Source: Fodinibius salicampi (GTDB lineage Bacteria; Bacteroidota; Rhodothermia; Balneolales; Balneolaceae). From it: 64,000 nucleotides of DNA. Of the stretch, positions 1 to 64,000 are shown one piece after another. Under the pieces are notes generated by a model. It saw only the letters and a program-made list of their open reading frames with translations, was not told the origin of the DNA and searched no databases. The stretch is from NCBI RefSeq assembly GCF_039545095.1, contig NZ_BAABRS010000003.1, forward strand, positions 434,001 through 498,000, given 5' to 3'. Within the stretch, counting starts at the first letter, position 1. Each line of letters begins with the position of its first letter. Both the position numbers and the translations under genes were made by a program.

Positions 1-1
1 A

Positions 2-529
2 CGAAAAATGTCGCTACTGATCCCCATTTTTGCAGCCACCTTTTTGGGAATTATTGTGATCGACCTCTTCTTTTTAGAGGCCGTTATTCAGCTTCCAAAA
101 TTCTTGGCAGCACAGTATGCCATTCCTATTACAGGTATGGTTTTAGGCAACTGTCTTCGCAGCAACGTCATTGGTATTAACGCCTTTTACTACAGTCTTA
201 GCAACCACAAGGAGCGCTACCAATTTTATCTTGCTTGCGGGGCCAGTCGTACCGAAGCACTGGAATCATTTATCAGCGAAGCTCTTAAAAAATCTGCAAA
301 TCCTACATTGGCTTCAATGGCAACAATTGGTCTTGTTTCTCTTCCGGGAATGATGACCGGTCAAATTCTGAGTGGTAGCTCTCCACTGATCGCTATTAAA
401 TATCAAATTATGATTATGGTAGCGATCTTCTCAGGAACCATCTTATCGGTATTTCTGAGTATTCGTCTTACAAATTTCTTTGTATTTGAGGATACCGATA
501 TGCTTGACGAATCCATCCTCAAGAAATAG
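2..529 (+). CDS. fetB: FetB/YbbM-family (UPF0014) ABC transporter permease, 5' end outside the window
   Basis: The frame is already open at the window edge, so this is only the C-terminal two thirds of a protein that is usually about 250-260 residues. What remains is strongly hydrophobic with about four membrane segments. It contains the family-typical GMVLGN block near the visible start and an LPGMMTGQIL block before the last helices. The family is the integral-membrane half of an ABC transporter; the E. coli homologue is linked to iron homeostasis with the ATPase FetA. The ATPase partner, if present, would lie upstream and cannot be seen. The first ATG at 8 is internal to the open frame and is not proposed as the start. 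Confidence 0.85.
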   Translation, partial: RKMSLLIPIFAATFLGIIVIDLFFLEAVIQLPKFLAAQYAIPITGMVLGNCLRSNVIGINAFYYSLSNHKERYQFYLACGASRTEALESFISEALKKSANPTLASMATIGLVSLPGMMTGQILSGSSPLIAIKYQIMIMVAIFSGTILSVFLSIRLTNFFVFEDTDMLDESILKK

Positions 530-543
530 CCCTGAAAGCATAA

Positions 544-559
544 AACTAATTGGTTAGTT
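544..559. promoter_or_regulatory. Inverted repeat resembling the TetR operator found at 17616 and 21048
   Basis: The arms AACTAA and TTAGTT flank TTGG, giving 15/16 identity to the element at 21048-21063. It lies between two convergent genes rather than in front of one. Its regulatory role is doubtful, and it could be a chance AT-rich palindrome or a weak hairpin. Confidence 0.25.
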
Positions 560-644
560 AACTGCTAAAATGCTCCTTGTATAAACATAAGCTCAATTTT
601 TCATCCTACTCCATCACACAGAAAGCAAATAAAGCAATGGGTAT

Positions 645-2648
645 TTACGAAGCTCGAAATATGTCAGCACAGTTAACAAATTGATCAGCATTTCCAACCA
701 TTACCAAGCGGTCATCGGGCTGTAGCTTAAAATCTCCGGATGGATTACCAATAGTTTGATCTCCTCGTTTAATAGCCAATACGGTAAGCTGATGCTTATT
801 GCGGAGCTCGAGTTCTTCCAATGTTTTATGGGCGGCTTTCGAGCCTTTCCGAACGGCCACAGCACGTGTATGCAGCCCTTCCTCGTCCAATCCCTGAAGA
901 ACCATTAAATGAGCTTCCTGAATGCTGCCTCGAACAATACCGTAGTCGTGGGCGCGCAATTCCTTCACGTGTTCCTGAATTTCCTGCTGTGGAATCATAT
1001 AGGCCCCCAGAACGTGAGAAAAAAGACGAACGGTTGTTTCCATCTCTTCGGGTACGACAATATCGGCACCGAGTTCTTCAAAACGTTCAATCTCTGTCAG
1101 GTAACGGGTACGAACCACAATTTGAAGAATTGGATTCAAAAGCCGTGCCTGCTGTACTATGCGGGGACTCGAGTCGGGATCATTAGTTGCTATTACGCAG
1201 AGTTTGGCTTTTTTGACAGAAGCTAGCTCCAAAATATGGCGCCGGCTAGCATCTCCGAAAATGGCCGGTATATCCTTTTTATGCATTTCTTCTACCGAGT
1301 CGGGATTCATTTCAATGACCACAAACGGAATGCCCGTATCGCGCATAACCTGCACCAAATGTCGGCCGGCCGGACCATATCCAATAATAATGACGTGATC
1401 TTCAAGTGCCGTTTTTTGGCTTTCATCCGTATTTTTTTTGTTTGCACTTCCTAAATGGCGAAGGGGTGTTTTCGCCAGAAACTTTCCTACTCCGGTACTC
1501 TGATGAATCATAAACGGGGTGCTGATCATCAGGAGTACCGCCACCGCAATAAACGTTTGGGTCCCCGGCTCTCCGAGTCCCGCGGGAGATATCCCTGCAG
1601 CGCGCCCCGCCCGTTCAAGTACAAATGAAAATTCTCCAATTTGAGCTAATGTAAATCCCGAAGCAGCTATAATGCGAATGGGATATTTTAACGTCATTAA
1701 GCTGACGGTGGAAATAACAAACTTCAGGAGAACCACGGCTACTGCAATACCGAGAATCTGTAAAGGGTTTTCGACCACATAAGTGAGATCCAGAAGCATA
1801 CCCACCGAGACAAAGAAGACCGCATTAAAGATCGTCCGGAGAGGCAAAATTTCACTAATAGCCTGTTCGCTAAATTGACTTTCACTCACTACCAGTCCCG
1901 CTAAAAAGGCTCCCAGAGCCAAGCTTACGCCTACCATATTCGTGAGGGCTGCCGTGCCAAAACAGATAGCAACCACGCTTAATAAGAAAAGTTCTTGCCT
2001 TCGGGTTTTGGCAACGCGCTCCAGGATCCATGGAACTATACGCTGGGCCAACACCAATACTAAGGTAATGAGAATACCAGCCTTGAGGAGCACCCATCCA
2101 ATTTCAGTAAATGATTGCGATTCCCCGGCCAGGATGGGTACAAACATAACCATGAGGATTATAATTAGATCCTGGAATATCAATACGGCCAATGAAAGCT
2201 GTCCCGAAGGGGTATCGGTTTTATCTTCATCGCTCAACAACCCCAAAATTATGGCTGTACTGCTCAGGGCTACGAGACATCCCGTATAAATAGCGGCATT
2301 CCAGCCGATCCCCCAAAAAGACAAAATAAAGGTGACCAGTACAACGGTAATGGTAACCTGCAGACCGCCTCCCAGAAAAATCGCTTTTTTGATACGCGAT
2401 AATTTCTCCAGGCTGAATTCAATACCAATAGTAAATAGCAGCAATATGATTCCGATTTCTGCCAGCATATCTACCAGTTCCTGATCTTGTACTAATCCCA
2501 ATGCATTGGGACCAATAACAACGCCGGCAATCAAAAAACCTACAATAGGGACAATCTTAAATCGATAGCAAAGGTAGGCTATAAAAACACTGACCGTAAA
2601 AAGGGCAACTAATTCCGTCAAAAAAGGGAGCGTTACTGCTAATACCAT
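645..2648 (-). CDS. KefB/KefC-type monovalent cation:proton antiporter with TrkA-N and TrkA-C domains
   Basis: The protein has 667 residues. The first ~385 form a CPA2-type Na+/H+ exchanger domain with about 12-13 membrane segments (an LVALSSTAIILGLL-like block near residue 130 and the SLALGAFLAGLVVSES block). A cytoplasmic TrkA-N (RCK) domain follows, with the nucleotide-binding GYGPAGRHL motif near residue 420, and a TrkA-C ligand domain occupies the last ~90 residues. The family exchanges K+ or Na+ for protons across the inner membrane under RCK-domain gating. An in-frame TTG lies one codon before the ATG at 2648; the ATG is preferred. It is divergent from the two-component pair starting at 2891. 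A shorter relative without TrkA-C is at 43811. Confidence 0.92.
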   Translation of the reverse strand: MVLAVTLPFLTELVALFTVSVFIAYLCYRFKIVPIVGFLIAGVVIGPNALGLVQDQELVDMLAEIGIILLLFTIGIEFSLEKLSRIKKAIFLGGGLQVTITVVLVTFILSFWGIGWNAAIYTGCLVALSSTAIILGLLSDEDKTDTPSGQLSLAVLIFQDLIIILMVMFVPILAGESQSFTEIGWVLLKAGILITLVLVLAQRIVPWILERVAKTRRQELFLLSVVAICFGTAALTNMVGVSLALGAFLAGLVVSESQFSEQAISEILPLRTIFNAVFFVSVGMLLDLTYVVENPLQILGIAVAVVLLKFVISTVSLMTLKYPIRIIAASGFTLAQIGEFSFVLERAGRAAGISPAGLGEPGTQTFIAVAVLLMISTPFMIHQSTGVGKFLAKTPLRHLGSANKKNTDESQKTALEDHVIIIGYGPAGRHLVQVMRDTGIPFVVIEMNPDSVEEMHKKDIPAIFGDASRRHILELASVKKAKLCVIATNDPDSSPRIVQQARLLNPILQIVVRTRYLTEIERFEELGADIVVPEEMETTVRLFSHVLGAYMIPQQEIQEHVKELRAHDYGIVRGSIQEAHLMVLQGLDEEGLHTRAVAVRKGSKAAHKTLEELELRNKHQLTVLAIKRGDQTIGNPSGDFKLQPDDRLVMVGNADQFVNCADIFRAS

Positions 2649-2890
2649 CAATTATTTTGCACTTTTAGGAAACGTTCACACTGGAGGTTAAGAAATAAAA
2701 TACAAGTTTATAGTGCCACTTTAAGACTAAAATCATCCATCTATAACTAATTAGAATGATCAAAACTTTGTCTGAGAAAACGGAAAAGGAAAAAGATAAG
2801 GAATACAATTCAAAGCCCTAATTTCTCTCCTTGTTATATAATTGCCCAGACTTCAGTTTTTCTTCAAAATTATCCCTTATGTTATGTATT

Positions 2891-3577
2891 ATGAAACTTT
2901 TGATCATTGAAGACAACGAGGATTTACTGGAAAACATTCGTACTTACTTGAAACGGGAAGGCTATATCTGTGAGGCTGCCCGTGATTACAGTGAAGCGTT
3001 CGATAAGGTCATGTCATACACTTACGATGTCGTGCTGATCGACATAATGATTCCCGGCGGTTCGGGTCTACAAGTTTTGAGGGAACTAAAATCGGTCAAT
3101 CCTAAAACGGGTACCATTATTATATCAGCTAAAAATGCCCTTGATGATAAAATAGAAGGTTTGGAGCTTGGAGCCGATGACTACATAACCAAGCCCTTTC
3201 AGCTCCCGGAACTACATGCACGTATTAAAGCAGTAAACCGCAGGAATCAACGGGGCGGACAAGAAATCCTTAATGTTAATGAAATATCTATCAATACCGA
3301 TACCATGGAGGTAACGGTGGACGGTACGCCCGTGGATCTTACACCCAAGGAATATGATCTGATGCTCTATTTCGCCTCCAATAAAAATCACGTATTGTCA
3401 AAACAAACCATTGCCGAACATCTTTGGGGCGATTATGTTGATCATCTTACAAACCTCGATTTTGTCTATCAGCACATTAAAAACCTGCGCAAAAAGCTGG
3501 AAGAGGCCGGGGCCAATAATTATATAAAGAGTGTTTATGGCATAGGGTACAAATTTAAGGTAAATAATCACGCATGA
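2891..3577 (+). CDS. OmpR/PhoB-family response regulator
   Basis: The protein has 228 residues. The receiver domain has the acidic pocket EDNED near residue 7, phospho-acceptor Asp51 and Lys101 in ITKPF. A winged-helix Trans_reg_C DNA-binding domain follows, with the LTPKEYDLM block and the terminal VYGIGYKF block. The ATG at 2891 is chosen because the receiver fold begins immediately after it; an upstream in-frame TTG at 2831 would add 20 unlikely residues. The stop overlaps the start of the next gene by 4 bases (ATGA), so regulator and kinase are translationally coupled. The target genes are unknown; the TonB receptor starting at 5003 is the nearest downstream candidate. Confidence 0.93.
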   Translation: MKLLIIEDNEDLLENIRTYLKREGYICEAARDYSEAFDKVMSYTYDVVLIDIMIPGGSGLQVLRELKSVNPKTGTIIISAKNALDDKIEGLELGADDYITKPFQLPELHARIKAVNRRNQRGGQEILNVNEISINTDTMEVTVDGTPVDLTPKEYDLMLYFASNKNHVLSKQTIAEHLWGDYVDHLTNLDFVYQHIKNLRKKLEEAGANNYIKSVYGIGYKFKVNNHA

Positions 3578-4836
3578 AGCTGATCACGAAATTTATACTG
3601 ATCTATCTCTTTGTGACGGTCATTGTTTTAGGTATAGGGGGATATCTCTCGTATTTCATCATTAAAGGTGAACTGAACAATGAACTCAAATGGCGTTTTC
3701 TGGACCACATTGACCGGGTAACCTATCTTTTGGAGAGGGGGAAGGACTTTAATTCTAAAAAAGTAAACCATTCCGGAGACCGTAATCTTGAAATTAGGCC
3801 CTTATCTGTTCAACGAGAACCTGATATTATTGTAAAAGATACGATGGTGTGGCATGAGCGGCTCCAACAAATGGAACCGAATCTTAAAATGACGGCTTAC
3901 CGCACAGTGGATGATACTACCTATTATATTTCTACCCATGGGGCCCTTGTAGAATCCGATGACATCACGGAAGCGGTTGTCCAGATTTTGCTCTGGATTT
4001 TAGGCATGCAGGTTATTGGTGCTATTGGTGTTGGATTTATTGTATCCAACCGGCTGTTCAAACCTTTCCGAAATACGCTTGATCAAATTAAGTCGTTTAA
4101 TCTGCAGGATAAGGAACCCATTACTGCCCAGGAAACAAATGTAACGGAGTTTGATGACCTCAACCATTTTGTAGAAGAGATGACCCGCAAAGCCGTTGCT
4201 GACTATAAAAACCTCAAAGAATTTGCTGAAAACGCTTCTCATGAGCTTCAAACACCTTTATCTATTGTTAAAGGAAAGTTAGAACTCCTCACTGAAACCG
4301 ATCTTAGTCCTGAGCAATATCAGTATGTGGAAGCGAGTCACCGCTCTATTAAAAAGCTTTCCCGCCTCAGTGAATCACTGGCGTTACTTACAAAAATTGA
4401 AAATCATGAGTTCACACAAAAAGATGAGGTTAATTTTACAAAACTCATCCAAGATAGCACCCAGGCTTTTGAAGAGTTTATAAAACTCAATGGATTAGAA
4501 GTTGAGGCCGATCTTAAGGAAGAAGTTACTCTGCAAATCCATTCGGTGTTAGCTGATATTTTATGGACCAATCTCTTCCAAAACGCAATAAAACATAATA
4601 TAGAAGATGGTCGAATCAAGATTGAGCTTACGGAAGACTTTCTAAGAATTTCTAATACCGGTCGTCCCCTTGATGATGATCCGCATATACTATTCGAACG
4701 TTTCAAAAAAGCCGATCACAGTAATGAATCTATTGGACTGGGCTTAGCTATTATAAAGCAGATTGCTGAGCAAAATGACTATTCTATCTCTTATGATTAT
4801 AAAGATAAATGGCATACCATTACCATTGAATTTTAA
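3574..4836 (+). CDS. Membrane sensor histidine kinase, partner of the preceding regulator
   Basis: The protein has 420 residues. A membrane helix at about 5-30 is followed by an extracytoplasmic sensor region to about residue 135, a second helix at about 138-160, and a HAMP-like linker. The HisKA domain carries His223 in SHELQTPL. The HATPase_c domain has the N-box LFQNAIKHN and the glycine block SIGLGLAI. It would phosphorylate the OmpR-type regulator encoded 4 bases upstream. Compared with textbook kinases the G1 box is short (RISNTGRPL). The signal sensed is not evident from the sequence. Confidence 0.93.
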   Translation: MKLITKFILIYLFVTVIVLGIGGYLSYFIIKGELNNELKWRFLDHIDRVTYLLERGKDFNSKKVNHSGDRNLEIRPLSVQREPDIIVKDTMVWHERLQQMEPNLKMTAYRTVDDTTYYISTHGALVESDDITEAVVQILLWILGMQVIGAIGVGFIVSNRLFKPFRNTLDQIKSFNLQDKEPITAQETNVTEFDDLNHFVEEMTRKAVADYKNLKEFAENASHELQTPLSIVKGKLELLTETDLSPEQYQYVEASHRSIKKLSRLSESLALLTKIENHEFTQKDEVNFTKLIQDSTQAFEEFIKLNGLEVEADLKEEVTLQIHSVLADILWTNLFQNAIKHNIEDGRIKIELTEDFLRISNTGRPLDDDPHILFERFKKADHSNESIGLGLAIIKQIAEQNDYSISYDYKDKWHTITIEF

Positions 4837-5002
4837 GAGCTGTAAAAAGACCCTATGACGGATGTAAATTCTTGTTAGAAAAAGCATCATTTATCTCTTC
4901 TTCAAATTTCCTTCAGCTTTAATACAACCTTTGCATAAGATGGTCCCTTAAGTTAAGTGCAAAGCAACAAAGTAATCCCAAACTATTTATTAAATATTAA
5001 AG

Positions 5003-7447
5003 ATGAAGAAGTTAATATCATTATTTGTTTTCACATTCTTGATAACCTCTCTTGCCATCGGACAATCCGATGAAGGCATTATTACCGGAGAAGTTTATGA
5101 CCAACAGGAAGATCCTGTGCCTTCCGCTTCTGTATCGGTTTATGATTCTACCGAAACCAATGTGGTAACGGGAACTCCCACAGATTCTACAGGTGCATTT
5201 AGTGTAGATGTAGATCCGGGTACCTACATATTAAAAATTACTTTTTTGTCCCTATCTCCACACACCCAAAGGGTAGAAATAAACGCCGGGGAAACGGAAG
5301 ATATAGGAAGCGTAACTCTAACGTCCACTTCCCAGAAAATGGATGAGGTTGTAGTGCGTGGCGAAAGCTCCCAGATGGAAATGAGTTTTGATCGCCGCGT
5401 TTTTAATGTCGGACGTGATATTACCAGTCTGGGCGGTTCAGCTGTAAATGTGCTTGACAATGTACCCTCTATCGCTACTGATATAGAAGGAAATATAAGT
5501 CTTCGGGGAAATGAGTCTGTACGAATACTTATCAATGGCAAGCCCTCTAGTATGGTTGGTAGTGGCAACGTGGATGCCCTGCGAAGCATTCCCGCCACAA
5601 TGATTAAAAGTGTTGAAATTATCACGAATCCTTCTTCAAAATATGCCGCGGAAGGTTCCGGAGGTATTATCAATATTATTCTTACAGATAATCGAGAACT
5701 CGGACTTAATGGTAGTGCCAACGTAGGCACCGGGTATCCAGAAGAATATGAGGGTTCAATAAATTTAAATTACCGTACTCCTAATGTTAATTGGTTTGCT
5801 GATATTGGTGGAGATTACCGATCTGAACCGGAGTCCGGAAACTCTTTTCAACGATTCTCAGGTCCGGACACTACTTATATGTATCGTGAACGAACGGATG
5901 CCAGCGAATCAGAAATTGATGGTGACTTTCGCTTTGGGGCGGACTTTTACCTCTCCGATAATGAGATTTTAACCGCCAGTAGCTATATTAGTCTTGAGGA
6001 AGAAACCAATAATGAAGATATCTTTTATACCGATTTAGAATATTCCCAAGGTGCACGCGACGGTAATGTACTTGGACGTATTAATCGAGACACGGAGGAA
6101 GAAGCAAATGAAAGTAATTTTGATTTTAATCTCGATTATGAAAACGAAATTGATGGCAATGATGACCATAAGTTAGTAGCTGATGCCAGCTTTGACATTA
6201 GCCGTGAAAACGCTCAAACGAATATTGAAGAAATCACACAAGAAGGCTCAGGTGACCTTCTCGAACAACGAAGTAAAGACACAGAAGAGGAAATGGATTT
6301 CCGGTTTAATGCCGAGTATGAACGTCCCCTGGGGGAAGAGGGAAAACTGGAAGCCGGTCTTCGCAGCGATACTGAATGGATGGATACCGGTTATAATGCC
6401 GAAACTCTTGTTGATGGTACTTGGGAAACAGAACCAGCTTATACTCAAAACTTCCTCTATCGCGAAAATGTAAATGCGGCCTTTCTCATTCTGGGCGGAG
6501 AATTTGGGGACTTTTCCGGACAGGTTGGCTTGCGCGCTGAAAACACAAATATCCGAACCGAAATTAAAGAAACCGGTGATGTAAATAACCAAAATTATAT
6601 TGGGCTGTTCCCTAGTGCCTTCTTAAACTATTCATTTAATGATCAGCAATCGGTACAATTGAGCTATAGTCGCAGATTGCAACGGCCGTGGTCCCGCTCC
6701 TTACTTCCGGGTATAGATTTCGATGATAACCGCAGCCAGTTTACCGGGAATCCGAGCCTTACTCCAGAATACAGTAATTCATATGAAGCTGGATACCTGC
6801 ATTACTGGGAAAGTGGCTCACTTCTTACTAGCTTTTATTATCGATATCGCACGGACGTGATTGAAGATATAACGGAGCAAAGAGATGGGGTACAATTCCG
6901 GTTCCCAATTAACTTTGCCAATGAAGAAGCGTGGGGCGTTGAGTTTTCAGCAGACCAAGAAATTGCAGATCGATTGACCTTAACTGGAAATGCCAATCTT
7001 TTCCAATCAAATACAAATGGAAGCTATCGTGAGGGCACCGCTGAAGAAATAATATTAAGCAGCGAATCGGGAAATTTTCAGGCTCGCATGCGTCTCCGGT
7101 GGGAAATTGTAGACGGCTTAAATTATCAGGCTTCTATGCGATATCGAGGTCCAAGCAACACGCCACAGGGAACTCGCAATGGTATGACCATGATGGATAG
7201 CGGTATTTCCTATGATATACTTGAAGAAAAAGCAAAAATCACCTTCAATGTAAGAGATGTCTTTAATGCCCAGAACTTTAATAATACGGTAACTACGGAC
7301 GGAAATCCCAATACCGACTTCTATTCTCAGCGCGAATTCAGCTGGTCTACTCGTACCTTCTCACTTAACTTCCAGTATTTCTTTGGAAATACAGAAAGTC
7401 GCAGAGGTGGAGGCGGTGGGCCCGGTGGACCAGGTGGTCGCGACTAA
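5003..7447 (+). CDS. TonB-dependent outer-membrane receptor with carboxypeptidase-regulatory-like N-terminal domain
   Basis: The protein has 814 residues. A signal peptide (about 1-20) precedes a CarboxypepD_reg-like beta domain (about 24-110). The plug domain contains LDNVPSI and the SIPATMIKSVEIITNPSS block, and the C-terminal part is an outer-membrane beta-barrel of the TonB_dep_Rec_3 type. The family moves substrates across the outer membrane using TonB energy. The protein ends in an unusual glycine/proline-rich tail (RRGGGGGPGGPGGRD) after the last predicted strand, so the usual terminal aromatic is not at the C-terminus. The substrate cannot be predicted. It follows the two-component operon by 166 bases; an AACCTTTG sequence near 4927 is one base off the Bacteroidota -7 consensus. 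Confidence 0.9.
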   Translation: MKKLISLFVFTFLITSLAIGQSDEGIITGEVYDQQEDPVPSASVSVYDSTETNVVTGTPTDSTGAFSVDVDPGTYILKITFLSLSPHTQRVEINAGETEDIGSVTLTSTSQKMDEVVVRGESSQMEMSFDRRVFNVGRDITSLGGSAVNVLDNVPSIATDIEGNISLRGNESVRILINGKPSSMVGSGNVDALRSIPATMIKSVEIITNPSSKYAAEGSGGIINIILTDNRELGLNGSANVGTGYPEEYEGSINLNYRTPNVNWFADIGGDYRSEPESGNSFQRFSGPDTTYMYRERTDASESEIDGDFRFGADFYLSDNEILTASSYISLEEETNNEDIFYTDLEYSQGARDGNVLGRINRDTEEEANESNFDFNLDYENEIDGNDDHKLVADASFDISRENAQTNIEEITQEGSGDLLEQRSKDTEEEMDFRFNAEYERPLGEEGKLEAGLRSDTEWMDTGYNAETLVDGTWETEPAYTQNFLYRENVNAAFLILGGEFGDFSGQVGLRAENTNIRTEIKETGDVNNQNYIGLFPSAFLNYSFNDQQSVQLSYSRRLQRPWSRSLLPGIDFDDNRSQFTGNPSLTPEYSNSYEAGYLHYWESGSLLTSFYYRYRTDVIEDITEQRDGVQFRFPINFANEEAWGVEFSADQEIADRLTLTGNANLFQSNTNGSYREGTAEEIILSSESGNFQARMRLRWEIVDGLNYQASMRYRGPSNTPQGTRNGMTMMDSGISYDILEEKAKITFNVRDVFNAQNFNNTVTTDGNPNTDFYSQREFSWSTRTFSLNFQYFFGNTESRRGGGGGPGGPGGRD

Positions 7448-7487
7448 ATAGACATGTAAAATCCAGCCATCATTAATCTTTTTCTCT

Positions 7488-7515
7488 GACAGGCAGCTTA
7501 CACAAGCTGCCTGTC
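7488..7515 (+). terminator. Strong hairpin between convergent genes
   Basis: Twelve-base arms GACAGGCAGCTT and AAGCTGCCTGTC enclose a four-base loop. The downstream tail (CTATTTAG) is only moderately T-rich. The position 40 bases after the TonB receptor stop, facing a convergent gene, fits a terminator. A second, weaker hairpin (ATTGGGA/TCCCAAT) lies at 7525-7546. Confidence 0.65.
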
Positions 7516-7554
7516 CTATTTAGGATTGGGACCTCGTTATCCCAATTATAATTC

Positions 7555-8439
7555 TCATCCAGCAAACCGGGTAGACGTCCTCCCTTTGAACGGCAATTCC
7601 ACTTTAAAGAGCGAACCGGAGAGCGGCCATTGGTCTATGTCGTCTGCAGACATATATTCCCGTCCCGTAGTTATATAAAGCTCATTAAAGTCCGCCCCTC
7701 CGAAAGTACAGGAGGTTACCTGAGGTACCGGCAGATGAACCTCAAAAAGTGTTTCACCACTGCCGGGATCGATCCTGACCACTTTCCCGCCATTATACAA
7801 GGCCACCCACAGGGCGCCCTCCCGGTCAATGGTCATTCCATCCGGGAAGCCCTCTTCCTCATCAAATTTTTTAACGACCAGCGGATTTGTAATCTCCCCT
7901 GACTTGTCATCATAATCAAATGCCTGCAATTTTCGGGTAGGTGTATCAATAAACAAGAATTTATCTCCCTTTCGGTTCCAGGCCATACCGTTGGGTATCG
8001 TCAGCTCACGAAGTTTTACCTCAGTATCCAAATTCTGGTCCAAACAGTACAGGCTGCCCGCTCCTTCTTCGAGATCATAGGACAGGGTCCCCGCCCAAAA
8101 CCGACCGGAAGGGTCACACTTTCCATCATTAAAGCGACTATCGGGTGATTGAAATTTGGATTCCGTAATACTAGTAACCTTTCGTTGCTCAGGATCAAAA
8201 AAAGCAAACCCAGATTGCCGGGCCATTACCAATCCGCCCTCTTCCCGAAGGGCCACACAGCCCAGATGCTCACCGATATCAAATATTTCGTTATTCTTGT
8301 TATACGGATCGTACCGGAACAGTTTTCCGGATAAAATATCAACCCAGTACAACCTGGACTCCTGTTCATCCCAAACAGGTCCTTCACCAAGAGTAGCCCC
8401 ATACGCAAAATCAACCGTGGCCTTCATTACAGATATCAT
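7555..8439 (-). CDS. SMP-30/gluconolactonase/LRE family lactonase
   Basis: The protein has 294 residues, the usual size for this six-bladed beta-propeller family. Typical blocks are LGEGPVWDEQESRLYWVDI at the start, a ligand block SPDSRFNDGKCDPSGRFWAGT, IPNGMAWN and FPDGMTIDREGALWVA. The family hydrolyses sugar lactones with a divalent metal held by Glu, Asn and Asp residues of these blocks. The gene begins two bases after the stop of the SDR dehydrogenase, so the two are likely co-translated. A second ATG four codons later (8427) fits the family start better. A role opening gluconolactone made by the SDR enzyme is inferred from gntK and gnd upstream in the same strand. Confidence 0.9.
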   Translation of the reverse strand: MISVMKATVDFAYGATLGEGPVWDEQESRLYWVDILSGKLFRYDPYNKNNEIFDIGEHLGCVALREEGGLVMARQSGFAFFDPEQRKVTSITESKFQSPDSRFNDGKCDPSGRFWAGTLSYDLEEGAGSLYCLDQNLDTEVKLRELTIPNGMAWNRKGDKFLFIDTPTRKLQAFDYDDKSGEITNPLVVKKFDEEEGFPDGMTIDREGALWVALYNGGKVVRIDPGSGETLFEVHLPVPQVTSCTFGGADFNELYITTGREYMSADDIDQWPLSGSLFKVELPFKGRTSTRFAG

Positions 8440-8441
8440 TA

Positions 8442-9215
8442 TTACTCACTCTTTTTACTTCCTCCAATTTTAATGCCCATTCCTCCGTCAATACGGATAG
8501 GCTGGCCATTAATAAAAGAGCCCTTCTCACTGGCAATAAATGCCACAAGTTCTCCAATATCATCCGGCTGTGCCATCCGCTCCACGAGATGCAAATCAAT
8601 TGTTTCCTGGCGTACCCGGTCGGGGTCAGCTGACTGCTGGAAAGCCGCCCGGTTCAATGGGGTGTCTACGCCCCCCGGACAAATGGCCACGCTGCGAATC
8701 TCAGGAGCATAATCAACGGCAATGCTGCGGGTTAATCCTATTAACGCCGATTTCGAGGTCACGTAGGGCGCTACATTCTGCTGGGTTACAAATGCCTGTA
8801 CGCTGGACATATTAATCACAATCCCTGCACCTGCTTCTATCATATGGGGAATTGCATGTTTCGCGCATAAGAATGCCCCTTTGAGATTGATATCTAATAT
8901 ACGATCCCAGTCTTCTTCCAAAGTATCCGTTACCTTAGAATATTGAAGAATGCCTGCGTTATTGACCAGTACATCCACACCCCCAAATGCAGCGACCGCT
9001 TGTTCTATAGCCTCTTCAACCTCGGCTTCCCGCGAAACGTCACACTTTATAAATTGTGCCCGGTCTCCAAGCAATTCGCAAAATGTTTCTCCAGCCGACT
9101 CATCTACATCCAAAACAACCACGTTCCCGTGTTCACGGTGGAATACTTCAGCACATCCGGCACCGATGCCCTTGGCACCTCCGGTTACAATAATGGTTTT
9201 ATCTTCAAAAGACAT
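8442..9215 (-). CDS. Short-chain dehydrogenase/reductase, possibly sugar 1-dehydrogenase
   Basis: The protein has 257 residues, a classical SDR with the NAD(P)-binding TGGAKGIGAG motif near residue 11, NNAG near 90, Ser in NMSSVQA and the catalytic YVTSK. The Asp in VVLDVDE after beta-2 favours NAD(H) (family knowledge). The AGAAGGG stretch directly before the ATG may serve as a ribosome-binding site. Many close family members are annotated as glucose 1-dehydrogenase. The overlapping neighbourhood of a gluconolactonase-like gene downstream and gluconokinase and 6-phosphogluconate dehydrogenase upstream supports an aldose substrate, but SDR specificity cannot be read from sequence. Confidence 0.88.
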   Translation of the reverse strand: MSFEDKTIIVTGGAKGIGAGCAEVFHREHGNVVVLDVDESAGETFCELLGDRAQFIKCDVSREAEVEEAIEQAVAAFGGVDVLVNNAGILQYSKVTDTLEEDWDRILDINLKGAFLCAKHAIPHMIEAGAGIVINMSSVQAFVTQQNVAPYVTSKSALIGLTRSIAVDYAPEIRSVAICPGGVDTPLNRAAFQQSADPDRVRQETIDLHLVERMAQPDDIGELVAFIASEKGSFINGQPIRIDGGMGIKIGGSKKSE

Positions 9216-9385
9216 CCCTTCTATTTATCAGTTTTAAAATTAAACTACTTTTGTACATGATCTTAGCCTATTCTTATAGCTATTTCCTTCCTGCAAGCCT
9301 GTTGCTCATAGAAAAGTAATTATAAATACCCCTACAACCTTAAACAAATGGCCATATATGCAGATCAAACATTTCAACCGGTATC

Positions 9386-10165
9386 TTATTTTTCTTTAAG
9401 ATGCTTCCAATCGTTTTGCTCATCAAACAATTGCTCATTTACAATCTTCATGATGTAACAGGAATTTACTATTCCCCCACAATAGGAAGGTTCCTGGGCA
9501 AGGGTCAGACCATCAATATTGGGAAGTATATGTTTAAATACCGGGTGACCATAATCCACAACGGATTTAATTTCTTCTTCGGAATAAGGCTCAAACGTTC
9601 CCGGATAAAACACATTTCCTTTGCCGTGGATAAAATAATCCAGATCTATATCCAGAAATATATTCTGGTCATTGCGACTGCATACAAAATCTTCAAACCG
9701 ATTGTACTCTCTGAATTCAAAGATGGTATGATTATTTCCCCCGGCATCGGAAAACGACTCCTGCATTTCCCCGGCAGAATTTTTGAGCAGAATGATATCT
9801 CCAATAAGGTTAAGCCAGGCAGCGCAGAGAATATGTCCGTCGTTTGTCTGCTCAAACTGTGCCCAGACATAGTTAGAGATATCCGAGAGATTAGCATCCT
9901 TCAACTTCATTAATCTTTTTTTCTGATCATCCGGTGGCGGGGCTAAATCGCGGTGCCAGTCAATAGTAACTAATGTCGGGGCCGGTTGCTCAAGCCAGTT
10001 TCTTTTTTCCAGTTCTCGCTTCCATTTCATCCAAAAAAAGAAGGCGAAGCGATGCTCCATAATCACTGCCTTCTCTATCGCACGATCATGTCTGCCTGGA
10101 TGAGCAATGACTTCGCGAAAGGTGCCAGGAGGATCGCATTTTAATGGTTCCTTGTTATCAAACAT
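9386..10165 (-). CDS. UPF0489 / peptide-arginase-like protein
   Basis: The protein has 259 residues from the ATG at 10165; a TTG four codons upstream is the alternative. Two acidic metal-ligand motifs are visible, TIDWHRDLAPP around residue 72 and FLDIDLDYF around residue 170. Their DxHxD and DxDxD arrangement is that of the arginase/deacetylase fold. The family (UPF0489) includes peptide arginases that turn arginine side chains of RiPP precursors into ornithine; that is established for a few members only. No RiPP precursor or maturase is visible nearby, and the gene sits inside a carbohydrate cluster. The substrate is therefore unknown, and a general hydrolase role is equally possible. Confidence 0.6.
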   Translation of the reverse strand: MFDNKEPLKCDPPGTFREVIAHPGRHDRAIEKAVIMEHRFAFFFWMKWKRELEKRNWLEQPAPTLVTIDWHRDLAPPPDDQKKRLMKLKDANLSDISNYVWAQFEQTNDGHILCAAWLNLIGDIILLKNSAGEMQESFSDAGGNNHTIFEFREYNRFEDFVCSRNDQNIFLDIDLDYFIHGKGNVFYPGTFEPYSEEEIKSVVDYGHPVFKHILPNIDGLTLAQEPSYCGGIVNSCYIMKIVNEQLFDEQNDWKHLKEK

Positions 10166-10212
10166 ACGCTTAGACAATTGTACCTATTAGTGCTAAACTC
10201 AATGTTGCTGCC

Positions 10213-10548
10213 TTAAAGTAGAAAGAATACGGAGAATCTCAATCTTATTGCCTTATTTGATTTTACAGATTCCCGATCCAACTCTACCTGTTTGTGCTTT
10301 TCCTTCAAAGCAACATCGGTAAGTTTACAAACTGCTGACAAATAAATTTTCAAAGATTTTTCCTTATCCCGGCAAACGCGATAGATGTGGTGAAGTTCAT
10401 AGCGTAACTTTTCCCAGTGAACAGAATCTTCCAGTGCGTGTTTTTGGATATACCGCACCAACTTCCTCTCAAATGTAGTACGATAACAACTCCTTTTTTG
10501 CGTTGTCCTAAATATGGTTTTGATATCTCTTATCAGTTTTCGATCCAT
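10213..10548 (-). CDS. Hypothetical basic protein, 111 residues
   Basis: The product is unrecognised. It is rich in Lys and Arg, with a long helical central region containing repeated basic and acidic residues (EKHKQVELDRESVKSNK) and a hydrophobic C-terminal tail (SVFFLL). There is no signal peptide and no known motif. It lies in the same direction as its neighbours, 77 bases after gnd and 47 bases before the UPF0489 gene. Because no opposite-strand gene shadows it, it may be real, but composition alone does not prove expression. Confidence 0.4.
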   Translation of the reverse strand: MDRKLIRDIKTIFRTTQKRSCYRTTFERKLVRYIQKHALEDSVHWEKLRYELHHIYRVCRDKEKSLKIYLSAVCKLTDVALKEKHKQVELDRESVKSNKAIRLRFSVFFLL

Positions 10549-10625
10549 TGGATGATAATATAGGAAGCTATACTGCTACCGTATTGTCATCCCTCAAAAA
10601 ATTTCGAACGTTTACAAGAACACCG

Positions 10626-12062
10626 CTACTGCAATCGTTCCTTCCATTTCGTATGGAAAAACTTTCCACGGGGCTGGTCTGTTCGTTCATACTGATGGGC
10701 CCCAAAATAATCACGCTGAGCCTGAATCAAATTTGCCGGCAGGCGTTCTGACCGCAAGCTATCAAAATGTGCTAGTGCTGCAGCAGTTACCGGTACCGCC
10801 AATCCGGATTCAACAGCGTGTGCCGCTATTAGACGCCAATTTTCATGAACAGAATTGGTCATCTCTTTTAAGAGAGGAGCCAGCAACAAATGTTGCAACT
10901 CCGGCTTTTCCCGAAAAGAGGCTGCAATGGGTTTTAACAACGCAGACCGGATAATACATCCGCCACTCCAGGTATCGGCAACTTCGGCAAACGGAATTTC
11001 CCATCCGTATTCCTGTTTAGCTGCTCTTAACAGCCAAAAACCTTCCGAAAAAGCAATTAGCTGTCCACCAAGCAACGCTTCGCGAAGCTGATCTAATGAT
11101 TCTTTTTTAAGTAAAGGAATCGTATTGACCTCAAATTCCTCCGAAGCCTTAATCCGCAGATCTTTAAAACTGGACATTGTCCGTGCAAAGACGGCTTCTG
11201 TAATCATCGGCAACGGTACTCCCAATTCCAGGGCCGTAAGCGCAGTCCATCGACCCGTTCCTTTTTGACCCGCCTTATCAAGAATATGATCAATGATATA
11301 GGTTCGATCATCTTCCGGATCTTTCACCCTGAAAATATCAGCTGTTATTTCGAGTAGATAGCTGCTTAACAGATCACTATTCCATGAGCTAAACGTTTGG
11401 GCGATATCAGCATTATCCATCTGCATTCCGAGGCGCATAATCTCATAACATTCGGCAATCATCTGCATAATGGCGTATTCAATACCGTTATGAACCATCT
11501 TTACAAAATGCCCTGCACCCGCCGACCCCATCCACGAGCAGCAGGCATCACCATCCGGAGAGGTAGCCGCAATGGATTCAAATAAGGGCTTGATTTCTGG
11601 CCATGCCTTTTCACTCCCCCCGGGCATTAAAGAAGGTCCATTTCGTGCCCCTTCTTCCCCGCCAGAAACGCCTGTCCCCACATAATAAATATTCTGATTC
11701 TCCAGCATATCTGACCGTCGGTTCGTATCAGCATGGTGGCTGTTCCCTCCGTCAATAAGAATATCCCCTTCATCCAAGAGAGGTCTGAGCTGATCAATAA
11801 CGGAATCCACCGGGGCACCAGCTTTTACCATTATCAGTATTTTTCGGGGTGGCTTTATAGATTGAACAAAGTCCTCAACTTCCTCAAATCCCTGAATGGC
11901 TGTTTTGGAAGCGGGGCCATTCATAAACTCTTTAACCAAGTTATCTTCACCGGGCAGTTTACGATTAAACGCAGATACCCTAAATTCATTATCATTAAAA
12001 TTGAGGGCCAGATTTTGCCCCATAACACCAAGCCCATAAATACCAATATCCGATTTCTTCAT
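10626..12062 (-). CDS. gnd: 6-phosphogluconate dehydrogenase, decarboxylating
   Basis: The protein has 478 residues, the length of the long (non-gntZ) family form. The N-terminal Rossmann motif is GLGVMGQNLALN, followed by the substrate-binding GVSGGEEGARNGPSLMPGG block and the catalytic block with Lys in HFVKMVHNGIEY. The C-terminal block QAQRDYFGAHQYER is typical. The enzyme oxidises 6-phosphogluconate to ribulose-5-phosphate and CO2 with NADP+ in the cytoplasm. The ATG at 12062 is preferred over the upstream TTG at 12080. Gluconokinase lies 118 bases upstream in the same direction and would supply its substrate from free gluconate. Confidence 0.96.
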   Translation of the reverse strand: MKKSDIGIYGLGVMGQNLALNFNDNEFRVSAFNRKLPGEDNLVKEFMNGPASKTAIQGFEEVEDFVQSIKPPRKILIMVKAGAPVDSVIDQLRPLLDEGDILIDGGNSHHADTNRRSDMLENQNIYYVGTGVSGGEEGARNGPSLMPGGSEKAWPEIKPLFESIAATSPDGDACCSWMGSAGAGHFVKMVHNGIEYAIMQMIAECYEIMRLGMQMDNADIAQTFSSWNSDLLSSYLLEITADIFRVKDPEDDRTYIIDHILDKAGQKGTGRWTALTALELGVPLPMITEAVFARTMSSFKDLRIKASEEFEVNTIPLLKKESLDQLREALLGGQLIAFSEGFWLLRAAKQEYGWEIPFAEVADTWSGGCIIRSALLKPIAASFREKPELQHLLLAPLLKEMTNSVHENWRLIAAHAVESGLAVPVTAAALAHFDSLRSERLPANLIQAQRDYFGAHQYERTDQPRGKFFHTKWKERLQ

Positions 12063-12180
12063 TGATCTGTTGCTATTCAAAAGTATTAATCCTTATCACT
12101 GTCCCTATAAATTATAACAAGCTAAATATTACGATACCGGAAATATTTACAAAGTCAATAATCGCAATAGAAAACATTAG

Positions 12181-12666
12181 TTATTTTTTTTCTTCAAGTC
12201 TTTCCATAATGGTTAAAACAATTTCTTCTGGAGATGGCTCAACAGAAACGGTAAGAGCCTCATTCGGTTCCTCTAGCGCATCAAACTGAGACTGCAACAA
12301 TTCCGGTGGCATATAATGTCCACTCCGTTCCGCCAATCGATCTGCAATGAGGGAAGGAGATCCTTTCAAGTAAATAAATTGGGTATCAGTTTTAGAGCTA
12401 AGTATCTTCCGGTACGATTTTTTCAAGGCTGAGCAGGCCAGGATTGCTCCTCCGTTCTGCTCCCATTTAATCATATTATTGGCCAGCGATTCCAGCCAAG
12501 GACGCCGATCGTCGTCATTTAATGGTTCTCCCGACTTCATTTTTTGGACATTAGCCGGGGGATGAAAGTCATCGCCATCGTAAAAGGGAATATCCAAGCT
12601 TTTCGATAATTTGTTACCAATTAACGTTTTACCAGCACCGGAGACGCCCATAAGTATATAAATCAT
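12181..12666 (-). CDS. gntK: Gluconokinase (GntK type)
   Basis: The protein has 161 residues, a P-loop kinase of the normal family size. The Walker A motif GVSGAGKT is at residues 7-14. The substrate blocks FYDGDDFHPPANVQKM and LNDDDRRPWL are characteristic of thermoresistant gluconokinase, as are CSALKKSYR and the LxxRxGHYMP lid block. It phosphorylates D-gluconate with ATP to 6-phosphogluconate. It is the first gene of the minus-strand run leading into gnd, the arginase-like gene, the SDR and the gluconolactonase-like gene. A gluconate transporter is not encoded here, so intracellular gluconate may come from glucose oxidation. Confidence 0.95.
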   Translation of the reverse strand: MIYILMGVSGAGKTLIGNKLSKSLDIPFYDGDDFHPPANVQKMKSGEPLNDDDRRPWLESLANNMIKWEQNGGAILACSALKKSYRKILSSKTDTQFIYLKGSPSLIADRLAERSGHYMPPELLQSQFDALEEPNEALTVSVEPSPEEIVLTIMERLEEKK

Positions 12667-13045
12667 AGTTAATATTCTGCTCGCAAGTTAATGCTCATTA
12701 TTTAAATATTTCTAATTTTTTATCACAAATAAGTTGGTTATCTAATGTTGATAAGGGAGCCAAATAGATTTACCATGCTCCGAAACCAATTGGGCTCAAC
12801 ATATAATATATGATACCATCGAGGGTTAAAACGTCAATTTTTCGGGCTACCATCCTTTAGATCAAAATTAAAATACTACCTGTATAATATTACGGGTATA
12901 ATTTGCAGGGATGCCATAAACTTAAGGAAATATCCGAATATTTTGAGCTCATTTTGTTTCATACCACGTATACCATACTAATGAAGAGAGTCAAATACTC
13001 TCCTTCGAATTTCACAATGTAATTAAAAAGAACGTACACCTTATT
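12667..13045. other. Intergenic region with divergent promoters, no gene seen
   Basis: This AT-rich stretch separates gntK (minus) from the collagen-like lipoprotein (plus). It contains several short palindromic AT tracts and one hairpin at 12986-13002 with arms GAGAGT and ACTCTC. A 13-codon frame (12981-13022) overlaps that hairpin, but it has no ribosome-binding site and is not called a gene. Confidence 0.5.
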
Positions 13046-13972
13046 ATGAATACAACTACTAAGAGAGAACGAAGACAGAATATCTTAAAGAAACTGTTGT
13101 TAGTTGCATTGCCACTGGCATTAGTTTTGGGAACTATGGCTGGCTGTGAAGGTCCGCAGGGACCAGATGGAGCACAAGGTCCACAGGGACCTATTGGTCC
13201 TGAGGGACCGGTAGGACCCGCTGGTGAAGATGGTAGCGTAATCCATGCCGGGTCCGGTGCACCCTCAGCAGATACCGGAGTAAATGGCGATTACTACCTG
13301 AACCAGGATACTGGGGAGCTATATGGTCCAAAAAACGATGATGGATGGGGTACCCCTATCAGCCTGCAGGGGCAAGACGGTGTTGACGGACAAGATGGTG
13401 CTGACGGCGAAGACGGCAGCCAAATACATTCTGGAACTAGCTCCCCCGATGCTTCACTGGGTATTGTAGGGGATTACTACTTAGATAAAAGCAACTTCGA
13501 CTTCTACGGACCCAAAACCAATAGTGGTTGGGGAACGCCAATAAACCTGAAAGGTACCGCTAATGTTATCTATTCTTCTTGGACTACCTTGGATTCTGCC
13601 GTTCGAGATACCACTATCGACGGAAGTGACATGCAAGTGGGCCATATTGATGCTCCACAGATCTCCCAGGAAATCATAGATCAAGGCGTGGTTAATGTCT
13701 ACATGGAATATTCCAGCGACATATACCCTCTTCCCTACACTGGTTATGCAGGAGGAGCTACAAATACTATGGATTTCCTTCCACGACTGAACAGGCTATT
13801 TATTACTCGCTTCACACACGATAACAGCGCTAGTGTCGGTTTTGCCAGTTCTTTGGAATATCGCTATGTCCTTATCCCCGGCGGGGTAGCGGCAAAAAGC
13901 AAGATATCTAAGGATCAGATTAAAAAGATGTCATATGCAGAAGTTAAAAAACGCTTCGGCATTCGAGATTAA
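13046..13972 (+). CDS. Collagen-like repeat lipoprotein with a duplicated GDYYL module
   Basis: The protein has 308 residues. A basic N-terminus and hydrophobic stretch end in the lipobox GTMAGC (Cys33), predicting a lipidated envelope or surface protein. About ten Gly-X-Y triplets run from residue 35, starting GPQGPDGAQGPQ, and a shorter acidic set (GQDGVDGQDGADGEDG) lies near 109-124. Each collagen block is followed by a ~45-residue module with the signature GDYYL...YGPK...GWGTPI, present twice (about residues 80 and 146). The C-terminal ~130 residues are an unrecognised beta-rich domain. Collagen-like triplets form trimers in other bacteria; trimeric surface display is inferred here. A terminator follows directly. 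Confidence 0.75.
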   Translation: MNTTTKRERRQNILKKLLLVALPLALVLGTMAGCEGPQGPDGAQGPQGPIGPEGPVGPAGEDGSVIHAGSGAPSADTGVNGDYYLNQDTGELYGPKNDDGWGTPISLQGQDGVDGQDGADGEDGSQIHSGTSSPDASLGIVGDYYLDKSNFDFYGPKTNSGWGTPINLKGTANVIYSSWTTLDSAVRDTTIDGSDMQVGHIDAPQISQEIIDQGVVNVYMEYSSDIYPLPYTGYAGGATNTMDFLPRLNRLFITRFTHDNSASVGFASSLEYRYVLIPGGVAAKSKISKDQIKKMSYAEVKKRFGIRD

Positions 13973-14010
13973 AATCCATCCCTAACTTACTTGGTTATAT
14001 ACAATATACG

Positions 14011-14040
14011 AGCCCTGTCAATTTCGGCAGGGCTTTTTTA
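14011..14040 (+). terminator. Rho-independent terminator
   Basis: The arms AGCCCTG (14011-14017) and CAGGGCT (14028-14034) are followed by a run of T. It closes the collagen-like lipoprotein gene 39 bases after its stop. Confidence 0.9.
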
Positions 14041-14139
14041 TTTGGAATGTTATATATACAAACCAAATCTGGTGACAATATAAATTCAAAAAGAAGTTAC
14101 TTTATCTTATCTTTTCGTAAACTTAATAAAGTACCTGCT

Positions 14140-14352
14140 ATGAGTTCTGTGGTTGATTCTTACAAATTAGGCCCCATCGAAGTTACGATTACCGAAGCTG
14201 AGCATCCTAACAAGCTTAAGGTTGATTGCAACGATAGTAAATACCATTCGCAATTTACTGTACGCAAATACGAGTATAAAAACTACAAACGCCACATGAA
14301 CCAACGCATCAGGAATGCTTTTGAGGAGCAATATAATAACGAAGAGGAGTAA
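14140..14352 (+). CDS. Hypothetical 70-residue protein
   Basis: The product is unrecognised and has no signal peptide or membrane segment. The sequence is mixed charged with a C-terminal helix ending in EEQYNNEEE. The ATG at 14140 is preferred because the 31 residues encoded upstream in frame are compositionally different and begin inside the terminator spacer. It stands alone between a terminator and the convergent htpX gene 42 bases away. The coding-like composition and compact size suggest a genuine small cytoplasmic protein, but no function can be assigned. Confidence 0.5.
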   Translation: MSSVVDSYKLGPIEVTITEAEHPNKLKVDCNDSKYHSQFTVRKYEYKNYKRHMNQRIRNAFEEQYNNEEE

Positions 14353-14394
14353 GCAATGTTCAAAAGTTTGATTCTCTTCTTTAGCACTCCATCT

Positions 14395-15261
14395 TTAATC
14401 AAAAAGATACTGCCCGGTTTTCTCCATATGCATTAAACGCTTAACCCGGTCTTCCGTATCCGGATGGGTAGAAAACAGACTCATAAAACGTCCGCCATTA
14501 AAGGGATTTACAGGAAACATATGAGAAGTTGAGCGCATAGCCGATTCCGAAACCCTCATGGGGACTTCCTCAGCCGCTTTTTGAATACGCTGCAGTGCAG
14601 AAGCTAGATGGTGGGGCGCGCCGGATATTTCTGCTCCTTCGCGATCAGCCTCGTATTCCCGTGTCCTGCTGATAGCGGACTGTAACATCATAGCCGCAAT
14701 GGGAGCGGTAATAAGTACAATAAGCGCTACCAATGGATTTGCCCCGCGGTCATTACCTCCCATCGGAATAAAATAGGCAAATTGCGCCAGCATACTCAGA
14801 GCACTAACTACCGTTGTCACAATCGTTTGAGTAAGAATATCCCGATTTTTGATATGCGCTAACTCATGAGCCGTAACACCACGAAGCTCATCCTTATCCA
14901 GAGCTTGCAGGATACCTTCGGTGAAGGCCACTGCCGCATTTTCAGGATTGCGTCCCGTTGCAAAAGCATTGGGCTGCTGCTGGGGAATAATATATAGCTT
15001 TGGCATTGGTATTTCCGCCCGCCGGGTTAATTCCTCAACCATCCCGTACAACTCCGGATGCGATTGCTGGTCTACCGGCTGTGCATCGTACATGCGCAAC
15101 ACCATTTTATCGGACTTCCAATAGCTAAAGAAGTTCATTCCCATCGCAAAAACAAAGGCTATTATAAGTCCTGTTGAACCACCTAAAACCTGGCCCACCA
15201 GCATAAACAAAACTGCGGCAAGGGTCATTAAAAATACCGTGCGTAATCCGTTTCTATTCAT
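14395..15261 (-). CDS. htpX: HtpX-family zinc metalloprotease (M48)
   Basis: The protein has 288 residues from the ATG at 15261, which has an AAGGAAG ribosome-binding site six bases upstream. There are two N-terminal membrane segments (about 8-50). The zinc motif is HELAH in TAHELAHIKNRD near residue 140. Two further hydrophobic segments precede the third ligand region REYEADREGAE, and the C-terminus carries the FSTHPDTEDRVKRL block. The family is an inner-membrane protease that degrades damaged membrane proteins under stress. The longer frame starting at 15369 adds residues lacking family similarity. No heat-shock promoter is obvious. Confidence 0.94.
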   Translation of the reverse strand: MNRNGLRTVFLMTLAAVLFMLVGQVLGGSTGLIIAFVFAMGMNFFSYWKSDKMVLRMYDAQPVDQQSHPELYGMVEELTRRAEIPMPKLYIIPQQQPNAFATGRNPENAAVAFTEGILQALDKDELRGVTAHELAHIKNRDILTQTIVTTVVSALSMLAQFAYFIPMGGNDRGANPLVALIVLITAPIAAMMLQSAISRTREYEADREGAEISGAPHHLASALQRIQKAAEEVPMRVSESAMRSTSHMFPVNPFNGGRFMSLFSTHPDTEDRVKRLMHMEKTGQYLFD

Positions 15262-15418
15262 AACTTCTTCCTTTTCTATTTTTATAGCTATTATACGTAT
15301 GAGAGAACCTGATGTTTCTCTTTCCGATATAAATATGCTATCACAACCGTATTTATAACGTAAAATCAATTCTTTTTAGTTCTTATTTCCGACCAATTAT
15401 TTCTAGAACCAATAATTA

Positions 15419-15426
15419 TAATTTTG
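15419..15426 (+). promoter_or_regulatory. Possible Bacteroidota -7 box before the decarboxylase gene
   Basis: TAATTTTG matches the TAnnTTTG consensus exactly and lies 67 bases before the ATG at 15494. No convincing -33 TTG is present, so the call rests on the -7 box alone. Confidence 0.35.
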
Positions 15427-15493
15427 CGTCTGTTTTCGGGAGTCGTATATTCATATCCATTTATTTTCTATTCAGCAAACTGTTATAGTTTCT

Positions 15494-16939
15494 ATGGAGA
15501 AACGCATTAGAGAACTCGAAAAACAGTCCCGGCGACTGGAAATTTCTGACCGGCAGCGATCTACAATGTTGGAAAAAGCCGGCAGATATGGAGAAGAATT
15601 TATAAGTGAGATATCCGAGAAACCCGCCTTTGAGAGCTTCAATAGTACTGAAAGCAAGCTGCACAAACTTTCTTTTGAGGAGGGAGGAAAATCCTTTAAA
15701 AAACTGCTGAACGTACTCAATTCAGAAGTTGACAGTAAAGGGCTAAATCCTGCTTCGGGTAAACATGGCGGGTATATTCCTGGGGGCGGAATATACCCCT
15801 CTGCTATTGCCGACTTCCTGGCAGCCATTACCAACAGATATGCCGGCGTCTTTTTCTCATCCCCCGGAGCTGTACAGATAGAAAATAAATGCATCCGCTG
15901 GATGTGCGACCTCGTTGGCTATCCTGATACAGCGGCCGGAAACCTGACTTCCGGAGGATCCATCGCTAATCTTATTGGAATGGTTGCCGCCCGGGATGAT
16001 TCCGGTATTCAAGCGAAAGATTTTGAAAGAGCAGTGATTTATACTACCCACCAGGTTCATCACTGCGTAATCAAGGCTATAAAATTTGCAGGTCTCAGGG
16101 AAGCTAAAATACGAAAAGTTGAGATGGATGACCGATTTCGAATGAAACCGCAAGCACTATCCCGACAGATCGCAAATGATAAAAAAGATGGACTCATTCC
16201 ACTGATGATATTTGCATCAGCGGGTACCACCGACCTGGGAGCCGTCGACCCGATGGATGAGATTGCGGGTATCGCCCAAAACCATAATCTCTGGTTCCAT
16301 GTAGACGCTGCCTACGGCGGATTTTTTCTACTTACTGAACATGGAACAAAAGTAATGAAGGGGATTGAACAATCCGATTCGGTAACAATTGATCCTCATA
16401 AAGGACTCTTTTTACCCTATGGAACAGGGGCTGTACTCGTTAAAGACGGGAAGAAGCTTTTCAAATCCCAGCATATGATGGCAAACTACATGCAGGATAC
16501 CCTGAAAGCGACCGAAGAGTGGTCGCCGGCCGACCTGTCTCCGGAGCTTTCCAAACATTTTCGCGGCTTGCGCATGTGGCTTCCGCTTCAACTACTGGGT
16601 ATAGCTCCTTTTCGGGCTGCGCTGGACGAGAAGCTATTGCTTACCCGTTACTTCTACCAGGAAATACAGAAAATAGAGGGTATCGAGGTAGGACCGGAAC
16701 CAGAACTTTCCATACTATTCTTCCGATACATTCCCGACTCCGGCGCTGCCAATGAGTTTAACAAAGACTTGGTGGATTATATCCACCGCGACGGTCGTGT
16801 CTTTTTATCGTCTACCCACATCAACGGGAAGGTATACCTGCGACTAGCCGTGCTCCATTTTCGCACTCATCTCGAGGAAATTGACCTGATTCTTTCCGTC
16901 ATTCGCGAAGGCATTACTGAAATTGCCTCTGAGCACTAG
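15494..16939 (+). CDS. Group II pyridoxal-phosphate-dependent decarboxylase (aromatic/glutamate decarboxylase family)
   Basis: The protein has 481 residues, normal for PF00282 enzymes. Visible blocks are GNLTSGGSIANL near residue 152, HQVHHCVIKA (the His stacking on PLP), WFHVDAAYGGF with the PLP-nitrogen Asp, and SVTIDPHKGLFLPYGTGAV with the Schiff-base Lys. The family decarboxylates L-amino acids such as tryptophan, tyrosine, DOPA or glutamate; the substrate here cannot be fixed from motifs. The gene ends three bases before the convergent tetR-like gene stop. No transporter or partner gene is adjacent. Confidence 0.9.
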   Translation: MEKRIRELEKQSRRLEISDRQRSTMLEKAGRYGEEFISEISEKPAFESFNSTESKLHKLSFEEGGKSFKKLLNVLNSEVDSKGLNPASGKHGGYIPGGGIYPSAIADFLAAITNRYAGVFFSSPGAVQIENKCIRWMCDLVGYPDTAAGNLTSGGSIANLIGMVAARDDSGIQAKDFERAVIYTTHQVHHCVIKAIKFAGLREAKIRKVEMDDRFRMKPQALSRQIANDKKDGLIPLMIFASAGTTDLGAVDPMDEIAGIAQNHNLWFHVDAAYGGFFLLTEHGTKVMKGIEQSDSVTIDPHKGLFLPYGTGAVLVKDGKKLFKSQHMMANYMQDTLKATEEWSPADLSPELSKHFRGLRMWLPLQLLGIAPFRAALDEKLLLTRYFYQEIQKIEGIEVGPEPELSILFFRYIPDSGAANEFNKDLVDYIHRDGRVFLSSTHINGKVYLRLAVLHFRTHLEEIDLILSVIREGITEIASEH

Positions 16940-16942
16940 TTT

Positions 16943-17548
16943 TTAAGACGTCAGCCAGTTTAAAACAGTATCTAAAACAATTCCTTTCCGATCTGTAGCA
17001 CTTCGGACTAGACCAGGCTTATTGGGTAACATCGCATTATGTACAGGGAACGCGAGTGTTGGATAATAACACAGCGAAAAAATATTAAGAAGCAGCTGTT
17101 CCGGCTCTACTGAAGTAATCAAATAGTCTGAGGCTGCTTCCTCAATTTGACTTTTCAGTACATCACTGTCCAGGGAAACTTGCTCTTTAAAAAGTGGAAT
17201 GAGCCAATCCGGGTTACGTCGGCTTTCTGTAATAATGAACCCCAAAGCCTCGGAATGGTCATCGGCCCTTTGCAGGCAAAAATCGATAAATTGCTCAATT
17301 TTTTTAAAAATAGGGATATCTTCTTCCAGCTTTTCTGATAAACCATCAAACACGGTAACTACAGACTGAGCGTATACATGTTCAAACAGCTCTTTCTTGG
17401 TATTAAAATAATAGTGAATCATTGCCTGAGATACTCCTATATGATCGGAAATATTTTTCATGCGGGCCCCCTCGTATCCCCGGGCTAAAAATTCTGTCCT
17501 AGCAGCGTTAATAATCTCTGATCGGCTTCCCGACTTGCTTTCCGGCAT
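16943..17548 (-). CDS. TetR/AcrR-family transcriptional repressor
   Basis: The protein has 201 residues. The N-terminal helix-turn-helix of the TetR_N type spans about residues 10-56, with the FLARGYEGARMKNISDHIGVS block and the recognition block MIHYYFNTKKELFEHVY. The C-terminal ligand domain is all-helical and unrecognised. The gene is followed by a convergent PLP decarboxylase and has a long AT-rich upstream region. A 16-bp inverted repeat at 17616-17631 overlaps a perfect TAGTTTTG -7 box in its own promoter. An almost identical copy lies upstream of the RND efflux operon at 21048. Autoregulation and control of that pump are inferred from this match. Confidence 0.92.
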   Translation of the reverse strand: MPESKSGSRSEIINAARTEFLARGYEGARMKNISDHIGVSQAMIHYYFNTKKELFEHVYAQSVVTVFDGLSEKLEEDIPIFKKIEQFIDFCLQRADDHSEALGFIITESRRNPDWLIPLFKEQVSLDSDVLKSQIEEAASDYLITSVEPEQLLLNIFSLCYYPTLAFPVHNAMLPNKPGLVRSATDRKGIVLDTVLNWLTS

Positions 17549-17615
17549 AATATTAATTAGTTAGTTAATAATAATCAGCTCCAGTTAATATAGATTATAC
17601 AAGAGAACTAAACAA

Positions 17616-17631
17616 AACTAATTGATTAATT
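17616..17631. promoter_or_regulatory. Candidate TetR operator in the tetR-like promoter
   Basis: The imperfect inverted repeat has arms AACTAAT and ATTAATT around TG. It matches 15 of 16 bases of the element at 21048-21063. On the minus strand it runs directly into TAGTTTTG, an exact Bacteroidota -7 box, about 70 bases before the regulator start. A related, poorer repeat lies at 17552-17570 next to the start codon. Confidence 0.6.
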
Positions 17632-17758
17632 AATATTGACTGTACTAATTATTGAAAGCATTCAAAGAAATGCGGCAAGTTGCTTAATTACTATTGAATT
17701 AAGATTATTCCTGCACCGCTATTGCTTCCGAAGTCCTTTTTGATATCTTATTAATAGT

Positions 17759-19063
17759 ATGAAACAAACGCTGATCATAACACTCCTTTTTTCTATAACC
17801 ACTATTGCCAGTGGCCAGCAGGATACCCCTGCCGTTAACAATGAAGCAACTTCCGCGCCTACCATCATGATGATTGCTGTGGATGGTTCTATCTCTCCGA
17901 CCACTACGAACTATATAAACCGTGCTATTGCAAAAGCCCGGGAACAGCAGGCCGAAGCGCTTATTATTCAGTTGGATACGCCCGGCGGATTGCTGGAATC
18001 AACCAAGAATATTGTTCAGGTATTTCTGGACTCCGATAATCTTCCAATTATTGTCTATGTAGCGCCTGAAGGCGGGCGAGCGGCCAGTGCCGGTACATTC
18101 ATTACCATGGCTGCCCATATCGCTGCCATGGCCCCAGCTACGACCATTGGGGCGGCATCTCCTGTACAGATGGGAGGTGGACAGCAAGATTCGGTAATGC
18201 AGAAGAAAATATTTAACTATTCAGAAAGCTTTATTGAAAGTGTGGCAAACCGGCGTGACCGGAACGCCGAGTGGGCAAAGTCCGCTGTACGTGACGGCGA
18301 ATCCATTACCGCTGAGGAAGCCCTCAAACTCAATGTTATTGATTTTATCTCCAATGATCGGGATGAGCTGCTCAAACAGATTGATGGACGAGTTGTGAAT
18401 GGGGATACTCTACAAACCCGAAACGCTACCATTGAAGAAATTCCTACTAATTTAGCCGAAAATCTCCTGAGCTTCATTATGCGTCCTGAAGTGATGCTCA
18501 TTCTCACTATGATTGCCATTTACGGTATCATTGGAGAGGTTACGAATCCCGGTGCCATCGTCCCGGGCGTGGCAGGCGTTATCGCACTGATACTGGTACT
18601 TTATGCCTCGGCTTCCATGCCGATTAATATCGCAGGGTTTGCACTCATTGGTTTAGCGATTGTTCTTTTTGTTGCCGAAGCGTTTACTCCGGCCTTTGGT
18701 ATTCTCATTGGGGGTGGGGCAGTTGCATTTTTTCTTGGGGCGCTCATGCTATTCCAGGATTTGCCTCAATCGATGGAACTTTCCTGGGCATGGCTCGTCC
18801 CGGCCACCGTATTAACAACCCTGTTTTTTGTCTGGATTGTCACCGAGGGAATCCGCATACAGTTTTCCAATAACGTCACCGGAAAAGAGTCAATGGTTGG
18901 GCGTAAGGGGGAGATCATCGAATCTATTAAGGATGGAAAAGGACGAATTTTTGTTAACGGGGAATACTGGAATGCAGTAAGCGATGAAGAAATTAAGGAA
19001 GGAGAAGTTTGCGAAATCGTTGAGATTGAAGGCCTTACGGCCAAGGTAAAGCGCAGCACATAA
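17759..19063 (+). CDS. nfeD: NfeD-family protein with ClpP-like serine protease domain
   Basis: The protein has 434 residues, the long NfeD form. A signal peptide (about 1-19) leads into a ClpP-class periplasmic protease domain (about 35-230) with the catalytic-Ser block AASAGTFITM and a DTPGG oxyanion block. About four to five membrane segments follow (about 235-370). The protein ends in a soluble OB-fold NfeD domain with GRKGEIIE and FVNGEYWNA. The family works with SPFH proteins in membrane quality control; the slipin partner starts 28 bases downstream. The region upstream is shared with the divergent tetR-like gene, so regulation by that protein is possible but has no direct support. Confidence 0.93.
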   Translation: MKQTLIITLLFSITTIASGQQDTPAVNNEATSAPTIMMIAVDGSISPTTTNYINRAIAKAREQQAEALIIQLDTPGGLLESTKNIVQVFLDSDNLPIIVYVAPEGGRAASAGTFITMAAHIAAMAPATTIGAASPVQMGGGQQDSVMQKKIFNYSESFIESVANRRDRNAEWAKSAVRDGESITAEEALKLNVIDFISNDRDELLKQIDGRVVNGDTLQTRNATIEEIPTNLAENLLSFIMRPEVMLILTMIAIYGIIGEVTNPGAIVPGVAGVIALILVLYASASMPINIAGFALIGLAIVLFVAEAFTPAFGILIGGGAVAFFLGALMLFQDLPQSMELSWAWLVPATVLTTLFFVWIVTEGIRIQFSNNVTGKESMVGRKGEIIESIKDGKGRIFVNGEYWNAVSDEEIKEGEVCEIVEIEGLTAKVKRST

Positions 19064-19091
19064 TCAACACCAATAAAGTTTACATACTATC

Positions 19092-19922
19092 ATGGAAAAT
19101 GGAGATCAATTTATCAATTCTCTTACATGGATTATCACCATCGCTGTTCTGGCAGCTATTCTTCTGCCTCAGATGTTCAAAATTTTGAGGGAATATGAAC
19201 GGGCCGTTGTTTTTCGGTTGGGTAAATACCAGGGCACAAAAGGACCGGGACTTATTGTCCTTATTCCCTTTATCGATAAGATAGAACGAGTGGATCTTAG
19301 GGTTCTTACCATTAATGTGGACCGGCAGGAAGTTATCACCAAAGATAATGTTACGGTACACGTAGATGCAATTACGTTCTTTCGTGTTATTGATGCCGAG
19401 GATGCCGTTATACAGGTAGAACAATACATTCACGCAACGTCGATGCTCGCTCAAACTACCCTGCGTAGTATAGTGGGACAGGTTGAACTGGATGAATTGC
19501 TGGCGGAACGTGAAAAGGTCAATAAAAATATTCAAGAAATTATTGACCGTCAGACAGATCCCTGGGGTATCAAGGTGGTCTCGGTAGAAGTCCGCGATGT
19601 AGTCTTACCTGAAAATATGAAACGTGCGATGGCCCGACAGGCTGAAACCGAGCGCGAACGTAGAGCGAAAGTGATTAACGCCGAAGGTGAGTTCCAGGCC
19701 GCTGAGCGTCTCGTTGAAGCTGCTACTATGATGAAAGAAGCTCCGATGGCCCTGCAACTCCGTTTCCTGCAAACAATGACCGATATCAGTGAAGAGAATG
19801 CAACCTTCGCATTTATCCCGCTGCCTATGGAGATGCTCGAAGTCTTTAAAAATATGTCTGGCGTACAGCTGCCTCCGGAAGTCGACGGAAATGATGGAGA
19901 CAGCTCTGACAATGAATCTTAA
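19092..19922 (+). CDS. Slipin (stomatin/prohibitin-like SPFH protein)
   Basis: The protein has 276 residues. One N-terminal membrane anchor (about 11-30) is followed by the SPFH band-7 domain, beginning EYERAVVFRLGKYQGTKGPG and containing DRQEVITKDNVTV. A coiled-coil region (about 180-235; MARQAETERERRAKVI) precedes a hydrophobic C-terminal stretch and an acidic tail. Slipins oligomerise at the inner membrane, and their C-terminus is a known substrate of NfeD-type proteases (family knowledge). The spacing of 28 bases after nfeD indicates one operon. A short hairpin (AAAGTAG/CTACTTT, 19928-19948) separates it from the next gene. Confidence 0.94.
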   Translation: MENGDQFINSLTWIITIAVLAAILLPQMFKILREYERAVVFRLGKYQGTKGPGLIVLIPFIDKIERVDLRVLTINVDRQEVITKDNVTVHVDAITFFRVIDAEDAVIQVEQYIHATSMLAQTTLRSIVGQVELDELLAEREKVNKNIQEIIDRQTDPWGIKVVSVEVRDVVLPENMKRAMARQAETERERRAKVINAEGEFQAAERLVEAATMMKEAPMALQLRFLQTMTDISEENATFAFIPLPMEMLEVFKNMSGVQLPPEVDGNDGDSSDNES

Positions 19923-19969
19923 TAACTAAAGTAGTTTAACTCTACTTTATCTGATATAAATATAAACTT

Positions 19970-20977
19970 ATGGGAAAAGAACGGAATATTCGCTGGGGGA
20001 TTTTAAGCACCGCTAAAATTGGAGTTGAAAAAGTTATTCCCGCTATGCAGCAGGCCGATAACTGTGAAATTGTGGCTATTTCATCTCGAAGCGTCAAACG
20101 GGCAAAAGAAGCAGCCGATAAATTGGGAATCGGACAAGCTGTGGGATCGTACGAAGAATTGCTGGATCTCCCTGACATTGATGCTGTTTATAATCCGCTC
20201 CCTAATCACCTGCACGTTCCTTGGTCCATAAAAGCCTTACGGGCGGGTAAGCATGTGCTTTGCGAAAAACCCATAGGGCTGTCCTATAAAGAAGCGGAAA
20301 CGCTCCTGGCCGAAGCCGAGAGGCATCAAGAACTAAAAATAATGGAAGCCTTTATGTACCGGCATCATCCCCGGTGGATCAAAGTTAAGGAGCTGATACA
20401 AAAGGAGGCTATTGGCAAACTGCAAACCGTACAATCCTTCTTTTCCTATTACAATGTTGATCCTGAAAATATTCGCAATATATCCGATATTGGAGGTGGA
20501 AGTCTGATGGATATTGGTTGTTACTGTATTTCCGTTCCCCGGTTTTTATTTGATGAAGAACCCAAGTCGGTCATAGGGAGTCTGGAAGAAGATCCAAACC
20601 TCAATATAGATCGGCTGTCGTCGGGAATACTGAACTTCCCCAGCGGTTCTGCCACGTTTACAAGCGGTACCCAGCTGGCTCCTCATCAAAAAGTAAAAAT
20701 ATTTGGGAGCAAGGGAATGATTGAGCTCTCCATGCCTTTTAATGCCCCCACTGATGAACCGACCTATATTCATATACAGATCGAAGGCAAAGATCATACT
20801 ACAGAAATCGCTCCCTGTAATCAGTTTACCGCTCAGGGAGAACGATTCTCACAAGCCATTATTGAGGACCGTCCCGTTCCAACTCCTTTCGAGGATGCTT
20901 TGAAAAACATGCAAGTTATCGATGCCATTATCGAGAGCAGCATAAGTAATGCAAAAATTACCATGACTAATCTTTAA
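19970..20977 (+). CDS. Gfo/Idh/MocA-family NAD(P)-dependent oxidoreductase
   Basis: The protein has 335 residues. The Rossmann domain begins IRWGILSTAKIGVEKVIPAM. The conserved GKHVLCEKPIG block near residue 90 contains the EKP motif, and a MEAFMYRHHPRW block is present. The C-terminal dimerisation domain has GGGSLMDIGCYCI, which contains the family catalytic Asp/His-type region. The family oxidises or reduces sugars, inositols and related compounds, and dihydrodiol dehydrogenase-like members have the same MYRHHP block. It follows the slipin gene by 47 bases and may be a separate transcript. The substrate is not inferable. Confidence 0.9.
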   Translation: MGKERNIRWGILSTAKIGVEKVIPAMQQADNCEIVAISSRSVKRAKEAADKLGIGQAVGSYEELLDLPDIDAVYNPLPNHLHVPWSIKALRAGKHVLCEKPIGLSYKEAETLLAEAERHQELKIMEAFMYRHHPRWIKVKELIQKEAIGKLQTVQSFFSYYNVDPENIRNISDIGGGSLMDIGCYCISVPRFLFDEEPKSVIGSLEEDPNLNIDRLSSGILNFPSGSATFTSGTQLAPHQKVKIFGSKGMIELSMPFNAPTDEPTYIHIQIEGKDHTTEIAPCNQFTAQGERFSQAIIEDRPVPTPFEDALKNMQVIDAIIESSISNAKITMTNL

Positions 20978-21047
20978 GCACTAAGTAAGCAACCTGATAT
21001 AGAGAACAAAAACATCTTTTTATCGTTAATTAGGATATTCTATAGTT

Positions 21048-21063
21048 AACTAATTGATTAGTT
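21048..21063. promoter_or_regulatory. Candidate TetR operator upstream of the RND efflux operon
   Basis: A perfect inverted repeat has arms AACTAAT and ATTAGTT around TG and is extended by flanking TTA and TA. It is 190 bases upstream of the adaptor-protein start. It overlaps a poor -7-like sequence (TAGTTTAT) in the same relative position as the tetR-like copy at 17616, where the box is exact. Confidence 0.6.
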
Positions 21064-21252
21064 TATTTACTATTCGTTAAATCTGTCCTCGCTCTAACAG
21101 TGGATAACCTATCCCCTTCAAGATTCCTTCAGGATTATCACATATCATATCTGCTAACAACTTATTACAACTATAAACGAACGTTTTCTCCTAAGGTTTC
21201 TATTTTCTAATACTATATGCAGTTGAGCAATCATTAATTCTACACTTGCAAA

Positions 21253-22554
21253 ATGAAAAAGCTTTTGATCAATTTTTTTAAACCAATCACAATTCTATTC
21301 GCGGTTACTCTACTTGTTACAGGCTGCTCGGGAGAAAATACAGAAAGTTCAGGAGGAGATGCAGGTGAAACAGCCTCTGTAACCCCTGCTGTTGAAGCGG
21401 TAAAGGCGCGGTATGGGTCCCTTCCCCTTTCAGAACGATTAAGCGGAACCGTTGTAGCGGACAACCAAGTCGTTTTGTATCCGGAAATTTCCGGGCGTAT
21501 TACACAGGTCCACGTCCGTACGGGTGATAACGTACAAAAGGGTGATCCTCTTGTATCGCTTGAGGATAAACAGTACCAGGAACAAGTAGAGCAGGCCCGG
21601 GCCAACCTTAAGATTAACCAAGCCCAATTAAAGCAGGCCCAAGCCCAATACCGCGAGCTTGAATCTGAATACCGTAGAACGCGGCAGCTTAGTGAAAAGG
21701 AACTCTCCAGTGATCTCGAAATGGAACGCATGGAGGCTCAGATGGAATCCGCAGAAGCAGATGTAGAACTTGCAGAAGCCCAGGTTGAACAGGCGCAGTC
21801 TACTTTGGAAGAACGTCAGGAAATGCTGTCACAGACTGTTGTGAGAGCCCCCATTACCGGAACTGTGGGTCAACGCAATGCAGAAATGGGGATGCAGGTT
21901 GGCTCCAATACACAATTGTTTACGATTGGAGACTTAGACAATCTCCGAGTTGAGGTAGTACTAACCGACAATATGCTCAACGACATATCTGTTGGACAAA
22001 CCGCTAATATCCATGTAGGCGATCAAGTTATCGAAGCTGGACTTTCTCGTATTTCTCCTTTTCTAAATAATGTTACCCGAAGCACGGAGGGCGAAATTGA
22101 TGTAGAGAATGAAAATAACATTCTACGTCCGGGTATGTTTGTCCCAGTTGATATCCTATATGGAGAAAGTCAGCAAGCCACATTAATTCCTACCAGCGGC
22201 CTCTATTCCGATCCGAATACGGGCAATGCCGGAGTATATGTAGCAACTTCTCTTGGAAGCGAAATCCAGCCGGCTGAGCAAGTAAACGCTGATAATCCTC
22301 CTCCTCTTACGGAAGCCACAGAAGTACAATTCAGGGAAGTAGACGTTATCGCTGAAGGTCGCATGGAGGTAGCAGTGGATGGCGTTGAACCCGGCGACTG
22401 GGTCGTAATTGTTGGTCAGGATTTGCTATCGGAAGGACGAAACCAGGCTCGCGTTCGAACCAGTTCTTGGGAACGCATTCTGGCCATGCAGGGGATGCAA
22501 AGACAAGACCTGCTACAGCGTGTACTGGATAGCATCCAGACAGCTAATGAATAA
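21253..22554 (+). CDS. RND efflux periplasmic adaptor (membrane fusion) lipoprotein
   Basis: The protein has 433 residues. A signal sequence ends in lipobox LVTGC (Cys25), giving a lipid anchor in the inner membrane. The barrel-sandwich (biotinyl-lipoyl-like) half begins EISGRITQVHVRTGDNVQKG near residue 78, is followed by a long alpha-hairpin coiled coil (about 108-190, rich in Gln, Glu and Ala), and closes with VRAPITGTVGQRNAEMGMQV. Beta-barrel and membrane-proximal domains follow. It links the inner-membrane pump encoded 31 bases downstream to an outer-membrane channel. No TolC-like gene lies in this operon, so the channel must be encoded elsewhere. Confidence 0.94.
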   Translation: MKKLLINFFKPITILFAVTLLVTGCSGENTESSGGDAGETASVTPAVEAVKARYGSLPLSERLSGTVVADNQVVLYPEISGRITQVHVRTGDNVQKGDPLVSLEDKQYQEQVEQARANLKINQAQLKQAQAQYRELESEYRRTRQLSEKELSSDLEMERMEAQMESAEADVELAEAQVEQAQSTLEERQEMLSQTVVRAPITGTVGQRNAEMGMQVGSNTQLFTIGDLDNLRVEVVLTDNMLNDISVGQTANIHVGDQVIEAGLSRISPFLNNVTRSTEGEIDVENENNILRPGMFVPVDILYGESQQATLIPTSGLYSDPNTGNAGVYVATSLGSEIQPAEQVNADNPPPLTEATEVQFREVDVIAEGRMEVAVDGVEPGDWVVIVGQDLLSEGRNQARVRTSSWERILAMQGMQRQDLLQRVLDSIQTANE

Positions 22555-22585
22555 TTAAAAAGAGCTTATTACAAACTGAACTACT

Positions 22586-25500
22586 ATGAAAATTACCGAA
22601 ACTGCTGTCAATCGTCCGATCGCCACAACGATGTTGTTTCTCATCATCATCGTGCTGGGTGTTATGTCATTTCGATATCTGCCTATTGATCTTCTCCCCC
22701 CTGTAGAATATCCACAGCTAACCGTAGCAACGGAATACCCGAATGTAGGGCCGGAAGAAATAGAAAAAATTATAACCCAGCGGATTGAAAATACCATTGC
22801 TGGAGTGCCTGGTGTTGAGCGCGTTAGATCAAGCTCTTCTGAAGGACAAAGCCGCGTGACTTTAGAGTTTACACAAGGTACAGATATTGACGTCGCTGCC
22901 AATGATATACGTGCCGCCCTGGACCGGATCCGGGATGAACTCCCACCCGAGGCACAAGCTCCGCGTATATGGAAGTTTGATCCGAATAACTTCCCGGTAG
23001 TCATTGTAGGAGCTAATTCTGACAAAAACCTGCAGGAACTGACCCAGCTGCTGGAACGCGAGGTTACCAAACAGTTTGAACAGATCCCGGGGGTTGGCTC
23101 TATTGATATATGGGGCGGAGTCTACAGAGAAGTTCACATAGAGCTCAAGCGGGATCGGTTAATTGCCAGTGGACTTTCATCAGCCCAGGTACAACAAGCT
23201 ATTGCCAGCGAGAATGTTAACTTGCCCGGTGGCAACGTTAATTCAGGTATTCAGCAACTCTATGTCCGTACATTAGGCGAATATGAATCACTCGATCAAA
23301 TTTCGAATACCATTATCACTACGGTTGAAGGCAAACCAATTAGAGTGAAAGATGTGGCCGAAGTAAAATGGGGGTATGAAGACCTCAATCGCCTGGTAAC
23401 TATTGACGGAAAACCAATGGTTCGCTTTGGGATTCGAAAACAAACCGGGGCTAATACCGTTGCAGTAGCAGAAAATATTCGCAATGAAATTGAGCGGGTT
23501 AACGAGCAACGTGATGACATGGAGCTCTTTGTCACCACCGACCAGAGTGAATTTATCCAAAGTTCCATTGATAATGTTCAAAACTCAGCCGTTTGGGGAG
23601 CTTTACTTGCTATATTTGTATTATATCTCTTTCTCAGGAATGGATCTTCTACTTTCATTATTGCAATAGCAATACCCATATCTATTATTGCCACTTTTGC
23701 CTTGCTGTACTTTAACGGGCTAACCTTAAACCAAATGAGTTTCGGGGGACTCGCTTTAGGAGTTGGGCTTATTGTGGATAACGCCATTGTGGTCCTCGAA
23801 AATATAATACGTCTCAGGGAGGAACGTGGAAAAGACCTAAAGGCCAGTGCCTTGGTCGGAACCCGGGAAGTAGGTGGGGCTATTATCGCTTCTACTATCA
23901 CCACTTCTGTTATCTTTCTGCCAGTCGTATTTATGCAAACGATTTCCGGTACGATCTTCCAGCAACTTGCTCTTGTTGTGGTCTTTGCCTTGGTTTGCTC
24001 CCTCTTTGTTGCGTTAACGCTGGTTCCCATGCTCTGCAGTAAATTTCTTACGGTACAGCCGGAAAAGTCAGAAAAAGCGCAAAAGAAAAACTGGTTCCAG
24101 CGTTACTTCCAGAAGCTGGAAAATAATTATACCGATTTTATTAGCTATACACTGGGGAGGAAAGGATGGGTATTTGGCATCACCGGGGTATTGGTTATCG
24201 GATCCTTTTTACTCATTCCTATCATTCCCGTTGAACTGGCCCCGCAATCGGATGCTGATGAAATAGATGTAGACTTTATGATGGCAGAGGGCACTAATAT
24301 TGCGGTTCAAAACGAATACCTTCAGGAACTTGAAAAAGTAGTACGCGCAAACCTACCCATGGACGATGTCGACCATCTTACCACGGACGTTCGTGACGGT
24401 CGTGCTGAAGTTGAAATTTCCATGGTTAATGCTTCTGAACGGTCACAAAGCACTTCGAAAATTGCAGATCAGCTTCGCGAAAAAGTAGCCGGCACAATTC
24501 CGGGTGGAGATATTCGCGTAAGTGCTCAATCGGGGCTATGGATTTTGCGTCGGCTGTTTGGATCCGGGGGAGGAGAAGCCGTGGAAGTACAGCTCAGGGG
24601 TTATAACTTGGATCAGGCCCAGAAAATCTCCCAGGAAATTAAACTGCGTATGGAAGAAATCCCAGAAGTTTCGGGTGTTCGGGTTGACCGCAGAGAGGGT
24701 CGGCCTGAAGAAAACATGACCTTTGACCGGGAAAAAATAGCAGATCTTGGCCTCACTGTAAGTGAAGTAGCCCGGGTCATCCAAACAAATATAGGCGGCA
24801 GCAGGGCCGGAACGTACCGTGTAGGAGGAGATGAGTTTCCGATAAATGTCCGGCTCCAGCCTGATGACCGTCTAAGCACGACTGATCTTGATAACATTTC
24901 CATCCGGGCAGCGAACGGAGAGGTATTACCTATATCGGCTGTTGTCTCACAAAAGAAGGGCCGGGGACCTACGGATATCAACCGTATAAACAGTCAGCGC
25001 GTGTCGTATATCTCGGCAAATTTGGAAAGCGGAGTTGCCTTGGGGGAAGCAGTCGAAAAGATTCAGGCTAAACTCTCCGATGTACCGCTGCCCGATGGTT
25101 TTTCTATAGTATACAGTGGTGAATATGAAGAGCAGCAGAAAGCAGCTGCTGATTTTCAACTTTCCATAATTATGGCACTGATACTTATCTATATGGTTAT
25201 GGCAGCCCAGTTTGAGCGTTTCTTTGATCCGCTGGTTGTTATGTTTTCAGTACCGCTTGCCGTTATTGGGGTTGTTCCAACGCTTCTGATTACGGGCACA
25301 ACTATCAATATGCAGAGCATGATGGGGATCGTGATGCTCATAGGTATTGTAGTAAATAATGCGATTGTACTGGTAGACTATATCAACCTGATGCGAAGAG
25401 AGCACGGCATGAACGTCCGGGAAGCTGTTATCTATTCTGGAAAGCTCCGCCTGCGTCCTATACTAATGACTACACTTACCACTGTCTTAGGATTATTACC

Positions 25501-25702
25501 GTTATCATTTGGAGTAGGAGCGGGAGCCGAAATACAGGCATCCCTGGCACGTGTAGTTATTGGCGGGCTTACAGCCTCAACCCTGATTACACTGGTATTC
25601 ATCCCGGTTGTATATGTCTCTGCCGAACAATTCCTTGCCCGCGTCCGCAGTAAAAACTGGATCCCGTTCACTAACGAAAGTGTGAGTCCCGCAAAGGCTT
25701 AA
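22586..25702 (+). CDS. RND-family efflux permease (AcrB/HAE1 type)
   Basis: The protein has 1038 residues, the full family length. It has twelve membrane segments in two symmetric halves, each with a large periplasmic porter/docking loop. The N-terminus [14 protein letters not shown] and the proton-relay segment of helix 4 ([20 protein letters not shown]) are typical of HAE1 proteins. The second half repeats the pattern with [21 protein letters not shown]. The pump exports drugs or other amphiphiles by proton antiport as a trimer. It is co-transcribed with the adaptor and followed by a hairpin at 25772. The candidate TetR operator at 21048 suggests inducible expression. Confidence 0.95.
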
Positions 25703-25771
25703 TTATAAATTAATATTCTCATAACTGGATTTTCTCCTTAAAGTTGTTATCCTAAAAGACTTTGATATGTT

Positions 25772-25791
25772 AAAAGGTTGCGAAACCTTTT
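25772..25791 (+). terminator. Hairpin after the RND operon
   Basis: The arms AAAAGGTT and AACCTTTT enclose a GCGA loop, 70 bases after the permease stop. The following sequence (TGTTACG) is not a long T-run, but the arm itself ends in TTTT. Confidence 0.5.
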
Positions 25792-25831
25792 GTTACGTAC
25801 GTTCTTATAAAAATTTAGGATTAACTTGGCT

Positions 25832-27226
25832 ATGTCTATTTCCCGCAAACATTTTTTAAAACAGGCCGGAGCGCTTACATTAGGGTTTTCCGGGCTGCAA
25901 ATTATCAGCGGCTGTACTCCCTCGGACCGAATGAGCAAAAATCTGATAACGGATCCTTTTGGACCCCTGCAATCCGATCCCAATGGACTCTTTGATCTTC
26001 CAGAAGGATTTAACTACAAAATAATCTCTAAATTCGGGGATCAGATGGATGACGGCTTGTTTGTACCTCATCGCCCTGATGGCATGGCTACCTTTCCGGG
26101 GCCGGATGGACTCACCATTTTGATCCGCAACCATGAAGTTAATCCTGCTAAAGGAGGCGCCGAAAGTGCCTTTGGAGAAGACTTTGCCTTAACGGACAAG
26201 CTAGGTCCCGATGAATTCTACGACCTCGGTCAGGATAACAATCCCGGACAAGGAGGGACGACGACTATCGTCTACGATACCGAAAATCAACAGATTGTTC
26301 GTGAATTTCTGAGCATAGCAGGAACGTTACGTAATTGCGCCGGGGGACCGACGCCCTGGAACAGCTGGCTAACCTGCGAAGAAATTGTGACCGAGCCCGA
26401 TGATGTTTATGCCAAACGACACGGATATGTATTTGAAGTACCGGCCTCCGCAGAAATCGGTCGCGCCCGTCCCATTCCTATAAAAGATATGGGACGTTTT
26501 AACCACGAAGCCGTAGCAGTTGATCCCAACAGCGATGTAATCTATCTCACCGAGGACGATTCTGAAGGCTTACTGTATCGGTTTATTCCCAATACGCCGG
26601 CTAAATTACTGGATGGAGGTAAACTACAGGCTCTCGCTGTCAAAGAACGTCCAAGTTTAGATACCCGTAACTGGGAGTCCCAAACAATAGAAGTAGGAGA
26701 AAATTTACAGACAGAATGGATTGATGTAAAAGATGTTGACAGTCCGAACGATGATCTCCGCTACCGTGGATTTAATGATGGTGCGGCTCGTTTTGCCCGG
26801 GGAGAAGGCATGTGGTATGGAAATGATGCAATCTATTTTGCCTGTACAAATGGCGGACCTGAAGAATTGGGTCAAATATGGAAATACACGCCCAGTACGG
26901 ATGAAGCCACCTCTGGTGAAGAAAACAATCCCGGTACCCTTGAACTATTTGTAGAATCACTGGACAGCACCATCATAGAAAATGCTGATAACCTTACGGT
27001 TGCTCCCTGGGGTGACTTAATAGTCTGTGAAGATACCGACGAAAAACAGGATCTAAATGGCATAACTCCTGAGGGAAAAGTCTATAAGCTTGGTCGAAAT
27101 GCAAAATCTAATTCTGAATTGGCTGGAGCTGTATTTTCACCCGATGGTTCAACCCTTTTTATGAACATCCAGCATTCCGGCATAACACTGGCTATCAATG
27201 GTCCTTGGGAGAAATCAAGGGGATAG
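25832..27226 (+). CDS. PhoX-like (DUF839) alkaline phosphatase-family lipoprotein
   Basis: The protein has 464 residues from the ATG at 25832, which has TTTAGGA upstream; a TTG two codons earlier is less likely. The N-terminus SRKHFLKQAGALTLGFSG resembles a twin-arginine signal with RK instead of RR, and a lipobox-like ISGC ends it near residue 28. Typical PhoX blocks are IRNHEVNPAKGG, CAGGPTPWNSWLTCEE (the metal-ligand region) and MGRFNHEAVAVDP. The family is a five-bladed propeller phosphatase using calcium and iron; DUF839 also holds uncharacterised members. It is monocistronic, closed by the hairpin at 27248. Confidence 0.85.
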   Translation: MSISRKHFLKQAGALTLGFSGLQIISGCTPSDRMSKNLITDPFGPLQSDPNGLFDLPEGFNYKIISKFGDQMDDGLFVPHRPDGMATFPGPDGLTILIRNHEVNPAKGGAESAFGEDFALTDKLGPDEFYDLGQDNNPGQGGTTTIVYDTENQQIVREFLSIAGTLRNCAGGPTPWNSWLTCEEIVTEPDDVYAKRHGYVFEVPASAEIGRARPIPIKDMGRFNHEAVAVDPNSDVIYLTEDDSEGLLYRFIPNTPAKLLDGGKLQALAVKERPSLDTRNWESQTIEVGENLQTEWIDVKDVDSPNDDLRYRGFNDGAARFARGEGMWYGNDAIYFACTNGGPEELGQIWKYTPSTDEATSGEENNPGTLELFVESLDSTIIENADNLTVAPWGDLIVCEDTDEKQDLNGITPEGKVYKLGRNAKSNSELAGAVFSPDGSTLFMNIQHSGITLAINGPWEKSRG

Positions 27227-27247
27227 GATAGGTAGCAAAAATAAAAT

Positions 27248-27281
27248 AGGACCTGTCAGTATATATTAAATAACAGGTCCT
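27248..27281. terminator. Bidirectional terminator hairpin
   Basis: Nine-base arms AGGACCTGT and ACAGGTCCT lie between the PhoX-like gene (plus) and the DoxX-like gene (minus). The T-run is weak on the plus side (TATATAATTATT). The position between convergent genes supports the call. Confidence 0.65.
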
Positions 27282-27314
27282 ATATAATTATTCTGCTAAA
27301 TTTCACTCAAGTGT

Positions 27315-27692
27315 TCAGACTTCGGGCTCCAGGCTTGTCTCATCTTCAAACTGTCCGGCAAGAATCCAAGCACCTCCGGCCAGAGCCGTATCTTTAAGCA
27401 ACATCGTCATTGCTGATGACCCTCCATCTCCCATTGCAGAAGGCAGATGTATGCTTAACATAAAAATAAGAAGCATCCCCCCAAGCAGCAGGCATGCCAA
27501 CCGGGTCTTCTTACCTATAAGAATACTAATACAAGCTGCCAGCAAGGCCACTCCAGTTAAATAAACCCAAAATACTCCGCCGGGGATGGGAACCATACCG
27601 GCCATTTGGCTTGTATTCATAAAATGAAATAATCCAAAAACACCCATTGGTAGTGCATATAAATAACGACCTGCTTTTAATAACGCATCCAT
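27315..27692 (-). CDS. DoxX-family small membrane protein
   Basis: The protein has 125 residues from the ATG at 27692, preceded by AAAGGGG seven bases upstream; a longer frame from 27728 lacks a site. There are four membrane segments (about 8-25, 38-58, 63-82 and 90-110), and the FGLFHFMNTSQMAGMVP block matches DoxX/SURF4-like proteins. DoxX members are associated with redox or sulfur-metabolite handling in some bacteria, but most are uncharacterised. It is divergent from the porin-like gene at 28075. The UAS-like repeats at 27806-27849 lie 114 bases upstream of it, but no sigma54 box faces in its direction. Confidence 0.8.
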   Translation of the reverse strand: MDALLKAGRYLYALPMGVFGLFHFMNTSQMAGMVPIPGGVFWVYLTGVALLAACISILIGKKTRLACLLLGGMLLIFMLSIHLPSAMGDGGSSAMTMLLKDTALAGGAWILAGQFEDETSLEPEV

Positions 27693-27805
27693 AATAACCC
27701 CTTTCTTTGTTAGTGTTAGATGGTGCAATTCAATATAGAATAAATATAGTTTAATGTTAAATAAACCATATTTCTCAAATTAGTAAATCTCTGCCTATTC
27801 TCATA

Positions 27806-27849
27806 TTGCAGTATTGCATCACTCCTATATTCATGCTTGCACAACTGCA
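27806..27849. promoter_or_regulatory. Two tandem TTGCA-N4-TGCA sites upstream of the porin-like gene
   Basis: Site 1 is TTGCAGTATTGCA (27806-27818) and site 2 is TTGCACAACTGCA (27837-27849); each is an inverted repeat around four bases. The layout matches 30651-30695 upstream of yceI almost exactly (8 bp within each site pair, 23 versus 24 bp between them). The first site lies 151 bp upstream of a -24-like TGG at 27957. Confidence 0.65.
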
Positions 27850-27956
27850 ATTAATCTCCTTTTCTTTTCTCCGTTGATCATCTACCAGGTAAAAAAGTTT
27901 CAAAAAAAACACACCTTATGTTCCATTATGCCCCTTTATGAATTTTTTTTCTTATC

Positions 27957-27972
27957 TGGTACCGTTTTGGAA
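27957..27972 (+). promoter_or_regulatory. Possible sigma54 promoter of the porin-like gene
   Basis: TGGTAC (27957-27962) matches the -24 element. The -12 part reads TTTTGGAA, so the invariant GC is replaced by GG or GA at about the expected spacing. On its own it is weak. The support comes from the tandem sites upstream at the same distance as in the yceI promoter. Confidence 0.4.
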
Positions 27973-28074
27973 TAGATATTGTATCACTATAAAACTCAAC
28001 GAAGAAAGATCAAATATTTTTTAATAAGCATTATTAAACAACTAACAGTAATAACAAAAAAAAGGAGTATCATT

Positions 28075-29349
28075 ATGAAGCTCTCCATAAAATACATCAC
28101 TACCCTAGTTCTCGGTTTCTTTTTCATGGCCGGAAACGCATTTGCCCAATTTGATCGGGATCTGCAATACTATACTTATCCCGACCAAAGAGGACTTAAT
28201 CAGTTTGAGGCCCCATTCCAAACCGATGTCGAATTTGACGGAGTCAATGTTCGCATTGGTGGAGCCAATACACTCCAGTTTCAGGGATTAAGCCAGGATA
28301 ACGATGCAGGTGACCTTCCGGCACTTGAATCAAACTTCAACCTCGCAACATCTAACTTGGACCTCGATGTTGGACTCGGAGACGGACTGAGAATGCATTT
28401 GCGAACCTATTTAACCTCACAACACCACACCGAAGCCTATGTAAAAAGTGGATACATGCAAGTTGACCGACTGGATTTCATTAAGGAAGGTTTATTATCC
28501 GGACTTATGGATAAGATGCGCTTTAAAGTAGGTCACATGGAGCTGAACTACGGGGACAACCATTTTCGGCGTACCGATAACGCTTTTGCCATCCACAACC
28601 CATTTGTAGGAAACTACATTATGGATTCATTTACTACTGAAGTTGCAGGAGAGGTTTATTATTACGATAAAGGCCTTTTAGCAATGTTAGGTGTAAGCAA
28701 TGGCAAACTGAATCAAAGCGTTGTTGCGGGGGATATTAAAACGCATGCTACCGTTTATGGTAAATTAGGTTATGACAAAAAAATGGGCGACCAATTACAC
28801 TTCCGTTTAACAGGTTCAGTCCTGAATGTCTCAAATTCTCCGTCCATCTATCTCTATTCCGGAGACCGAGCAGGTTCTCGTTATTATAGTGTAATGGATG
28901 ACGGATTCCGTTCTGGCCGATTTGCCCCCAGCTTTACTCCCGGACGTGGTGAGCCTGCTGCTGCGGGTGAAATGACTGCCATTATGATCAACCCATTCGT
29001 AAAATTCCAGGGACTTGAATTCTACGGTGTTTTCGAAAATACTTCTGGAAATATCAAAGGCAACGATTCCCGAACCTTCAACCAATATGGTGCCGAACTG
29101 TTGTATCGCTTCGGTGCAAATGAAGACTTTTACCTGGGTGGTCGATATAACCTGGTCAGTGGCGAAACTATGAGTGGAGATATAGAAATCGATCGCTTTA
29201 ACATTGGCGGCGGTTGGTTCCTTACTAAAAACGTGATGGCCAAACTCGAGTATGTCACTCAATCTTTTGACGGTGAAGGTTATACCGACACCAAATACCA
29301 AGGTGGCGAATTTGATGGTGTAATGCTCGAAGCCGTTATCAGTTTCTAA
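28075..29349 (+). CDS. Porin-like outer-membrane beta-barrel protein
   Basis: The protein has 424 residues from the ATG at 28075, preceded by the strong site AAAAGGAG; 32 extra residues from the frame opening at 27979 lack a signal peptide. The signal peptide ends at about residue 24 (GNAFAQ). The rest alternates polar and hydrophobic residues in beta-strand pattern, with aromatic girdles and a final strand ending VMLEAVISF, the terminal Phe typical of outer-membrane proteins. A central block MRFKVGHMELNYGDNHFRRTD resembles phosphate/short-chain porin relatives, but no family is certain. It is followed by a strong terminator. Sigma54 control is inferred. Confidence 0.75.
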   Translation: MKLSIKYITTLVLGFFFMAGNAFAQFDRDLQYYTYPDQRGLNQFEAPFQTDVEFDGVNVRIGGANTLQFQGLSQDNDAGDLPALESNFNLATSNLDLDVGLGDGLRMHLRTYLTSQHHTEAYVKSGYMQVDRLDFIKEGLLSGLMDKMRFKVGHMELNYGDNHFRRTDNAFAIHNPFVGNYIMDSFTTEVAGEVYYYDKGLLAMLGVSNGKLNQSVVAGDIKTHATVYGKLGYDKKMGDQLHFRLTGSVLNVSNSPSIYLYSGDRAGSRYYSVMDDGFRSGRFAPSFTPGRGEPAAAGEMTAIMINPFVKFQGLEFYGVFENTSGNIKGNDSRTFNQYGAELLYRFGANEDFYLGGRYNLVSGETMSGDIEIDRFNIGGGWFLTKNVMAKLEYVTQSFDGEGYTDTKYQGGEFDGVMLEAVISF

Positions 29350-29404
29350 ACATAAATACCTCTTTGTTTGCCTCATCCCTAAGGCAAATCATATATAATC
29401 CCTC

Positions 29405-29443
29405 AACGGTGTCGTCAGGATATGGCGGCACCGTTTTTATTTT
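29405..29443 (+). terminator. Rho-independent terminator of the porin-like gene
   Basis: Ten-base arms AACGGTGTCG and CGGCACCGTT (one G-T pair) are followed by TTTATTTTA. Confidence 0.9.
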
Positions 29444-30131
29444 ATACATAATTTTCTTCTAAGGCTTTTTTCTCCACCAGATTTCTAATAGTAACATCCT
29501 TTCGGCCTGTCCGTCATCTGATAATTGAAACACCTGTTGCTTCCATTATCGGTAGCCCAGATTAACATAAATCAATTGCCAGTTGAAAGGAATTTGTTTT
29601 CTGATCCCCCAATTAACATTTAAGATATCTGATAGTTTTTTGAAAGATTCATCTACTCAGATCCTTACCTATTAATCGTTCAGTCCTACCTAAAATAGAA
29701 AAGCTTATTACCGGTTCTAATTTTTATGACCTGTCCCGGATATCTTGGACTAGAAGTTGAGTTCGCCGTACCTCCTAAACATTCCAGCACAAATAGAAAA
29801 CTCTCAGTCTCCTGCAGAAAAGTTTATGTTGCTTGTATATAGTATTCCTTTTCCGAAGAAACCATTATATACCTTAAGGTTAGGCCAGATATTCTTCAAC
29901 GGATGATGTGTCTTATATAAAACTAAATGAATGTTCTAGCAGGAATACCTGGCACGAAAAAGTAAAGACAAGTAATGCTATTACGCCTTCTATCAGTTGG
30001 CTGATTACAAATTTTGGATCACCAAATCTTATAATACCACTCTTGGGGTTATAGCGTGCTGAATAACAGGAAAAAGTAACAAAATAGGAAGAGAACCACT
30101 TTAAAGTTATGAGGAATCTCTTTTATTTTTA
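29444..30131. other. 690-bp region without an intact gene, probably decayed genes
   Basis: No complete reading frame with a start is present. The minus strand holds two adjacent open fragments (29546-29720, listed separately). A third minus-strand open stretch (about 29913-30066) has protein-like composition (containing RYNPKSGIIRFGDPKFVI) but no start. A sequence TGACCTGTCCC...TTGGAC at 29727-29749 resembles IS3-type terminal repeats; this last point is inference only. Confidence 0.4.
29546..29720 (-). pseudogene. Possible remnant of an outer-membrane beta-barrel gene, frameshifted
   Basis: Two minus-strand frames read on from one another across a frameshift near 29650. The first (29720 to 29649) includes ISFSILGRTERLIGKDLSR. 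The second (29656 to 29546) ends NWQLIYVNLGYR followed by a stop. The alternating aromatic pattern is that of terminal barrel strands. No start, ribosome-binding site or promoter is visible, and the parent family is not identified. Confidence 0.25.
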
Positions 30132-30497
30132 TCAGGCAAGTGGAAGCGTCATTTTCTTTATAACTCCAAGCAGCTCATCGAATTCAATCGGCTCCAAGAT
30201 GCAGTCATCTGCCAACTCCATTAATTCAAGGTAACAGGTTTCGTAGGTCAGATATGAAATTATTGCAATAACTTTTGCAGAAGGGAATTCTTGTTTAACC
30301 TCATGCAGCAGCGTGGATTTAAAAATATATTGACTGCATGCAATTACAATATCAATCTTTTCTCTATTCAAATACTCTTTGGAGCCCTCATCATCTTTGG
30401 GGACAAAACAGTCATACCCTTCTTCCTGCAGTAAAAGCTGTAAGGAATCCCGGATGGCTTCTTCTTTGTCGAGTATTAAAATTGAAGGTAATTGCAT
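30132..30497 (-). CDS. Stand-alone receiver-like protein lacking the phospho-acceptor Asp
   Basis: The protein has 121 residues, a single receiver-fold domain without an output domain. The start SILILDKEEAIRDSL matches the acidic-pocket strand, but the second acid is Lys11. The position of the phospho-acceptor after DIVIA is Cys54 instead of Asp, and the conserved Lys of KP is Glu102 (LEPIEF). Phosphorylation by the standard mechanism is therefore not expected. It is divergent from yceI, with the tandem UAS-like sites between them, and lies close to the NtrC/kinase pair. It may act as a protein-interaction module in that system. Confidence 0.75.
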   Translation of the reverse strand: MQLPSILILDKEEAIRDSLQLLLQEEGYDCFVPKDDEGSKEYLNREKIDIVIACSQYIFKSTLLHEVKQEFPSAKVIAIISYLTYETCYLELMELADDCILEPIEFDELLGVIKKMTLPLA

Positions 30498-30650
30498 TGA
30501 TAATTATTTGCTTGCTATTGTAGTAATGAATAGCTCTTGCTATTACTATTGCAATTAACGGGCCAATTTTATAGAAAAGACATAATTATGGCATGAAGTA
30601 GTAAAAAAGAGAATCTACAAATCGAAAGGCTATCAGTAATTATTTAATAG

Positions 30651-30695
30651 TTGCAGCAATGCAATCATTTTGAAGCGTTACGTTGCATAACTGCA
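30651..30695. promoter_or_regulatory. Two tandem TTGCA-N4-TGCA sites upstream of yceI
   Basis: Site 1 is TTGCAGCAATGCA (30651-30663) and site 2 is TTGCATAACTGCA (30683-30695). Together they form the same paired layout as 27806-27849. The first site lies 153 bp upstream of the sigma54 -24 element at 30804, a normal distance for enhancer sites of NtrC-type activators. Confidence 0.7.
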
Positions 30696-30803
30696 TATAG
30701 CTATCAGGTGTACTTTTTTAATTTCCAAATAATTCTCAAAACCCCTCCTCAGACGGTATAAACTGGCCCCTTTTCACAAAAAAATATTTTATAATCCAAA
30801 TTT

Positions 30804-30819
30804 TGGTATGATGATTGCA
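30804..30819 (+). promoter_or_regulatory. Sigma54 (-24/-12) promoter of the yceI pair
   Basis: TGGTATG and TTGCA are spaced so that GG and GC are ten bases apart, matching the TGGCACG-N4-TTGCA consensus except at two positions. It is 54 bases upstream of the yceI ATG. A sigma54 activator with an intact GAFTGA motif is encoded 1.4 kb away. Confidence 0.7.
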
Positions 30820-30872
30820 CTATTACTTATATCAAATAACTCATTGTTTTTAATATCTAAAAAGAGGTTGTT

Positions 30873-31469
30873 ATGAAGTATCTACTTACATCTTTAATTA
30901 TGTTCTTATCTGTTGCTATAGGTAATGTATTCGCGCAATCAAACAGCGTTACTCTATTGGAAAAGAGTACTATGCAAATCGATGGAACTTCAAATGTTCA
31001 CGACTGGACAGCTGACGTAGAACAGCTGAACTTTGACATCTCACTCGACCAATCGGCTGTAGAGGGAGAGTCTCTTCAAAATCCGGTTACCGCTCTCTCT
31101 CTAACTATTCCTGTAGAAGGACTTGAAAGCGGCAAGGGACGCATGAATGGAAAAATGTATGATGCCCTCAAAAAAGACAAGAATCCAACAATTACATTTA
31201 AAATGTCGTCCTCGGAATTAGCGAAGACTACCTCCGATACCGGCTTTATGCTCAACACATCAGGAACGCTCACTGTCGCCGGTACCAGTAATGAAATCAG
31301 TTTCCCGGTCGAGGGAACGATTCAAGACGACGGTACCTTTAAGTTTACCGGTAGTTACGAAATTGACATGAACGACTACAATGTTGATCCCCCTACTGCT
31401 ATGTTTGGGGCTGTCAGAAGTGGTGAAATGGTTACTATAAACTTTGAACTCTTTTTCTCAGTTCAATAA
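30873..31469 (+). CDS. YceI-family periplasmic lipid-binding-like protein (first copy)
   Basis: The protein has 198 residues. A signal peptide ends at about residue 21 (GNVFAQ). The YceI beta-barrel follows, with the typical IDGTSNVHDWTADVE start, a GKGRMNGKMYDALK block near residue 88 and the final NDYNVDPPTAMFG block. Characterised YceI proteins are lipocalin-like and bind polyisoprenoids or related lipids. The site AAGAGG lies before the ATG. The second, diverged copy begins 16 bases downstream, so they are probably one operon from the sigma54-type promoter at 30804. Confidence 0.92.
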   Translation: MKYLLTSLIMFLSVAIGNVFAQSNSVTLLEKSTMQIDGTSNVHDWTADVEQLNFDISLDQSAVEGESLQNPVTALSLTIPVEGLESGKGRMNGKMYDALKKDKNPTITFKMSSSELAKTTSDTGFMLNTSGTLTVAGTSNEISFPVEGTIQDDGTFKFTGSYEIDMNDYNVDPPTAMFGAVRSGEMVTINFELFFSVQ

Positions 31470-31485
31470 ATAACGCAGATGGACA

Positions 31486-32211
31486 ATGCGCCCCGCTTTA
31501 TTTAATAACTCAATCAACAAAATCTTGAAACTATCCTTCTTCATAATACTGGCAATCTCTCTGCTATACCCCATGGCAAGCGGGGCGCAATCCCAATCCA
31601 TGCCGGGAGAGATTACTATCGAGCAAGGCGGGCAATTGTGGATTGAAGGTTCTGCCGGCCCTGTCGATTACCAGTGCAATGCTGAAGAACTTTCGGGCAA
31701 GGGACAAATAAACAATCGTTCGAATCCCCAATCTGTCGTTACAAATGAAGGAGATGTGCAGGTTTCTGTTACCCTCCCCGTTAAGTCACTCAACTGTGGT
31801 AAAAGCGGGATGAACAGAGATATGTATGAAGCTTTAAAAGCTACCAAGCATCCTACCATCAGTTATCAGCTTCTGGATGCCTCAGCGGTTTCATCTGATC
31901 AGAAATCTTCCGATTCCGTTTCTGAAAATCACGATAATGGCTGGATGAACATTAGAACGTACGGCATCATGCAAATTGCCGGCGTAAAAGATACCACTAC
32001 GGTAACAGTTCAGGGCAGGGTTTTAGAGAATAATAAATTCCAGGTGAAAGGGATCAAAGAGCTTCATATGGATACCTACAATATTGATCCACCCAGCAAA
32101 ATGTTCGGTCTTATTAAAGCCAAAAAGGAACTGACCGTTCATTTCGATGTTACAGTAACCCTCCAGGATCAGGCGCTTTCGGAACTAACAATAATCGGTC
32201 TAGTCCGATAA
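31486..32211 (+). CDS. YceI-family protein, diverged second copy
   Basis: The protein has 241 residues. A signal peptide with a longer basic start spans about residues 1-35 (ending SGAQS). The YceI fold is recognisable from GSAGPVDYQCNAEEL, GKSGMNRDMYEALKATKHPTI and the terminal MDTYNIDPPSKMFGLIKAK. It has an insertion rich in Ser and Asp near residue 140 and two Cys residues (Cys64 and Cys104) absent from the first copy, which could form a disulfide. Its 3' end overlaps the convergent NtrC-type gene by 12 bases. A shared role with the first copy is inferred from the operon. Confidence 0.88.
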   Translation: MRPALFNNSINKILKLSFFIILAISLLYPMASGAQSQSMPGEITIEQGGQLWIEGSAGPVDYQCNAEELSGKGQINNRSNPQSVVTNEGDVQVSVTLPVKSLNCGKSGMNRDMYEALKATKHPTISYQLLDASAVSSDQKSSDSVSENHDNGWMNIRTYGIMQIAGVKDTTTVTVQGRVLENNKFQVKGIKELHMDTYNIDPPSKMFGLIKAKKELTVHFDVTVTLQDQALSELTIIGLVR

Positions 32212-33564
32212 ACCAAGGCGTTCCATTTTTCGGTACAGGGTAGAAGGATCGATACCCAGCAAGCGCGCCGCTTCCGATTTATTACCTTCCGTTCGTTTTA
32301 GCATGCTCTGGATGTGATGCTTTTCAAATACCTTTACGGCTTCATCCAGCGATTCACTGTCCATAGTTATATTTACCTCACTCGAATCCACTGACTTTCT
32401 AATTGCTACCGGCAGATCCTCTAACTGCAAATAATCGTTATCACTGAGTAAAACCGCTCGTTCAATAATATTTTCGAGTTCCCGTACCTGTCCTCTCCAC
32501 TGGTATGTCATCATAGCGCTCATCGCCTCGCTGGAAATGCCCTTAAGATTACGCTTAAGCTCCTTATTATATTTTTGTAAAAAATGGTGGGCCAACAGCG
32601 GAATATCTTCCCGGCGCTGTTCCAAGGGGGGAAGTGGTATTTCTACTACATTTAATCGATAATACAAATCATCCCGGAAATTGCCCTTCTCTACTTCAGC
32701 TTCAAGATCTTTATTGGTCGCGGAAATAATGCGCGTATCAAAATTCACGTGACTATTTGATCCCACCGGCTTTACTTCCCGTTCCTGCAGCACCCGCAAC
32801 AAGTTTACCTGAAGATTAAGAGGGATTTCAGCAATTTCATCCAAAAATACCGTTCCGCCATGAGCTGCCACAAATACACCATCTTTATCAGAGGAGGCTC
32901 CCGTAAAAGCTCCCTTTGTGTGGCCAAATAATTCTGATTCAATCAGATCCTCGGGAATAGCACCGCAATTAATAGCCAGGAATGGTTTCTTAGAGCGATC
33001 ACTGTTAGAATGAATAGCCCGGGCGATAAGCTCCTTTCCCGTTCCGCTGTCTCCCGTTATCAGTACGTTGCTGGTGGCCTTACTTACCCGCTCTACCATT
33101 TTATAGACCTTCTTCATGGCATCACTTTCACCGATAATATGATTGAAGTTGTACTCCTGGTCGATCTGTTCCCGTAAATACTTATTTTCCTGAATCAGAT
33201 TTTTATGCTCCAGCAGGTTTTCTATCCGGATAAGCACCTCATCAAAATCGAGGGGTTTCAAAATATAGTCAGCTGCCCCCTTGCGTAATGCCTCAATTGC
33301 CGATTCGATAGTTCCGTGAGCCGTAATAATGATTGTAAGTGTATTGGATGAATGTTGCAGGGCGTATTCCAGCACTCCAAGGCCATCGGTTTTCGGCATT
33401 TTCAAATCAGTAATAATGATATCAAAACTGTGCTTATCTATGGCTTCTACCGCCTCTTGGCCATCCTTAACTGCAGTACAATTATATCCCTCATCTTCTA
33501 ATACAATAGTAAGAGATTCACGTATACCCGATTCGTCATCGGCCACTAATATTGATCCTGTCAT
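32200..33564 (-). CDS. NtrC-family sigma54-dependent response regulator
   Basis: The protein has 454 residues. A receiver domain with phospho-Asp in DIIITDLKMP near residue 52 is followed by an AAA+ sigma54-interaction domain. That domain has Walker A GDSGTGKE, the sigma54-contact loop GAFTGA, and Walker B (GGTVFLDEIAE). A Fis-type helix-turn-helix forms the C-terminus (NKSEAARLLGIDPSTLYRKM). All residues needed for phosphorylation, ATP hydrolysis and sigma54 contact are present. The gene starts three bases after its kinase gene. The tandem sites at 30651 and 27806 are the best candidates for its enhancers. Confidence 0.95.
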   Translation of the reverse strand: MTGSILVADDESGIRESLTIVLEDEGYNCTAVKDGQEAVEAIDKHSFDIIITDLKMPKTDGLGVLEYALQHSSNTLTIIITAHGTIESAIEALRKGAADYILKPLDFDEVLIRIENLLEHKNLIQENKYLREQIDQEYNFNHIIGESDAMKKVYKMVERVSKATSNVLITGDSGTGKELIARAIHSNSDRSKKPFLAINCGAIPEDLIESELFGHTKGAFTGASSDKDGVFVAAHGGTVFLDEIAEIPLNLQVNLLRVLQEREVKPVGSNSHVNFDTRIISATNKDLEAEVEKGNFRDDLYYRLNVVEIPLPPLEQRREDIPLLAHHFLQKYNKELKRNLKGISSEAMSAMMTYQWRGQVRELENIIERAVLLSDNDYLQLEDLPVAIRKSVDSSEVNITMDSESLDEAVKVFEKHHIQSMLKRTEGNKSEAARLLGIDPSTLYRKMERLGLSD

Positions 33565-33567
33565 AGT

Positions 33568-34875
33568 TTATCTTTTTGAAATCGGCAATTTAATCGTAAA
33601 TGTTGTTCCTTTGTCTTCCTCAGAATCCACCCAAATTGAACCATCCATCTGGGTAATTATCCCATGACTTACGGATAATCCCAAACCCGTTCCGCTTCCT
33701 ACTTCTTTGGTCGTAAAAAAAGGCTCAAAAATTCTGGATTGATACTCTTCCTTAATCCCCTTACCTACATCGGAAACGGTTATCTTAATATAATCATCCT
33801 GACTTTCAGTGGATATCATCACCTTTGGATCGGCGACCCTTTTCATTGCGTCCACTGCGTTTAGCAATAGGTTTACTACTACTTGGTGGATCTGATCGGG
33901 CACACAAGAAATAGCGGGCAGACTATCCGAAAGATTAAGCTCAAAGGCAACATCCCGACAGCGGGCATCGTGCTTTAAGAGACCAACCGCTGACTGAATG
34001 ATATCGTTTACCTGCGCATGTTCTGTTTTTTTATTTGATGGACGGGAAAAATCTACCAGCTCGCGCACTATTTTATTAATGCGCTGGATATGCTCCCGGA
34101 CTTTTTTAAGCTGATTTTGTATAAATTCATCATCGGTTTTTCGCTGGCATACCTGAACAAGCGATGAAATAGCGGTAAGGGGATTTCCAACCTCATGGGC
34201 TACTCCTGCGGCCATATGTCCCACCGTTGCTAACCGCTCGGACTGCTGAATTTGTTCCTGTCGCATCTTTATATCCGTTAAATCACGCAAAATCTGGGAA
34301 TGCCCGACAACCTCATTATTCTCATCCCTTACAAACGATTCTGTCAGGTTTACCAGTTTCCTCTCCCCGTTCTTGGTTAGTCTTTCCGTTTCATAATTCT
34401 GTACATAACCCTGCGATTCCATGATTGAGCCTATTTCCCCGAATTCATCCTGTTCAATCAGTTCTGGTGGTACTATTTTTTCAATCGAGCTCCCGATCAT
34501 TTCATCCCGATTCCATCCCAGCATTTTTTCAGCGCCGCGATTCCAGGAACCGATCACCCCCTTATTATCAAGAGAAATAATAGCCTCAGCAGAGTGCTCA
34601 ATAATATCACTATAACGAAGCTTAGTAGCCTCAAGCTGGTCTTCATAGTATGCCCGATAGTTATAAACCGTCCAGGCTGCCCAAACCATTAAAACTAACG
34701 AAACAATAATCCCTCTGCTAAAATAAAGCCACCGCATGGTATCCTGTGGAGTATCAGACAGCAATGTTTGATCAATTATTTCAAATGCCCCATATATTAC
34801 CCCTAAAATAATGAGCGCCGTAAAAAATAAATATCCTATACGCGCATCCCGTAAAAACCGTAATAAGTCTTTCAT
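33568..34875 (-). CDS. PAS-domain membrane sensor histidine kinase (NtrB/AtoS type)
   Basis: The protein has 435 residues. Two N-terminal membrane helices (about 14-34 and 48-66) are followed by a short linker helix. A PAS domain (about 82-195) starts YSDIIEHSAEAIISLDNKGVI and includes the C-terminal PAC motif. HisKA carries the phospho-His in GVAHEVGNPLTAI, and HATPase_c has NLLLNAVDAM and GSGTGLGLSVSHGI. The helices leave almost no external loop, so the signal is probably sensed in the membrane or cytoplasm. It forms an operon with the sigma54 activator downstream and is the expected phosphodonor. Confidence 0.95.
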   Translation of the reverse strand: MKDLLRFLRDARIGYLFFTALIILGVIYGAFEIIDQTLLSDTPQDTMRWLYFSRGIIVSLVLMVWAAWTVYNYRAYYEDQLEATKLRYSDIIEHSAEAIISLDNKGVIGSWNRGAEKMLGWNRDEMIGSSIEKIVPPELIEQDEFGEIGSIMESQGYVQNYETERLTKNGERKLVNLTESFVRDENNEVVGHSQILRDLTDIKMRQEQIQQSERLATVGHMAAGVAHEVGNPLTAISSLVQVCQRKTDDEFIQNQLKKVREHIQRINKIVRELVDFSRPSNKKTEHAQVNDIIQSAVGLLKHDARCRDVAFELNLSDSLPAISCVPDQIHQVVVNLLLNAVDAMKRVADPKVMISTESQDDYIKITVSDVGKGIKEEYQSRIFEPFFTTKEVGSGTGLGLSVSHGIITQMDGSIWVDSEEDKGTTFTIKLPISKR

Positions 34876-34938
34876 ACTATATGTGTATTCATCTGCTACA
34901 TACGAACTTTATGAAAATAAGCTATTTAACCCTCTGTT

Positions 34939-35412
34939 TCACCAGCTACCAAGCATGCGACGAATCAGCACTATTTGGCCAATATGATAGGCACTATGAT
35001 CTACAATAAGCATTGCTTCCCGAAATAGTGTTTGTCCATCTCCGTGAGGGAAGGGTTGTTGCAAGTCATTTTCCGGATCATCGATCAACTTACGCATCTC
35101 TTTGAGACCATCGCGTACTGCCTGAATCGCCCTTTCCATTTCCGCTTCGTTTTCGGGGCTCGGCGATTCGGGCCAATAGTCGTCCGGCCAATCAATTTCC
35201 TTATAATCAACATTCTTAGAAAACTCCAGGATATCATCCTGAGCAATCCGGATATGCTCGATCAGCTCCCAAATAGTATGAGGAACTCCTTCTACCTTTA
35301 TTCCCGCCTGCTTATATGTGAGTCCCTGTACCGCCTGGTTGAAATCAACATGGGCATTCCGGCCCTCCAGCTGTTCAAGCAATAAGTCACGTACTGTTTT
35401 TTTAGGCTTCAT
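34939..35412 (-). CDS. DinB-family protein
   Basis: The protein has 157 residues, a four-helix bundle of the DinB/YfiT-like type. The family metal-site histidines are visible: HTIWELIEHIRIAQDDIL near residue 50 and DHSAYHIGQIVLIRRMLG at the C-terminus. DinB proteins bind Ni, Zn or Mn, and many act as thiol-dependent transferases, but most are uncharacterised. It is transcribed alone on the minus strand, downstream of a spacer that contains a terminator hairpin at 35594. A second DinB-family gene is at 62001. Confidence 0.88.
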   Translation of the reverse strand: MKPKKTVRDLLLEQLEGRNAHVDFNQAVQGLTYKQAGIKVEGVPHTIWELIEHIRIAQDDILEFSKNVDYKEIDWPDDYWPESPSPENEAEMERAIQAVRDGLKEMRKLIDDPENDLQQPFPHGDGQTLFREAMLIVDHSAYHIGQIVLIRRMLGSW

Positions 35413-35808
35413 ATACGGATCATTTCCGTTTACGAATTACTATTAGCTACTGAACCATAAGGTAATAACAGAATAGCAAAAGTTCTCTTTATATCAGTAC
35501 TATATTATTAGGGTGGATAAGAAAAAGAATGACACTATAATGGATTACTTAGAAGAAAGGAAAAGTTAATTTAAAAAGGAGGGTAAAACAACAAAAGCCC
35601 TGCAGTTGCAAGGCTTTGTTTCAATCAACTGTTTACAATATACGAGGATTACCCCATACGGAACAAGTATTTTTTATAATTAATGATTAATACCCAAGTA
35701 ATATATAATTAATAGAAATTAAGCTTTAAGTAATAACTAAGTATTATTACTTTGATATGGTTTCAAGAGAACCACTATTACTATAATAAAACACTAAATT
35801 TGCGCACA
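35413..35808. other. Intergenic region with an orphan hairpin
   Basis: This 396-bp AT-rich spacer separates the divergent DinB and HTH genes. It holds the hairpin at 35594-35617, preceded by a purine-rich AGGAGGG at 35578 that has no start codon after it. A GTG-initiated 18-codon frame (35513-35569) precedes the hairpin but has little support. A TTACTTTG sequence near 35748 is one base from the -7 consensus for the HTH gene. Confidence 0.45.
35594..35622 (+). terminator. Terminator-like hairpin with no obvious upstream gene
   Basis: The arms AAAGCC-C-TGCA and TGCA-A-GGCTTT form a stem with one internal mismatch, followed by GTTTC. On the minus strand the tail is TTTTGTTGTTTT. It lies upstream of both flanking genes, so it may end an unannotated small transcript or act as an attenuator. 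Confidence 0.5.
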
Positions 35809-36219
35809 ATGCCCAGACAACTTGGAAACCTTACCCTTTATTCGGTGGATGACCTCCATGAACAGTTAGGGCTCAGCAAAATGACCATCCGCACCTATTT
35901 GCGGGAAGAAAAGATCCGTGGTCGCAAGCTGGGCGTTAAGTGGTATGTCACCGAGGAAGCTTTACGCGAATATTTCGGAGAATCCACAGCATCACCCAGA
36001 CAGAAAAAGAATAGCAAATCCAAAAATTATCGGTATGTTGTTAAAGGAATTAATGATTTGGTAAGCGAACAGGAACAGTGCGACACCATTGAAGAAACGG
36101 TCAGCTGTATCGAAAACCAAGCAATTATCAGCCTATTCCAGGTGGCCGTGGTTGACAGTGAAACCGATGAAATTGTTGAACTGATTAAAGCCCGGGATTT
36201 CCTGGAACGGCATCAATAG
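35809..36219 (+). CDS. Helix-turn-helix (excisionase/MerR-like) DNA-binding protein
   Basis: The protein has 136 residues from the ATG at 35809. Residues about 10-58 form an HTH_17-type winged helix (YSVDDLHEQLGLSKMTIRTY, then KLGVKWYVTEEALREYF). A basic linker (RQKKNSKSKNYRY) and an unrecognised C-terminal domain follow. The HTH_17 fold is found in excisionases and many small chromosomal regulators. No integrase or phage gene is near, so the regulator reading is preferred. The acidic 97-residue protein encoded 50 bases downstream is probably its operon partner. Confidence 0.7.
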   Translation: MPRQLGNLTLYSVDDLHEQLGLSKMTIRTYLREEKIRGRKLGVKWYVTEEALREYFGESTASPRQKKNSKSKNYRYVVKGINDLVSEQEQCDTIEETVSCIENQAIISLFQVAVVDSETDEIVELIKARDFLERHQ

Positions 36220-36269
36220 ATTTATAGCAAAAACATTACAGCACAACTTACAACCAAAGTTATTCCATT

Positions 36270-36563
36270 ATGCTTCAGCAAGACGACACCAAACTTGAAA
36301 TTTTTGGGTTCGGAGACGAAAACGATGAGGAAGATACCTTTTATTGTCTTGTAAATACGAAGAAAAGTCCCGATGGTATTGACCTGGAGAAACTTTCTAA
36401 CGCGGATCCCCGAAAATTCGATGAAGCGCTCAATGAGATGGGCTGCATTTTACTATTGCGCGGGGATGAGATTGAAGAATTGATCAACCGTGATGCCATT
36501 ACTGATGCCGATCTCCAGAAGTCCCTCTATGAATTAGCCGTAGACGAGGGAATTATTAAGTAA
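36270..36563 (+). CDS. Hypothetical acidic protein, 97 residues
   Basis: The product is unrecognised. It is strongly acidic (Asp and Glu make up about a quarter of the residues), with an N-terminal beta-like part containing GFGDENDEEDTFYCLV and a helical C-terminal half. There is no signal peptide. The gene follows the HTH protein by 50 bases in the same direction. An acidic partner beside a basic DNA-binding protein could modulate it, but this is only a contextual guess. It is convergent with the NUDIX gene, separated by a small hairpin. Confidence 0.6.
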   Translation: MLQQDDTKLEIFGFGDENDEEDTFYCLVNTKKSPDGIDLEKLSNADPRKFDEALNEMGCILLLRGDEIEELINRDAITDADLQKSLYELAVDEGIIK

Positions 36564-36610
36564 TTCATTTAATATCACAAGATAGACTGAGCCATTGCAA
36601 TAGAATCACA

Positions 36611-36641
36611 TACTCCTGGACAGCATATAGTACCAGGGAGT
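36611..36641. terminator. Weak bidirectional hairpin
   Basis: The arms TACTCCTGG and CCAGGGAGTA pair with one bulged base between two convergent genes. No T-run of note follows. Confidence 0.3.
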
Positions 36642-36658
36642 AAATCCTTAATAGCTTT

Positions 36659-37231
36659 CTAAATATCGAAGGGACCTTCTTCTTGCCACCAGTGCCAGGT
36701 TCGCAGCAGGGCAATGATGGTTTTCCCATCCGTAATTTCTCCCTTATGCACCATCTGCAAGGCTTCCTGAAAAGGCATGCGTTCCTTTATTAAAAACTCA
36801 TCATCGTCGACCTGCTGCCTCGCTATTTCAATATCCCAGGCTGCATAAAGATGAATAATTTCATTCGAATAGCCTATTACAGGGTAAAAATGGCCAATAT
36901 AAGCATAAGAGCTGCAAATGAGTCCCGCTTCTTCGTGTACTTCTCTTTTAGCGGCTTCTCCCGCGGTATCTTTGGGATCCAGCTTTCCGGCGGGTACTTC
37001 ATAAAAAATACTTTTAATCGGATATCGGAATTGCCGGACCATCATTACATCTCCGTTTCTGAAAATCGGAATAATAGCTGACGCTCCGGGATGATCAATC
37101 CATTCACGGGTAGAGTTTGATTGGTCCGGTAACCGGACTTTATCAAAAAAAACGTGTAGCAACCGGCCATTAAAAACTTCTTTTGAAGATAAAGTCTGTT
37201 CTACGAGTTTTTGGGAATCGTTCATAGTCAT
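36659..37231 (-). CDS. NUDIX hydrolase (ADP-ribose pyrophosphatase-like)
   Basis: The protein has 190 residues from the ATG at 37231; a second ATG at 37225 and a GTG at 37252 are alternatives, and none has a clear ribosome-binding site. The Nudix box ends GEAAKREVHEEAGL near residue 98 and is preceded by the MVRQFRYP and EVPAGKLD blocks typical of ADP-ribose/NDP-sugar pyrophosphatases. These enzymes hydrolyse ADP-ribose to AMP and ribose-5-phosphate with Mg2+. A good promoter (TTTG, 18 bases, TATATTTA) is visible upstream on the minus strand near 37262-37290. The gene is divergent from the phosphatidyltransferase gene. Confidence 0.9.
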   Translation of the reverse strand: MTMNDSQKLVEQTLSSKEVFNGRLLHVFFDKVRLPDQSNSTREWIDHPGASAIIPIFRNGDVMMVRQFRYPIKSIFYEVPAGKLDPKDTAGEAAKREVHEEAGLICSSYAYIGHFYPVIGYSNEIIHLYAAWDIEIARQQVDDDEFLIKERMPFQEALQMVHKGEITDGKTIIALLRTWHWWQEEGPFDI

Positions 37232-37304
37232 ATTTTTATGTATCTTAGACACTAAACTATTAAATATAGTACTTCGTCAATAATAACAAAGAAATTGCAT
37301 TCTC

Positions 37305-37895
37305 TTGGGCGAAACATATAACATAGATCAGAAAAAAATAGAGGTAAAAGAAGACCTGCTAACCTGGTCAAATGCTATCTCTTTTTCGCGCATACTGGTT
37401 GCCCTGCCCATTGTGTACCTGCACTATACAAATGGCCAACATATTACGTGGACAATTACCATACTCGTTTTGTATGGTATCTTCTCAGACTATCTGGATG
37501 GTTATGTTGCGCGCGTTACGGGCAAAGTCACCGAATGGGGCAAAGTTCTGGATCCGGTGGCGGATAAGTTCTGTGCTTTTCTCCTGTTTTTTTATGCGGC
37601 CTATATCAATATCATCCCGTTGTGGTTTTTTATCATTGAGATATTGCGTGACTTTATCATAATGGCCGGATCACTATATATCCGCTACCTTCGGGGCAAA
37701 GTTGCCATGGCGGGGATGTCCGGGAAAATCAGCGTTAATGTACTGGGACTCTATTGGCTTGCCGCCTTTTTTTTTCCTGAAGCCACGGCCGCTCAGCAAA
37801 TGCTAATGGGTGCATCACTGGCTCTTATGTTTTTCTCCTTCATTGATTATCTTTACCGATTCAATGAAATACGGAAGGGAGTAGAGTTTAATTGA
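37305..37895 (+). CDS. CDP-alcohol phosphatidyltransferase family protein (PgsA-like)
   Basis: The protein has 196 residues with about six membrane segments. The catalytic CDP-alcohol phosphatidyltransferase signature is complete: DYLDGYVAR, then eight residues, G, and DPVADK with its two Asp residues, around residues 62-85. The family transfers a phosphatidyl group from CDP-diacylglycerol to glycerol-phosphate, inositol or similar alcohols in the inner membrane. The best match is to phosphatidylglycerophosphate synthase-like members, but the acceptor cannot be fixed. The only plausible start is the TTG at 37305; no in-frame ATG precedes the first helix. ftsY follows 75 bases downstream. Confidence 0.88.
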   Translation: MGETYNIDQKKIEVKEDLLTWSNAISFSRILVALPIVYLHYTNGQHITWTITILVLYGIFSDYLDGYVARVTGKVTEWGKVLDPVADKFCAFLLFFYAAYINIIPLWFFIIEILRDFIIMAGSLYIRYLRGKVAMAGMSGKISVNVLGLYWLAAFFFPEATAAQQMLMGASLALMFFSFIDYLYRFNEIRKGVEFN

Positions 37896-37970
37896 ATGAT
37901 AATCGTAAATTTTCAGCACTAACAACATACACAAGCAGTGTATGTATAGCTTTATAATCGAAGAAATCGT

Positions 37971-38924
37971 ATGGGTTTTTTAGAAAAAATAGGTCTCAAA
38001 AAGAAAGAAAAGGTCGAAAAAGGCGTTGAAAAAAGCCGATCCGGCATCATGAAAAAGATTGGTAAGGCTATTGCCGGTAAGGATACTGTAGATGCCGCCG
38101 TACTCGACGAGCTGGAAGAAATTCTTATTACCTCGGATGTAGGCGTTAAGACCACGCTTGAAATTATCGACCGCATAGAAGCACGCGTGGCACGGGATAA
38201 ATACCTCAACAGCAGTGAGCTTCAAAGGATACTGCGCGAAGAGATTATTGCCCTGCTTAAGGATCACTCCCCTGACAAGCCAGCTGAATTTGACGCGGAA
38301 TTTCCGCAGAAGCCCCATATCGTAATGGTAGTAGGCGTAAACGGAGTAGGCAAAACAACCTCGATCGGGAAGCTGGCGCATCTCTATAAAAAAGCCGGTA
38401 AAAAAGTAATGCTGGGAGCGGCTGATACCTTTCGCGCCGCGGCAGTGGACCAGCTTAAAATATGGAGCGAACGGGCGGACGTTCCCATCATTCAGCAGGG
38501 ACAAAATGCTGATCCTGCGGCTGTGGCCTATGATACCGTAGAATCGGCCAAGGCCAAAAATGCCGATGTAGCACTGGTCGATACGGCCGGACGCCTGCAC
38601 AATAAAAAATCGCTGATGCAAGAGCTGGCTAAAATAAAACGGGTGATGGGCAAAGTGGTTGAAGATGCCCCGCATGAGGTGTTGCTGGTGCTTGATGCCT
38701 CAACGGGTCAAAATGCGATGCAGCAGGCCAAAGCATTTACCGATTTTGTAGATATTACCGGCCTGGTGCTTACCAAGCTGGACGGCACCGCTAAAGGAGG
38801 GATCGTAATTGGGGTTTCCAACGAATTGGATGTACCGGTCAAATATATCGGCGTGGGTGAAAATATCGAAGACCTGCAGGTCTTTGACCGCGAGCTGTTT
38901 GTCAACTCCATGTTTAGCGACTAG
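37971..38924 (+). CDS. ftsY: Signal recognition particle receptor FtsY
   Basis: The protein has 317 residues. A short basic N-terminal region ([17 protein letters not shown]) replaces the long acidic A domain of E. coli. The four-helix N domain spans about 30-100. The NG GTPase carries [15 protein letters not shown] (P-loop), [32 protein letters not shown] and the terminal [13 protein letters not shown]. FtsY docks ribosome-SRP complexes at the membrane for co-translational insertion. The gene follows the phosphatidyltransferase by 75 bases in the same direction and may share its transcript. Confidence 0.97.
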
Positions 38925-38970
38925 TGGCTATTTTTGCCCGATGCACGGTGCACATCTTTCAACTCATCCA

Positions 38971-39001
38971 ATAAAAAAGCCATGCTAAAAATAGCATGGC
39001 T
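38971..39001 (-). terminator. Minus-strand Rho-independent terminator
   Basis: Ten-base arms AGCCATGCTA and TAGCATGGCT flank a four-base AAAA loop. On the minus strand the stem is followed by TTTTTTATT. It therefore ends a minus-strand transcript, and the only minus-strand candidate is the small gene at 39041-39145. It may also end the ftsY transcript from the other side. Confidence 0.8.
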
Positions 39002-39040
39002 TAAATCTATCGTATTTCGTTAAAGAATTATTCTTTTCCC

Positions 39041-39145
39041 TTACTCCCTGCCGTCATCTTCCTCATCAGTATCTGTTTCAGTTTCATGGTCAGGCAAAGC
39101 AAATTTAATCGACGTAAGTTTGTGATCTTCGATTAGTCCAAACAT
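39041..39145 (-). CDS. 34-residue acidic small protein
   Basis: The frame begins with ATG six bases after a perfect AGGAG and ends with TAA, followed 40 bases later by a minus-strand terminator. The peptide starts MFGLIEDHKLTSIKFALPD and ends in a highly acidic tail (TDTDEEDDGRE). Ribosome-binding site, frame and terminator line up in the right order and spacing, which is why it is called despite its size. It has no membrane segment or signal peptide. The product is unrecognised; it could be a regulator of, or leader near, the divergent TPR-CHAT gene 165 bases away. Confidence 0.6.
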   Translation of the reverse strand: MFGLIEDHKLTSIKFALPDHETETDTDEEDDGRE

Positions 39146-39309
39146 AATGATCTCCTGATTTTGTTATGATTTATATATAATTGGCGCCCCCTCAAACTGA
39201 GCACTATTATAAAGTGGTTTTAATTTGGGATAATATCAAACTTTTTAAATACTTTCTTATATATTAGTGGCTCAACGGCGATTAAAATAGCTGGGATTCA
39301 ACATCTACC

Positions 39310-42237
39310 ATGAACAAACGGTGGCTTTTCTTTTTCTTTGCCTTTCTTCTTCTACCGATTATAGTATGGGGACAAAGTATACAGCTGGCCGATTCTCTCT
39401 TTAAAACGGGCCAGCAATTTGACGAACGGGGCCAGATGGAGGAGTCGGAATTCTACTACCGCGAGGCCTATCAGATCTATCGCAATTTCCAGGATACCAC
39501 CTCCTGGCTGGAGGCTGGAAAAGAATATGCCAGCGCCATGGTGTACCGCTCAAAGAATGAGCAGGCTCTGGAGTTATACCAGCAGCTGCTGAAGGTCGAC
39601 CACCCGGCTAATGACACCTATAACCGGGGCGATCTCTACAACAGCATGGGGTGGGCCTCCAACCGAATGGGGAAGCCCGACCAGGCGCTGTCTTATTATG
39701 AGCAATCGCTCCCCCTGGCCGAAAAATCCGGGGATAAAGAGCTAATTGGCGTAGTATATGACAACCTGGGCAGCGCGTATCACCGAAAGGGGAACTACAG
39801 CAAGGCGCTGGAATTCAGCCAACGAGCTCTCCCGTACTTTGAAGAGATCGACAATCAGAGTTCTATTGCCATTACACTCAATAATATAGGCAATATTTAT
39901 GAAGCCCTATTACTGTATGACCAAGCCCTAGAATACTATAATCGAAGCCTTGATCTTCAAGAAGACATAGGCAACGCCCATTCGTTATACAGCGTTTATA
40001 GTAGTATTGCCGGCGTACAGTTTTCACTTGGCAATTATGATCAGGCACTGGTGTCCCACCAAAAAAGCCTGGAACTGGCCCGCCAGACGGGAACGCCAAG
40101 CAGTATTGCTTCAGCCCTTAACAATATTGGCTTATTGTACAAACGGCTGGGTGAATACGACAAAGCCCTGGACTATTACCAGCAGAGCCTGGCAATGAAG
40201 GACGATATGACCAGTCCCCAATCTATTGCCGTTACTACTAAAAACTTGGGTATGCTGCTTTGGGAGCAGGGAAAGACCGAAAAGGCCGCTGAGCATTACC
40301 GGGAAGCGATGGAGCTGCGCAAGCAAGTTGGCAATCCCTATGATATCGCTTCCTCACTAAATACCATGGTAACGCTCGAACTTGAAAACAAAAATTTTGA
40401 GCAAGCTTGGGAATATGCCTATCAAATTCAGCAGATTGGAGATTCTACCGACAGCTATTCGATCCTGGAGGACGCCGCTACCTATGCCGGGCATATTCAT
40501 GAAGCCCAAGGAAAAGATCGGGAAGCCCTGCAGCATTTTAAAAAAGCCCACGCCTACAGCCAGTTCCTGCCGGAAAACAAACAACTAGCTTCTCTGCAAA
40601 ATCTGGCCCGGCAGTACCACAAAATGAATTCCGACAGTGCGCTCATCTACGGTCAGCAGGTCATAGACATCATCGAAAACAACCGTTCCAGGGCAGGGTC
40701 TGTTTCAGAATTAAAAACAGGATATTTTCAAAAGCATTCCGACTTTTATATAGAATTGGCTTCCTGGGTTCTGCAATACAAAAAGGACACGTCCCGGGCT
40801 TTCGAGCTGGTTGAACAAGCCAAGGCCCGGGCATTACGGGATGATCTCGCCAAAGCACGACAAAACATCGACCAGCAGCTGCCCGAAGAAGTCCGGGTTG
40901 AGCGCAATGAAAAGCGCAACACGATTGATTCGCTCTATACCCAACTGGATATCACATCTGATCTGCAGGAACAGTCCCAAATTAACCAGACCATCCAAAC
41001 GGCAGAGCTGGAGCTTGCAGCTTATGAAAACGAGCTGGCTGAGCAATACCCGGTTATTCAGAAAGTACAATCATCCGAGGCCATCAACTTAGAACAGGCT
41101 CAGTCCCTGATCGACGAAAATACGGCGGTATTACAATATGCTATTAGTGATAAAGACCTGCTTATCTTTCTTATCTGCCAGGATGATGTACAGCTTAAGC
41201 GGGTCCCCATTGCCGAAGGGCAATCAATCGATAGTACCCTGACCCAACAGGTAGCAGGTTTCCGGGATGCCATACTCTCGAACGCACCCAAAGAAACCTT
41301 ACAGAAACATTCCAAAAAACTATTCGGCACGCTCATCCAACCCTTTCAACAGCAGCTGAAAAACTATGAGCAATTAATAGTGGTACCCGATGGGGCACTG
41401 GCTTATATGCCCTTCGAAGCGATATTACAGAACAACCGGTATTTAGTTGAGGATTATCACATAAAATATGTGCCTTCTCTCACCACGCTTACGCTACTGG
41501 ATCAATCAAGACCGGAGAAACAGAACGATTTATTAGCCGTTGCGGGATCACAGTTCAATGAGAATACATCAGAGGTCAGCCTTAACAGTACCGGACGCCT
41601 TACGTCACTCCCCTCTACCAACATGGAAGTAGATTCCATCGCCTCACACTTCCAGCAAAAAGCGATACTTAAGGATGATCTGGTAACCGAACAAAATCTT
41701 AAGAACCGGCTTCGGGAAAACAGCTACCAATATGTTCACCTGGCTACGCATGGCATTATTGATGAATCACAACCGGGCCGGAGCGGACTGGCACTTTCTT
41801 CCGGTGATGAAATTACGCCATCCTCCATAGAAGATGGCATGTTGCGTAGCTCTGAGATATTCGGCCTCAATATTAATTCGGATATGGTAGTATTGAGTGC
41901 CTGCAACACCGGACTTGGCAAGGTGGTTAAGGGAGAAGGCATGCTGGGTATGCAGCGTTCTTTCTTCTTTGCCGGAGCTTCTACAGTGGTGGTGAGCCTG
42001 TGGAATGTCTATGACCGCTCTACCGCTTCCCTTATGAATGAATTTTACAAGGCCCTTTTAAACGAAGAAATGCAAGAAAGCTGGATGGACACCGCCCTCC
42101 GCTGGATTGGCTGGGATGAATCGCTTCCCTTTGGACTAAAAGCCCCGGCAATGCGACAGGCGAAGCTACAAATGATTAATCATCCGCTATTCAATCATCC
42201 GGTCTACTGGGCACCATTTATTGTAGTGGGCCGCTAA
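39310..42237 (+). CDS. Exported TPR-repeat protein with C-terminal CHAT caspase-like domain
   Basis: The protein has 975 residues. A signal peptide (about 1-22, ending VWGQ) is followed by roughly eight to ten tetratricopeptide repeats (about 25-440; e.g. ALSYYEQSLPLAEKSGD and ALDYYQQSLAMKDD). A helical linker with coiled-coil tendency (about 480-590) leads to a CHAT domain (about 650-975). The catalytic His814 in HLATHG and Cys865 in LSACNTG are both intact. CHAT domains are caspase-family proteases; TPR-CHAT proteins act in some defence systems, but the signal peptide points to an extracytoplasmic role here. No adjacent substrate gene is recognised. Confidence 0.85.
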   Translation: MNKRWLFFFFAFLLLPIIVWGQSIQLADSLFKTGQQFDERGQMEESEFYYREAYQIYRNFQDTTSWLEAGKEYASAMVYRSKNEQALELYQQLLKVDHPANDTYNRGDLYNSMGWASNRMGKPDQALSYYEQSLPLAEKSGDKELIGVVYDNLGSAYHRKGNYSKALEFSQRALPYFEEIDNQSSIAITLNNIGNIYEALLLYDQALEYYNRSLDLQEDIGNAHSLYSVYSSIAGVQFSLGNYDQALVSHQKSLELARQTGTPSSIASALNNIGLLYKRLGEYDKALDYYQQSLAMKDDMTSPQSIAVTTKNLGMLLWEQGKTEKAAEHYREAMELRKQVGNPYDIASSLNTMVTLELENKNFEQAWEYAYQIQQIGDSTDSYSILEDAATYAGHIHEAQGKDREALQHFKKAHAYSQFLPENKQLASLQNLARQYHKMNSDSALIYGQQVIDIIENNRSRAGSVSELKTGYFQKHSDFYIELASWVLQYKKDTSRAFELVEQAKARALRDDLAKARQNIDQQLPEEVRVERNEKRNTIDSLYTQLDITSDLQEQSQINQTIQTAELELAAYENELAEQYPVIQKVQSSEAINLEQAQSLIDENTAVLQYAISDKDLLIFLICQDDVQLKRVPIAEGQSIDSTLTQQVAGFRDAILSNAPKETLQKHSKKLFGTLIQPFQQQLKNYEQLIVVPDGALAYMPFEAILQNNRYLVEDYHIKYVPSLTTLTLLDQSRPEKQNDLLAVAGSQFNENTSEVSLNSTGRLTSLPSTNMEVDSIASHFQQKAILKDDLVTEQNLKNRLRENSYQYVHLATHGIIDESQPGRSGLALSSGDEITPSSIEDGMLRSSEIFGLNINSDMVVLSACNTGLGKVVKGEGMLGMQRSFFFAGASTVVVSLWNVYDRSTASLMNEFYKALLNEEMQESWMDTALRWIGWDESLPFGLKAPAMRQAKLQMINHPLFNHPVYWAPFIVVGR

Positions 42238-42267
42238 AAAAGCAGCAGCAATAAAGACTCAACAAAT

Positions 42268-43647
42268 CTACTGATGCTTTTTAGCGATGGATTCCAGTCG
42301 CTTGTCAATATCCTCTCTGGAAAGCCAGTTACCGCGATACATGACCCCGGCAATATTATTTGAATTGGAAATATCATCCAGTGGATTGGATTCCAGCAAA
42401 ACCATATCCGCTACTTTTCCTTCAGCAATAGTCCCGCTATTCTCCAGGTCATCCAAATATTTGGCCGTATTATAGGTACCGGTTCTCAATGCCTGGTAGG
42501 GTGTCAGGTCTGAATTCACGATATAACGCAGCTCATGGTGAACCGAAAATCCAGGGACATTAAAGATTTGAGGAGCATCGGAACCCAGCAAGAGGTCTGC
42601 CCCCGCATCGTGCAGCGCCTTGATCATATCACGACGGAGCCGTAAATATTCCTTTGCTAACTCTTCGGTATATATATCATGGCCGGTAATTGACTTTTTG
42701 CTGTCTATCCACTGTTCAACCGTTTCATTGGGCATATATTGAAATTCCGGGCGCTCGGCCAGTTCTTCCGGCGGGTCTGTACCCAGTACATGTTCAAGCA
42801 AAGCTTGTGTCGGGACATTCCAGGTTCCGCTTTCTGCCGTCATCTTAGCAACCTCCGGTACACGGCTCCGGTCAACATAGGGCACTGCGTGCATCCCAAA
42901 ATAAATAACTCCGGGATCTTCAACCTCCTCCGTATCCAGTGTGTCTCCTGCCAAGGCCTCCATATATTTGTCCAGGTGGTCAATCGTCGTTTGTCCTGCT
43001 TCAATAGCCCTTTCTAGTCCAACGGAAGCAGGGACATGTCCGGAAAACTCAATACCAACTTTATTCGCCTCTTCGGCGATTGCGTTGTATTCTTCCAGGG
43101 TAAGTCCGGGAAATATTTTTAAGAAATCGTATCCGGCCTCGTGCTGGTCGCGAACCCTCTGCCGGGCGTGCTCAAGGCTGTCTACGCTCTCCCCACTGAA
43201 ACCCGGACCTGAAGTGTAAACCCGGGGACTTACGATTTCATTTTGAGCGGCTTGCTTTTGCAAATCAAGATGGGATGGTTCTCCCAGCATCCCCCGGATA
43301 GTCGTAATACCATTGGAGAGATAGAGAAACAGCACATCCTCCACATATTCCTGCTCTGCATCCCCGGATGGAATATGGGCGTGCATTTCCGATAAACCGG
43401 GGATCAGGAATTTCCCCTCTCCGTCAATCCGGCTGGCTGTTTCTGGTATCCCTGCCTGATCTGCCGTGACAATTCGTACAATCTGATCATCCTTAATGAA
43501 TACGGTACGATTCTGCAGGACCTTCCCGTCATTGTCCATTGTAATGACTCCTACATTTTCGATCACTTTATCGGCATCAACCGTTTCCTGTGTCGAACAG
43601 CTGAGCAATAATCCCACTAGCCCTAATAGCACTATTTGTATCCGCAT
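42268..43647 (-). CDS. Amidohydrolase-family lipoprotein
   Basis: The protein has 459 residues. The signal peptide ends in lipobox LLLSC (Cys17). The amidohydrolase TIM barrel shows HAH in SEMHAHIPSG (metal ligands), further His ligands in FSGHVPAS and TIDHLDKY, and the terminal catalytic Asp in LLLGSDAPQ. A small beta-sandwich built from both ends closes the fold (FIKDDQIVRI and GKVADMVLLESNPLDDI). Such periplasmic relatives of imidazolonepropionase and prolidase hydrolyse cyclic amides or peptides; the substrate is unknown. It is convergent with the TPR-CHAT gene, 30 bases away. Confidence 0.9.
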   Translation of the reverse strand: MRIQIVLLGLVGLLLSCSTQETVDADKVIENVGVITMDNDGKVLQNRTVFIKDDQIVRIVTADQAGIPETASRIDGEGKFLIPGLSEMHAHIPSGDAEQEYVEDVLFLYLSNGITTIRGMLGEPSHLDLQKQAAQNEIVSPRVYTSGPGFSGESVDSLEHARQRVRDQHEAGYDFLKIFPGLTLEEYNAIAEEANKVGIEFSGHVPASVGLERAIEAGQTTIDHLDKYMEALAGDTLDTEEVEDPGVIYFGMHAVPYVDRSRVPEVAKMTAESGTWNVPTQALLEHVLGTDPPEELAERPEFQYMPNETVEQWIDSKKSITGHDIYTEELAKEYLRLRRDMIKALHDAGADLLLGSDAPQIFNVPGFSVHHELRYIVNSDLTPYQALRTGTYNTAKYLDDLENSGTIAEGKVADMVLLESNPLDDISNSNNIAGVMYRGNWLSREDIDKRLESIAKKHQ

Positions 43648-43810
43648 AATATTATCCCTTTATATTTATATGAATGGATTTAAGTGCCTACAGTAAATAA
43701 ATCCCACCAAGTACCCAGTTATTGTCAATGAAATAATTTGATTAAAATTTTTATCAAAGTAAACTTTTCGGGAATCTACACAATAGATAGAATAAAAAAT
43801 GAGGCCAGTA

Positions 43811-45382
43811 TCAGGTCCTGAATTCCGTACTGAGAATCATCTCTTCTGATCCGCTTTTATCTGACAGGCTTAGCTCCGCCAGTTTTTGTCCCGCTTGGGT
43901 AATAGGCAGACAGACGGCGCTGGCACCTGCTTTTGCTAACGCCCTGTGTTCTTCCTCTTGTGTTGTAAGGGCATAAATAGATCCTTTAAACTTGTTGGAA
44001 CGCATATACTTAGTGGCATTCACCTTTGCTTCCGGACTGCCAATTGCCAGAATAACAGATTGTATATCACTCAAATCAAGGGTGCTCCAAAGTTCAATAT
44101 CCTGCATATCACCATAGATTACGCGCCGGCCTTCCGACAGGTTACTTTCAATACGAGCCGGATCTATATCCATCCCTACTACGTGCTTTTCCTCTTTTTT
44201 AAGTCGATCATAAGCAGCCTGACCAGCATTACCCATACCCACAACAAGGAATTCGGCTGATCCGAGAGATATGGTCTGCTGGTCGGGATGCCGCACGTCA
44301 CGCTCAAAACGGATCAAAAACATTTCCATGCGTTCCCACAGTTCCTCTTCCCAGATCGAAATGGGGGCATTCAGGGCGAAGGAGATCGCGGTAAGCAGGG
44401 CAAAAGCGACGACCACTCCTTCCGGAATAAATCCCGCAGAAGCTGCAACCGAACCGGCAATCAGGGTGAATTCACTATATGAGGTAAGGGTGATGGTTGC
44501 AACAAAGGAAGTTCGTGCTCTCAATTTAAAGGTCAACATCAGAATAAAAAACATCACTGCTTTCAGAGGAAGGATAGCAATTGCAGCCAGGGCAAGGTAA
44601 AAATCCTGGAGCCCTGGGAATCCTGCTAATCCCACTTCAAGGAAAAAACCCACCAGAAACGCTTCTTTCAGTCCCCAGAGTTTTTTTGAGAGCTCATCTG
44701 CTACCTCGTGACCGGATAACAGCATTCCCGCAGCCAGTGCTCCCAATTCCGAGGAAAGGCCTACTCCCTCAAAAGCAGCCCCACCTCCAATAGCCAGCAT
44801 CAGGGCAAAGAGAAGCTTAAGCTCTTCCTCATTACTGAGTTCCACAATTTTAATTACCGCAGGACGAATAAACGGCAACCCAAACAGAACAAGACTCCAC
44901 GGGGAAGGTACCGTGCCGCTGGTTAAACCCAATAATACGATCGCTACTATATCCTGAAGAATGAGAATACCGATGGCCACCCGTCCGTGGAATGCCCCGA
45001 GTTCATCCCTTCGCTCCAGATTTTTGGCCGTCAAAACGGTACTTGAAAACCCCAACACTACCGCAATAATGAGAGAGGCCAGCAAGCTGTATCCAAAGGC
45101 TAAGGCAACCGGAACAAAAATAGCAGTACTGAAGAGCAGGTGCAGTCCACCTGTTCCCAGAACCTCAATTCTAAATATATTCTTTAGCCGCAGATGAAGT
45201 CCAACAGTAAAAAGCAGTAATAATACTCCAAGATGGGCCACTTCATGAAGTGCCGCGCCGGCCTCATATCCATAAACAGAAAGAAGCATTCCTGCTGCCA
45301 GGTAACCAACTAAAGGAGGGAGTTTTATCCGGGAAACCAGCATCCCGAAAATAAAGGCCATACCAATCCAAAGAATATCCAT
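43811..45382 (-). CDS. CPA2-type cation:proton antiporter with TrkA-N domain (YbaL-like)
   Basis: The protein has 523 residues. About 12 membrane segments occupy residues 1-335, including a VVLGFSSTVLTAKNLE block and AFEGVGLSSELGALAAGMLLSG. A cytoplasmic TrkA-N domain follows, with the nucleotide motif VVGMGNAGQAAYDRL near residue 380 and Asp in GMDIDP that suits NAD(H). Unlike the KefB-type protein at 645, there is no TrkA-C domain after it, so ligand gating must differ. A TATATTTG -7 box lies at 45458-45465 on the minus strand, 76 bases upstream. The gene stands alone. Confidence 0.92.
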   Translation of the reverse strand: MDILWIGMAFIFGMLVSRIKLPPLVGYLAAGMLLSVYGYEAGAALHEVAHLGVLLLLFTVGLHLRLKNIFRIEVLGTGGLHLLFSTAIFVPVALAFGYSLLASLIIAVVLGFSSTVLTAKNLERRDELGAFHGRVAIGILILQDIVAIVLLGLTSGTVPSPWSLVLFGLPFIRPAVIKIVELSNEEELKLLFALMLAIGGGAAFEGVGLSSELGALAAGMLLSGHEVADELSKKLWGLKEAFLVGFFLEVGLAGFPGLQDFYLALAAIAILPLKAVMFFILMLTFKLRARTSFVATITLTSYSEFTLIAGSVAASAGFIPEGVVVAFALLTAISFALNAPISIWEEELWERMEMFLIRFERDVRHPDQQTISLGSAEFLVVGMGNAGQAAYDRLKKEEKHVVGMDIDPARIESNLSEGRRVIYGDMQDIELWSTLDLSDIQSVILAIGSPEAKVNATKYMRSNKFKGSIYALTTQEEEHRALAKAGASAVCLPITQAGQKLAELSLSDKSGSEEMILSTEFRT

Positions 45383-45457
45383 CTAATGTATCTTCTGAAA
45401 ATTCATTTTCATCTACGATTCGTTTAAAAAGCCCTTGAGCAGCAGGCAAAGTAAAAC

Positions 45458-45465
45458 CAAATATA
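45458..45465 (-). promoter_or_regulatory. Possible -7 box of the YbaL-like gene
   Basis: TATATTTG on the minus strand matches TAnnTTTG exactly. It is 76 bases upstream of the start at 45382. No -33 TTG at suitable spacing was found. Confidence 0.35.
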
Positions 45466-45513
45466 TAAAGTATATGCTATAAATACTTGGTTTTATTCTG
45501 CTTTGTGCCTTCT

Positions 45514-45864
45514 TTAATCCAGCGTCACAAAAATGGATTTCCGCGGCTGGTTATCAACCGCTCGGCTGATATGCCCGCGACCGGTGGTATCTTCAGCAAG
45601 CAGTACGTCTCCCGTACTAAAGCGGCGTACCGTGCCATCCCCGATTTCCACATCCACCGCTCCTTCCAGCATAATGATATATTGTCTTCGGGGAGCATTA
45701 TGCCAGTCGTAATCATATTTAGGTCCTGTCTCCCTGAAAATAATTCCCGTGGCCTCCTCCAATTCCGAAAGCACTCCGATATCTCCGGCATCTTCCAAAG
45801 CTATTTCAATATCTTCGAATTGAGATTCTCCGTCCTCTCCGGTATATAAACGCGTTATCTTCAT
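45514..45864 (-). CDS. Cupin-domain protein
   Basis: The protein has 116 residues, a single cupin barrel. A tyrosine-rich strand (KYDYDWHNAPRRQYIIMLEGAVDVEIGD) provides His and Glu positions of cupin motif 1. TGDVLLAEDTTGRGHISR supplies the motif 2 His. Such small cupins bind a metal and may act as enzymes, isomerases or small-molecule sensors; function is not assignable. It sits between an antiporter and a glycosidase on the same strand with gaps of 131 and 84 bases, so co-transcription is uncertain. Confidence 0.75.
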   Translation of the reverse strand: MKITRLYTGEDGESQFEDIEIALEDAGDIGVLSELEEATGIIFRETGPKYDYDWHNAPRRQYIIMLEGAVDVEIGDGTVRRFSTGDVLLAEDTTGRGHISRAVDNQPRKSIFVTLD

Positions 45865-45948
45865 TTTTCTGTACTTGATTTATTATGGTTTAGAACACCA
45901 ACAGCGGCAAGTATTCAGTTGAACTTTTCTCATAATTATTTAGATAGG

Positions 45949-47040
45949 CTATTGCAGCTCTGGACTATTGGGTATCAGAGCCTCCAGCAGTCCTTCTCTC
46001 CACTGGTTATTATCCCGATCATAAATGCCGAAACCTGCTCCAAACTCCCAGTAGACCCAGCTAAACCCACGCTTTTCGGCTGACCGACGCATATAAGCTG
46101 TCCATATCTCCCTGGATTCCTTTGGTGCTTCGCTGTAGGCCCCGAATTCGCCCATATGGATCGGGCGGTCATGTTCCTCGGCCCACTTCTCGACCCGGTC
46201 AAACTCCTTATCGAGCTCCGCTTTCTGTTCTTCCGTTCCGGTCCACGTAGTTCCGATCCACTCATCGGCTTCCTCACCCTCACCAACCCATTCAGCTCCC
46301 TGGTGTGTAAATTGGAAGGGATTGTAGTTATGGACGGTCACAATAATATTCTGGTCTTCAGCGGGAAGAGAAAGGTCTTCTAATCCACCGGTACCTCCCC
46401 AGGGAGCGGTTCCGATAACAATCGTGCGATTGGGATTGGTTAGCCGGATTGCCTCCAGGGCATCTTGCAAATATACATTCCACCGATCCGGACCAAGATT
46501 ATCATGCGGTTCGTTAAGTACTTCAAAAAGAAGGGTATTGGGAAATTTCTTGTAATGGTCTCCAATTTGTTTCCACAGCGAAATAAATCGCTCCCGATGT
46601 TCTTCCGGCTGTTCCATCAATGCATTGTAATGGTGAATGTTAATCATCACCAGTAAATCCCGGTCCATAGCCCAGTTCACCACTTCGTCAACACGCTCGA
46701 AGAAATCCGGATCAATGGTATAGGGTTCGGTGCTTTGAGCATGAGCATTCCATCGAATTGGTATGCGGACCGCATCAAAACCGGCCTTCCGGATAAGCTC
46801 TATATACTCTTCCTCAATTACCATTCCCCACTCTCCCTCGCTGGGCGCTTCGAGCGCATTACCAAGATTAATGCCCTTGCCAAGTTTTTGGTTTAACTCA
46901 AAAGGATTAAAAGCCTCAGCCGGATTTTCGGGTGGGGAGTAATCATTTTCTGTAGAATCTATCGTATTCCTATTGTTCATACAGGATGTCAGAGAAAAAA
47001 GAATAACGAGAACAAAACAAAAACCGAAGTTACATCTCAT
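45949..47040 (-). CDS. Glycoside hydrolase family 5 lipoprotein (cellulase/endoglucanase-like)
   Basis: The protein has 363 residues. The signal peptide ends in lipobox LTSC (Cys20), anchoring it to the envelope. The GH5 barrel shows GINLGNALEAPSEGEWG, the RIPIRW block, HHYN, the acid/base Glu in LFEVLNEPHDN and the nucleophile Glu in IHMGEFGAYS, ending in WVYWEFGAGFG. GH5 enzymes cleave beta-1,4-glucans, mannans or related polysaccharides by a retaining mechanism. No carbohydrate-binding module is attached. Surface location and a role in degrading plant or algal glucans are inferred. Confidence 0.92.
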   Translation of the reverse strand: MRCNFGFCFVLVILFSLTSCMNNRNTIDSTENDYSPPENPAEAFNPFELNQKLGKGINLGNALEAPSEGEWGMVIEEEYIELIRKAGFDAVRIPIRWNAHAQSTEPYTIDPDFFERVDEVVNWAMDRDLLVMINIHHYNALMEQPEEHRERFISLWKQIGDHYKKFPNTLLFEVLNEPHDNLGPDRWNVYLQDALEAIRLTNPNRTIVIGTAPWGGTGGLEDLSLPAEDQNIIVTVHNYNPFQFTHQGAEWVGEGEEADEWIGTTWTGTEEQKAELDKEFDRVEKWAEEHDRPIHMGEFGAYSEAPKESREIWTAYMRRSAEKRGFSWVYWEFGAGFGIYDRDNNQWREGLLEALIPNSPELQ

Positions 47041-47150
47041 AAGGATGGTTTAAGTGGTTGCTGTTGGAGTCGAAGTACTTAATCTAAGAGGTTTTCCATG
47101 TGCATACAAAATTGCATCTCATTATAGCTAAGAAAAAAATTTATGGTTAA

Positions 47151-47336
47151 GATTTTGATAATAGACTTTCACGAGATGACTACAGGAATTCCACACGAAG
47201 TTCCATTGCAAATCATATGACTCATTTGGGGATTGACCAGACAGTGTTAGGTACTTTTCTTAATCTCAAAAGTTTGCTCAGGAATGGCCAGGTAAAAGCT
47301 ATTTATGATAGACGTGAATATAAAGACAAGCGTTAA
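47151..47336 (+). pseudogene. C-terminal remnant of a tyrosine recombinase (phage-type integrase)
   Basis: An open stretch after a stop at 47148 encodes about 61 residues and ends with TAA at 47334. It reads like the last third of a tyrosine recombinase: a DDYRNSTRSSIANHMTHLG stretch in place of DLRRTxxTxMxxLG, an FLNL position corresponding to LNH, and VKAIYDRREYKDKR with the catalytic-type Tyr at the usual distance. The active-site His is replaced by Leu and the Arg motif is altered. Core domains and the N-terminus are missing, so it is a decayed fragment. The nearest ATG in frame is at 47217. Confidence 0.6.
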
Positions 47337-47371
47337 ATCAACGGGGGGAGTGAGAGCGATCAGAGGCTGAA

Positions 47372-48127
47372 CTAAAAGTTTTGAAATTCCTGTAACAAGC
47401 TTTTATAGTTTTTACTCATTTTTTGTTTGACATCATTCTTCATGTGAACCAGATAATTGCCATAATTATGGTCTTCTATTTTGATAATCCAATCTATATT
47501 GACAATGACGGAACGCGAAATCCGATAGAACTGTGATGGATCAAGGCACTCTTCAAAACCGGAAAGAGTGTGACGAATAAAATACTTTGCTTCTTCGGTG
47601 ACAATCCTAACATAATTGCCGTCCGACTCCATCCACAGTACATCATCTGAGTTTATCAGAAAATATTCCCCATTCTTTTTTATTATAAAGCGCTCGAGTG
47701 GATTCTTTTTCTCTATGTTATGAAGGGCAGATTTAATCTTTCTGTCATATTGTGAAGTATGACGATCTTTCTCTTTTAAAAAACGATTGAGACTTACCTG
47801 TAAGCGATCTTCATCCAGTGGTTTGTGGATATAGTCAAGAGCTTCTACCTCAAAAGCTTTTACAGCATATTCACTGTAGGCGGTAACGAAAATAAAATAA
47901 GGAAGAGGCTCGCATTCGATGTTATCTATAACTCTGAAACCATCTATTTCAGGCATTTCTATATCTAAGAAAACCAGCTCGGGACAATATTCATTGATAG
48001 TATTAATAGCTTCAAGCCCGTTTTTACAGGTTGCCAAAATTTCTATATACCCAAAGTTTTTTAGCAGTGCCGATAACTTTTCCCGGGCGTGACCTTCATC
48101 ATCAACAAGAATCGTTTTTATCCTCAT
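47372..48127 (-). CDS. LytTR-family response regulator
   Basis: The protein has 251 residues. The receiver domain has ILVDDEG, phospho-Asp in LVFLDIEMPEIDG near residue 55 and Lys in YIHKPLDEDRL. A LytTR DNA-binding domain follows (about 145-250), with VLWMESDGNYVRIVTEE and FYRISRSVIVNIDWI. The gene is the last of three minus-strand genes encoding a LytS-like kinase and a pseudo-kinase; the 15-base gap to the kinase gene indicates one operon. Targets may include the divergent ankyrin gene at 50652, though no LytTR direct repeats are recognised there. Confidence 0.94.
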   Translation of the reverse strand: MRIKTILVDDEGHAREKLSALLKNFGYIEILATCKNGLEAINTINEYCPELVFLDIEMPEIDGFRVIDNIECEPLPYFIFVTAYSEYAVKAFEVEALDYIHKPLDEDRLQVSLNRFLKEKDRHTSQYDRKIKSALHNIEKKNPLERFIIKKNGEYFLINSDDVLWMESDGNYVRIVTEEAKYFIRHTLSGFEECLDPSQFYRISRSVIVNIDWIIKIEDHNYGNYLVHMKNDVKQKMSKNYKSLLQEFQNF

Positions 48128-48142
48128 GATATCACCTGCTTA

Positions 48143-49255
48143 TCAAGATGTCACATTTGCTTTTAAATCTTTCTCAGGAATCAATATTTCTGATATAATA
48201 CCTCCGGATTCTAAAGAAAGAAGGTTTAATTTTGCACTTTCTCCATAGTATAACCTGATACGTTCCCTTACGTTTTTAAGTCCGATTCCTTTATCTTTTT
48301 CTTGACTTCTTTTTCGTAAACCGGGACCATCATCTATGACTGCTATACGGACATTATCTCCCCGGGATTCAGACTTTATTTTAATAGTGCACTTTTTCAT
48401 CGTTTTTGCCACCCCATGCACCAGTGAGTTTTCAACCAATGGCTGAAGTAAATAACGGGGAATCTGAACATTCATGGTTTCCGGCGCAATGGAATAGACA
48501 ACTTGTAGCCGATCATGGAAACGATGTGCTTCAATAGCGAGATACTTTTTGATGAAATCCACTTCTTCTTTCAGGGAAGATTGTTCTGGACCGGACCGGT
48601 CAAAGGTATTTTTCAAAAGCTTTTCCAACTTATCCACCATTTTTTTGGCGGTGTCCGGATCGGTAGAAATCATTTGATCTACCATACTCAGGGTATTAAA
48701 TAAAAAGTGGGGCTTGATCTGAGCTCTTAAGCTGGATAAGCTGGCAAGTTCCAGCTGTGACTCTAGTTCATTTGATTTCCGTTTAATGTTGCCAAGTTCT
48801 TCATAATATTTACTCAAGCCTAACAGTACAACGAGCCCCCAATAGGTAAAAAATAAAATTGAACCAATGCTAAAAAATTGCCGAACTAAAATAGATTCGA
48901 TTTGATGATATCCCATCCCAAAGAAAAATACTCCCTCCAGAAAATAGAAGATCATCAATTGAAAAACTATTAAAAAGACCGGCATGAACAGTAGGCTAAG
49001 GAGGATATGAAAAAGGATATTACTGCCACTGTTGAAAATGGGTTTACTTACAGATAACCAGTAAATGAGCGGCAGAAACAGAATTGGGGTTATAGCTATC
49101 AACCCAGAACGTACAATTAAATTATAAAAACTGGCTTCTCTACCTGCATAGAAATATAGCGCTGGTATAAACGTGGTGATAAACAAAACTGCAAAGAGTA
49201 TACCCAGGAATAGACCGGTTTTAACTTTCGGGCTCTTTAATAACCGAATATTCAT
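48143..49255 (-). CDS. LytS/YehU-type membrane histidine kinase
   Basis: The protein has 370 residues. Four membrane helices span about residues 10-155 with no known sensor domain. A coiled-coil linker leads to the His_kinase (PF06580) domain with the phospho-His in LRAQIKPHFLFNTLSMV. The ATPase half has LVENSLVHGV (N-box), VIDDGPGL and GIGLKNVRERI. All catalytic residues look intact. Its start codon lies two bases after the stop of the pseudo-kinase gene, so translation is coupled. It should phosphorylate the LytTR regulator encoded downstream. Confidence 0.94.
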   Translation of the reverse strand: MNIRLLKSPKVKTGLFLGILFAVLFITTFIPALYFYAGREASFYNLIVRSGLIAITPILFLPLIYWLSVSKPIFNSGSNILFHILLSLLFMPVFLIVFQLMIFYFLEGVFFFGMGYHQIESILVRQFFSIGSILFFTYWGLVVLLGLSKYYEELGNIKRKSNELESQLELASLSSLRAQIKPHFLFNTLSMVDQMISTDPDTAKKMVDKLEKLLKNTFDRSGPEQSSLKEEVDFIKKYLAIEAHRFHDRLQVVYSIAPETMNVQIPRYLLQPLVENSLVHGVAKTMKKCTIKIKSESRGDNVRIAVIDDGPGLRKRSQEKDKGIGLKNVRERIRLYYGESAKLNLLSLESGGIISEILIPEKDLKANVTS

Positions 49256-49256
49256 G

Positions 49257-50312
49257 CTATTCCACCTTCATATATAAGTAAATGGATAAACAATCATTAT
49301 CAACTTCAGCCTTTAGTGTACTGCCAGCATATGGAGCAAGTAAATCATTTATTTCCGCAAACTGATCATCGTTCTTTAATTTACCCTCCAGCGTTTCTGC
49401 TTGTTCGATCGGGTAAAATTCAAGAACCAAATGTATAAAATCGGCATTGATCTCCGTTGATCTGCATACAACCTTCTCAACCTGCCGCGTAAAATCTGCA
49501 TATCTTCCAAAAAACAACTGCTCAAAAAAGGGAGCCATCAACACCAAAGAGGGTATTTCTATATCTAAATGAAAGTCATCTATCTTTTGATGATATGATA
49601 ACTCCCGCCCTAATCTGAGTTTCAAAGCCTTTAAGTAATGTTCCAAAAATTGGAGATTCTTTTTAACGGGAATACGCTCTTCCTGGATGTTATCAATCAA
49701 ATTTCGCAGCTGCTTACTTAAATTTAACAGTAAGGCAGATGCTTTTTCGGGATTTTCGTGCATATTTTTTTTGATAAAATCCAGATTAGGATAAATGATC
49801 TCAGGATTAAGTTTCAGCTCTAATTGTTTAAAATTTTCTTTCTGTAGCTTCAGTTTTATTTCTGACTGATTAAGTAACCGGTTTTCCTTTTCCTGAATTT
49901 TGACCATGCCAACAGCTAATCCTATTGAGATGATGTAAATAAGCACACGAAGATTTAAAAACCCCATTACATCTCTGATTATAGTATCTACTATAAAGTT
50001 GGCCCCAATTAGTAATGAATTGAAATATACCTGCCATACAGAATGCACGGCAATTAACATTACCAACAGTAAAAGATGAATCGCAGCCGTTTTAACAGAA
50101 ATAGAGGTAAACAGCCATCTTTTGGTTTTGTATAATTCTTGAACCGTAATAAAAAAAGCGCCTACCGGAATAAATACTACCACCTCAGCCAAAAAAATTC
50201 TCCCTAAGCTGAATGTCTCCCCCATTTCTGCCACAATAAAACTGGTGACTGTAAAATTATACAGTACGTAAATAGATGCAGCTACCGCTAAAACTAAACC
50301 CGACTGTTTCAT
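49257..50312 (-). CDS. Pseudo-histidine kinase of the LytS type (no phospho-His, no N-box Asn)
   Basis: The protein has 351 residues. The architecture equals its downstream neighbour: four membrane helices (about 5-140), a coiled-coil linker (about 138-170) and a LytS-like cytoplasmic region. At the phosphorylation motif the sequence is LELKLNPEIIYPNLDFI, with Glu in place of His and Pro in place of Asn. The N-box position reads FFEQLFFG, and no glycine-rich ATP lid is visible. Neither autophosphorylation nor ATP binding is expected. It is first in the operon and translationally coupled to the active kinase, suggesting a heterodimer partner or signal receptor. Confidence 0.85.
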   Translation of the reverse strand: MKQSGLVLAVAASIYVLYNFTVTSFIVAEMGETFSLGRIFLAEVVVFIPVGAFFITVQELYKTKRWLFTSISVKTAAIHLLLLVMLIAVHSVWQVYFNSLLIGANFIVDTIIRDVMGFLNLRVLIYIISIGLAVGMVKIQEKENRLLNQSEIKLKLQKENFKQLELKLNPEIIYPNLDFIKKNMHENPEKASALLLNLSKQLRNLIDNIQEERIPVKKNLQFLEHYLKALKLRLGRELSYHQKIDDFHLDIEIPSLVLMAPFFEQLFFGRYADFTRQVEKVVCRSTEINADFIHLVLEFYPIEQAETLEGKLKNDDQFAEINDLLAPYAGSTLKAEVDNDCLSIYLYMKVE

Positions 50313-50651
50313 TATCTGTATTCCTGTTGTTCTGCCTCTTATAGTGATTTAAAAGGTGTCATTTACCCTCATCATACTTACAAAATTCACTATAGTGCCA
50401 CCGTTTTTTCTCTCTAAAGATACATTTAGTACCGCAAAATAAGGAAGAAAATGTGATGAAGTACTATAATATTGCAACGAATAACTTATCTCTATAGAAA
50501 AATAGTTACTGGTTTACTCCCATTTAATATTTCATCACGCTCTATTACCATTTTATCACATACTGCTATCGTTCGTCACTTAATCACAACCTCCATTCTT
50601 GCTTCGCGTATACTTCTTCAAGCACCCCAATACTAACCAACAAGGAAAACA
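50313..50651. other. Divergent intergenic region between the LytTR operon and an ankyrin gene
   Basis: No gene is seen in 339 bp. It contains a perfect 10-bp palindrome CACTATAGTG at 50388-50397, beside GTGCCA. On the minus strand there is also TATCTTTA (near 50413-50420), one base off the -7 consensus, which could start the LytTR operon about 100 bases upstream. Confidence 0.4.
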
Positions 50652-51134
50652 ATGAAAGCTATCAACTCACTTACCAAAGTATTCGGATTTCTGTTGATCT
50701 CAGTAATATTTATGACAGCAACAGAAATTGCGGAAGCACAAATGAAATCTGATATAATTCAATATGTATTGAAGAGCGATTCAAAAGCATTGTCGACTGC
50801 TCTATCGAACGGAGCAGATGTAAACCAGCAAACAAAAGTAGGAAATACTCCCCTCATGATTGCAGCTAAAATTGGTGATCGCCTGACAATTGAGGCACTT
50901 CTATCCAATGATGCTAACGTTAACTTACGTAATGACGCAGGAGCAACAGCACTCATGATTGCAGCAAAATATAACAATTCCCATATTGTTACTGCACTGC
51001 TTGATAACGGAGCTGATCCAACGATTAAAAATAATGATGGACATACCGCCTCTAGTTTTGCCAAGGCTTACAAACGATCTGAAATTTTTGCTCAGCTAAA
51101 ATTAGCTGAACAAAACTTCATTGCTCAAAAGTAA
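50652..51134 (+). CDS. Exported ankyrin-repeat protein
   Basis: The protein has 160 residues. The signal peptide ends at about residue 30 (EIAEAQ). Three to four ankyrin repeats follow (about 35-150), with the canonical GNTPLMIAAKIGD and GATALMIAAKYNN turns and NGADP/NDANV loops. Ankyrin repeats mediate protein binding, and export suggests a periplasmic partner. The gene is divergent from the LytTR operon and closed by a strong terminator at 51181. A paralogue of the same size and layout lies at 59631. Confidence 0.88.
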   Translation: MKAINSLTKVFGFLLISVIFMTATEIAEAQMKSDIIQYVLKSDSKALSTALSNGADVNQQTKVGNTPLMIAAKIGDRLTIEALLSNDANVNLRNDAGATALMIAAKYNNSHIVTALLDNGADPTIKNNDGHTASSFAKAYKRSEIFAQLKLAEQNFIAQK

Positions 51135-51180
51135 AATATGTCGAACATGAATAATAACATATTCCAAATTGAAAATAAGA

Positions 51181-51214
51181 AAAGCCTTCCATACAAAATG
51201 GAAGGCTTTTTATA
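51181..51214 (+). terminator. Rho-independent terminator of the ankyrin gene
   Basis: Twelve-base arms AAAGCCTTCCAT and ATGGAAGGCTTT are followed by TTATAT. It lies 47 bases after the stop. Confidence 0.9.
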
Positions 51215-51442
51215 TTGGTTCCATATTTTAGCAGCTGCTGTGGTACTATCAAATGATGCGGAATGCTTGATATACAATATACAATACCACTAGATATACC
51301 ATCGAGCCTGTCTTTAACCAATAGAGTAGGTGATAGTTCTAAAGAATCGAGATAACTTAGCTTGATCAGCAACTCCGGTCGCCAGCTAAAGGTTTAAAAC
51401 TAAGATTTATGGAGTTAAATTTTTGTATAAAGGTGCGAAAAG

Positions 51443-51510
51443 ATACACTTATGTACAAAAACGCATACACTTATAAATAAATGTATGTAAACTTGTGCAC
51501 ATGTATGTAT
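51443..51510. repeat. Short direct and inverted repeats before the antitoxin remnant
   Basis: ATACACTTAT occurs twice (51443-51452 and 51465-51474) and ATGTATGTA occurs twice (51481 and 51501). CATACA and TGTATG form an inverted pair. AbiEi-type antitoxins bind inverted repeats upstream of their own genes (family knowledge), so this may be the relic operator. Confidence 0.4.
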
Positions 51511-51604
51511 CAGAAAAAAATAATGCCATAAATGTCTTTAAAAAGCATGGCGGCATACTCAGAACTTCAGAAGCTCTGGCTGAGGGTATATACCGACAAT
51601 CCGT
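51501..51604 (+). pseudogene. Truncated AbiEi-family antitoxin N-terminus
   Basis: The frame starts with ATG at 51501 and continues to a stop at 51645, but family-like sequence ends near 51604. The block VFKKHGGILRTSEALAEGI is the winged-helix start of AbiEi-type antitoxins and related regulators. After GIYRQS the sequence changes abruptly into IS3 transposase code in another frame. Only about 35 of the usual ~190-250 residues remain, and no toxin gene is present. The reading rests on this single motif, so the exact subfamily is uncertain. Confidence 0.5.
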
Positions 51605-51829
51605 ATTATTGAGTCTTTTAACGGGAGCTTCCAAGACGAATGCTTGAACCTGCACTGGTTCCTTTCTCTTGTCGATGCTCGCGGGAAGATTGAGACCTGG
51701 AAGACCGAATATAACTCCTTCCGTCCGCACAGCTAACTAGGAGATGTAACCCCGAATGAGCACATTCAGAAACATCAAATAATGACCTATTCTCTACTTT
51801 TGACTGGGTAAATTACGGGGAGGGGCTCA
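51605..51829 (+). mobile_element. IS3-family transposase C-terminal remnant with right end
   Basis: The plus-strand frame reads IESFNGSFQDECLN, then WFLSLVDARGKIETWKTEY and FRPHS, the C-terminus of IS3-group OrfB, which includes the last catalytic Glu region. It is broken by an in-frame TAA at 51734, where HSALG is normally found, and continues LGDVTPNEH to a stop at 51809. The sequence after it (about 51815-51829, ACGGGGAGGGGCTCA) resembles the right end of such elements. The 5' two thirds of the element are absent. Insertion or recombination next to the antitoxin remnant truncated both. Confidence 0.7.
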
Positions 51830-52082
51830 TAAACATTAGGTCTTGAACCAGACAAATCTGCAATCAATTATTCAGATTTTCTTATATGTTTTAAGATCAC
51901 GTCGGTAATCCGATCTTGATGTTCAATATCATCTGCTCGTATCCCATCTATTTCTGCACAGCAACTGAAACTTATGCAAAAAGAGCTTGTCTCCAAACTT
52001 GAGTATCCCTTAAGAATAGAACTAATAGAAACCTTGTACCAGACCAGAAGGAGGGCTTTAAATTTGGCTAACCATACAAAAC

Positions 52083-52117
52083 AAAAAAGCCGCTAACTCT
52101 TTGCGAGATAGCGGCTT
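52083..52117 (-). terminator. Terminator of tRNA-Asp
   Basis: On the minus strand, arms AGCCGCTA and TAGCGGCT are followed by TTTTTTG. It lies just downstream of the tRNA 3' end. Confidence 0.85.
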
Positions 52118-52126
52118 ATAATAATG

Positions 52127-52200
52127 CGATCCGGACGAGACTCGAACTCGCGACCTCCTGCGTGACAGGCAGGCGTTCTAACCAACTGAACTACCGGACC
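52127..52200 (-). tRNA. tRNA-Asp (anticodon GTC)
   Basis: A complete cloverleaf is visible: acceptor arms GGTCCGG and CCGGATC with one G-T pair, a D-arm with AGTTGGTTAGA, anticodon stem CCTGC/GCAGG around CTGTCAC (anticodon GTC), and T-loop GTTCGAGTC. The discriminator base is G, as in tRNA-Asp. The CCA end is not encoded. A strong Bacteroidota promoter precedes it and a terminator follows. The downstream side holds AbiEi and IS3 remnants, so the gene may have served as an integration site. Confidence 0.96.
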
Positions 52201-52209
52201 AAAGAGCTC

Positions 52210-52241
52210 CAAATATAACTACCTTATCGCACACATGTCAA
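52210..52241 (-). promoter_or_regulatory. Bacteroidota-type promoter of tRNA-Asp
   Basis: On the minus strand TTGACA is followed after 21 bases (counted from TTG) by TATATTTG, an exact TAnnTTTG -7 box. The predicted start lies close to the tRNA 5' end at 52200. Confidence 0.8.
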
Positions 52242-52304
52242 GCTCTAATTTTATTTTCTTTAATGCTTTTGGTTGACTCATATAAATTAGTTACCATTTA
52301 AAAA

Positions 52305-52715
52305 ATGGATAACATACTGCTTATGTATCAACCGACATTTATAGAAGTTTCTCACGACATTAGTGTCGAAGTAAAACCGGTTTACCTGGAACAGGAGTCG
52401 AGTCCTGTGTCCAATAAACATGTCTTTGCTTATTTTATCTCTATAAACAACTTAGGATCGCGAACCGTAAAGTTGCTCCGCCGGCATTGGCTTATTGAAG
52501 ACTCTATTGGCGAAACGCACGAGATAGACGGGGAAGGAGTTATCGGACAAAAACCCACTATCCCACCAGATGGTGAGCATTCCTATAACAGTTTCTGTGT
52601 GCTAAATTCGTATAAGGGCAGTATGAAGGGATTTTATACCATGCAGACTATGGATGACCAGGTTTTAAAAGTACGCATTCCAAAATTCCTGCTGATTTCA
52701 CACCTGTTGAATTAA
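52305..52715 (+). CDS. apaG: ApaG-domain protein
   Basis: The protein has 136 residues; a second ATG at residue 7 (52323) fits the usual family start MYQ better. The ApaG/FN3-like beta domain shows VEVKPVYLEQES, FAYFISINNLGSRTVKLLRRHW and GEGVIGQKPTIPPDGEHSYNSF, ending with the GSMKGFYTMQ block. ApaG is a small cytoplasmic protein of unclear role, historically tied to Co2+/Mg2+ efflux phenotypes; the domain also occurs in F-box proteins. No rsmA/apaH neighbours are present. It is expressed alone. Confidence 0.92.
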   Translation: MDNILLMYQPTFIEVSHDISVEVKPVYLEQESSPVSNKHVFAYFISINNLGSRTVKLLRRHWLIEDSIGETHEIDGEGVIGQKPTIPPDGEHSYNSFCVLNSYKGSMKGFYTMQTMDDQVLKVRIPKFLLISHLLN

Positions 52716-52804
52716 ACTATTGGTCAAAAATAAAAGGAGGACCGTAAGTATCAGTTACGGCCCTCTGTCGGGATGGTGATGGGATGTATTAGGGATACAG
52801 TGTA

Positions 52805-53356
52805 TTAACTATCCAAAGACGTTTCTATTGCCTTTAAAATTTCATCACTTTCAGGTTTTGTATCACTGCGAAAACGATGGACTAACTCCCCGTCTTTTCC
52901 AATCAAAAATTTCTCGAAATTCCACTTAATCTCGCCGGTAAAATCGGGGTTTGAAGCCGTTGTGAGGTATTTAAACAGAGGATGCTGATCTTCACCCTTA
53001 ACCGAAATTTTTGAAAACAACGGGAACCCTACATCGTAATTCACATTGCAAAATTGCTTTATTTCCTCGTCACTGCCCGGTTCCTGACCTCCAAAATTGT
53101 TCGCGGGAAAGCCCAAAACCTCAAACCCCTGATCGTTATACTTCTCATAAATATTTTGCAACCCCTCGTACTGGGGAGTAAAACCACATTCAGACGCCGT
53201 ATTAACAATAAGCAGTACCTTCCCTTCATACTTTTGAAGAGGTGTTACCTCGCCGTCAATGTTTGTAGGTTCAAATTCATATACAGAAGTATTATTTTCA
53301 CCCATAAACGAAAAAGTAAGCATGAATAAGGTTATCAGTAATCCGAGAGATTTCAT
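52805..53356 (-). CDS. Exported glutathione peroxidase-like thiol peroxidase
   Basis: The protein has 183 residues. A signal peptide (about 1-19) precedes a GPx fold. The active site has Cys in VNTASECGFTPQYEGL (in place of selenocysteine), Gln in FPANNFGGQEPG and Trp in IKWNFEKFLIGKDG. A second Cys in QFCNVNY may resolve the sulfenic acid, as in thioredoxin-dependent GPx proteins. It reduces peroxides in the periplasm. It is divergent from the outer-membrane protein gene at 53410, only 53 bases away. Confidence 0.93.
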   Translation of the reverse strand: MKSLGLLITLFMLTFSFMGENNTSVYEFEPTNIDGEVTPLQKYEGKVLLIVNTASECGFTPQYEGLQNIYEKYNDQGFEVLGFPANNFGGQEPGSDEEIKQFCNVNYDVGFPLFSKISVKGEDQHPLFKYLTTASNPDFTGEIKWNFEKFLIGKDGELVHRFRSDTKPESDEILKAIETSLDS

Positions 53357-53409
53357 AGATTGTAAGCTGTTGTTTTATTTAATGTAACTGAACATATAAA
53401 TGTAAATTT

Positions 53410-54177
53410 ATGAATAATCATTCCCTAAATGATTGTCCAATGATACGATCTTTTTTAGTTATTTGCCTAACGGCGGGAATTATATCTGCTCTACAGACCA
53501 ATGCCAGGGCACAGATGTTTTCTATGGATAATGACCGCTCCTCTTTATCTCGCATAACATCTGAGGTATATCTCGGTTTAGAGCCTACCACAGTAACGTA
53601 CCAGGGAGATGAATCTGTTGAACTGCCCGGACAGTTTAACTATGATGCTCCGATTATTCGTGTCGGCTATAACGGCCGCAGCCTCAACCTTTTTATGGGG
53701 GCTGGCGGAGAAATTACCGGAAGCGATAATGTAGGTTATTTTGATGTGGGCGGAAATATAAATTACGGGTTTCCACTCTATGCTACTGAAGAAGTGCTTA
53801 TCCAACTGCCCATACAAATCGCCTCCAGATATGTAAATATTACCAATAGTCAGAATGTTGCTACCCTGGATCGTTTCCGCTTTGGCAGCCTTACGGCCGG
53901 CACCGGTATCAAAGCAATGGTTCGTCCTACTCAGAAAGTACGTCTGCAGGCCGGAGCAGTGCCGGCTTATGGCTTTTCGTTTGCTTCCGGAGGACTTTTT
54001 GGCGGATCATTAGGATCACTCGCATTGAATGGACGGCTTTATCTCGACCGGCTATTTAATAATAATATAGGCTTAAGTTTCGGATACATGTACGAGCTTC
54101 GCAACTATAATGTGGAGGAAGAAAGATATGACTACCGGATAAAAGGACACAGCCTTCAACTGGGAATTACTTTTTAA
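53410..54177 (+). CDS. Putative outer-membrane beta-barrel protein
   Basis: The protein has 255 residues; the alternative start at 53440 (MIRSFL) gives a more typical signal peptide. The signal peptide ends near NARAQ. The rest is glycine-rich with alternating aromatic strands (FMGAGGEITG, LSFGYMYEL) and ends HSLQLGITF, with the terminal Phe of outer-membrane barrels. No specific family is recognised; OmpW/OmpA-like small barrels are possible. The gene is followed nine bases later by a small gene and then the MBL-fold hydrolase, probably in one operon. Confidence 0.7.
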   Translation: MNNHSLNDCPMIRSFLVICLTAGIISALQTNARAQMFSMDNDRSSLSRITSEVYLGLEPTTVTYQGDESVELPGQFNYDAPIIRVGYNGRSLNLFMGAGGEITGSDNVGYFDVGGNINYGFPLYATEEVLIQLPIQIASRYVNITNSQNVATLDRFRFGSLTAGTGIKAMVRPTQKVRLQAGAVPAYGFSFASGGLFGGSLGSLALNGRLYLDRLFNNNIGLSFGYMYELRNYNVEEERYDYRIKGHSLQLGITF

Positions 54178-54186
54178 ATCAGCGGC

Positions 54187-54495
54187 ATGAAGACGGAAAA
54201 ACTACTTTTAGAACTGGAACAGCTGGTAGAACAATCGGGCTACGCCATACGTAAAGAAAAAGGTACCTTTAGAGGTGATTCCTGTGTAATGGAAGGAGAA
54301 AAGCTGGTAGTTTTAAATAAAAAAAAGCCTGAACAACAACAGGTGGGGCTTTTAGCCCGAGTACTCCAGGATCAATCCCTGCAGGATATCTATATTAAAC
54401 CAGCAGTACGAAAACACCTGGAAGAACTGTGGGATCGCTTCGAACGATTTAAGGATCAGGAAATTGAAGAGCTAGATATAGATTTGGAAGAATGA
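54187..54495 (+). CDS. Hypothetical 102-residue cytoplasmic protein
   Basis: The product is unrecognised. An N-terminal helix (LLLELEQLVEQSGYAIRKEKG) leads to a small beta part (FRGDSCVMEGEKLVVLNKKKP) and a long charged C-terminal helix ending EIEELDIDLEE. Its stop overlaps the start of the MBL-fold hydrolase (ATGA), so the two proteins are made together. The beta part resembles the core of small proteins that accompany MBL hydrolases in this phylum, which is a contextual remark only. No catalytic motif is visible. Confidence 0.75.
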   Translation: MKTEKLLLELEQLVEQSGYAIRKEKGTFRGDSCVMEGEKLVVLNKKKPEQQQVGLLARVLQDQSLQDIYIKPAVRKHLEELWDRFERFKDQEIEELDIDLEE

Positions 54496-55250
54496 AATTA
54501 ACTTTCTTAGGAACCGGTACCTCAATGGGCGTCCCAGTGGCCGGCGGTTTTGGCAAGGAACGGCTGGATGGGGATCCCCGGAATGTACGATGGCGCTGCT
54601 CGGCCTGGATAGAAACAGATGAGTCATCTATCGTTATAGATACCGGACCCGAATTTCGCCTGCAAAGCATCCGCTCGGGTCTTTCCCATATAGATCTGGT
54701 ACTGATTACCCACGAACACATGGACCATATCTCGGGACTGGATGATCTTCGGCCTTTTTGCTATGAGCAAAACCAAAGTATTCCTGTTTATGCCGGGAAA
54801 AAATGTCTCCACGCCATTCGCAAGCGGTTTGACTATATGTTCGGCCCTAACCGGTATCCTGGAGCAACTTCCCTGGATCTTCAGGAGGTCCCCGATTCAT
54901 TTACCTTTCGGGATCTGGAAATTACTCCTCTGCCCGCTACTCATGGAAAAATAAATGTGCTGGGCTACCGGGTTAATGACCTTTCTTACCTCACGGATGT
55001 AAACGCCATCCCGGATGCTACCAAAAGAAAAATTGTGGGATCCAAAATGCTGGTCCTCGACGGACTGCGATGGAAGCCCGAACACCCAACCCATATGACC
55101 ATTCCCCAAGCCGTATCCGTAGCTGAGGAGCTTGAAGTTCCCCAAACCTACCTTATCCACATGAACTCTTCTGTTAATCACAGCAAGAGCAATGAACGCC
55201 TTCCCGATCACGTTCAGCTTGCGTATGATCAGTTAACGGTAGAAATATAG
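54492..55250 (+). CDS. MBL-fold metal-dependent hydrolase (PhnP/RNase Z-like)
   Basis: The protein has 252 residues. The metallo-beta-lactamase motif HEHMDH in LVLITHEHMDHISGLDDLRPF is intact, preceded by FLGTGTSMGVPV and VIDTGPEFR. Downstream ligands appear as TH in LPATHGK and as the Asp/His pairs in YLTDVNAI and YLIHMNSSVNH. The layout is that of PhnP/YycJ-like phosphodiesterases, and the substrate is unknown. It is translationally coupled to the 102-residue protein. Confidence 0.92.
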   Translation: MKLTFLGTGTSMGVPVAGGFGKERLDGDPRNVRWRCSAWIETDESSIVIDTGPEFRLQSIRSGLSHIDLVLITHEHMDHISGLDDLRPFCYEQNQSIPVYAGKKCLHAIRKRFDYMFGPNRYPGATSLDLQEVPDSFTFRDLEITPLPATHGKINVLGYRVNDLSYLTDVNAIPDATKRKIVGSKMLVLDGLRWKPEHPTHMTIPQAVSVAEELEVPQTYLIHMNSSVNHSKSNERLPDHVQLAYDQLTVEI

Positions 55251-55265
55251 ATAGGAATCCCTCAG

Positions 55266-56351
55266 CTATAAATATTTTTTGTTTTTATCCTCTTCCTTCA
55301 GCTGATTTACAATCTGCTTGACTCCCTGCGCCTCATTTAAATTACACACTAAAATAGCCTGGTCGGTTTCTACCACTGCCAAATCTTCGACCCCAACGAG
55401 CGCAATCATCTTGTCACTATTGCTCTGAACAAGGTTATTTTTGGATTTGGTAATAGTAATATGTTCGGCTTCAATGACATTACCATTATTATCCTTCTCC
55501 CTCAAATCATACACGGCATTCCAGCTTCCTACATCACTCCATCCGAAAGAGCCGGGAACCACATATACACTTTCCGACTGTTCCATAATGCCGTAGTCAA
55601 TTGAGATAGATGGACAGGCATGATAAAATTGATCAATGGCTTCTTTCTGCTTCTCACTGCCTATAGCGGGAGCAAGCGCATCTATCTGCTCACTTATTTC
55701 CGGCAGATGCTTTTTAAACTCATCCAGAATGGTTGTCGCACTCCACACAAACATCCCGCTGTTCCATAAGAAATTTCCCGAACTAATGAATTGCCGAGCG
55801 GTTTGCAAGTCGGGTTTCTCCCGAAACTGCTTAACTTTTCTTACTTCTTTTTGCTCATGCATCTCCGACTGTTCTGTATCAAACTCTATATATCCGTATC
55901 CTGTTTCCGGCCGATTGGGTTCTATGCCTATCGTAACCAGGTTATTCCCTTCCCTTGCTTTGGCATTCGCGGCTTTTAGTACCTTGCGAAACTTCTCCGG
56001 ATGCCGGACAAGGTGATCCGCCGGAAGCACCGCCAAGGTAGCGTCAGGATCTTCTTCCTGAATTAAAGCAGCAGCCAGAGCCACGCAAGGGGCTGTATTT
56101 TTAGCAACGGCCTCACCAATGATATTTTTTGGGGGAACTTCAGGAAGCTGCTTGTTAACCAAATCGACATAGCGATCGTTGGTTATAACCCACAGGCGTT
56201 CAGCCGGGATAAGCTCCTTAATCCGGTCTGCAGTAGTCTGTAACATGGTTTGGTCGCCAAACAGGTTTAAAAACTGCTTGGGATGCTTTTTAGTGCTTTT
56301 GGGCCAAAAACGCGTACCGGATCCCCCGGCCATTATTACTGCATAAAACAT
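55266..56351 (-). CDS. manC: Mannose-1-phosphate guanylyltransferase
   Basis: The protein has 361 residues, the short form without the isomerase domain. The nucleotide-binding start IMAGGSGTRFWPKSTKKHPK is complete. It also has VLPADHLVRH (the catalytic Asp), TGYGYIEF, FLWNSGMFVW and the SIDYGIMEQS/SFGWSDVGSW pair. It makes GDP-mannose from mannose-1-phosphate and GTP for polysaccharide or glycan synthesis. It stands convergent with the MBL hydrolase 15 bases away. No other GDP-mannose gene is in the window. Confidence 0.95.
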   Translation of the reverse strand: MFYAVIMAGGSGTRFWPKSTKKHPKQFLNLFGDQTMLQTTADRIKELIPAERLWVITNDRYVDLVNKQLPEVPPKNIIGEAVAKNTAPCVALAAALIQEEDPDATLAVLPADHLVRHPEKFRKVLKAANAKAREGNNLVTIGIEPNRPETGYGYIEFDTEQSEMHEQKEVRKVKQFREKPDLQTARQFISSGNFLWNSGMFVWSATTILDEFKKHLPEISEQIDALAPAIGSEKQKEAIDQFYHACPSISIDYGIMEQSESVYVVPGSFGWSDVGSWNAVYDLREKDNNGNVIEAEHITITKSKNNLVQSNSDKMIALVGVEDLAVVETDQAILVCNLNEAQGVKQIVNQLKEEDKNKKYL

Positions 56352-56432
56352 GACTGATAAACTATTTTTGATATCAAAATTTACTATCGGAAAGGTACTT
56401 AAAAATGCGATGAGAGTGAAAAAGTCATCTCC

Positions 56433-57518
56433 TCATTCCGGAAAGCCCGCTGCGCGCCGTACTTTACTGAGCGTAAAGCTGAATGTAGAACCTACATTGG
56501 GTGTGCTTTCAATAAAAAACTCCTCTCCGTGGGCTTCCATTATGTGCTTAACAATAGCCAGTCCCAGTCCGGTACCCCCTTTTTCTCGCGATCGTGACTT
56601 ATCAATGCGGAAAAAGCGTTCGGTGACACGCTCGATATACTGCTGCTCAATCCCGATACCGGTATCCTGAACATAAACCAATACCTTGTCTTCGTCCCTG
56701 GAAAACGGTTTTTCGCCTATGGTTACGCTTCCTTCCGGCACATTATATTTGATTGCATTTTCAATAAGATTTATAAGCACCTGCTTAATCTGATTTTGGT
56801 CGGCACTTACGATAATATCCTTATCAAATCCTTCTTTTTGCAACGTAATGTTCTCTTTTTGTGCTTTATATTGTAGATTTTCAACGGTATCATCCACAAT
56901 TTTTCGAAGGTTAATATCCTGTACTTCGGATTTCAATTCTCCGGTTTCGAGCTTGGAGATCTCCATCAAATCTTTGGTTAAGAAAATCAGGCGATTAACA
57001 TTTCGCATCGCCTTTTTCAAAAACTTCCGGTTTACCTCTTCGTCATCAATGGCCCCGTTAAGCAGTGTTTCTATAAATCCCTGGATGGCAAAAATAGGGG
57101 TTTTAAGCTCATGCGAAATGTCTCCGATAAATTCCTTGCGATAGTTCTCAATACGGTTAAGACGCTGGATCTCACGCTCGATAGTCTTACTGGCCCGAAT
57201 AGACTGGGTAATTACATAATCTAATTCATCTCGGTTTTCGGAGGTGAAGTCCGAATAATCCTCAAAACGTTTACGGGCAATACTTCTGGTTATTTGATTT
57301 AACTGCTCCATACGACGAAACTGGAGCCTGTAACTCACATAATAGACCAATCCAAATGTTAACAGGATAAGGATCAGGTTGAAGAGAAGGAGAGTAACCA
57401 AGGCGGGAGTAAAGAAAAGATAACCCAATCCAAAACCCACTACTCCCACAGCTAAAGCCGAGCCAAGTGCAATTTTAAAAGAGAGGCGGGATGATTTTTT
57501 AAATGGAGCCTTCTTCAT
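56433..57518 (-). CDS. PhoR-like sensor histidine kinase
   Basis: The protein has 361 residues. Two adjacent membrane helices (about 15-60) are followed by a short linker; no PAS domain is present. HisKA has the phospho-His in FIGDISHELKTPIFAI, and HATPase_c has LINLIENAIKYN, VQDTGIGI and GGTGLGLAIVKHI. The regulator stop is three bases upstream of the kinase start region (57522/57518), so both are one operon. With PhoB-like output, phosphate or envelope signalling is likely but unproved, as no pst or pho gene is adjacent. Confidence 0.94.
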   Translation of the reverse strand: MKKAPFKKSSRLSFKIALGSALAVGVVGFGLGYLFFTPALVTLLLFNLILILLTFGLVYYVSYRLQFRRMEQLNQITRSIARKRFEDYSDFTSENRDELDYVITQSIRASKTIEREIQRLNRIENYRKEFIGDISHELKTPIFAIQGFIETLLNGAIDDEEVNRKFLKKAMRNVNRLIFLTKDLMEISKLETGELKSEVQDINLRKIVDDTVENLQYKAQKENITLQKEGFDKDIIVSADQNQIKQVLINLIENAIKYNVPEGSVTIGEKPFSRDEDKVLVYVQDTGIGIEQQYIERVTERFFRIDKSRSREKGGTGLGLAIVKHIMEAHGEEFFIESTPNVGSTFSFTLSKVRRAAGFPE

Positions 57519-57521
57519 TCC

Positions 57522-58208
57522 TTATTCCTTAAAGCGATATCCGACACCTTTTACGGTTTCAATATATTCATCTCCCAGCTTTTTGCGAATTTTTCGAACA
57601 TGCACATCTACCGTTCGATCAACCACGTATACATTATCACCCCAAACGTGATTCAGGAGTGTCTGGCGATCCATTACTTTTCCTTTTCGGCTGGCCAGGA
57701 AGTAAAGCAGTTCAAATTCCTTGCGGGGCAGCTGAAATTCTTCGTCTGCCTGGGTTACGATATAACGATCTTTATCAATAGTAATGTCGTGTACATTTAT
57801 CTTATCTTGATCTTCAATAGCCGTCTCCTCAAAACGGCGCAATACGGCTTTTATGCGTGATATGAGCTTTGTGGTACTGATCGGCTTGGTTATATAGTCA
57901 TCGCCGCCTTTATCAAGCCCTTCGATCTCCGTTTTTTCATCTCCCCGGGCTGTTAGAAAGATCACAGGAATACGCTTGAGCTGTCTGTCATCGCGAATTC
58001 GCTCTACCACTTCCAGCCCATCCATTTTGGGCATCATTATATCAAGCAGGATTAAGTCAGGCTGGTGTTTTCGAGCAACTTCAATTCCTTCCTGACCATC
58101 TTCAGCCTTTAGGACATCAAATCCTTCTTTTTTTAGGTTGTATTCAATGAGATCAAGCAAGTCCTTCTCATCATCAACCACTAAAATATTTTTCTTAGAC
58201 ACGGGCAA
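57522..58208 (-). CDS. PhoB-like OmpR-family response regulator
   Basis: The protein has 228 residues. The receiver has VVDDEKD, phospho-Asp in LILLDIMMPKMDG and Lys in YITKPIST. The winged helix has FQLPRKEFELLYFL and ends GVGYRFKE. The start is not ATG: TTG at 58208 or GTG at 58202 are the only candidates, with no clear ribosome-binding site. The kinase gene follows with a three-base gap. Domain order and length match PhoB/PhoP regulators. Confidence 0.94.
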   Translation of the reverse strand: MPVSKKNILVVDDEKDLLDLIEYNLKKEGFDVLKAEDGQEGIEVARKHQPDLILLDIMMPKMDGLEVVERIRDDRQLKRIPVIFLTARGDEKTEIEGLDKGGDDYITKPISTTKLISRIKAVLRRFEETAIEDQDKINVHDITIDKDRYIVTQADEEFQLPRKEFELLYFLASRKGKVMDRQTLLNHVWGDNVYVVDRTVDVHVRKIRKKLGDEYIETVKGVGYRFKE

Positions 58209-58319
58209 ATAGTTAATTTCAATATTTAATTTATGTAAGCAGAATATTACCGAACCTTTATCTGCTTAATAGTACAAAGGGCCCGTCTAATATTAAACCC
58301 ATTGGCTGTTAAATAATTG

Positions 58320-58916
58320 TTACGTATTAAGCTGGGCAAGTGCCCGTTTAACCAGTTCTTGTACGTTTTCGGCAGATTGTCCATTTTTTACAGCCATACC
58401 AACAGCCTTTTCAGAGTCGCGTTTTTTAAACCCGAGCGACTGCAGGGCAGAAATAGCTTCCTGTTTCAAATCGCCTGAAACAGCAGAAGAAGAAGTGTAA
58501 GTCGCATCCACCATTTCCGAAACCTTATCCTTAAGCTCAAGGATCATCCGTTCTGCCGTCTTTTTCCCAATTCCTTTAATCTGGGAAAGAGTTCCTTTGT
58601 CCTTCTGCACGATAGCGCCTGTTATTTCTTCTGCGGGCAAACCCGAAAGAATGGTTAGTCCCAGTTTAGGTCCTACCCCCTTAACCGTAATCAAAAGCTC
58701 AAATAGATCCTTCTCGTTTTGGCCTAAAAAGCCAAACAACCGCTGATCATTATCCGTTATATGATGATGGACCAATAACTCCGCTTCTTCACCTTTAGCG
58801 GGCAGCTCGTCCAGAGTCTGTGTGGAAATTTCTAACAGATAGCCAACATCATGAACATCCAAAACAAGCTGGTTTGCTGCCTTACTGTGTACAATACCTT
58901 TTAAATATGCAATCAT
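58320..58916 (-). CDS. ruvA: Holliday junction branch-migration subunit RuvA
   Basis: The protein has 198 residues, the usual size. The OB-fold domain starts MIAYLKGIVHSKAANQLVLD. Two helix-hairpin-helix motifs follow (VKGVGPKLGLTILSG and IKGIGKKTAERMILEL), and the C-terminal RuvB-contact domain ends VKRALAQLN. RuvA tetramers bind Holliday junctions and recruit the RuvB motor. It is directly downstream of ruvC in the same operon, six bases apart. ruvB is not in this window. Confidence 0.97.
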   Translation of the reverse strand: MIAYLKGIVHSKAANQLVLDVHDVGYLLEISTQTLDELPAKGEEAELLVHHHITDNDQRLFGFLGQNEKDLFELLITVKGVGPKLGLTILSGLPAEEITGAIVQKDKGTLSQIKGIGKKTAERMILELKDKVSEMVDATYTSSSAVSGDLKQEAISALQSLGFKKRDSEKAVGMAVKNGQSAENVQELVKRALAQLNT

Positions 58917-58922
58917 AAAATA

Positions 58923-59513
58923 TTAAGAACGTATCCGATCGGGATTATTAGCGACAAAGCTTTCCCAACTGGATTTACTATTATTCTGATGGGTTTTGTT
59001 CTGAGATTTGGGGATATCATTCTGAATACTGTTTTGCTTCATCAGGTGGCACCACGCTACCGCAAGCGCATCCGTGGCATCTTTTGAAAGTTTTTCCCCC
59101 GGAAGTTTCACCATCTTACGAAGCATAAAAGCGACCTGTTCCTTGCTTGCATTCCCGTTGCCGGTAATCGATTTTTTTACCTGCTTAGGATAGTATTCCG
59201 TAACTGAAATGTCATGGTTGGTAATAGCCAGCATGGCTGCAGCCTGGGCCCGTCCAAGTTTGAGCATCGCCTGGGGATCAACGCCATAAATGGGCGTTTC
59301 TACAGCACAGGAGGTAGGGTTAAAAGAAGAAACTATTTTAGAAACCTTATCAAAAATATACTGTAACCGATCGGAATGGTCATCCATCGTAGCCATATTT
59401 ATAGTATCGCAACGCAGTGCAATAAGCTTGCCCTTTTGCCTGGTAAGAATAGCAAAGCCCGTGGTACGTGATCCGGGATCTATACCTAAAATGATATTTT
59501 CTGCCATACCCAT
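58923..59513 (-). CDS. ruvC: Crossover junction endodeoxyribonuclease RuvC
   Basis: The protein has 196 residues; a second ATG at 59507 is possible. Catalytic acids are visible: Asp in ILGIDPGSRTTGFAI, Glu in CAVETPIYG, and the acidic SKDATDALAVAWCH region. The C-terminal ~30 residues are a Ser/Asn/Gln-rich extension beyond the usual ~170-residue core. It resolves Holliday junctions and is co-transcribed with ruvA. Confidence 0.96.
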   Translation of the reverse strand: MGMAENIILGIDPGSRTTGFAILTRQKGKLIALRCDTINMATMDDHSDRLQYIFDKVSKIVSSFNPTSCAVETPIYGVDPQAMLKLGRAQAAAMLAITNHDISVTEYYPKQVKKSITGNGNASKEQVAFMLRKMVKLPGEKLSKDATDALAVAWCHLMKQNSIQNDIPKSQNKTHQNNSKSSWESFVANNPDRIRS

Positions 59514-59572
59514 ATTTTAATGACGGTTCATTAAAATATAACAGATTAGCATCACCATTCCATATTTAGCCA

Positions 59573-59606
59573 AATAAAAAAGTCCCGGCGGGTTACCACC
59601 GGGACT
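59573..59606 (-). terminator. Rho-independent terminator of the second ankyrin gene
   Basis: On the minus strand, arms AGTCCCGG and CCGGGACT are followed by TTTTTTATTTG. It lies 25 bases after the ankyrin stop. Confidence 0.9.
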
Positions 59607-59630
59607 TCAAGGGTATCTATGCTTAGAATG

Positions 59631-60110
59631 CTACTTGGTAAGGGTTGGTTGCGTTCGCATTTTCTTAAAAAAACTTACAATTCTTTGATGACCAAATTTT
59701 GCTGCCAGGGTTAAGGCAGTATTACCATTTTCATCCTCAATTGTTGGATCTGCATGGTGAGACAATAGCTTTTCAACCACCTGCAGCTGACCTGTTTCAG
59801 CTGCTATTATTAACGCGGTTTTTCCTTCCTTATTGTGCAAATTAATATCCGGGTCGTGAGACAGGATAATATCCAAAATGCGATGATTTCCTATCTCCGT
59901 AGCAACCATCAGTGGAGTATTACCTTGCTTATCTCGTTTATTTACGTCAACATCATCAGAAAGCAGCACGTTTATACTGGTATAATCGATGCTTCGGATG
60001 GCTTCAAATATATTCTCCTTGATCTGATCTGTGTTAGAATTAGCCTTTGCACCACTAACCCATAGCAGGCTTAGGGCGGTGATTAAGAATAATCCTTTTA
60101 ATATTTTCAT
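59631..60110 (-). CDS. Exported ankyrin-repeat protein, second copy
   Basis: The protein has 159 residues. The signal peptide ends near SGAKAN (about residue 24). Three to four ankyrin repeats follow, with GNTPLMVATEIGN, GKTALIIAAETGQ and GNTALTLAAKFGH. Layout and size match the gene at 50652, so they are paralogues separated by 8.5 kb. An exact -7 promoter box lies at 60178. Neither copy has a recognised partner; export and repeats imply periplasmic protein binding. Confidence 0.9.
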   Translation of the reverse strand: MKILKGLFLITALSLLWVSGAKANSNTDQIKENIFEAIRSIDYTSINVLLSDDVDVNKRDKQGNTPLMVATEIGNHRILDIILSHDPDINLHNKEGKTALIIAAETGQLQVVEKLLSHHADPTIEDENGNTALTLAAKFGHQRIVSFFKKMRTQPTLTK

Positions 60111-60571
60111 TATTTTTATAAAATTTATTTTATTATCAGTTAATTAGATATTAATTATTGCTCTACTTAGAGCGATGCAAAGATACGCACTTTCTGCAGC
60201 GAAAGTTACGGTACAAAAGTACTTTCCTAATAACTAGAAAGGGTTAGTACAGGTAGGATCCTCTCCTTACTTATTAACGAAAATTCTATATATTCATTAA
60301 TTCCTTTGGCAGCCACCACTATATTCCCAAAGTTGTAAATAACATAGCTAGCCCGGAATATGAAGGGATGATGAAGGAGGAATTTTTATGTGCGCAGAGC
60401 TTTATTAGTCAATAAAAATTATACTCTCAGTAATTGATATTCTCGCTCTTTTAAGCGCTGGCTGGGACTTTTTATATAATCCCCCCCCACCTAATAAGAC
60501 ATTGACTTATTCAACGAATAAGTAATGCGGGGAAGGTACGATATACAATAAAAGCCTATTATTTCTTGGGC
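60111..60571. other. Intergenic region upstream of the second ankyrin gene
   Basis: Besides the promoter box at 60178 there is an inverted repeat ACTTTC/GAAAGT around it (60190-60207). A strong AAGGAGG at 60374-60380 is followed by an ATG at 60388 that opens only six codons. Near 60480 there is a run of nine C. No longer coding frame is supported. Confidence 0.45.
60178..60185 (-). promoter_or_regulatory. -7 box of the second ankyrin gene
   Basis: TATCTTTG on the minus strand matches TAnnTTTG exactly, 68 bases upstream of the start. A TTG at ideal -33 spacing is absent; the ACTTTC-N6-GAAAGT repeat occupies that space and could be an operator. Confidence 0.5.
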
Positions 60572-61909
60572 TTATTGAAATTCTTGAAAAGTGCCAATTC
60601 TTGAAAAGTAATCCCGGGCCACTTCCATTACTTTCGGCGCTAAAATCAATCCGGACACCATAGTTGGTATAGCCATCAAAGCGAACATCCCATCGATAAG
60701 ATCGATAACCGCTCCAATAGAGGCAATAGAGCCAAAAACAATGGATCCCACATAAAAATAATTGTACCAGTGTTGTCGTTCAGCCCCGATTAAAAATCCC
60801 AGGCACTTGGTGCCATAATACGAGTATGTAAGCATAGAACTTATGGAAAAAAAGAGTACGCATATTACCAGTAAATAGGTACCGACGGTAGGCAGGGCTT
60901 CGTTAAATGCATTGAGAGTAAGGGTGACACCATTAGCTTCCGTAGATTTCCACACCCCCGTTACCAAAATAGCCAGAGCTGTCATCGTGCAAGTTATAAT
61001 TGTATCGATAGCTGGACCGAGCATAGCGACGAGGCCTTCCCGTACGGGCTCCTTAGTTTTAGCAGCTCCGTGGGCAAGGGCCTCGGTACCGAGGCCAGCC
61101 TCGTTGGAAAATACGCCGCGCTGAATACCTATTACAATTAAGGAGCCAACCGCTCCCCCCATCACTGATTTTCCCGTAAAAGCATCGGTAACAATCAGTC
61201 CCAGGTAATAGGGGATTTCGGCTATATGAGAAACTAAAATAGCAATCACACATCCTACGTAAATAACCACCATAGCAGGAACCAACCGTGATGTAACTTT
61301 TCCGATCCGTTTAATGCCCCCGAAAATGACGAAAGAGACAAGGACTACAAGCACCAGCCCGGTAATCAGATCTCCTCCCATATGGGCATTTTCAGCCACC
61401 CATCCCTGGGGAATATAAATACTGTCACGCAGTATTTGTGTCAGCTGATTTGCCTGAAAAATGGGCAGCGGACCAAAAATACCGGCAACAGCAAACAACA
61501 TAGCCAGCGGTTTCCATTTTTTACCGAGTCCCTCTGTTATTACGTACATGGGGCCTCCCTGTATTTTTCCTGCTGTATCCTTTCCACGATATAAAATAGC
61601 AAGCGTACAGGTAAAAAATTTCGTCGCCATCCCTACAAAGGCGCTTACCCACATCCAAAAGAGTGCGCCAGGCCCACCCATGAAGATTGCGACTGCAACC
61701 CCGCTGATATTTCCCATCCCAACGGTAGCAGCAAGAGCACTGGAAAGGGCTTCAAAGTGAGAAATATCTCCCGGATCATCAGGATTATCATATTTCCCCC
61801 GCAATATTTCGAGCGCATGAAAAAAGAATTTAAAAGGAGCAAAGCGGGAGTAGACCATAAAGAAAAGTCCACCACCGACTAACAGATACACCAGCGGCAT
61901 ACCCCACAT
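60572..61909 (-). CDS. AGCS-family alanine/glycine:sodium symporter
   Basis: The protein has 445 residues with about ten to eleven membrane segments. Family blocks include SALAATVGMGNISGVA near residue 58, GPGALFWMWVSAFVGMATKF, GGPMYVITEGLG and QRGVFSNEAGLGTEALAHGA. It imports alanine or glycine with sodium. The frame stays open upstream of the ATG (61909) to about 61955 with AGCS-like residues (KLIEEYLAAFSSF). The true start may be a rare CTG at 61951 after GAGG, or the ATG may be correct with a short N-terminus. It is transcribed alone. Confidence 0.92.
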   Translation of the reverse strand: MWGMPLVYLLVGGGLFFMVYSRFAPFKFFFHALEILRGKYDNPDDPGDISHFEALSSALAATVGMGNISGVAVAIFMGGPGALFWMWVSAFVGMATKFFTCTLAILYRGKDTAGKIQGGPMYVITEGLGKKWKPLAMLFAVAGIFGPLPIFQANQLTQILRDSIYIPQGWVAENAHMGGDLITGLVLVVLVSFVIFGGIKRIGKVTSRLVPAMVVIYVGCVIAILVSHIAEIPYYLGLIVTDAFTGKSVMGGAVGSLIVIGIQRGVFSNEAGLGTEALAHGAAKTKEPVREGLVAMLGPAIDTIITCTMTALAILVTGVWKSTEANGVTLTLNAFNEALPTVGTYLLVICVLFFSISSMLTYSYYGTKCLGFLIGAERQHWYNYFYVGSIVFGSIASIGAVIDLIDGMFALMAIPTMVSGLILAPKVMEVARDYFSRIGTFQEFQ

Positions 61910-62000
61910 AAAACTTGAAAATGCAGCCAGATACTCTTCAATAAGTTTCAGAACGGATACCTCGTGTGAATTTAATTAAATGCTTAACGGTGCGAATATA

Positions 62001-62468
62001 CTAATTAGAACGGCTAAAAAAGATAAAATCGGTTGCAGGTGGTGTGATTCCTGCATTTCGCAACAAAACGGCGATCTGTGCACGGTGATGCTGCCCATGG
62101 ATAATAAGATGTTGCAAAATATCCGATAAGGGGGTTTCAAAAGCTTTGCCCTTAGAATTCTGATAGGCAATTAGCTTTTCTAATGATGAGCGATTATTCT
62201 CAATTAATAATTTCCATTCTTCGGAAAGCGTTTTTAGCTTTTGAAGTCCTTCCGATAATCCATAGTCTGGCCAAATATCCAGCTCATCAGTAGATTGGCC
62301 TTTAATTCGATTATACCATACTTCCTGCGCGCCGGCAATATGGCTGTAATAAGCTATGGCTTCATCAGCTTCAGGAAAATTCAAATTATCCTGCAACGTC
62401 AACAATATTTGGTCATTTGCCCAGATATCATAAGAGTACAATCGCAAAAAATGATCAGCCGCATCCAT
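62001..62468 (-). CDS. DinB-family protein, second copy
   Basis: The protein has 155 residues from the ATG at 62468; a TTG seven codons upstream is less likely. DinB-like helices with metal-ligand His residues are visible: AIAYYSHIAGAQEVWYNRI near residue 40 and ILQHLIIHGQHHRAQIAVLL near 120. The fold matches DinB/YfiT metal-dependent proteins, many of unknown activity. It is divergent from coaX, 132 bases away. It is only distantly like the copy at 34939. Confidence 0.85.
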   Translation of the reverse strand: MDAADHFLRLYSYDIWANDQILLTLQDNLNFPEADEAIAYYSHIAGAQEVWYNRIKGQSTDELDIWPDYGLSEGLQKLKTLSEEWKLLIENNRSSLEKLIAYQNSKGKAFETPLSDILQHLIIHGQHHRAQIAVLLRNAGITPPATDFIFFSRSN

Positions 62469-62600
62469 AGGACCTGTTTTCAGTATCAAAATAACTTTAT
62501 AAAATCATATCAGAATCATTGCTATTATACAAATTTTGAAGTAGATATTTGGGAGACTATTTTAAGGTATCTAATCAAAAAGAAATTGAATCAATAAATT

Positions 62601-63362
62601 ATGCTGTTAGCACTGGATATCGGAAACAGTAATATCGTCATAGGAGTATCTGACGAAAATAAATGGGTGCATCAATGGCGCATTCAAACGGATGACGATA
62701 AAACTGCTCACGAATATGCCGTACTGATGGGCAGTTTGTTTAAAGAAGTGGACCTGAATTACCCCCACTTCAGCCGCATTATCATTGGTAGTGTTGTTCC
62801 CCAGCTTGCCCAAACTATTCGTGATGTCTTTAGTAACCGATCAAATGTGGACCCGCTAATTCTAAACGGAGATATTGAAACCGGTATCGAAATAGGCCGC
62901 CCCGATCCCGCGCAAGTGGGCGCCGATCTCATCGCTGATTCCGTTGGTGCCTACGAACTATTTAATGACAACTGCATTGTAGTGGATTTTGGAACCGCAA
63001 CAACCGTGATGGCGGTGGAAAAGCCGGGCCGATTAATGGGAGGAGCTATCTGTTCGGGACTTAAGGTAACTATTGACGCCCTGGTTGGGAAAGCTGCTCA
63101 GCTTTCCCAAATTCCAATGGAGCCACCGCCGAAGGTAATCGGTACGAATACCATTGAGTCAATGCAGTCGGGACTGGTGCTTGGCCATATTTGTATGATC
63201 GAAGGCATCATTGACCGTATGCGCCAACAGATAGGAGCGGCAAAAGTAGTAGCAACAGGCGGTCTTGCCCAAAAAATAGCTCCCCATACAGACTATTTTG
63301 ATGTTACGGATCCCATGTTAACCCTCGATGGCCTCCGCCTAATTGCTAACAGGCAGAAATAA
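62601..63362 (+). CDS. coaX: Type III pantothenate kinase
   Basis: The protein has 253 residues, the normal CoaX size. The ASKHA-fold phosphate-binding loop is LLALDIGNSNIVIGV. The substrate motif is RPDPAQVGADLIAD, followed by VVDFGTATTVMAVE and GAICSGLKVTIDAL. It phosphorylates pantothenate, the first step of coenzyme A synthesis, and is not feedback-inhibited by CoA (family knowledge). The gene is followed by the convergent marC-like gene. Confidence 0.95.
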   Translation: MLLALDIGNSNIVIGVSDENKWVHQWRIQTDDDKTAHEYAVLMGSLFKEVDLNYPHFSRIIIGSVVPQLAQTIRDVFSNRSNVDPLILNGDIETGIEIGRPDPAQVGADLIADSVGAYELFNDNCIVVDFGTATTVMAVEKPGRLMGGAICSGLKVTIDALVGKAAQLSQIPMEPPPKVIGTNTIESMQSGLVLGHICMIEGIIDRMRQQIGAAKVVATGGLAQKIAPHTDYFDVTDPMLTLDGLRLIANRQK

Positions 63363-63404
63363 AAAGTACTTTTGCCTAGCCTTCGATGGAATACCTTACC
63401 TGGT

Positions 63405-64000
63405 CTATACGCCAAAAAAATTTGAGATACCATTTAAAATAAACTGTACACCAATAGCCATGGCGATAAATCCCATCATCCGGGTGATGGCATTCATACC
63501 GGTGGGACCAATATACTTTGCTGAGAAGGGAGCTAATCGAAGAACTCCAAACGAAATTATGGCAACCAAAATAATAGCCAGCGTCATGATGGCAAGATCC
63601 ATAATACCGCCTGCCTGAGATGCCAAACCAATAACAACTGCTATACTTCCAGGACCGGAAAGCATGGGCATTGCCATGGGGCTAAAGGAAACATCCTCCT
63701 TATCTTTGGCTGCTTCTTGTGCTTCATCAGAAATTTTTCGTTCTGACTGATCGGGGTTCAGCATCGAATAAGCCGCCCGCAAGATTATTAGTCCACCGGC
63801 AATGCGAATCCCCGACAGGCTTATACCAAAGAAGCTCATAATATAGGTTCCCGCCAATAGGAAAATGACGAGAACTAAAAACATGTAAAAAGAGGCTTTC
63901 TGCGCAACTGCTGTGCGCTCAGTATCGGAATTTTGCTCAGTAAGAGATAAAAAAACAGGCATCGCCGCCAATGGATTTGCTACCGAAATAATAGATGTAA
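63405..64000 (-). CDS. MarC-family integral membrane protein, 5' end outside the window
   Basis: The frame continues past the window edge through SVANPLAAMPVFLSL, the family-typical NP(L)A start, so only the first few residues are missing. There are about five to six membrane segments, with GLILRAAYSMLNPD-like and SFGVLRLAPFSAKYIGPTGM blocks. The family is of unknown function; a multiple-antibiotic resistance role was proposed and later not supported. The gene is convergent with coaX. Confidence 0.92.
   Translation of the reverse strand, partial: TSIISVANPLAAMPVFLSLTEQNSDTERTAVAQKASFYMFLVLVIFLLAGTYIMSFFGISLSGIRIAGGLIILRAAYSMLNPDQSERKISDEAQEAAKDKEDVSFSPMAMPMLSGPGSIAVVIGLASQAGGIMDLAIMTLAIILVAIISFGVLRLAPFSAKYIGPTGMNAITRMMGFIAMAIGVQFILNGISNFFGV

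Follow-up and report, generated by a model that had tools for sequence, protein, structure and literature searches.

A probable TetR-type autoregulator in Fodinibius salicampi with a species-specific operator-like site upstream of an RND pump that a two-component system probably controlled ancestrally

The best account of this stretch of DNA, to which I give a probability of about 0.6, is that the TetR-type regulator encoded in it represses its own gene, that an operator-like site upstream of a nearby RND efflux pump is peculiar to this species, and that the pump was ancestrally under the control of an OmpR-type response regulator and a PorY-family kinase. The whole stretch analysed, here called the window, comprises 64 kb from the genome of Fodinibius salicampi, a salt-loving bacterium; its features are collected in Table 1. 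Overall, the comparisons depict a TetR autoregulator of an ordinary kind whose regulon changes, a modest evolutionary twist. A circuit from TetR to the pump could operate in this species, is missing from its relatives and is probably secondary to the two-component system.

In the proposed mechanism, TetR would bind the palindrome YTAACTAAyynwTTAGTT at site P, between the promoter of its own gene (TTG-N20-TATATT) and the start codon, and in this genome it would also bind a second site, D, which immediately precedes the -33 element. An extra copy of the operator would have arisen upstream of the RND operon in this species only, and TetR may have gained control of the pump, or may yet do so. In the ancestral state, and probably to this day, the response regulator and kinase encoded nearby would drive the pump through the repeat TTCAnnnTTnCTTCA, and a TetR site lying upstream of this box would modulate the pump promoter rather than occlude it. 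Binding, whether regulation is positive or negative, and the pairing of proteins with boxes are what I infer from these sequences.

Table 1. Positions of the genes and sites discussed in the text (window coordinates, except for the window itself)
Feature	Position	Strand	Basis or score
Window	G000:C3:434001-498000		own genome 3.94 Mb
Third window site TTAACTAACCAATTAGTT, between 3' ends of fetB and Kef-like antiporter	544..561	-	26.9 bits
Response-regulator-type box TTCAGTTTTTCTTCA	2852..2866	+	24 nt before ATG of response regulator gene
OmpR-type response regulator	2891..3577	+	Pfam Response_reg and Trans_reg_C
PorY-family sensor histidine kinase	3574..4836	+	NCBIfam NF052314
Box upstream of outer-membrane beta-barrel gene 5003-7447 (family by Pfam)	4901..4915	+	
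TetR/AcrR-family regulator, 201 aa	16943..17548	-	Pfam TetR_N
Operator-like site P, TTAACTAACTAATTAATA, directly before tetR ATG	17551..17568	-	20.6 bits, relatives-only matrix
tetR -7 element TATATTAA	17585..17592	-	aligned promoters of relatives
tetR -33 TTG, within TAGTTTTG	17613..17615	-	aligned promoters of relatives
Operator-like site D, TTAATTAATCAATTAGTT, first copy of the repeat	17616..17633	-	21.3 bits, relatives-only matrix
NfeD1b protein, divergent from tetR	17759..19063	+	Pfam
Slipin/SPFH protein	19092..19922	+	Pfam Band_7
Gfo/Idh/MocA oxidoreductase	19970..20977	+	Pfam
Operator-like site before the pump, TTAACTAATTGATTAGTT, second copy of the repeat	21046..21063	+	23.4 bits
Direct repeat TTCAAGATTCCTTCA, putative response-regulator box	21117..21131	+	relatives' pump alignment
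Inferred -7 region of pump promoter, TATCATATC, 11 nt after box	21143..21151	+	alignment of relatives' pump promoters
RND periplasmic adaptor (MFP)	21253..22554	+	NCBIfam RND_mfp 177.9 bits, cut-off 94.9
RND permease (ACR_tran)	22586..25702	+	Pfam E 1.4e-267

An earlier note on this DNA had pointed to two 16-mers, AACTAATTGATTAATT at 17616 and AACTAATTGATTAGTT at 21048, and both are indeed present and differ in one base. With up to three mismatches the 16-mer has 8 strand matches in the window against 2.8 expected, and 2 of 100 shuffles reach 8; such a plain count is unimpressive when taken alone, but the case becomes strong once the relatives are used. Comparison with the regions upstream of tetR in these relatives identifies both 16-mers as members of the palindromic motif YTAACTAAyynwTTAGTT. 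A scoring matrix built from the tetR sites of 12 relatives only, with the own genome kept out, finds four places above 20 bits in the 64-kb window (544, 17551, 17616 and 21046; 20.6-26.9 bits), whereas the next separate place scores 9.6 bits. Other loci taken from the relatives, 101 kb in all, contain no position that reaches 15 bits. The matrix rules against chance as the source of the four window sites. The shared element thus agrees with an operator motif that was obtained independently, from the same TetR lineage in other genomes, and on this comparative evidence I regard the operator as real.

The copies at 544-559 (one mismatch to the 16-mer) and 17551-17566, and another at C3:432375, went unmentioned in the earlier note. 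This last one, the fifth in the own genome (G000:C3:432375, 21.5 bits), lies 1.6 kb to the left of the window. A search of the own genome with YTAACTAAYYNWTTAGTT returned matches with at most one mismatch at four places only, all at C3:432-455 kb around tetR, and it is at this stringency that the operator gains can be said to occur nowhere else in the genome. At two mismatches the search gave 26 strand hits, while the reversed pattern gave 33, which is chance level, so only the top sites carry meaning. When the sequences flanking the five own sites are compared, 12-17 of 40 positions are identical (null mean 13.6, 95% 18); with flanks this dissimilar the sites are not copies of one DNA segment, and I rejected such copying as their origin.

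The regulator itself is TetR-like, as had been proposed, matching Pfam TetR_N at 47.6 bits (cut-off 24, E 1.4e-12), and its alignment matches solved structures of the TetR family (the best 60 of the 95 sequences with an E-value of at most 1e-5). No equivalog cut-off in NCBIfam was reached by the protein, which scored 23.4 against a cut-off of 271 for AcrR and 24.7 against 280 for MtrR. Orthologues with 40-60% identity occur in all 11 other genomes of the genus and in one other member of the family (G021). The gene and that for NfeD form a divergent, adjacent pair in most relatives.

Site P has a counterpart at the same place in 13/13 genomes (the own genome, the 11 others of the genus and G021), all of which carry a palindrome near AACTAANNNNTTAGTT in the last 40 nt or so before tetR. 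The match has at most one mismatch in 11 of the 13 and two in the own genome and G001, and with leave-one-out matrices these tetR-proximal sites score 18.7-27.1 bits. In G013 the same operator precedes a truncated tetR. These elements, and their conservation, are plain in the genomes themselves: every one of the 13 has a palindromic, operator-like sequence at its own tetR promoter. Site D is less widespread, scoring at least 15 bits in 4/13 genomes (own, G001, G003 and G021), 11.1-13.1 bits in four others and below 10 bits in five. Alignment of the 13 upstream regions places a conserved promoter, TTG-N20-TA(nn)TT, between both operator sites; in the own genome it reads, on the minus strand, TTG at 17615-17613, 20 nt, then TATATTAA at 17592-17585. 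The order is therefore D, the -33 element, the rest of the promoter, P and the ATG, with the centres of P and D 65 nt apart. This arrangement corrects the claim that the first copy of the repeat overlaps an exact -7 box: the sequence in question, TAGTTTTG, is present (17613-17620, minus strand), but the aligned promoter locates it at -33. Likewise, TAGTTTAT, read as a poorer -7 box at the second copy, is present at 21059-21066, but its overlap with a -7 box finds no support. Autoregulation by TetR is well supported by this conservation, and autorepression is its natural reading. Since one of the sites stands at the promoter of this very gene, I attribute all of them to its product rather than to a paralogue, although the own genome (G000) has five TetR-like matches, this protein included, and another of these paralogues could share the motif.

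The RND pump was also correctly recognised from the start, both its RND_mfp and ACR_tran domains being present, and three genes (NfeD, slipin and the Gfo/Idh oxidoreductase) separate it from tetR. The earlier note proposed that this TetR controls the pump. Taken as direct repression, in which TetR would occlude the pump promoter through the shared operator in the manner of AcrR, MtrR or TtgR, the idea draws on an operator common to tetR and the pump 3.4 kb apart, on the strong matrix score at the pump, and on the fact that tetR, NfeD and the pump are neighbours in most relatives. However, the lack of conservation of the pump site argues against it. A close orthologue of the adaptor (63-71%) was found in 11/13 relatives examined, and in none of these 11, which keep both genes, is there a site with at most one mismatch within 400 nt upstream of the pump gene. 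Their best matrix scores upstream of the pump are 0.9-11.7 bits, against 23.4 in the own genome; in G008 a one-mismatch match does occur, but 1,285 nt before the adaptor gene. The two remaining relatives, G004 and G010, have only distant adaptors, yet both keep tetR and its operator. Furthermore, the own site lies about 93-110 nt upstream of the inferred pump start, and some 53 nt separate its end from the conserved box; standing above a box of the response-regulator type, upstream of the conserved promoter and not on it, it makes simple occlusion unlikely. An operator that overlaps the pump promoter and is kept with the pump was seen in 0/11 relatives. Direct repression of the RND operon is thus an unlikely explanation.

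The pump promoters of all 11 relatives that have both genes lack the repeat, which is the very observation the earlier note had named as refuting its proposal. I therefore rejected a conserved control of the pump by TetR; such control can be at most species-specific, and of the proposed circuit there survives its possible operation in this species, while the conserved circuit does not. Absence in relatives does not make the own site inert, because the matrix that gives it 23.4 bits never included the own genome, and the site at 21046 is probably a species-specific addition at the pump.

What the pumps of the genus do share is a different element, the direct repeat TTCAnnnTTnCTTCA, which is common to the promoters of the response regulator gene and the outer-membrane gene. 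Three exact copies occur in the window (2852, 4901 and 21117) against 0.08 expected. Allowing up to three mismatches, the box pattern lies upstream of the pump in all 10 genomes of the genus in which the pump is present, the own one included, and in neither of two relatives outside the genus. It precedes the response regulator gene in the own genome and in 6/6 relatives with enough upstream sequence (the loci of two further relatives end too early upstream); before the outer-membrane gene it stands in the own genome and 5/5 relatives, with at most one mismatch. The pump box of the own genome (TTCAAGATTCCTTCAGGAT) is less perfect than those of the relatives. The kinase encoded next to the response regulator belongs to the PorY family (NF052314, 410.8 bits, cut-off 350). 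Because the conserved pump box is common to the promoter of the response regulator, the ancestral controller of the pump was probably this two-component system, and from the shared promoters the OmpR-type regulator and the PorY-family kinase are probably its controller throughout the genus. Control of the pump can thus be separated into two possible layers, a genus-wide box of the response-regulator type and a species-specific repressor site.

The remaining copies show how readily the motif changes its company. Like the pump site, those at 544 and C3:432375 are private to the own species, and private sites need not, on that account, be functional. Just downstream of fetB, no counterpart of the 544 site was found in 11 relatives having the gene. 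Among 12 peptidase and 11 fetB loci, searched at up to two mismatches, the only matches were a place in G003 and a place in G010 that both sets contain, neither of them at an own position; conserved sites at the peptidase, at fetAB or at the 3' end of fetB were accordingly discarded. In the relatives the motif appears elsewhere: upstream of the gene for a 2-oxoacid dehydrogenase E2 in 9/14 genomes (at least 18.4 bits), where the copies adjoin, just above, a nearly invariant promoter-like block; directly 5' of the downstream member of a tandem pair of glyoxalase-fold dioxygenase genes in 5/14, a signal I trust less because the end of the preceding coding sequence contributes to it; ahead of a gene of the PNP family in G004, G009 and G010; and near adenylate kinase (adk) in several genomes, the own included with a weaker copy, the PNP and adk orthologues having been sought in some of the genomes. 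No E2 or dioxygenase copy stands at the orthologous place in the own genome, so the target set of the motif turns over between species, and its presence at unrelated genes in the relatives means that it is not pump-specific.

Could the three non-self copies (pump, 544 and C3:432375) simply be functionless, decoys or chance gains, with TetR regulating itself and targets elsewhere? All three lack conservation, the one at 544 sits where two genes converge at their 3' ends, and the best conserved non-self site in the relatives is the one upstream of E2. Against this, the genome measures 3.94 Mb, yet each of the three falls no more than 20 kb from tetR, for which random placement gives about 1e-6 (computed post hoc), making chance gain improbable. 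I consider functionless copies rather unlikely. Three independent operator gains within this distance, adding a TetR input to a pump that elsewhere in the genus is run by a two-component system, would amount to local growth of the regulon, a scenario I advance only tentatively. It is very improbable that the palindromes are RNA hairpins, terminators or leader structures, instead of protein operators. Several copies do occupy 5' leader regions or the 3' ends of genes, and the 544 copy folds at -5.8 kcal/mol (z -2.58), but the other four tested reach only -0.5 to -4.2 kcal/mol (z 0.11 to -1.64) and the E2 copies stand upstream of the conserved promoter-like block. With folding mostly weak, 544 excepted, I set the hairpin reading aside in favour of a TetR autoregulator with a private site at the pump. 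A repeat shared within one genome may thus be a genuine regulator motif and yet a poor guide to a conserved circuit. The motif YTAACTAAyynwTTAGTT nonetheless offers a testable handle on an uncharacterised TetR lineage of Fodinibius (Balneolaceae).

Two groups of known systems invite comparison. AcrR, MtrR and TtgR are local TetR-type repressors of RND pumps, and the present regulator resembles them in its TetR_N domain, its probable autoregulation and an operator that also lies near an RND operon. Unlike them, it is encoded three genes from the pump, its pump operator is not conserved, and it scores far under the cut-offs of the AcrR and MtrR models. BaeSR, CusRS and AdeRS, on the other hand, control RND pumps through response regulators of the OmpR/PhoB family. 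The putative system described here differs from these in that its partner kinase is of the PorY family and an outer-membrane beta-barrel gene appears as a co-target; like them, it has a response regulator whose own promoter carries a direct-repeat box that recurs at a pump encoded in the same neighbourhood.

The top-scoring copy of the operator motif, the palindrome predicted to be bound by the TetR encoded in the window, reaches 26.9 bits and sits where fetB and a gene for a Kef-like antiporter converge, between their 3' ends. No promoter is expected at this site. A further copy lies between the S9 peptidase gene and fetAB, which are divergent, and an apparently decayed, possibly DoxX-like reading frame separates it from fetA. 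In the recognition-helix region, the window TetR reads VSQAMIHYYF, versus (V/A)TKAMIHYYF in all 12 relatives.

Exact copies of the direct repeat TTCAnnnTTnCTTCA number three in the 64-kb window, against 0.08 expected.

Sequence features (plain numbers, window positions; L, loci of this or compared genomes; C3, the window's contig)
Feature	Position	Strand	Context
TTCAnnnTTnCTTCA	2852-2866		promoter, OmpR-type response regulator
TTCAnnnTTnCTTCA	4901-4915		promoter, outer-membrane beta-barrel gene
TTCAnnnTTnCTTCA	21117-21131		promoter, RND pump
Operator copy	544-561		by fetB
Operator copy	L054:8373-8392 = C3:432373-432392		~145 nt upstream of S9 peptidase gene
Operator copies	L123, L128, L296, L306		between tandem glyoxalase-fold dioxygenase genes
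Operator copies	L354-L361, L367		about 120-160 nt upstream of E2 gene
tetR recognition-helix region	17405-17434	minus	

In 9 of 14 genomes the motif also precedes a gene for a 2-oxoacid dehydrogenase E2 subunit, where it sits above a near-invariant TATTTTGATCTAATC..CATTTAT block. Where it accompanies the glyoxalase-fold dioxygenase pair, the same operon carries an Oxidored_FMN gene and a carboxylesterase gene; the function of this operon may be similar to Mhq-type quinone detoxification.

Follow-up and report, generated by a model that had tools for sequence, protein, structure and literature searches.

Conserved palindrome pairs as probable enhancers of an NtrC/AtoC-type sigma54 activator at porin, YceI and nitrogen-oxide respiration genes in Fodinibius salicampi

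Within a 64,000-nucleotide stretch of Fodinibius salicampi DNA (the window), a porin gene and a yceI gene are each preceded by two tandem TTGCA-N4-TGCA repeats, raising the question of which protein uses these sites and which genes it controls. An earlier note on this DNA had described both pairs upstream of sigma54-type promoters, and all of the elements it listed were recovered, at 27806-27818 and 27837-27849 on the porin side and at 30651-30663 and 30683-30695 on the yceI side. The two TGGTA sequences begin, as reported, 151 and 153 bp past the first TTGCA (27957 and 30804). The internal spacing, said to be identical in both pairs, is nearly so, at 31 and 32 bp from start to start. The features of the locus are collected in Table 1.

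Table 1. Features of the porin-yceI-activator locus (window positions)
Feature	Position	Strand	Basis or remark
Distal enhancer palindrome, porin promoter (TGCA-N4-TGCA)	27807..27818	.	Putative, no binding data
Proximal enhancer palindrome, porin promoter	27838..27849	.	Putative; 31 bp downstream of distal, ~3 helical turns
sigma54 -24/-12 box, porin gene, TGGAATAGATATTGTA	27968..27983	+	Predicted; conserved in 13 species
Outer-membrane porin, 424 aa, beta-barrel fold	28075..29349	+	AlphaFold model (pLDDT 71); Foldseek
Stand-alone receiver, 121 aa	30132..30497	-	Response_reg, below cut-off
sigma54 box, divergent receiver gene, TGGCCCGTTAATTGCA	30550..30565	-	Predicted
Enhancer palindrome common to divergent yceI and receiver promoters	30652..30663	.	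Putative
Second yceI/receiver enhancer palindrome	30684..30695	.	Putative; 32 bp downstream of first
sigma54 box, yceI, TGGTATGATGATTGCA	30804..30819	+	Predicted
YceI-family protein 1	30873..31469	+	PF04264; signal peptide by eye
YceI-family protein 2	31486..32211	+	PF04264; operon shared with YceI protein 1
NtrC/AtoC-type sigma54 activator (receiver - AAA+ - Fis HTH); proposed to bind the pairs	32200..33564	-	Co-occurrence, conserved recognition helix
Cognate histidine kinase (PAS-HisKA-HATPase)	33568..34875	-	Domains; two N-terminal hydrophobic segments by eye

The palindromes could be accidents of composition or parts of repetitive elements without any regulatory role, and several other matches to the pattern at phylum level (e.g., G037, G184 and G261) are indeed simple tandem repeats. 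Against this, the window contains four TGCA-N4-TGCA palindromes, all of them within the two pairs, where 1.0 is expected, and four or more were reached in only 1 of 100 shuffles. Pairs with a gap of 18-23 bp occur twice in the window and never in 100 shuffles; genome-wide we counted six in 3.94 Mb, with none for the reversed pattern. Moreover, the pairs stay at orthologous promoters while the N4 and the flanks have diverged. Because the pairs are conserved, chance can be regarded as refuted, and we give this explanation practically no weight.

We then considered the promoters. The earlier note had placed the porin -24/-12 element at TGGTA 27957, but this box (TGGTACCGTTTTGGAA, 27957..27972, + strand) is not conserved in the alignment of porin promoters and was rejected. 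The conserved box, TGGAATAGATATTGTA at 27968, overlaps it with a shift of 11 bp, and its TGGAA-N6-TTG core is invariant in 13/13 related orthologous promoters. Its distance to the first enhancer base is 161 bp here and 171-174 bp in most relatives. The yceI assignment, TGGTATGATGATTGCA, stands, a sigma54 box following the yceI pair in 17 genomes. Ten genomes have a box equivalent to TGGCCCGTTAATTGCA, as do 3 others whose receiver best matched the receiver domain of the activator. With a divergent sigma54 box of its own, the receiver gene is very probably a member of the regulon, which had only been suggested; its description as lacking the phosphorylation site holds for this species alone, where the Asp is replaced by Cys (most other species keep it in the alignment). 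Over 57 distinct pairs from 18 genomes, a strong gene-facing box (by a score set by hand) lies 90-200 bp past the pair in 50/69 target-facing directions (72%), compared to 0 in reversed sequence and 0.1% in shuffles. The -12 element of the porin promoters, and of nosZ in this species, is atypical (TTGTA or TTGAG, not TTGCA), which was counted against the assignment. The distance between enhancer and promoter is periodic at 10.95 bp (R=0.65, matched by 0/5000 uniform draws; R=0.60 after removal of duplicates), in line with the expectation for DNA looping. RpoN is encoded in this genome. The sites and the promoters, their conservation and the co-occurrence of the sites with the activator are computational observations.

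The candidate binder is the activator encoded at 32200, described beforehand as NtrC-type with an intact GAFTGA and a kinase partner. Both were found: the protein carries TKGAFTGA and GDSGTGKE motifs and a C-terminal HTH (Sigma54_activat, 248 bits), and the PAS-HisKA-HATPase kinase adjoins it in nearly every ortholog locus. All 15 Balneolaceae genomes whose activator is 72-100% identical have pairs, compared to 0/58 of those tested without an ortholog. Many of the site-less genomes have relatives, 65-69% identical, of another activator encoded here (L046). Might the sites instead belong to a different regulator, such as a Crp/Fnr- or Rrf2-type NO sensor, with the activator adjacent by coincidence? 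The symmetry of TTGCA-N4-TGCAA, similar to that of Fnr-type boxes, was counted for this explanation, and an Rrf2-family gene adjoins the nosZ pair. However, no such gene is found at most other pairs, the pairs co-occur strictly with the 32200 activator, and the sigma54 boxes, the ~90-140 bp between proximal site and promoter and the 11-bp phasing point to an enhancer protein. We consider a different regulator very improbable.

The conservation on which the assignment to the 32200 activator depends was expected at the same promoters in relatives, failing which the proposal would have been refuted, and it was observed. Both the porin and the yceI pairs are present in 12/12 sampled congeners, and the porin pair also in G306, G308, G336, G223, G140 and G152. 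The last three have distant orthologs of the activator (55-56% identity) and keep the pairs, the porin/yceI neighbours and the recognition helix (DPSTLYRKM in G223 and G140, DKSTLYRKM in G152). The candidates from G004 and G120 (52% identity) were set aside, with a different helix (ISLSSLYRK), no yceI or porin neighbours and no pairs. Relatives of the activator outside Bacteroidota, with mostly 40-53% identity (Calditrichaeota, Spirochaetota, Nitrospirae and others), showed no pair in the flanking DNA analysed, which reached up to 10 kb on each side. As the species are related, these cross-genome counts do not represent independent events.

The genome-wide search for further pairs located four of the six outside the window; it was a pattern search, blind to pairs with additional mismatches or a different spacing. 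They precede a copper nitrite-reductase operon, a cytochrome c-nosZ unit, a Zn-alcohol dehydrogenase gene and a gene for a membrane protein/serine hydrolase. The regulon initially proposed (the porin, two YceI proteins and possibly the receiver) is supported in its members but was drawn too narrowly, since it reaches nitrite and nitrous-oxide reduction genes far outside the window. With both reductase genes behind the same sites, the sequence-based criterion for a denitrification regulon is fulfilled. Target identity was established by computation: NosZ scores 932 bits (cut-off 625), and NirK2 is closest to CuNIR 3wkq (E 2.5e-67), in an operon that also holds nirV-, SCO- and cupredoxin-like genes. 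The nosZ pair occurs in 11/11 nosZ-bearing congeners and in G336, and in 0/16 activator-less relatives even at 3 mismatches; nosZ of G306 and G308 lacks it despite the presence of the activator. The full-length nitrite reductase gene of this genome, nirK1, has no visible pair and was dropped as a target. For the porin, no Pfam family was assigned and a PDB sequence search returned only meaningless intein matches; the best Foldseek matches of its model are OmpT, OprP, OprO, PorB and OmpF (E 1e-15 to 1e-10). Minor targets differ between species, and the Zn-alcohol dehydrogenase, a TonB-C protein and the serine hydrolase have no obvious fit with nitrogen-oxide respiration. Two 712-aa genes first guessed to encode NO reductase proved otherwise, that opposite the TonB-C target being an M3 peptidase and that in G223 a GH97 glycosidase.

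The same targets admit another purpose for the same enhancer-sigma54 circuit, in which a response to copper status would raise copper enzymes and SCO chaperones together with cupredoxins and outer-membrane functions. NirK, NosZ and the azurin-like and SCO1-like proteins are all copper-related, and a role in metal passage is conceivable for the porin and the TonB-C proteins. Yet none of the listed targets with a pair is a dedicated copper importer or exporter gene, no convincing sigma54 box faces the RND pump genes beside the porin, and neither Zn-alcohol dehydrogenase nor YceI is known as a copper protein. Copper supply is hence a less likely purpose, though it deserves to be kept in mind.

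Taken together, we are confident that the pairs are enhancers of the 32200-33564 NtrC/AtoC-type activator, with a regulon of nitrogen-oxide respiration and envelope genes in Fodinibius and its relatives, even if binding, expression and phenotype data are lacking. At the porin and yceI promoters, this role is supported by conservation, co-occurrence, phased boxes and RpoN. By inference, the kinase would sense an unidentified cue and phosphorylate the receiver of the activator, two dimers of which may sit side by side on a pair, ~3 helical turns apart. The bound protein would loop the DNA to RNA polymerase-sigma54 at a promoter ~90-140 bp further on, and its ATPase would open the promoter. The programme presumably switched on comprises the porin, YceI-YceI, the stand-alone receiver, the copper nitrite-reductase operon, cytochrome c-nosZ and the Zn-alcohol dehydrogenase. 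Each of these steps (binding, phosphorylation and looping) is inferred, and so is the direction of control. That the cue is nitrite/NO or low oxygen is a guess, with copper status as the main alternative.

The activator fulfils the sequence-based criteria of group I NtrC-type proteins (receiver, GAFTGA AAA+ and Fis-type HTH, adjacent kinase, tandem phased sites). It shares with NtrC, AtoC and ZraR the domain order, the GAFTGA AAA+, the Fis HTH, the adjacent PAS kinase and paired repeats upstream of sigma54 boxes, but here the palindrome is TGCA-N4-TGCA and the regulon is another. Its scores are below all curated NCBIfam cut-offs for AtoC (475 vs 714 bits), NtrX (408 vs 600 bits), NtrC and ZraR. 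NorR carries its own sensor domain in place of a receiver, whereas here a receiver is combined with a separate kinase. NorR is likewise an NtrC-family, sigma54-dependent regulator that controls nitrogen-oxide genes from tandem enhancer sites (PMC1274295). However, it binds GT-N7-AC, not TGCA-N4-TGCA, and controls NO reductase genes, in contrast to nirK, nosZ, porin and YceI here, and its cut-off is not met (352.7 vs 476 bits). The two-component, NtrC-family NtrYX systems of Brucella, Neisseria and Paracoccus have links to genes for the reduction of nitrite and nitrous oxide but are proteobacterial; in Paracoccus, the effect of ntrY on NosZ activity is not visible at the nosZ transcript level (PMC9409073). 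In other bacteria, nirK, nosZ, hcp and hmp are controlled by NnrR, DNR, NsrR and HcpR (PMC1274295), which are Crp/Fnr or Rrf2 proteins and do not act through sigma54 enhancers.

No papers turned up in searches for the motif, or for YceI together with NtrC or nosZ, and no title on Balneola or Fodinibius concerned regulation of the nitrite/N2O genes by such a circuit, which appears to be undescribed. It is tempting to speculate, though we hold this only tentatively, that this two-component sigma54 pathway acts as master switch for nitrite/N2O reduction in a branch of the Bacteroidota/Balneolota without need of a Crp/Fnr-type regulator, that its phased double enhancers also drive porin, YceI and receiver, and that the receiver is a feedback partner pairing with domains of the activator or kinase even without a phosphorylation site. 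In the literature examined, most nitrogen-oxide regulons are proteobacterial and depend on Crp/Fnr, Rrf2 or NorR proteins. Here, DNA conserved across at least 15 salt-loving relatives points to the control of porin, YceI and nitrite and N2O reductases. The YceI proteins and an uncharacterised porin also gain a physiological context. With a kinase, an activator, a DNA motif and a list of targets defined, regulation can be tested directly in these Balneolaceae, which, as organisms with Sec-type nosZ, can consume the greenhouse gas N2O.

Four TGCA-N4-TGCA palindromes were found in the 64-kb window, forming two pairs, one ahead of the porin gene (31 bp start to start) and the other ahead of yceI (32 bp). 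No dinucleotide-preserving shuffle of the window contained a pair. TGGTA elements lie 151 and 153 bp after the first TTGCA at the porin and yceI genes, the very distances given in the earlier note. The window belongs to a 3.94-Mb genome (G000) of the family Balneolaceae, and the named organisms closest to it are Fodinibius/Aliifodinibius. When the whole genome was searched with a gap of 10–30 bp, we found exactly six pairs, four of them beyond the window, while the reversed pattern yielded zero pairs genome-wide. A looser search of G000 (gaps of 19, 20 and 21 bp; one mismatch, or two at the 20-bp gap) recovered no extra pairs. The arrangement first noticed in the window is real, and wider than had been proposed.

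We then compared the distribution of pairs with that of the NtrC/AtoC-type sigma54 activator encoded at 32200-33564 (-). Orthologs 74–88% identical to it are present in 11/11 other genomes of the genus, and three genomes from other genera, G306, G308 and G336, have orthologs 72–74% identical; in the remaining family genomes, the best match reaches at most 45% identity. Exact pairs occur in 15/15 family genomes with an ortholog (G000 counted) and in 0/58 tested family genomes without one. The sites do not track another G000 activator (locus L046), because proteins 65–69% identical to the latter occur in many site-less genomes. Beyond the family, orthologs of 55–56% identity were found in G223, G140 and G152, where porin and yceI-yceI genes adjoin the activator as in the window and a pair (one mismatch in G152) separates divergent yceI and porin genes. 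Their recognition helices, DPSTLYRKM in G223 and G140 and DKSTLYRKM in G152, match that of the window activator; relatives 52% identical to it and lacking pairs have ISLSSLYRK instead. The conservation at related promoters that the earlier note looked for is therefore met, including at porin and yceI throughout the genus.

Paired sites and associated elements in G000 and compared genomes (G, genomes; L, loci)
Feature	Location	Genomes
Porin pair	27807/27838	12/12 congeners; G306, G308, G336, G223, G140, G152
Porin pairs spaced 23 bp	L038:6653-6687; L101 near 5256; L100 near 7488	G270; G298; G297
yceI pair	30652/30684	12/12 congeners; G306, G336, G223, G140, G152
Receiver sigma54 box, TGGCCCGTTAATTGCA	30565-30550, minus	G000
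Pair upstream of copper nitrite reductase-like gene (nirK2 type; first of operon in G000)	L001/L042	G000, G081, G151, G246, G296, G301
Other nirK pair		G270, G298
Pair upstream of nosZ (cytochrome c-nosZ-nosD in G000)	L002/L043	11/11 nosZ-bearing congeners (two mismatches in G300); G336
Pair upstream of Zn-alcohol dehydrogenase gene	L003/L044	G000, G081, G151, G296, G297, G301
Pair upstream of divergent 292-aa membrane protein/serine hydrolase genes	L004/L045	G000
TonB-C protein pair		G081, G151, G301
SDR gene pair		G300
Probable FAD-dependent oxidoreductase gene pair (named by eye)		G298

Four distant phylum members (G222, G277, G180 and G247) each have one exact pair, which by eye is not a tandem repeat.

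G000 encodes RpoN. Among 57 distinct pairs (≤1 mismatch) from 18 genomes, a strong TGG-N10-GC type box lies 90–200 bp beyond the pair in 50 of the 69 directions facing an identified target, against 0 in reversed and 0.1% in shuffled sequence. The proximal enhancer-to-box distance has a period of 10.95 bp with a vector length of 0.65, reached by 0/5000 uniform draws and still 0.60 once repeats within one target are collapsed. Species kinship weakens the exact significance, but it leaves the periodic pattern standing since distances differ by whole turns from target to target. In three congeners (G270, G298 and G297) the porin pair is spaced 23 bp rather than 31–32 bp, about one helical turn shorter.

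The porin box originally placed at 27957 is not conserved among 13 aligned porin promoters, in which TGGAA-N6-TTG is invariant at window 27968-27983. The -12 element of these boxes is conserved but atypical, TTGTA for TTGCA in most species. No Pfam family was found for the porin. AlphaFold models it as a beta barrel (mean pLDDT 71) that best matches the porins OmpT, OprP, OprO, PorB and OmpF in the PDB; its substrate selectivity cannot be read from the model. RND efflux genes (21253-25702) lie near the porin gene, and a PhoX-family protein gene (PF05787, 277 bits; 25826-27226) sits between them and it; in G151, G081 and G308, RND genes lie just past the porin pair, with no convincing sigma54 box toward them.

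The stand-alone receiver gene has its own sigma54 box, served, judging by arrangement and without binding data, by yceI's own pair, and this divergent layout recurs across the genus. The receiver very probably belongs to the regulon. Its phospho-Asp position is Cys in G000, Glu in G300 and still Asp in the majority of relatives, which makes this a degenerating family rather than one always lacking the site. The acidic pocket looks incomplete in all aligned relatives. The receiver (30132-30497) evolves fast; it might take part in feedback with the activator or the kinase.

Outside the window, the nirK2-type gene of G000 is the first of an operon that also holds FGE/NirV-like, SCO1-like, pseudoazurin-like and azurin-like genes. 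Its product falls under the curated NirK cut-off (189 vs 296 bits) but aligns with 3wkq, the copper nitrite reductase from Geobacillus (E 2.5e-67). No pair lies upstream of the full-length NirK gene (L042:15993-17492, 351 bits). Two copper nitrite-reductase clusters (L042:5900-8500 and 14498-17492) each include an FGE/NirV-like and an SCO1-like gene, and only the nirK2 one has a pair. NosZ of G000 scores 932 bits with the Sec-dependent model (cut-off 625). G246 has no nosZ gene, G306 and G308 have no nosZ pair, and a pair with box at nosZ was found in 0/16 activator-less relatives, even allowing three mismatches. Immediately upstream of the nosZ pair, in G000 and many relatives, is an Rrf2-family regulator gene (L043:10919-11371), whose product could be a second nosZ regulator, perhaps NO- or Fe-S-responsive.

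The simplest guess for the cue is nitrogen oxides or low oxygen, given that the enzymatic targets are nirK and nosZ. Copper is the chief alternative, NirK, NosZ, SCO and the cupredoxins all being copper proteins. The published nitrogen-oxide regulons that we consulted involve HcpR, DNR, NnrR, NarXL/QP, NorR or NsrR (PMC1274295); in Brucella and Paracoccus, denitrification is affected by NtrYX (PMC9409073). A 2025 sigma54 regulon survey (PMC12316311) makes no reference to nosZ, nirK, denitrification or Balneolota. In the open-licence literature, we found no publication on the TGCA-N4-TGCA motif or on YceI with NtrC and denitrification; a subscription journal may still hold one.

The layout of sites and boxes, which like their phasing, conservation and co-occurrence with the activator is a computed result, is that of classical NtrC-type activation. 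We only infer that the activator binds, that it is phosphorylated, that the DNA loops and which way regulation runs: phosphorylated dimers would occupy the two tandem sites, a DNA loop would bring them to the sigma54 holoenzyme, and the activator would drive promoter opening with ATP. The system is best read as an NtrC-type enhancer regulon, of a kind already known, with an unexpected physiological role.
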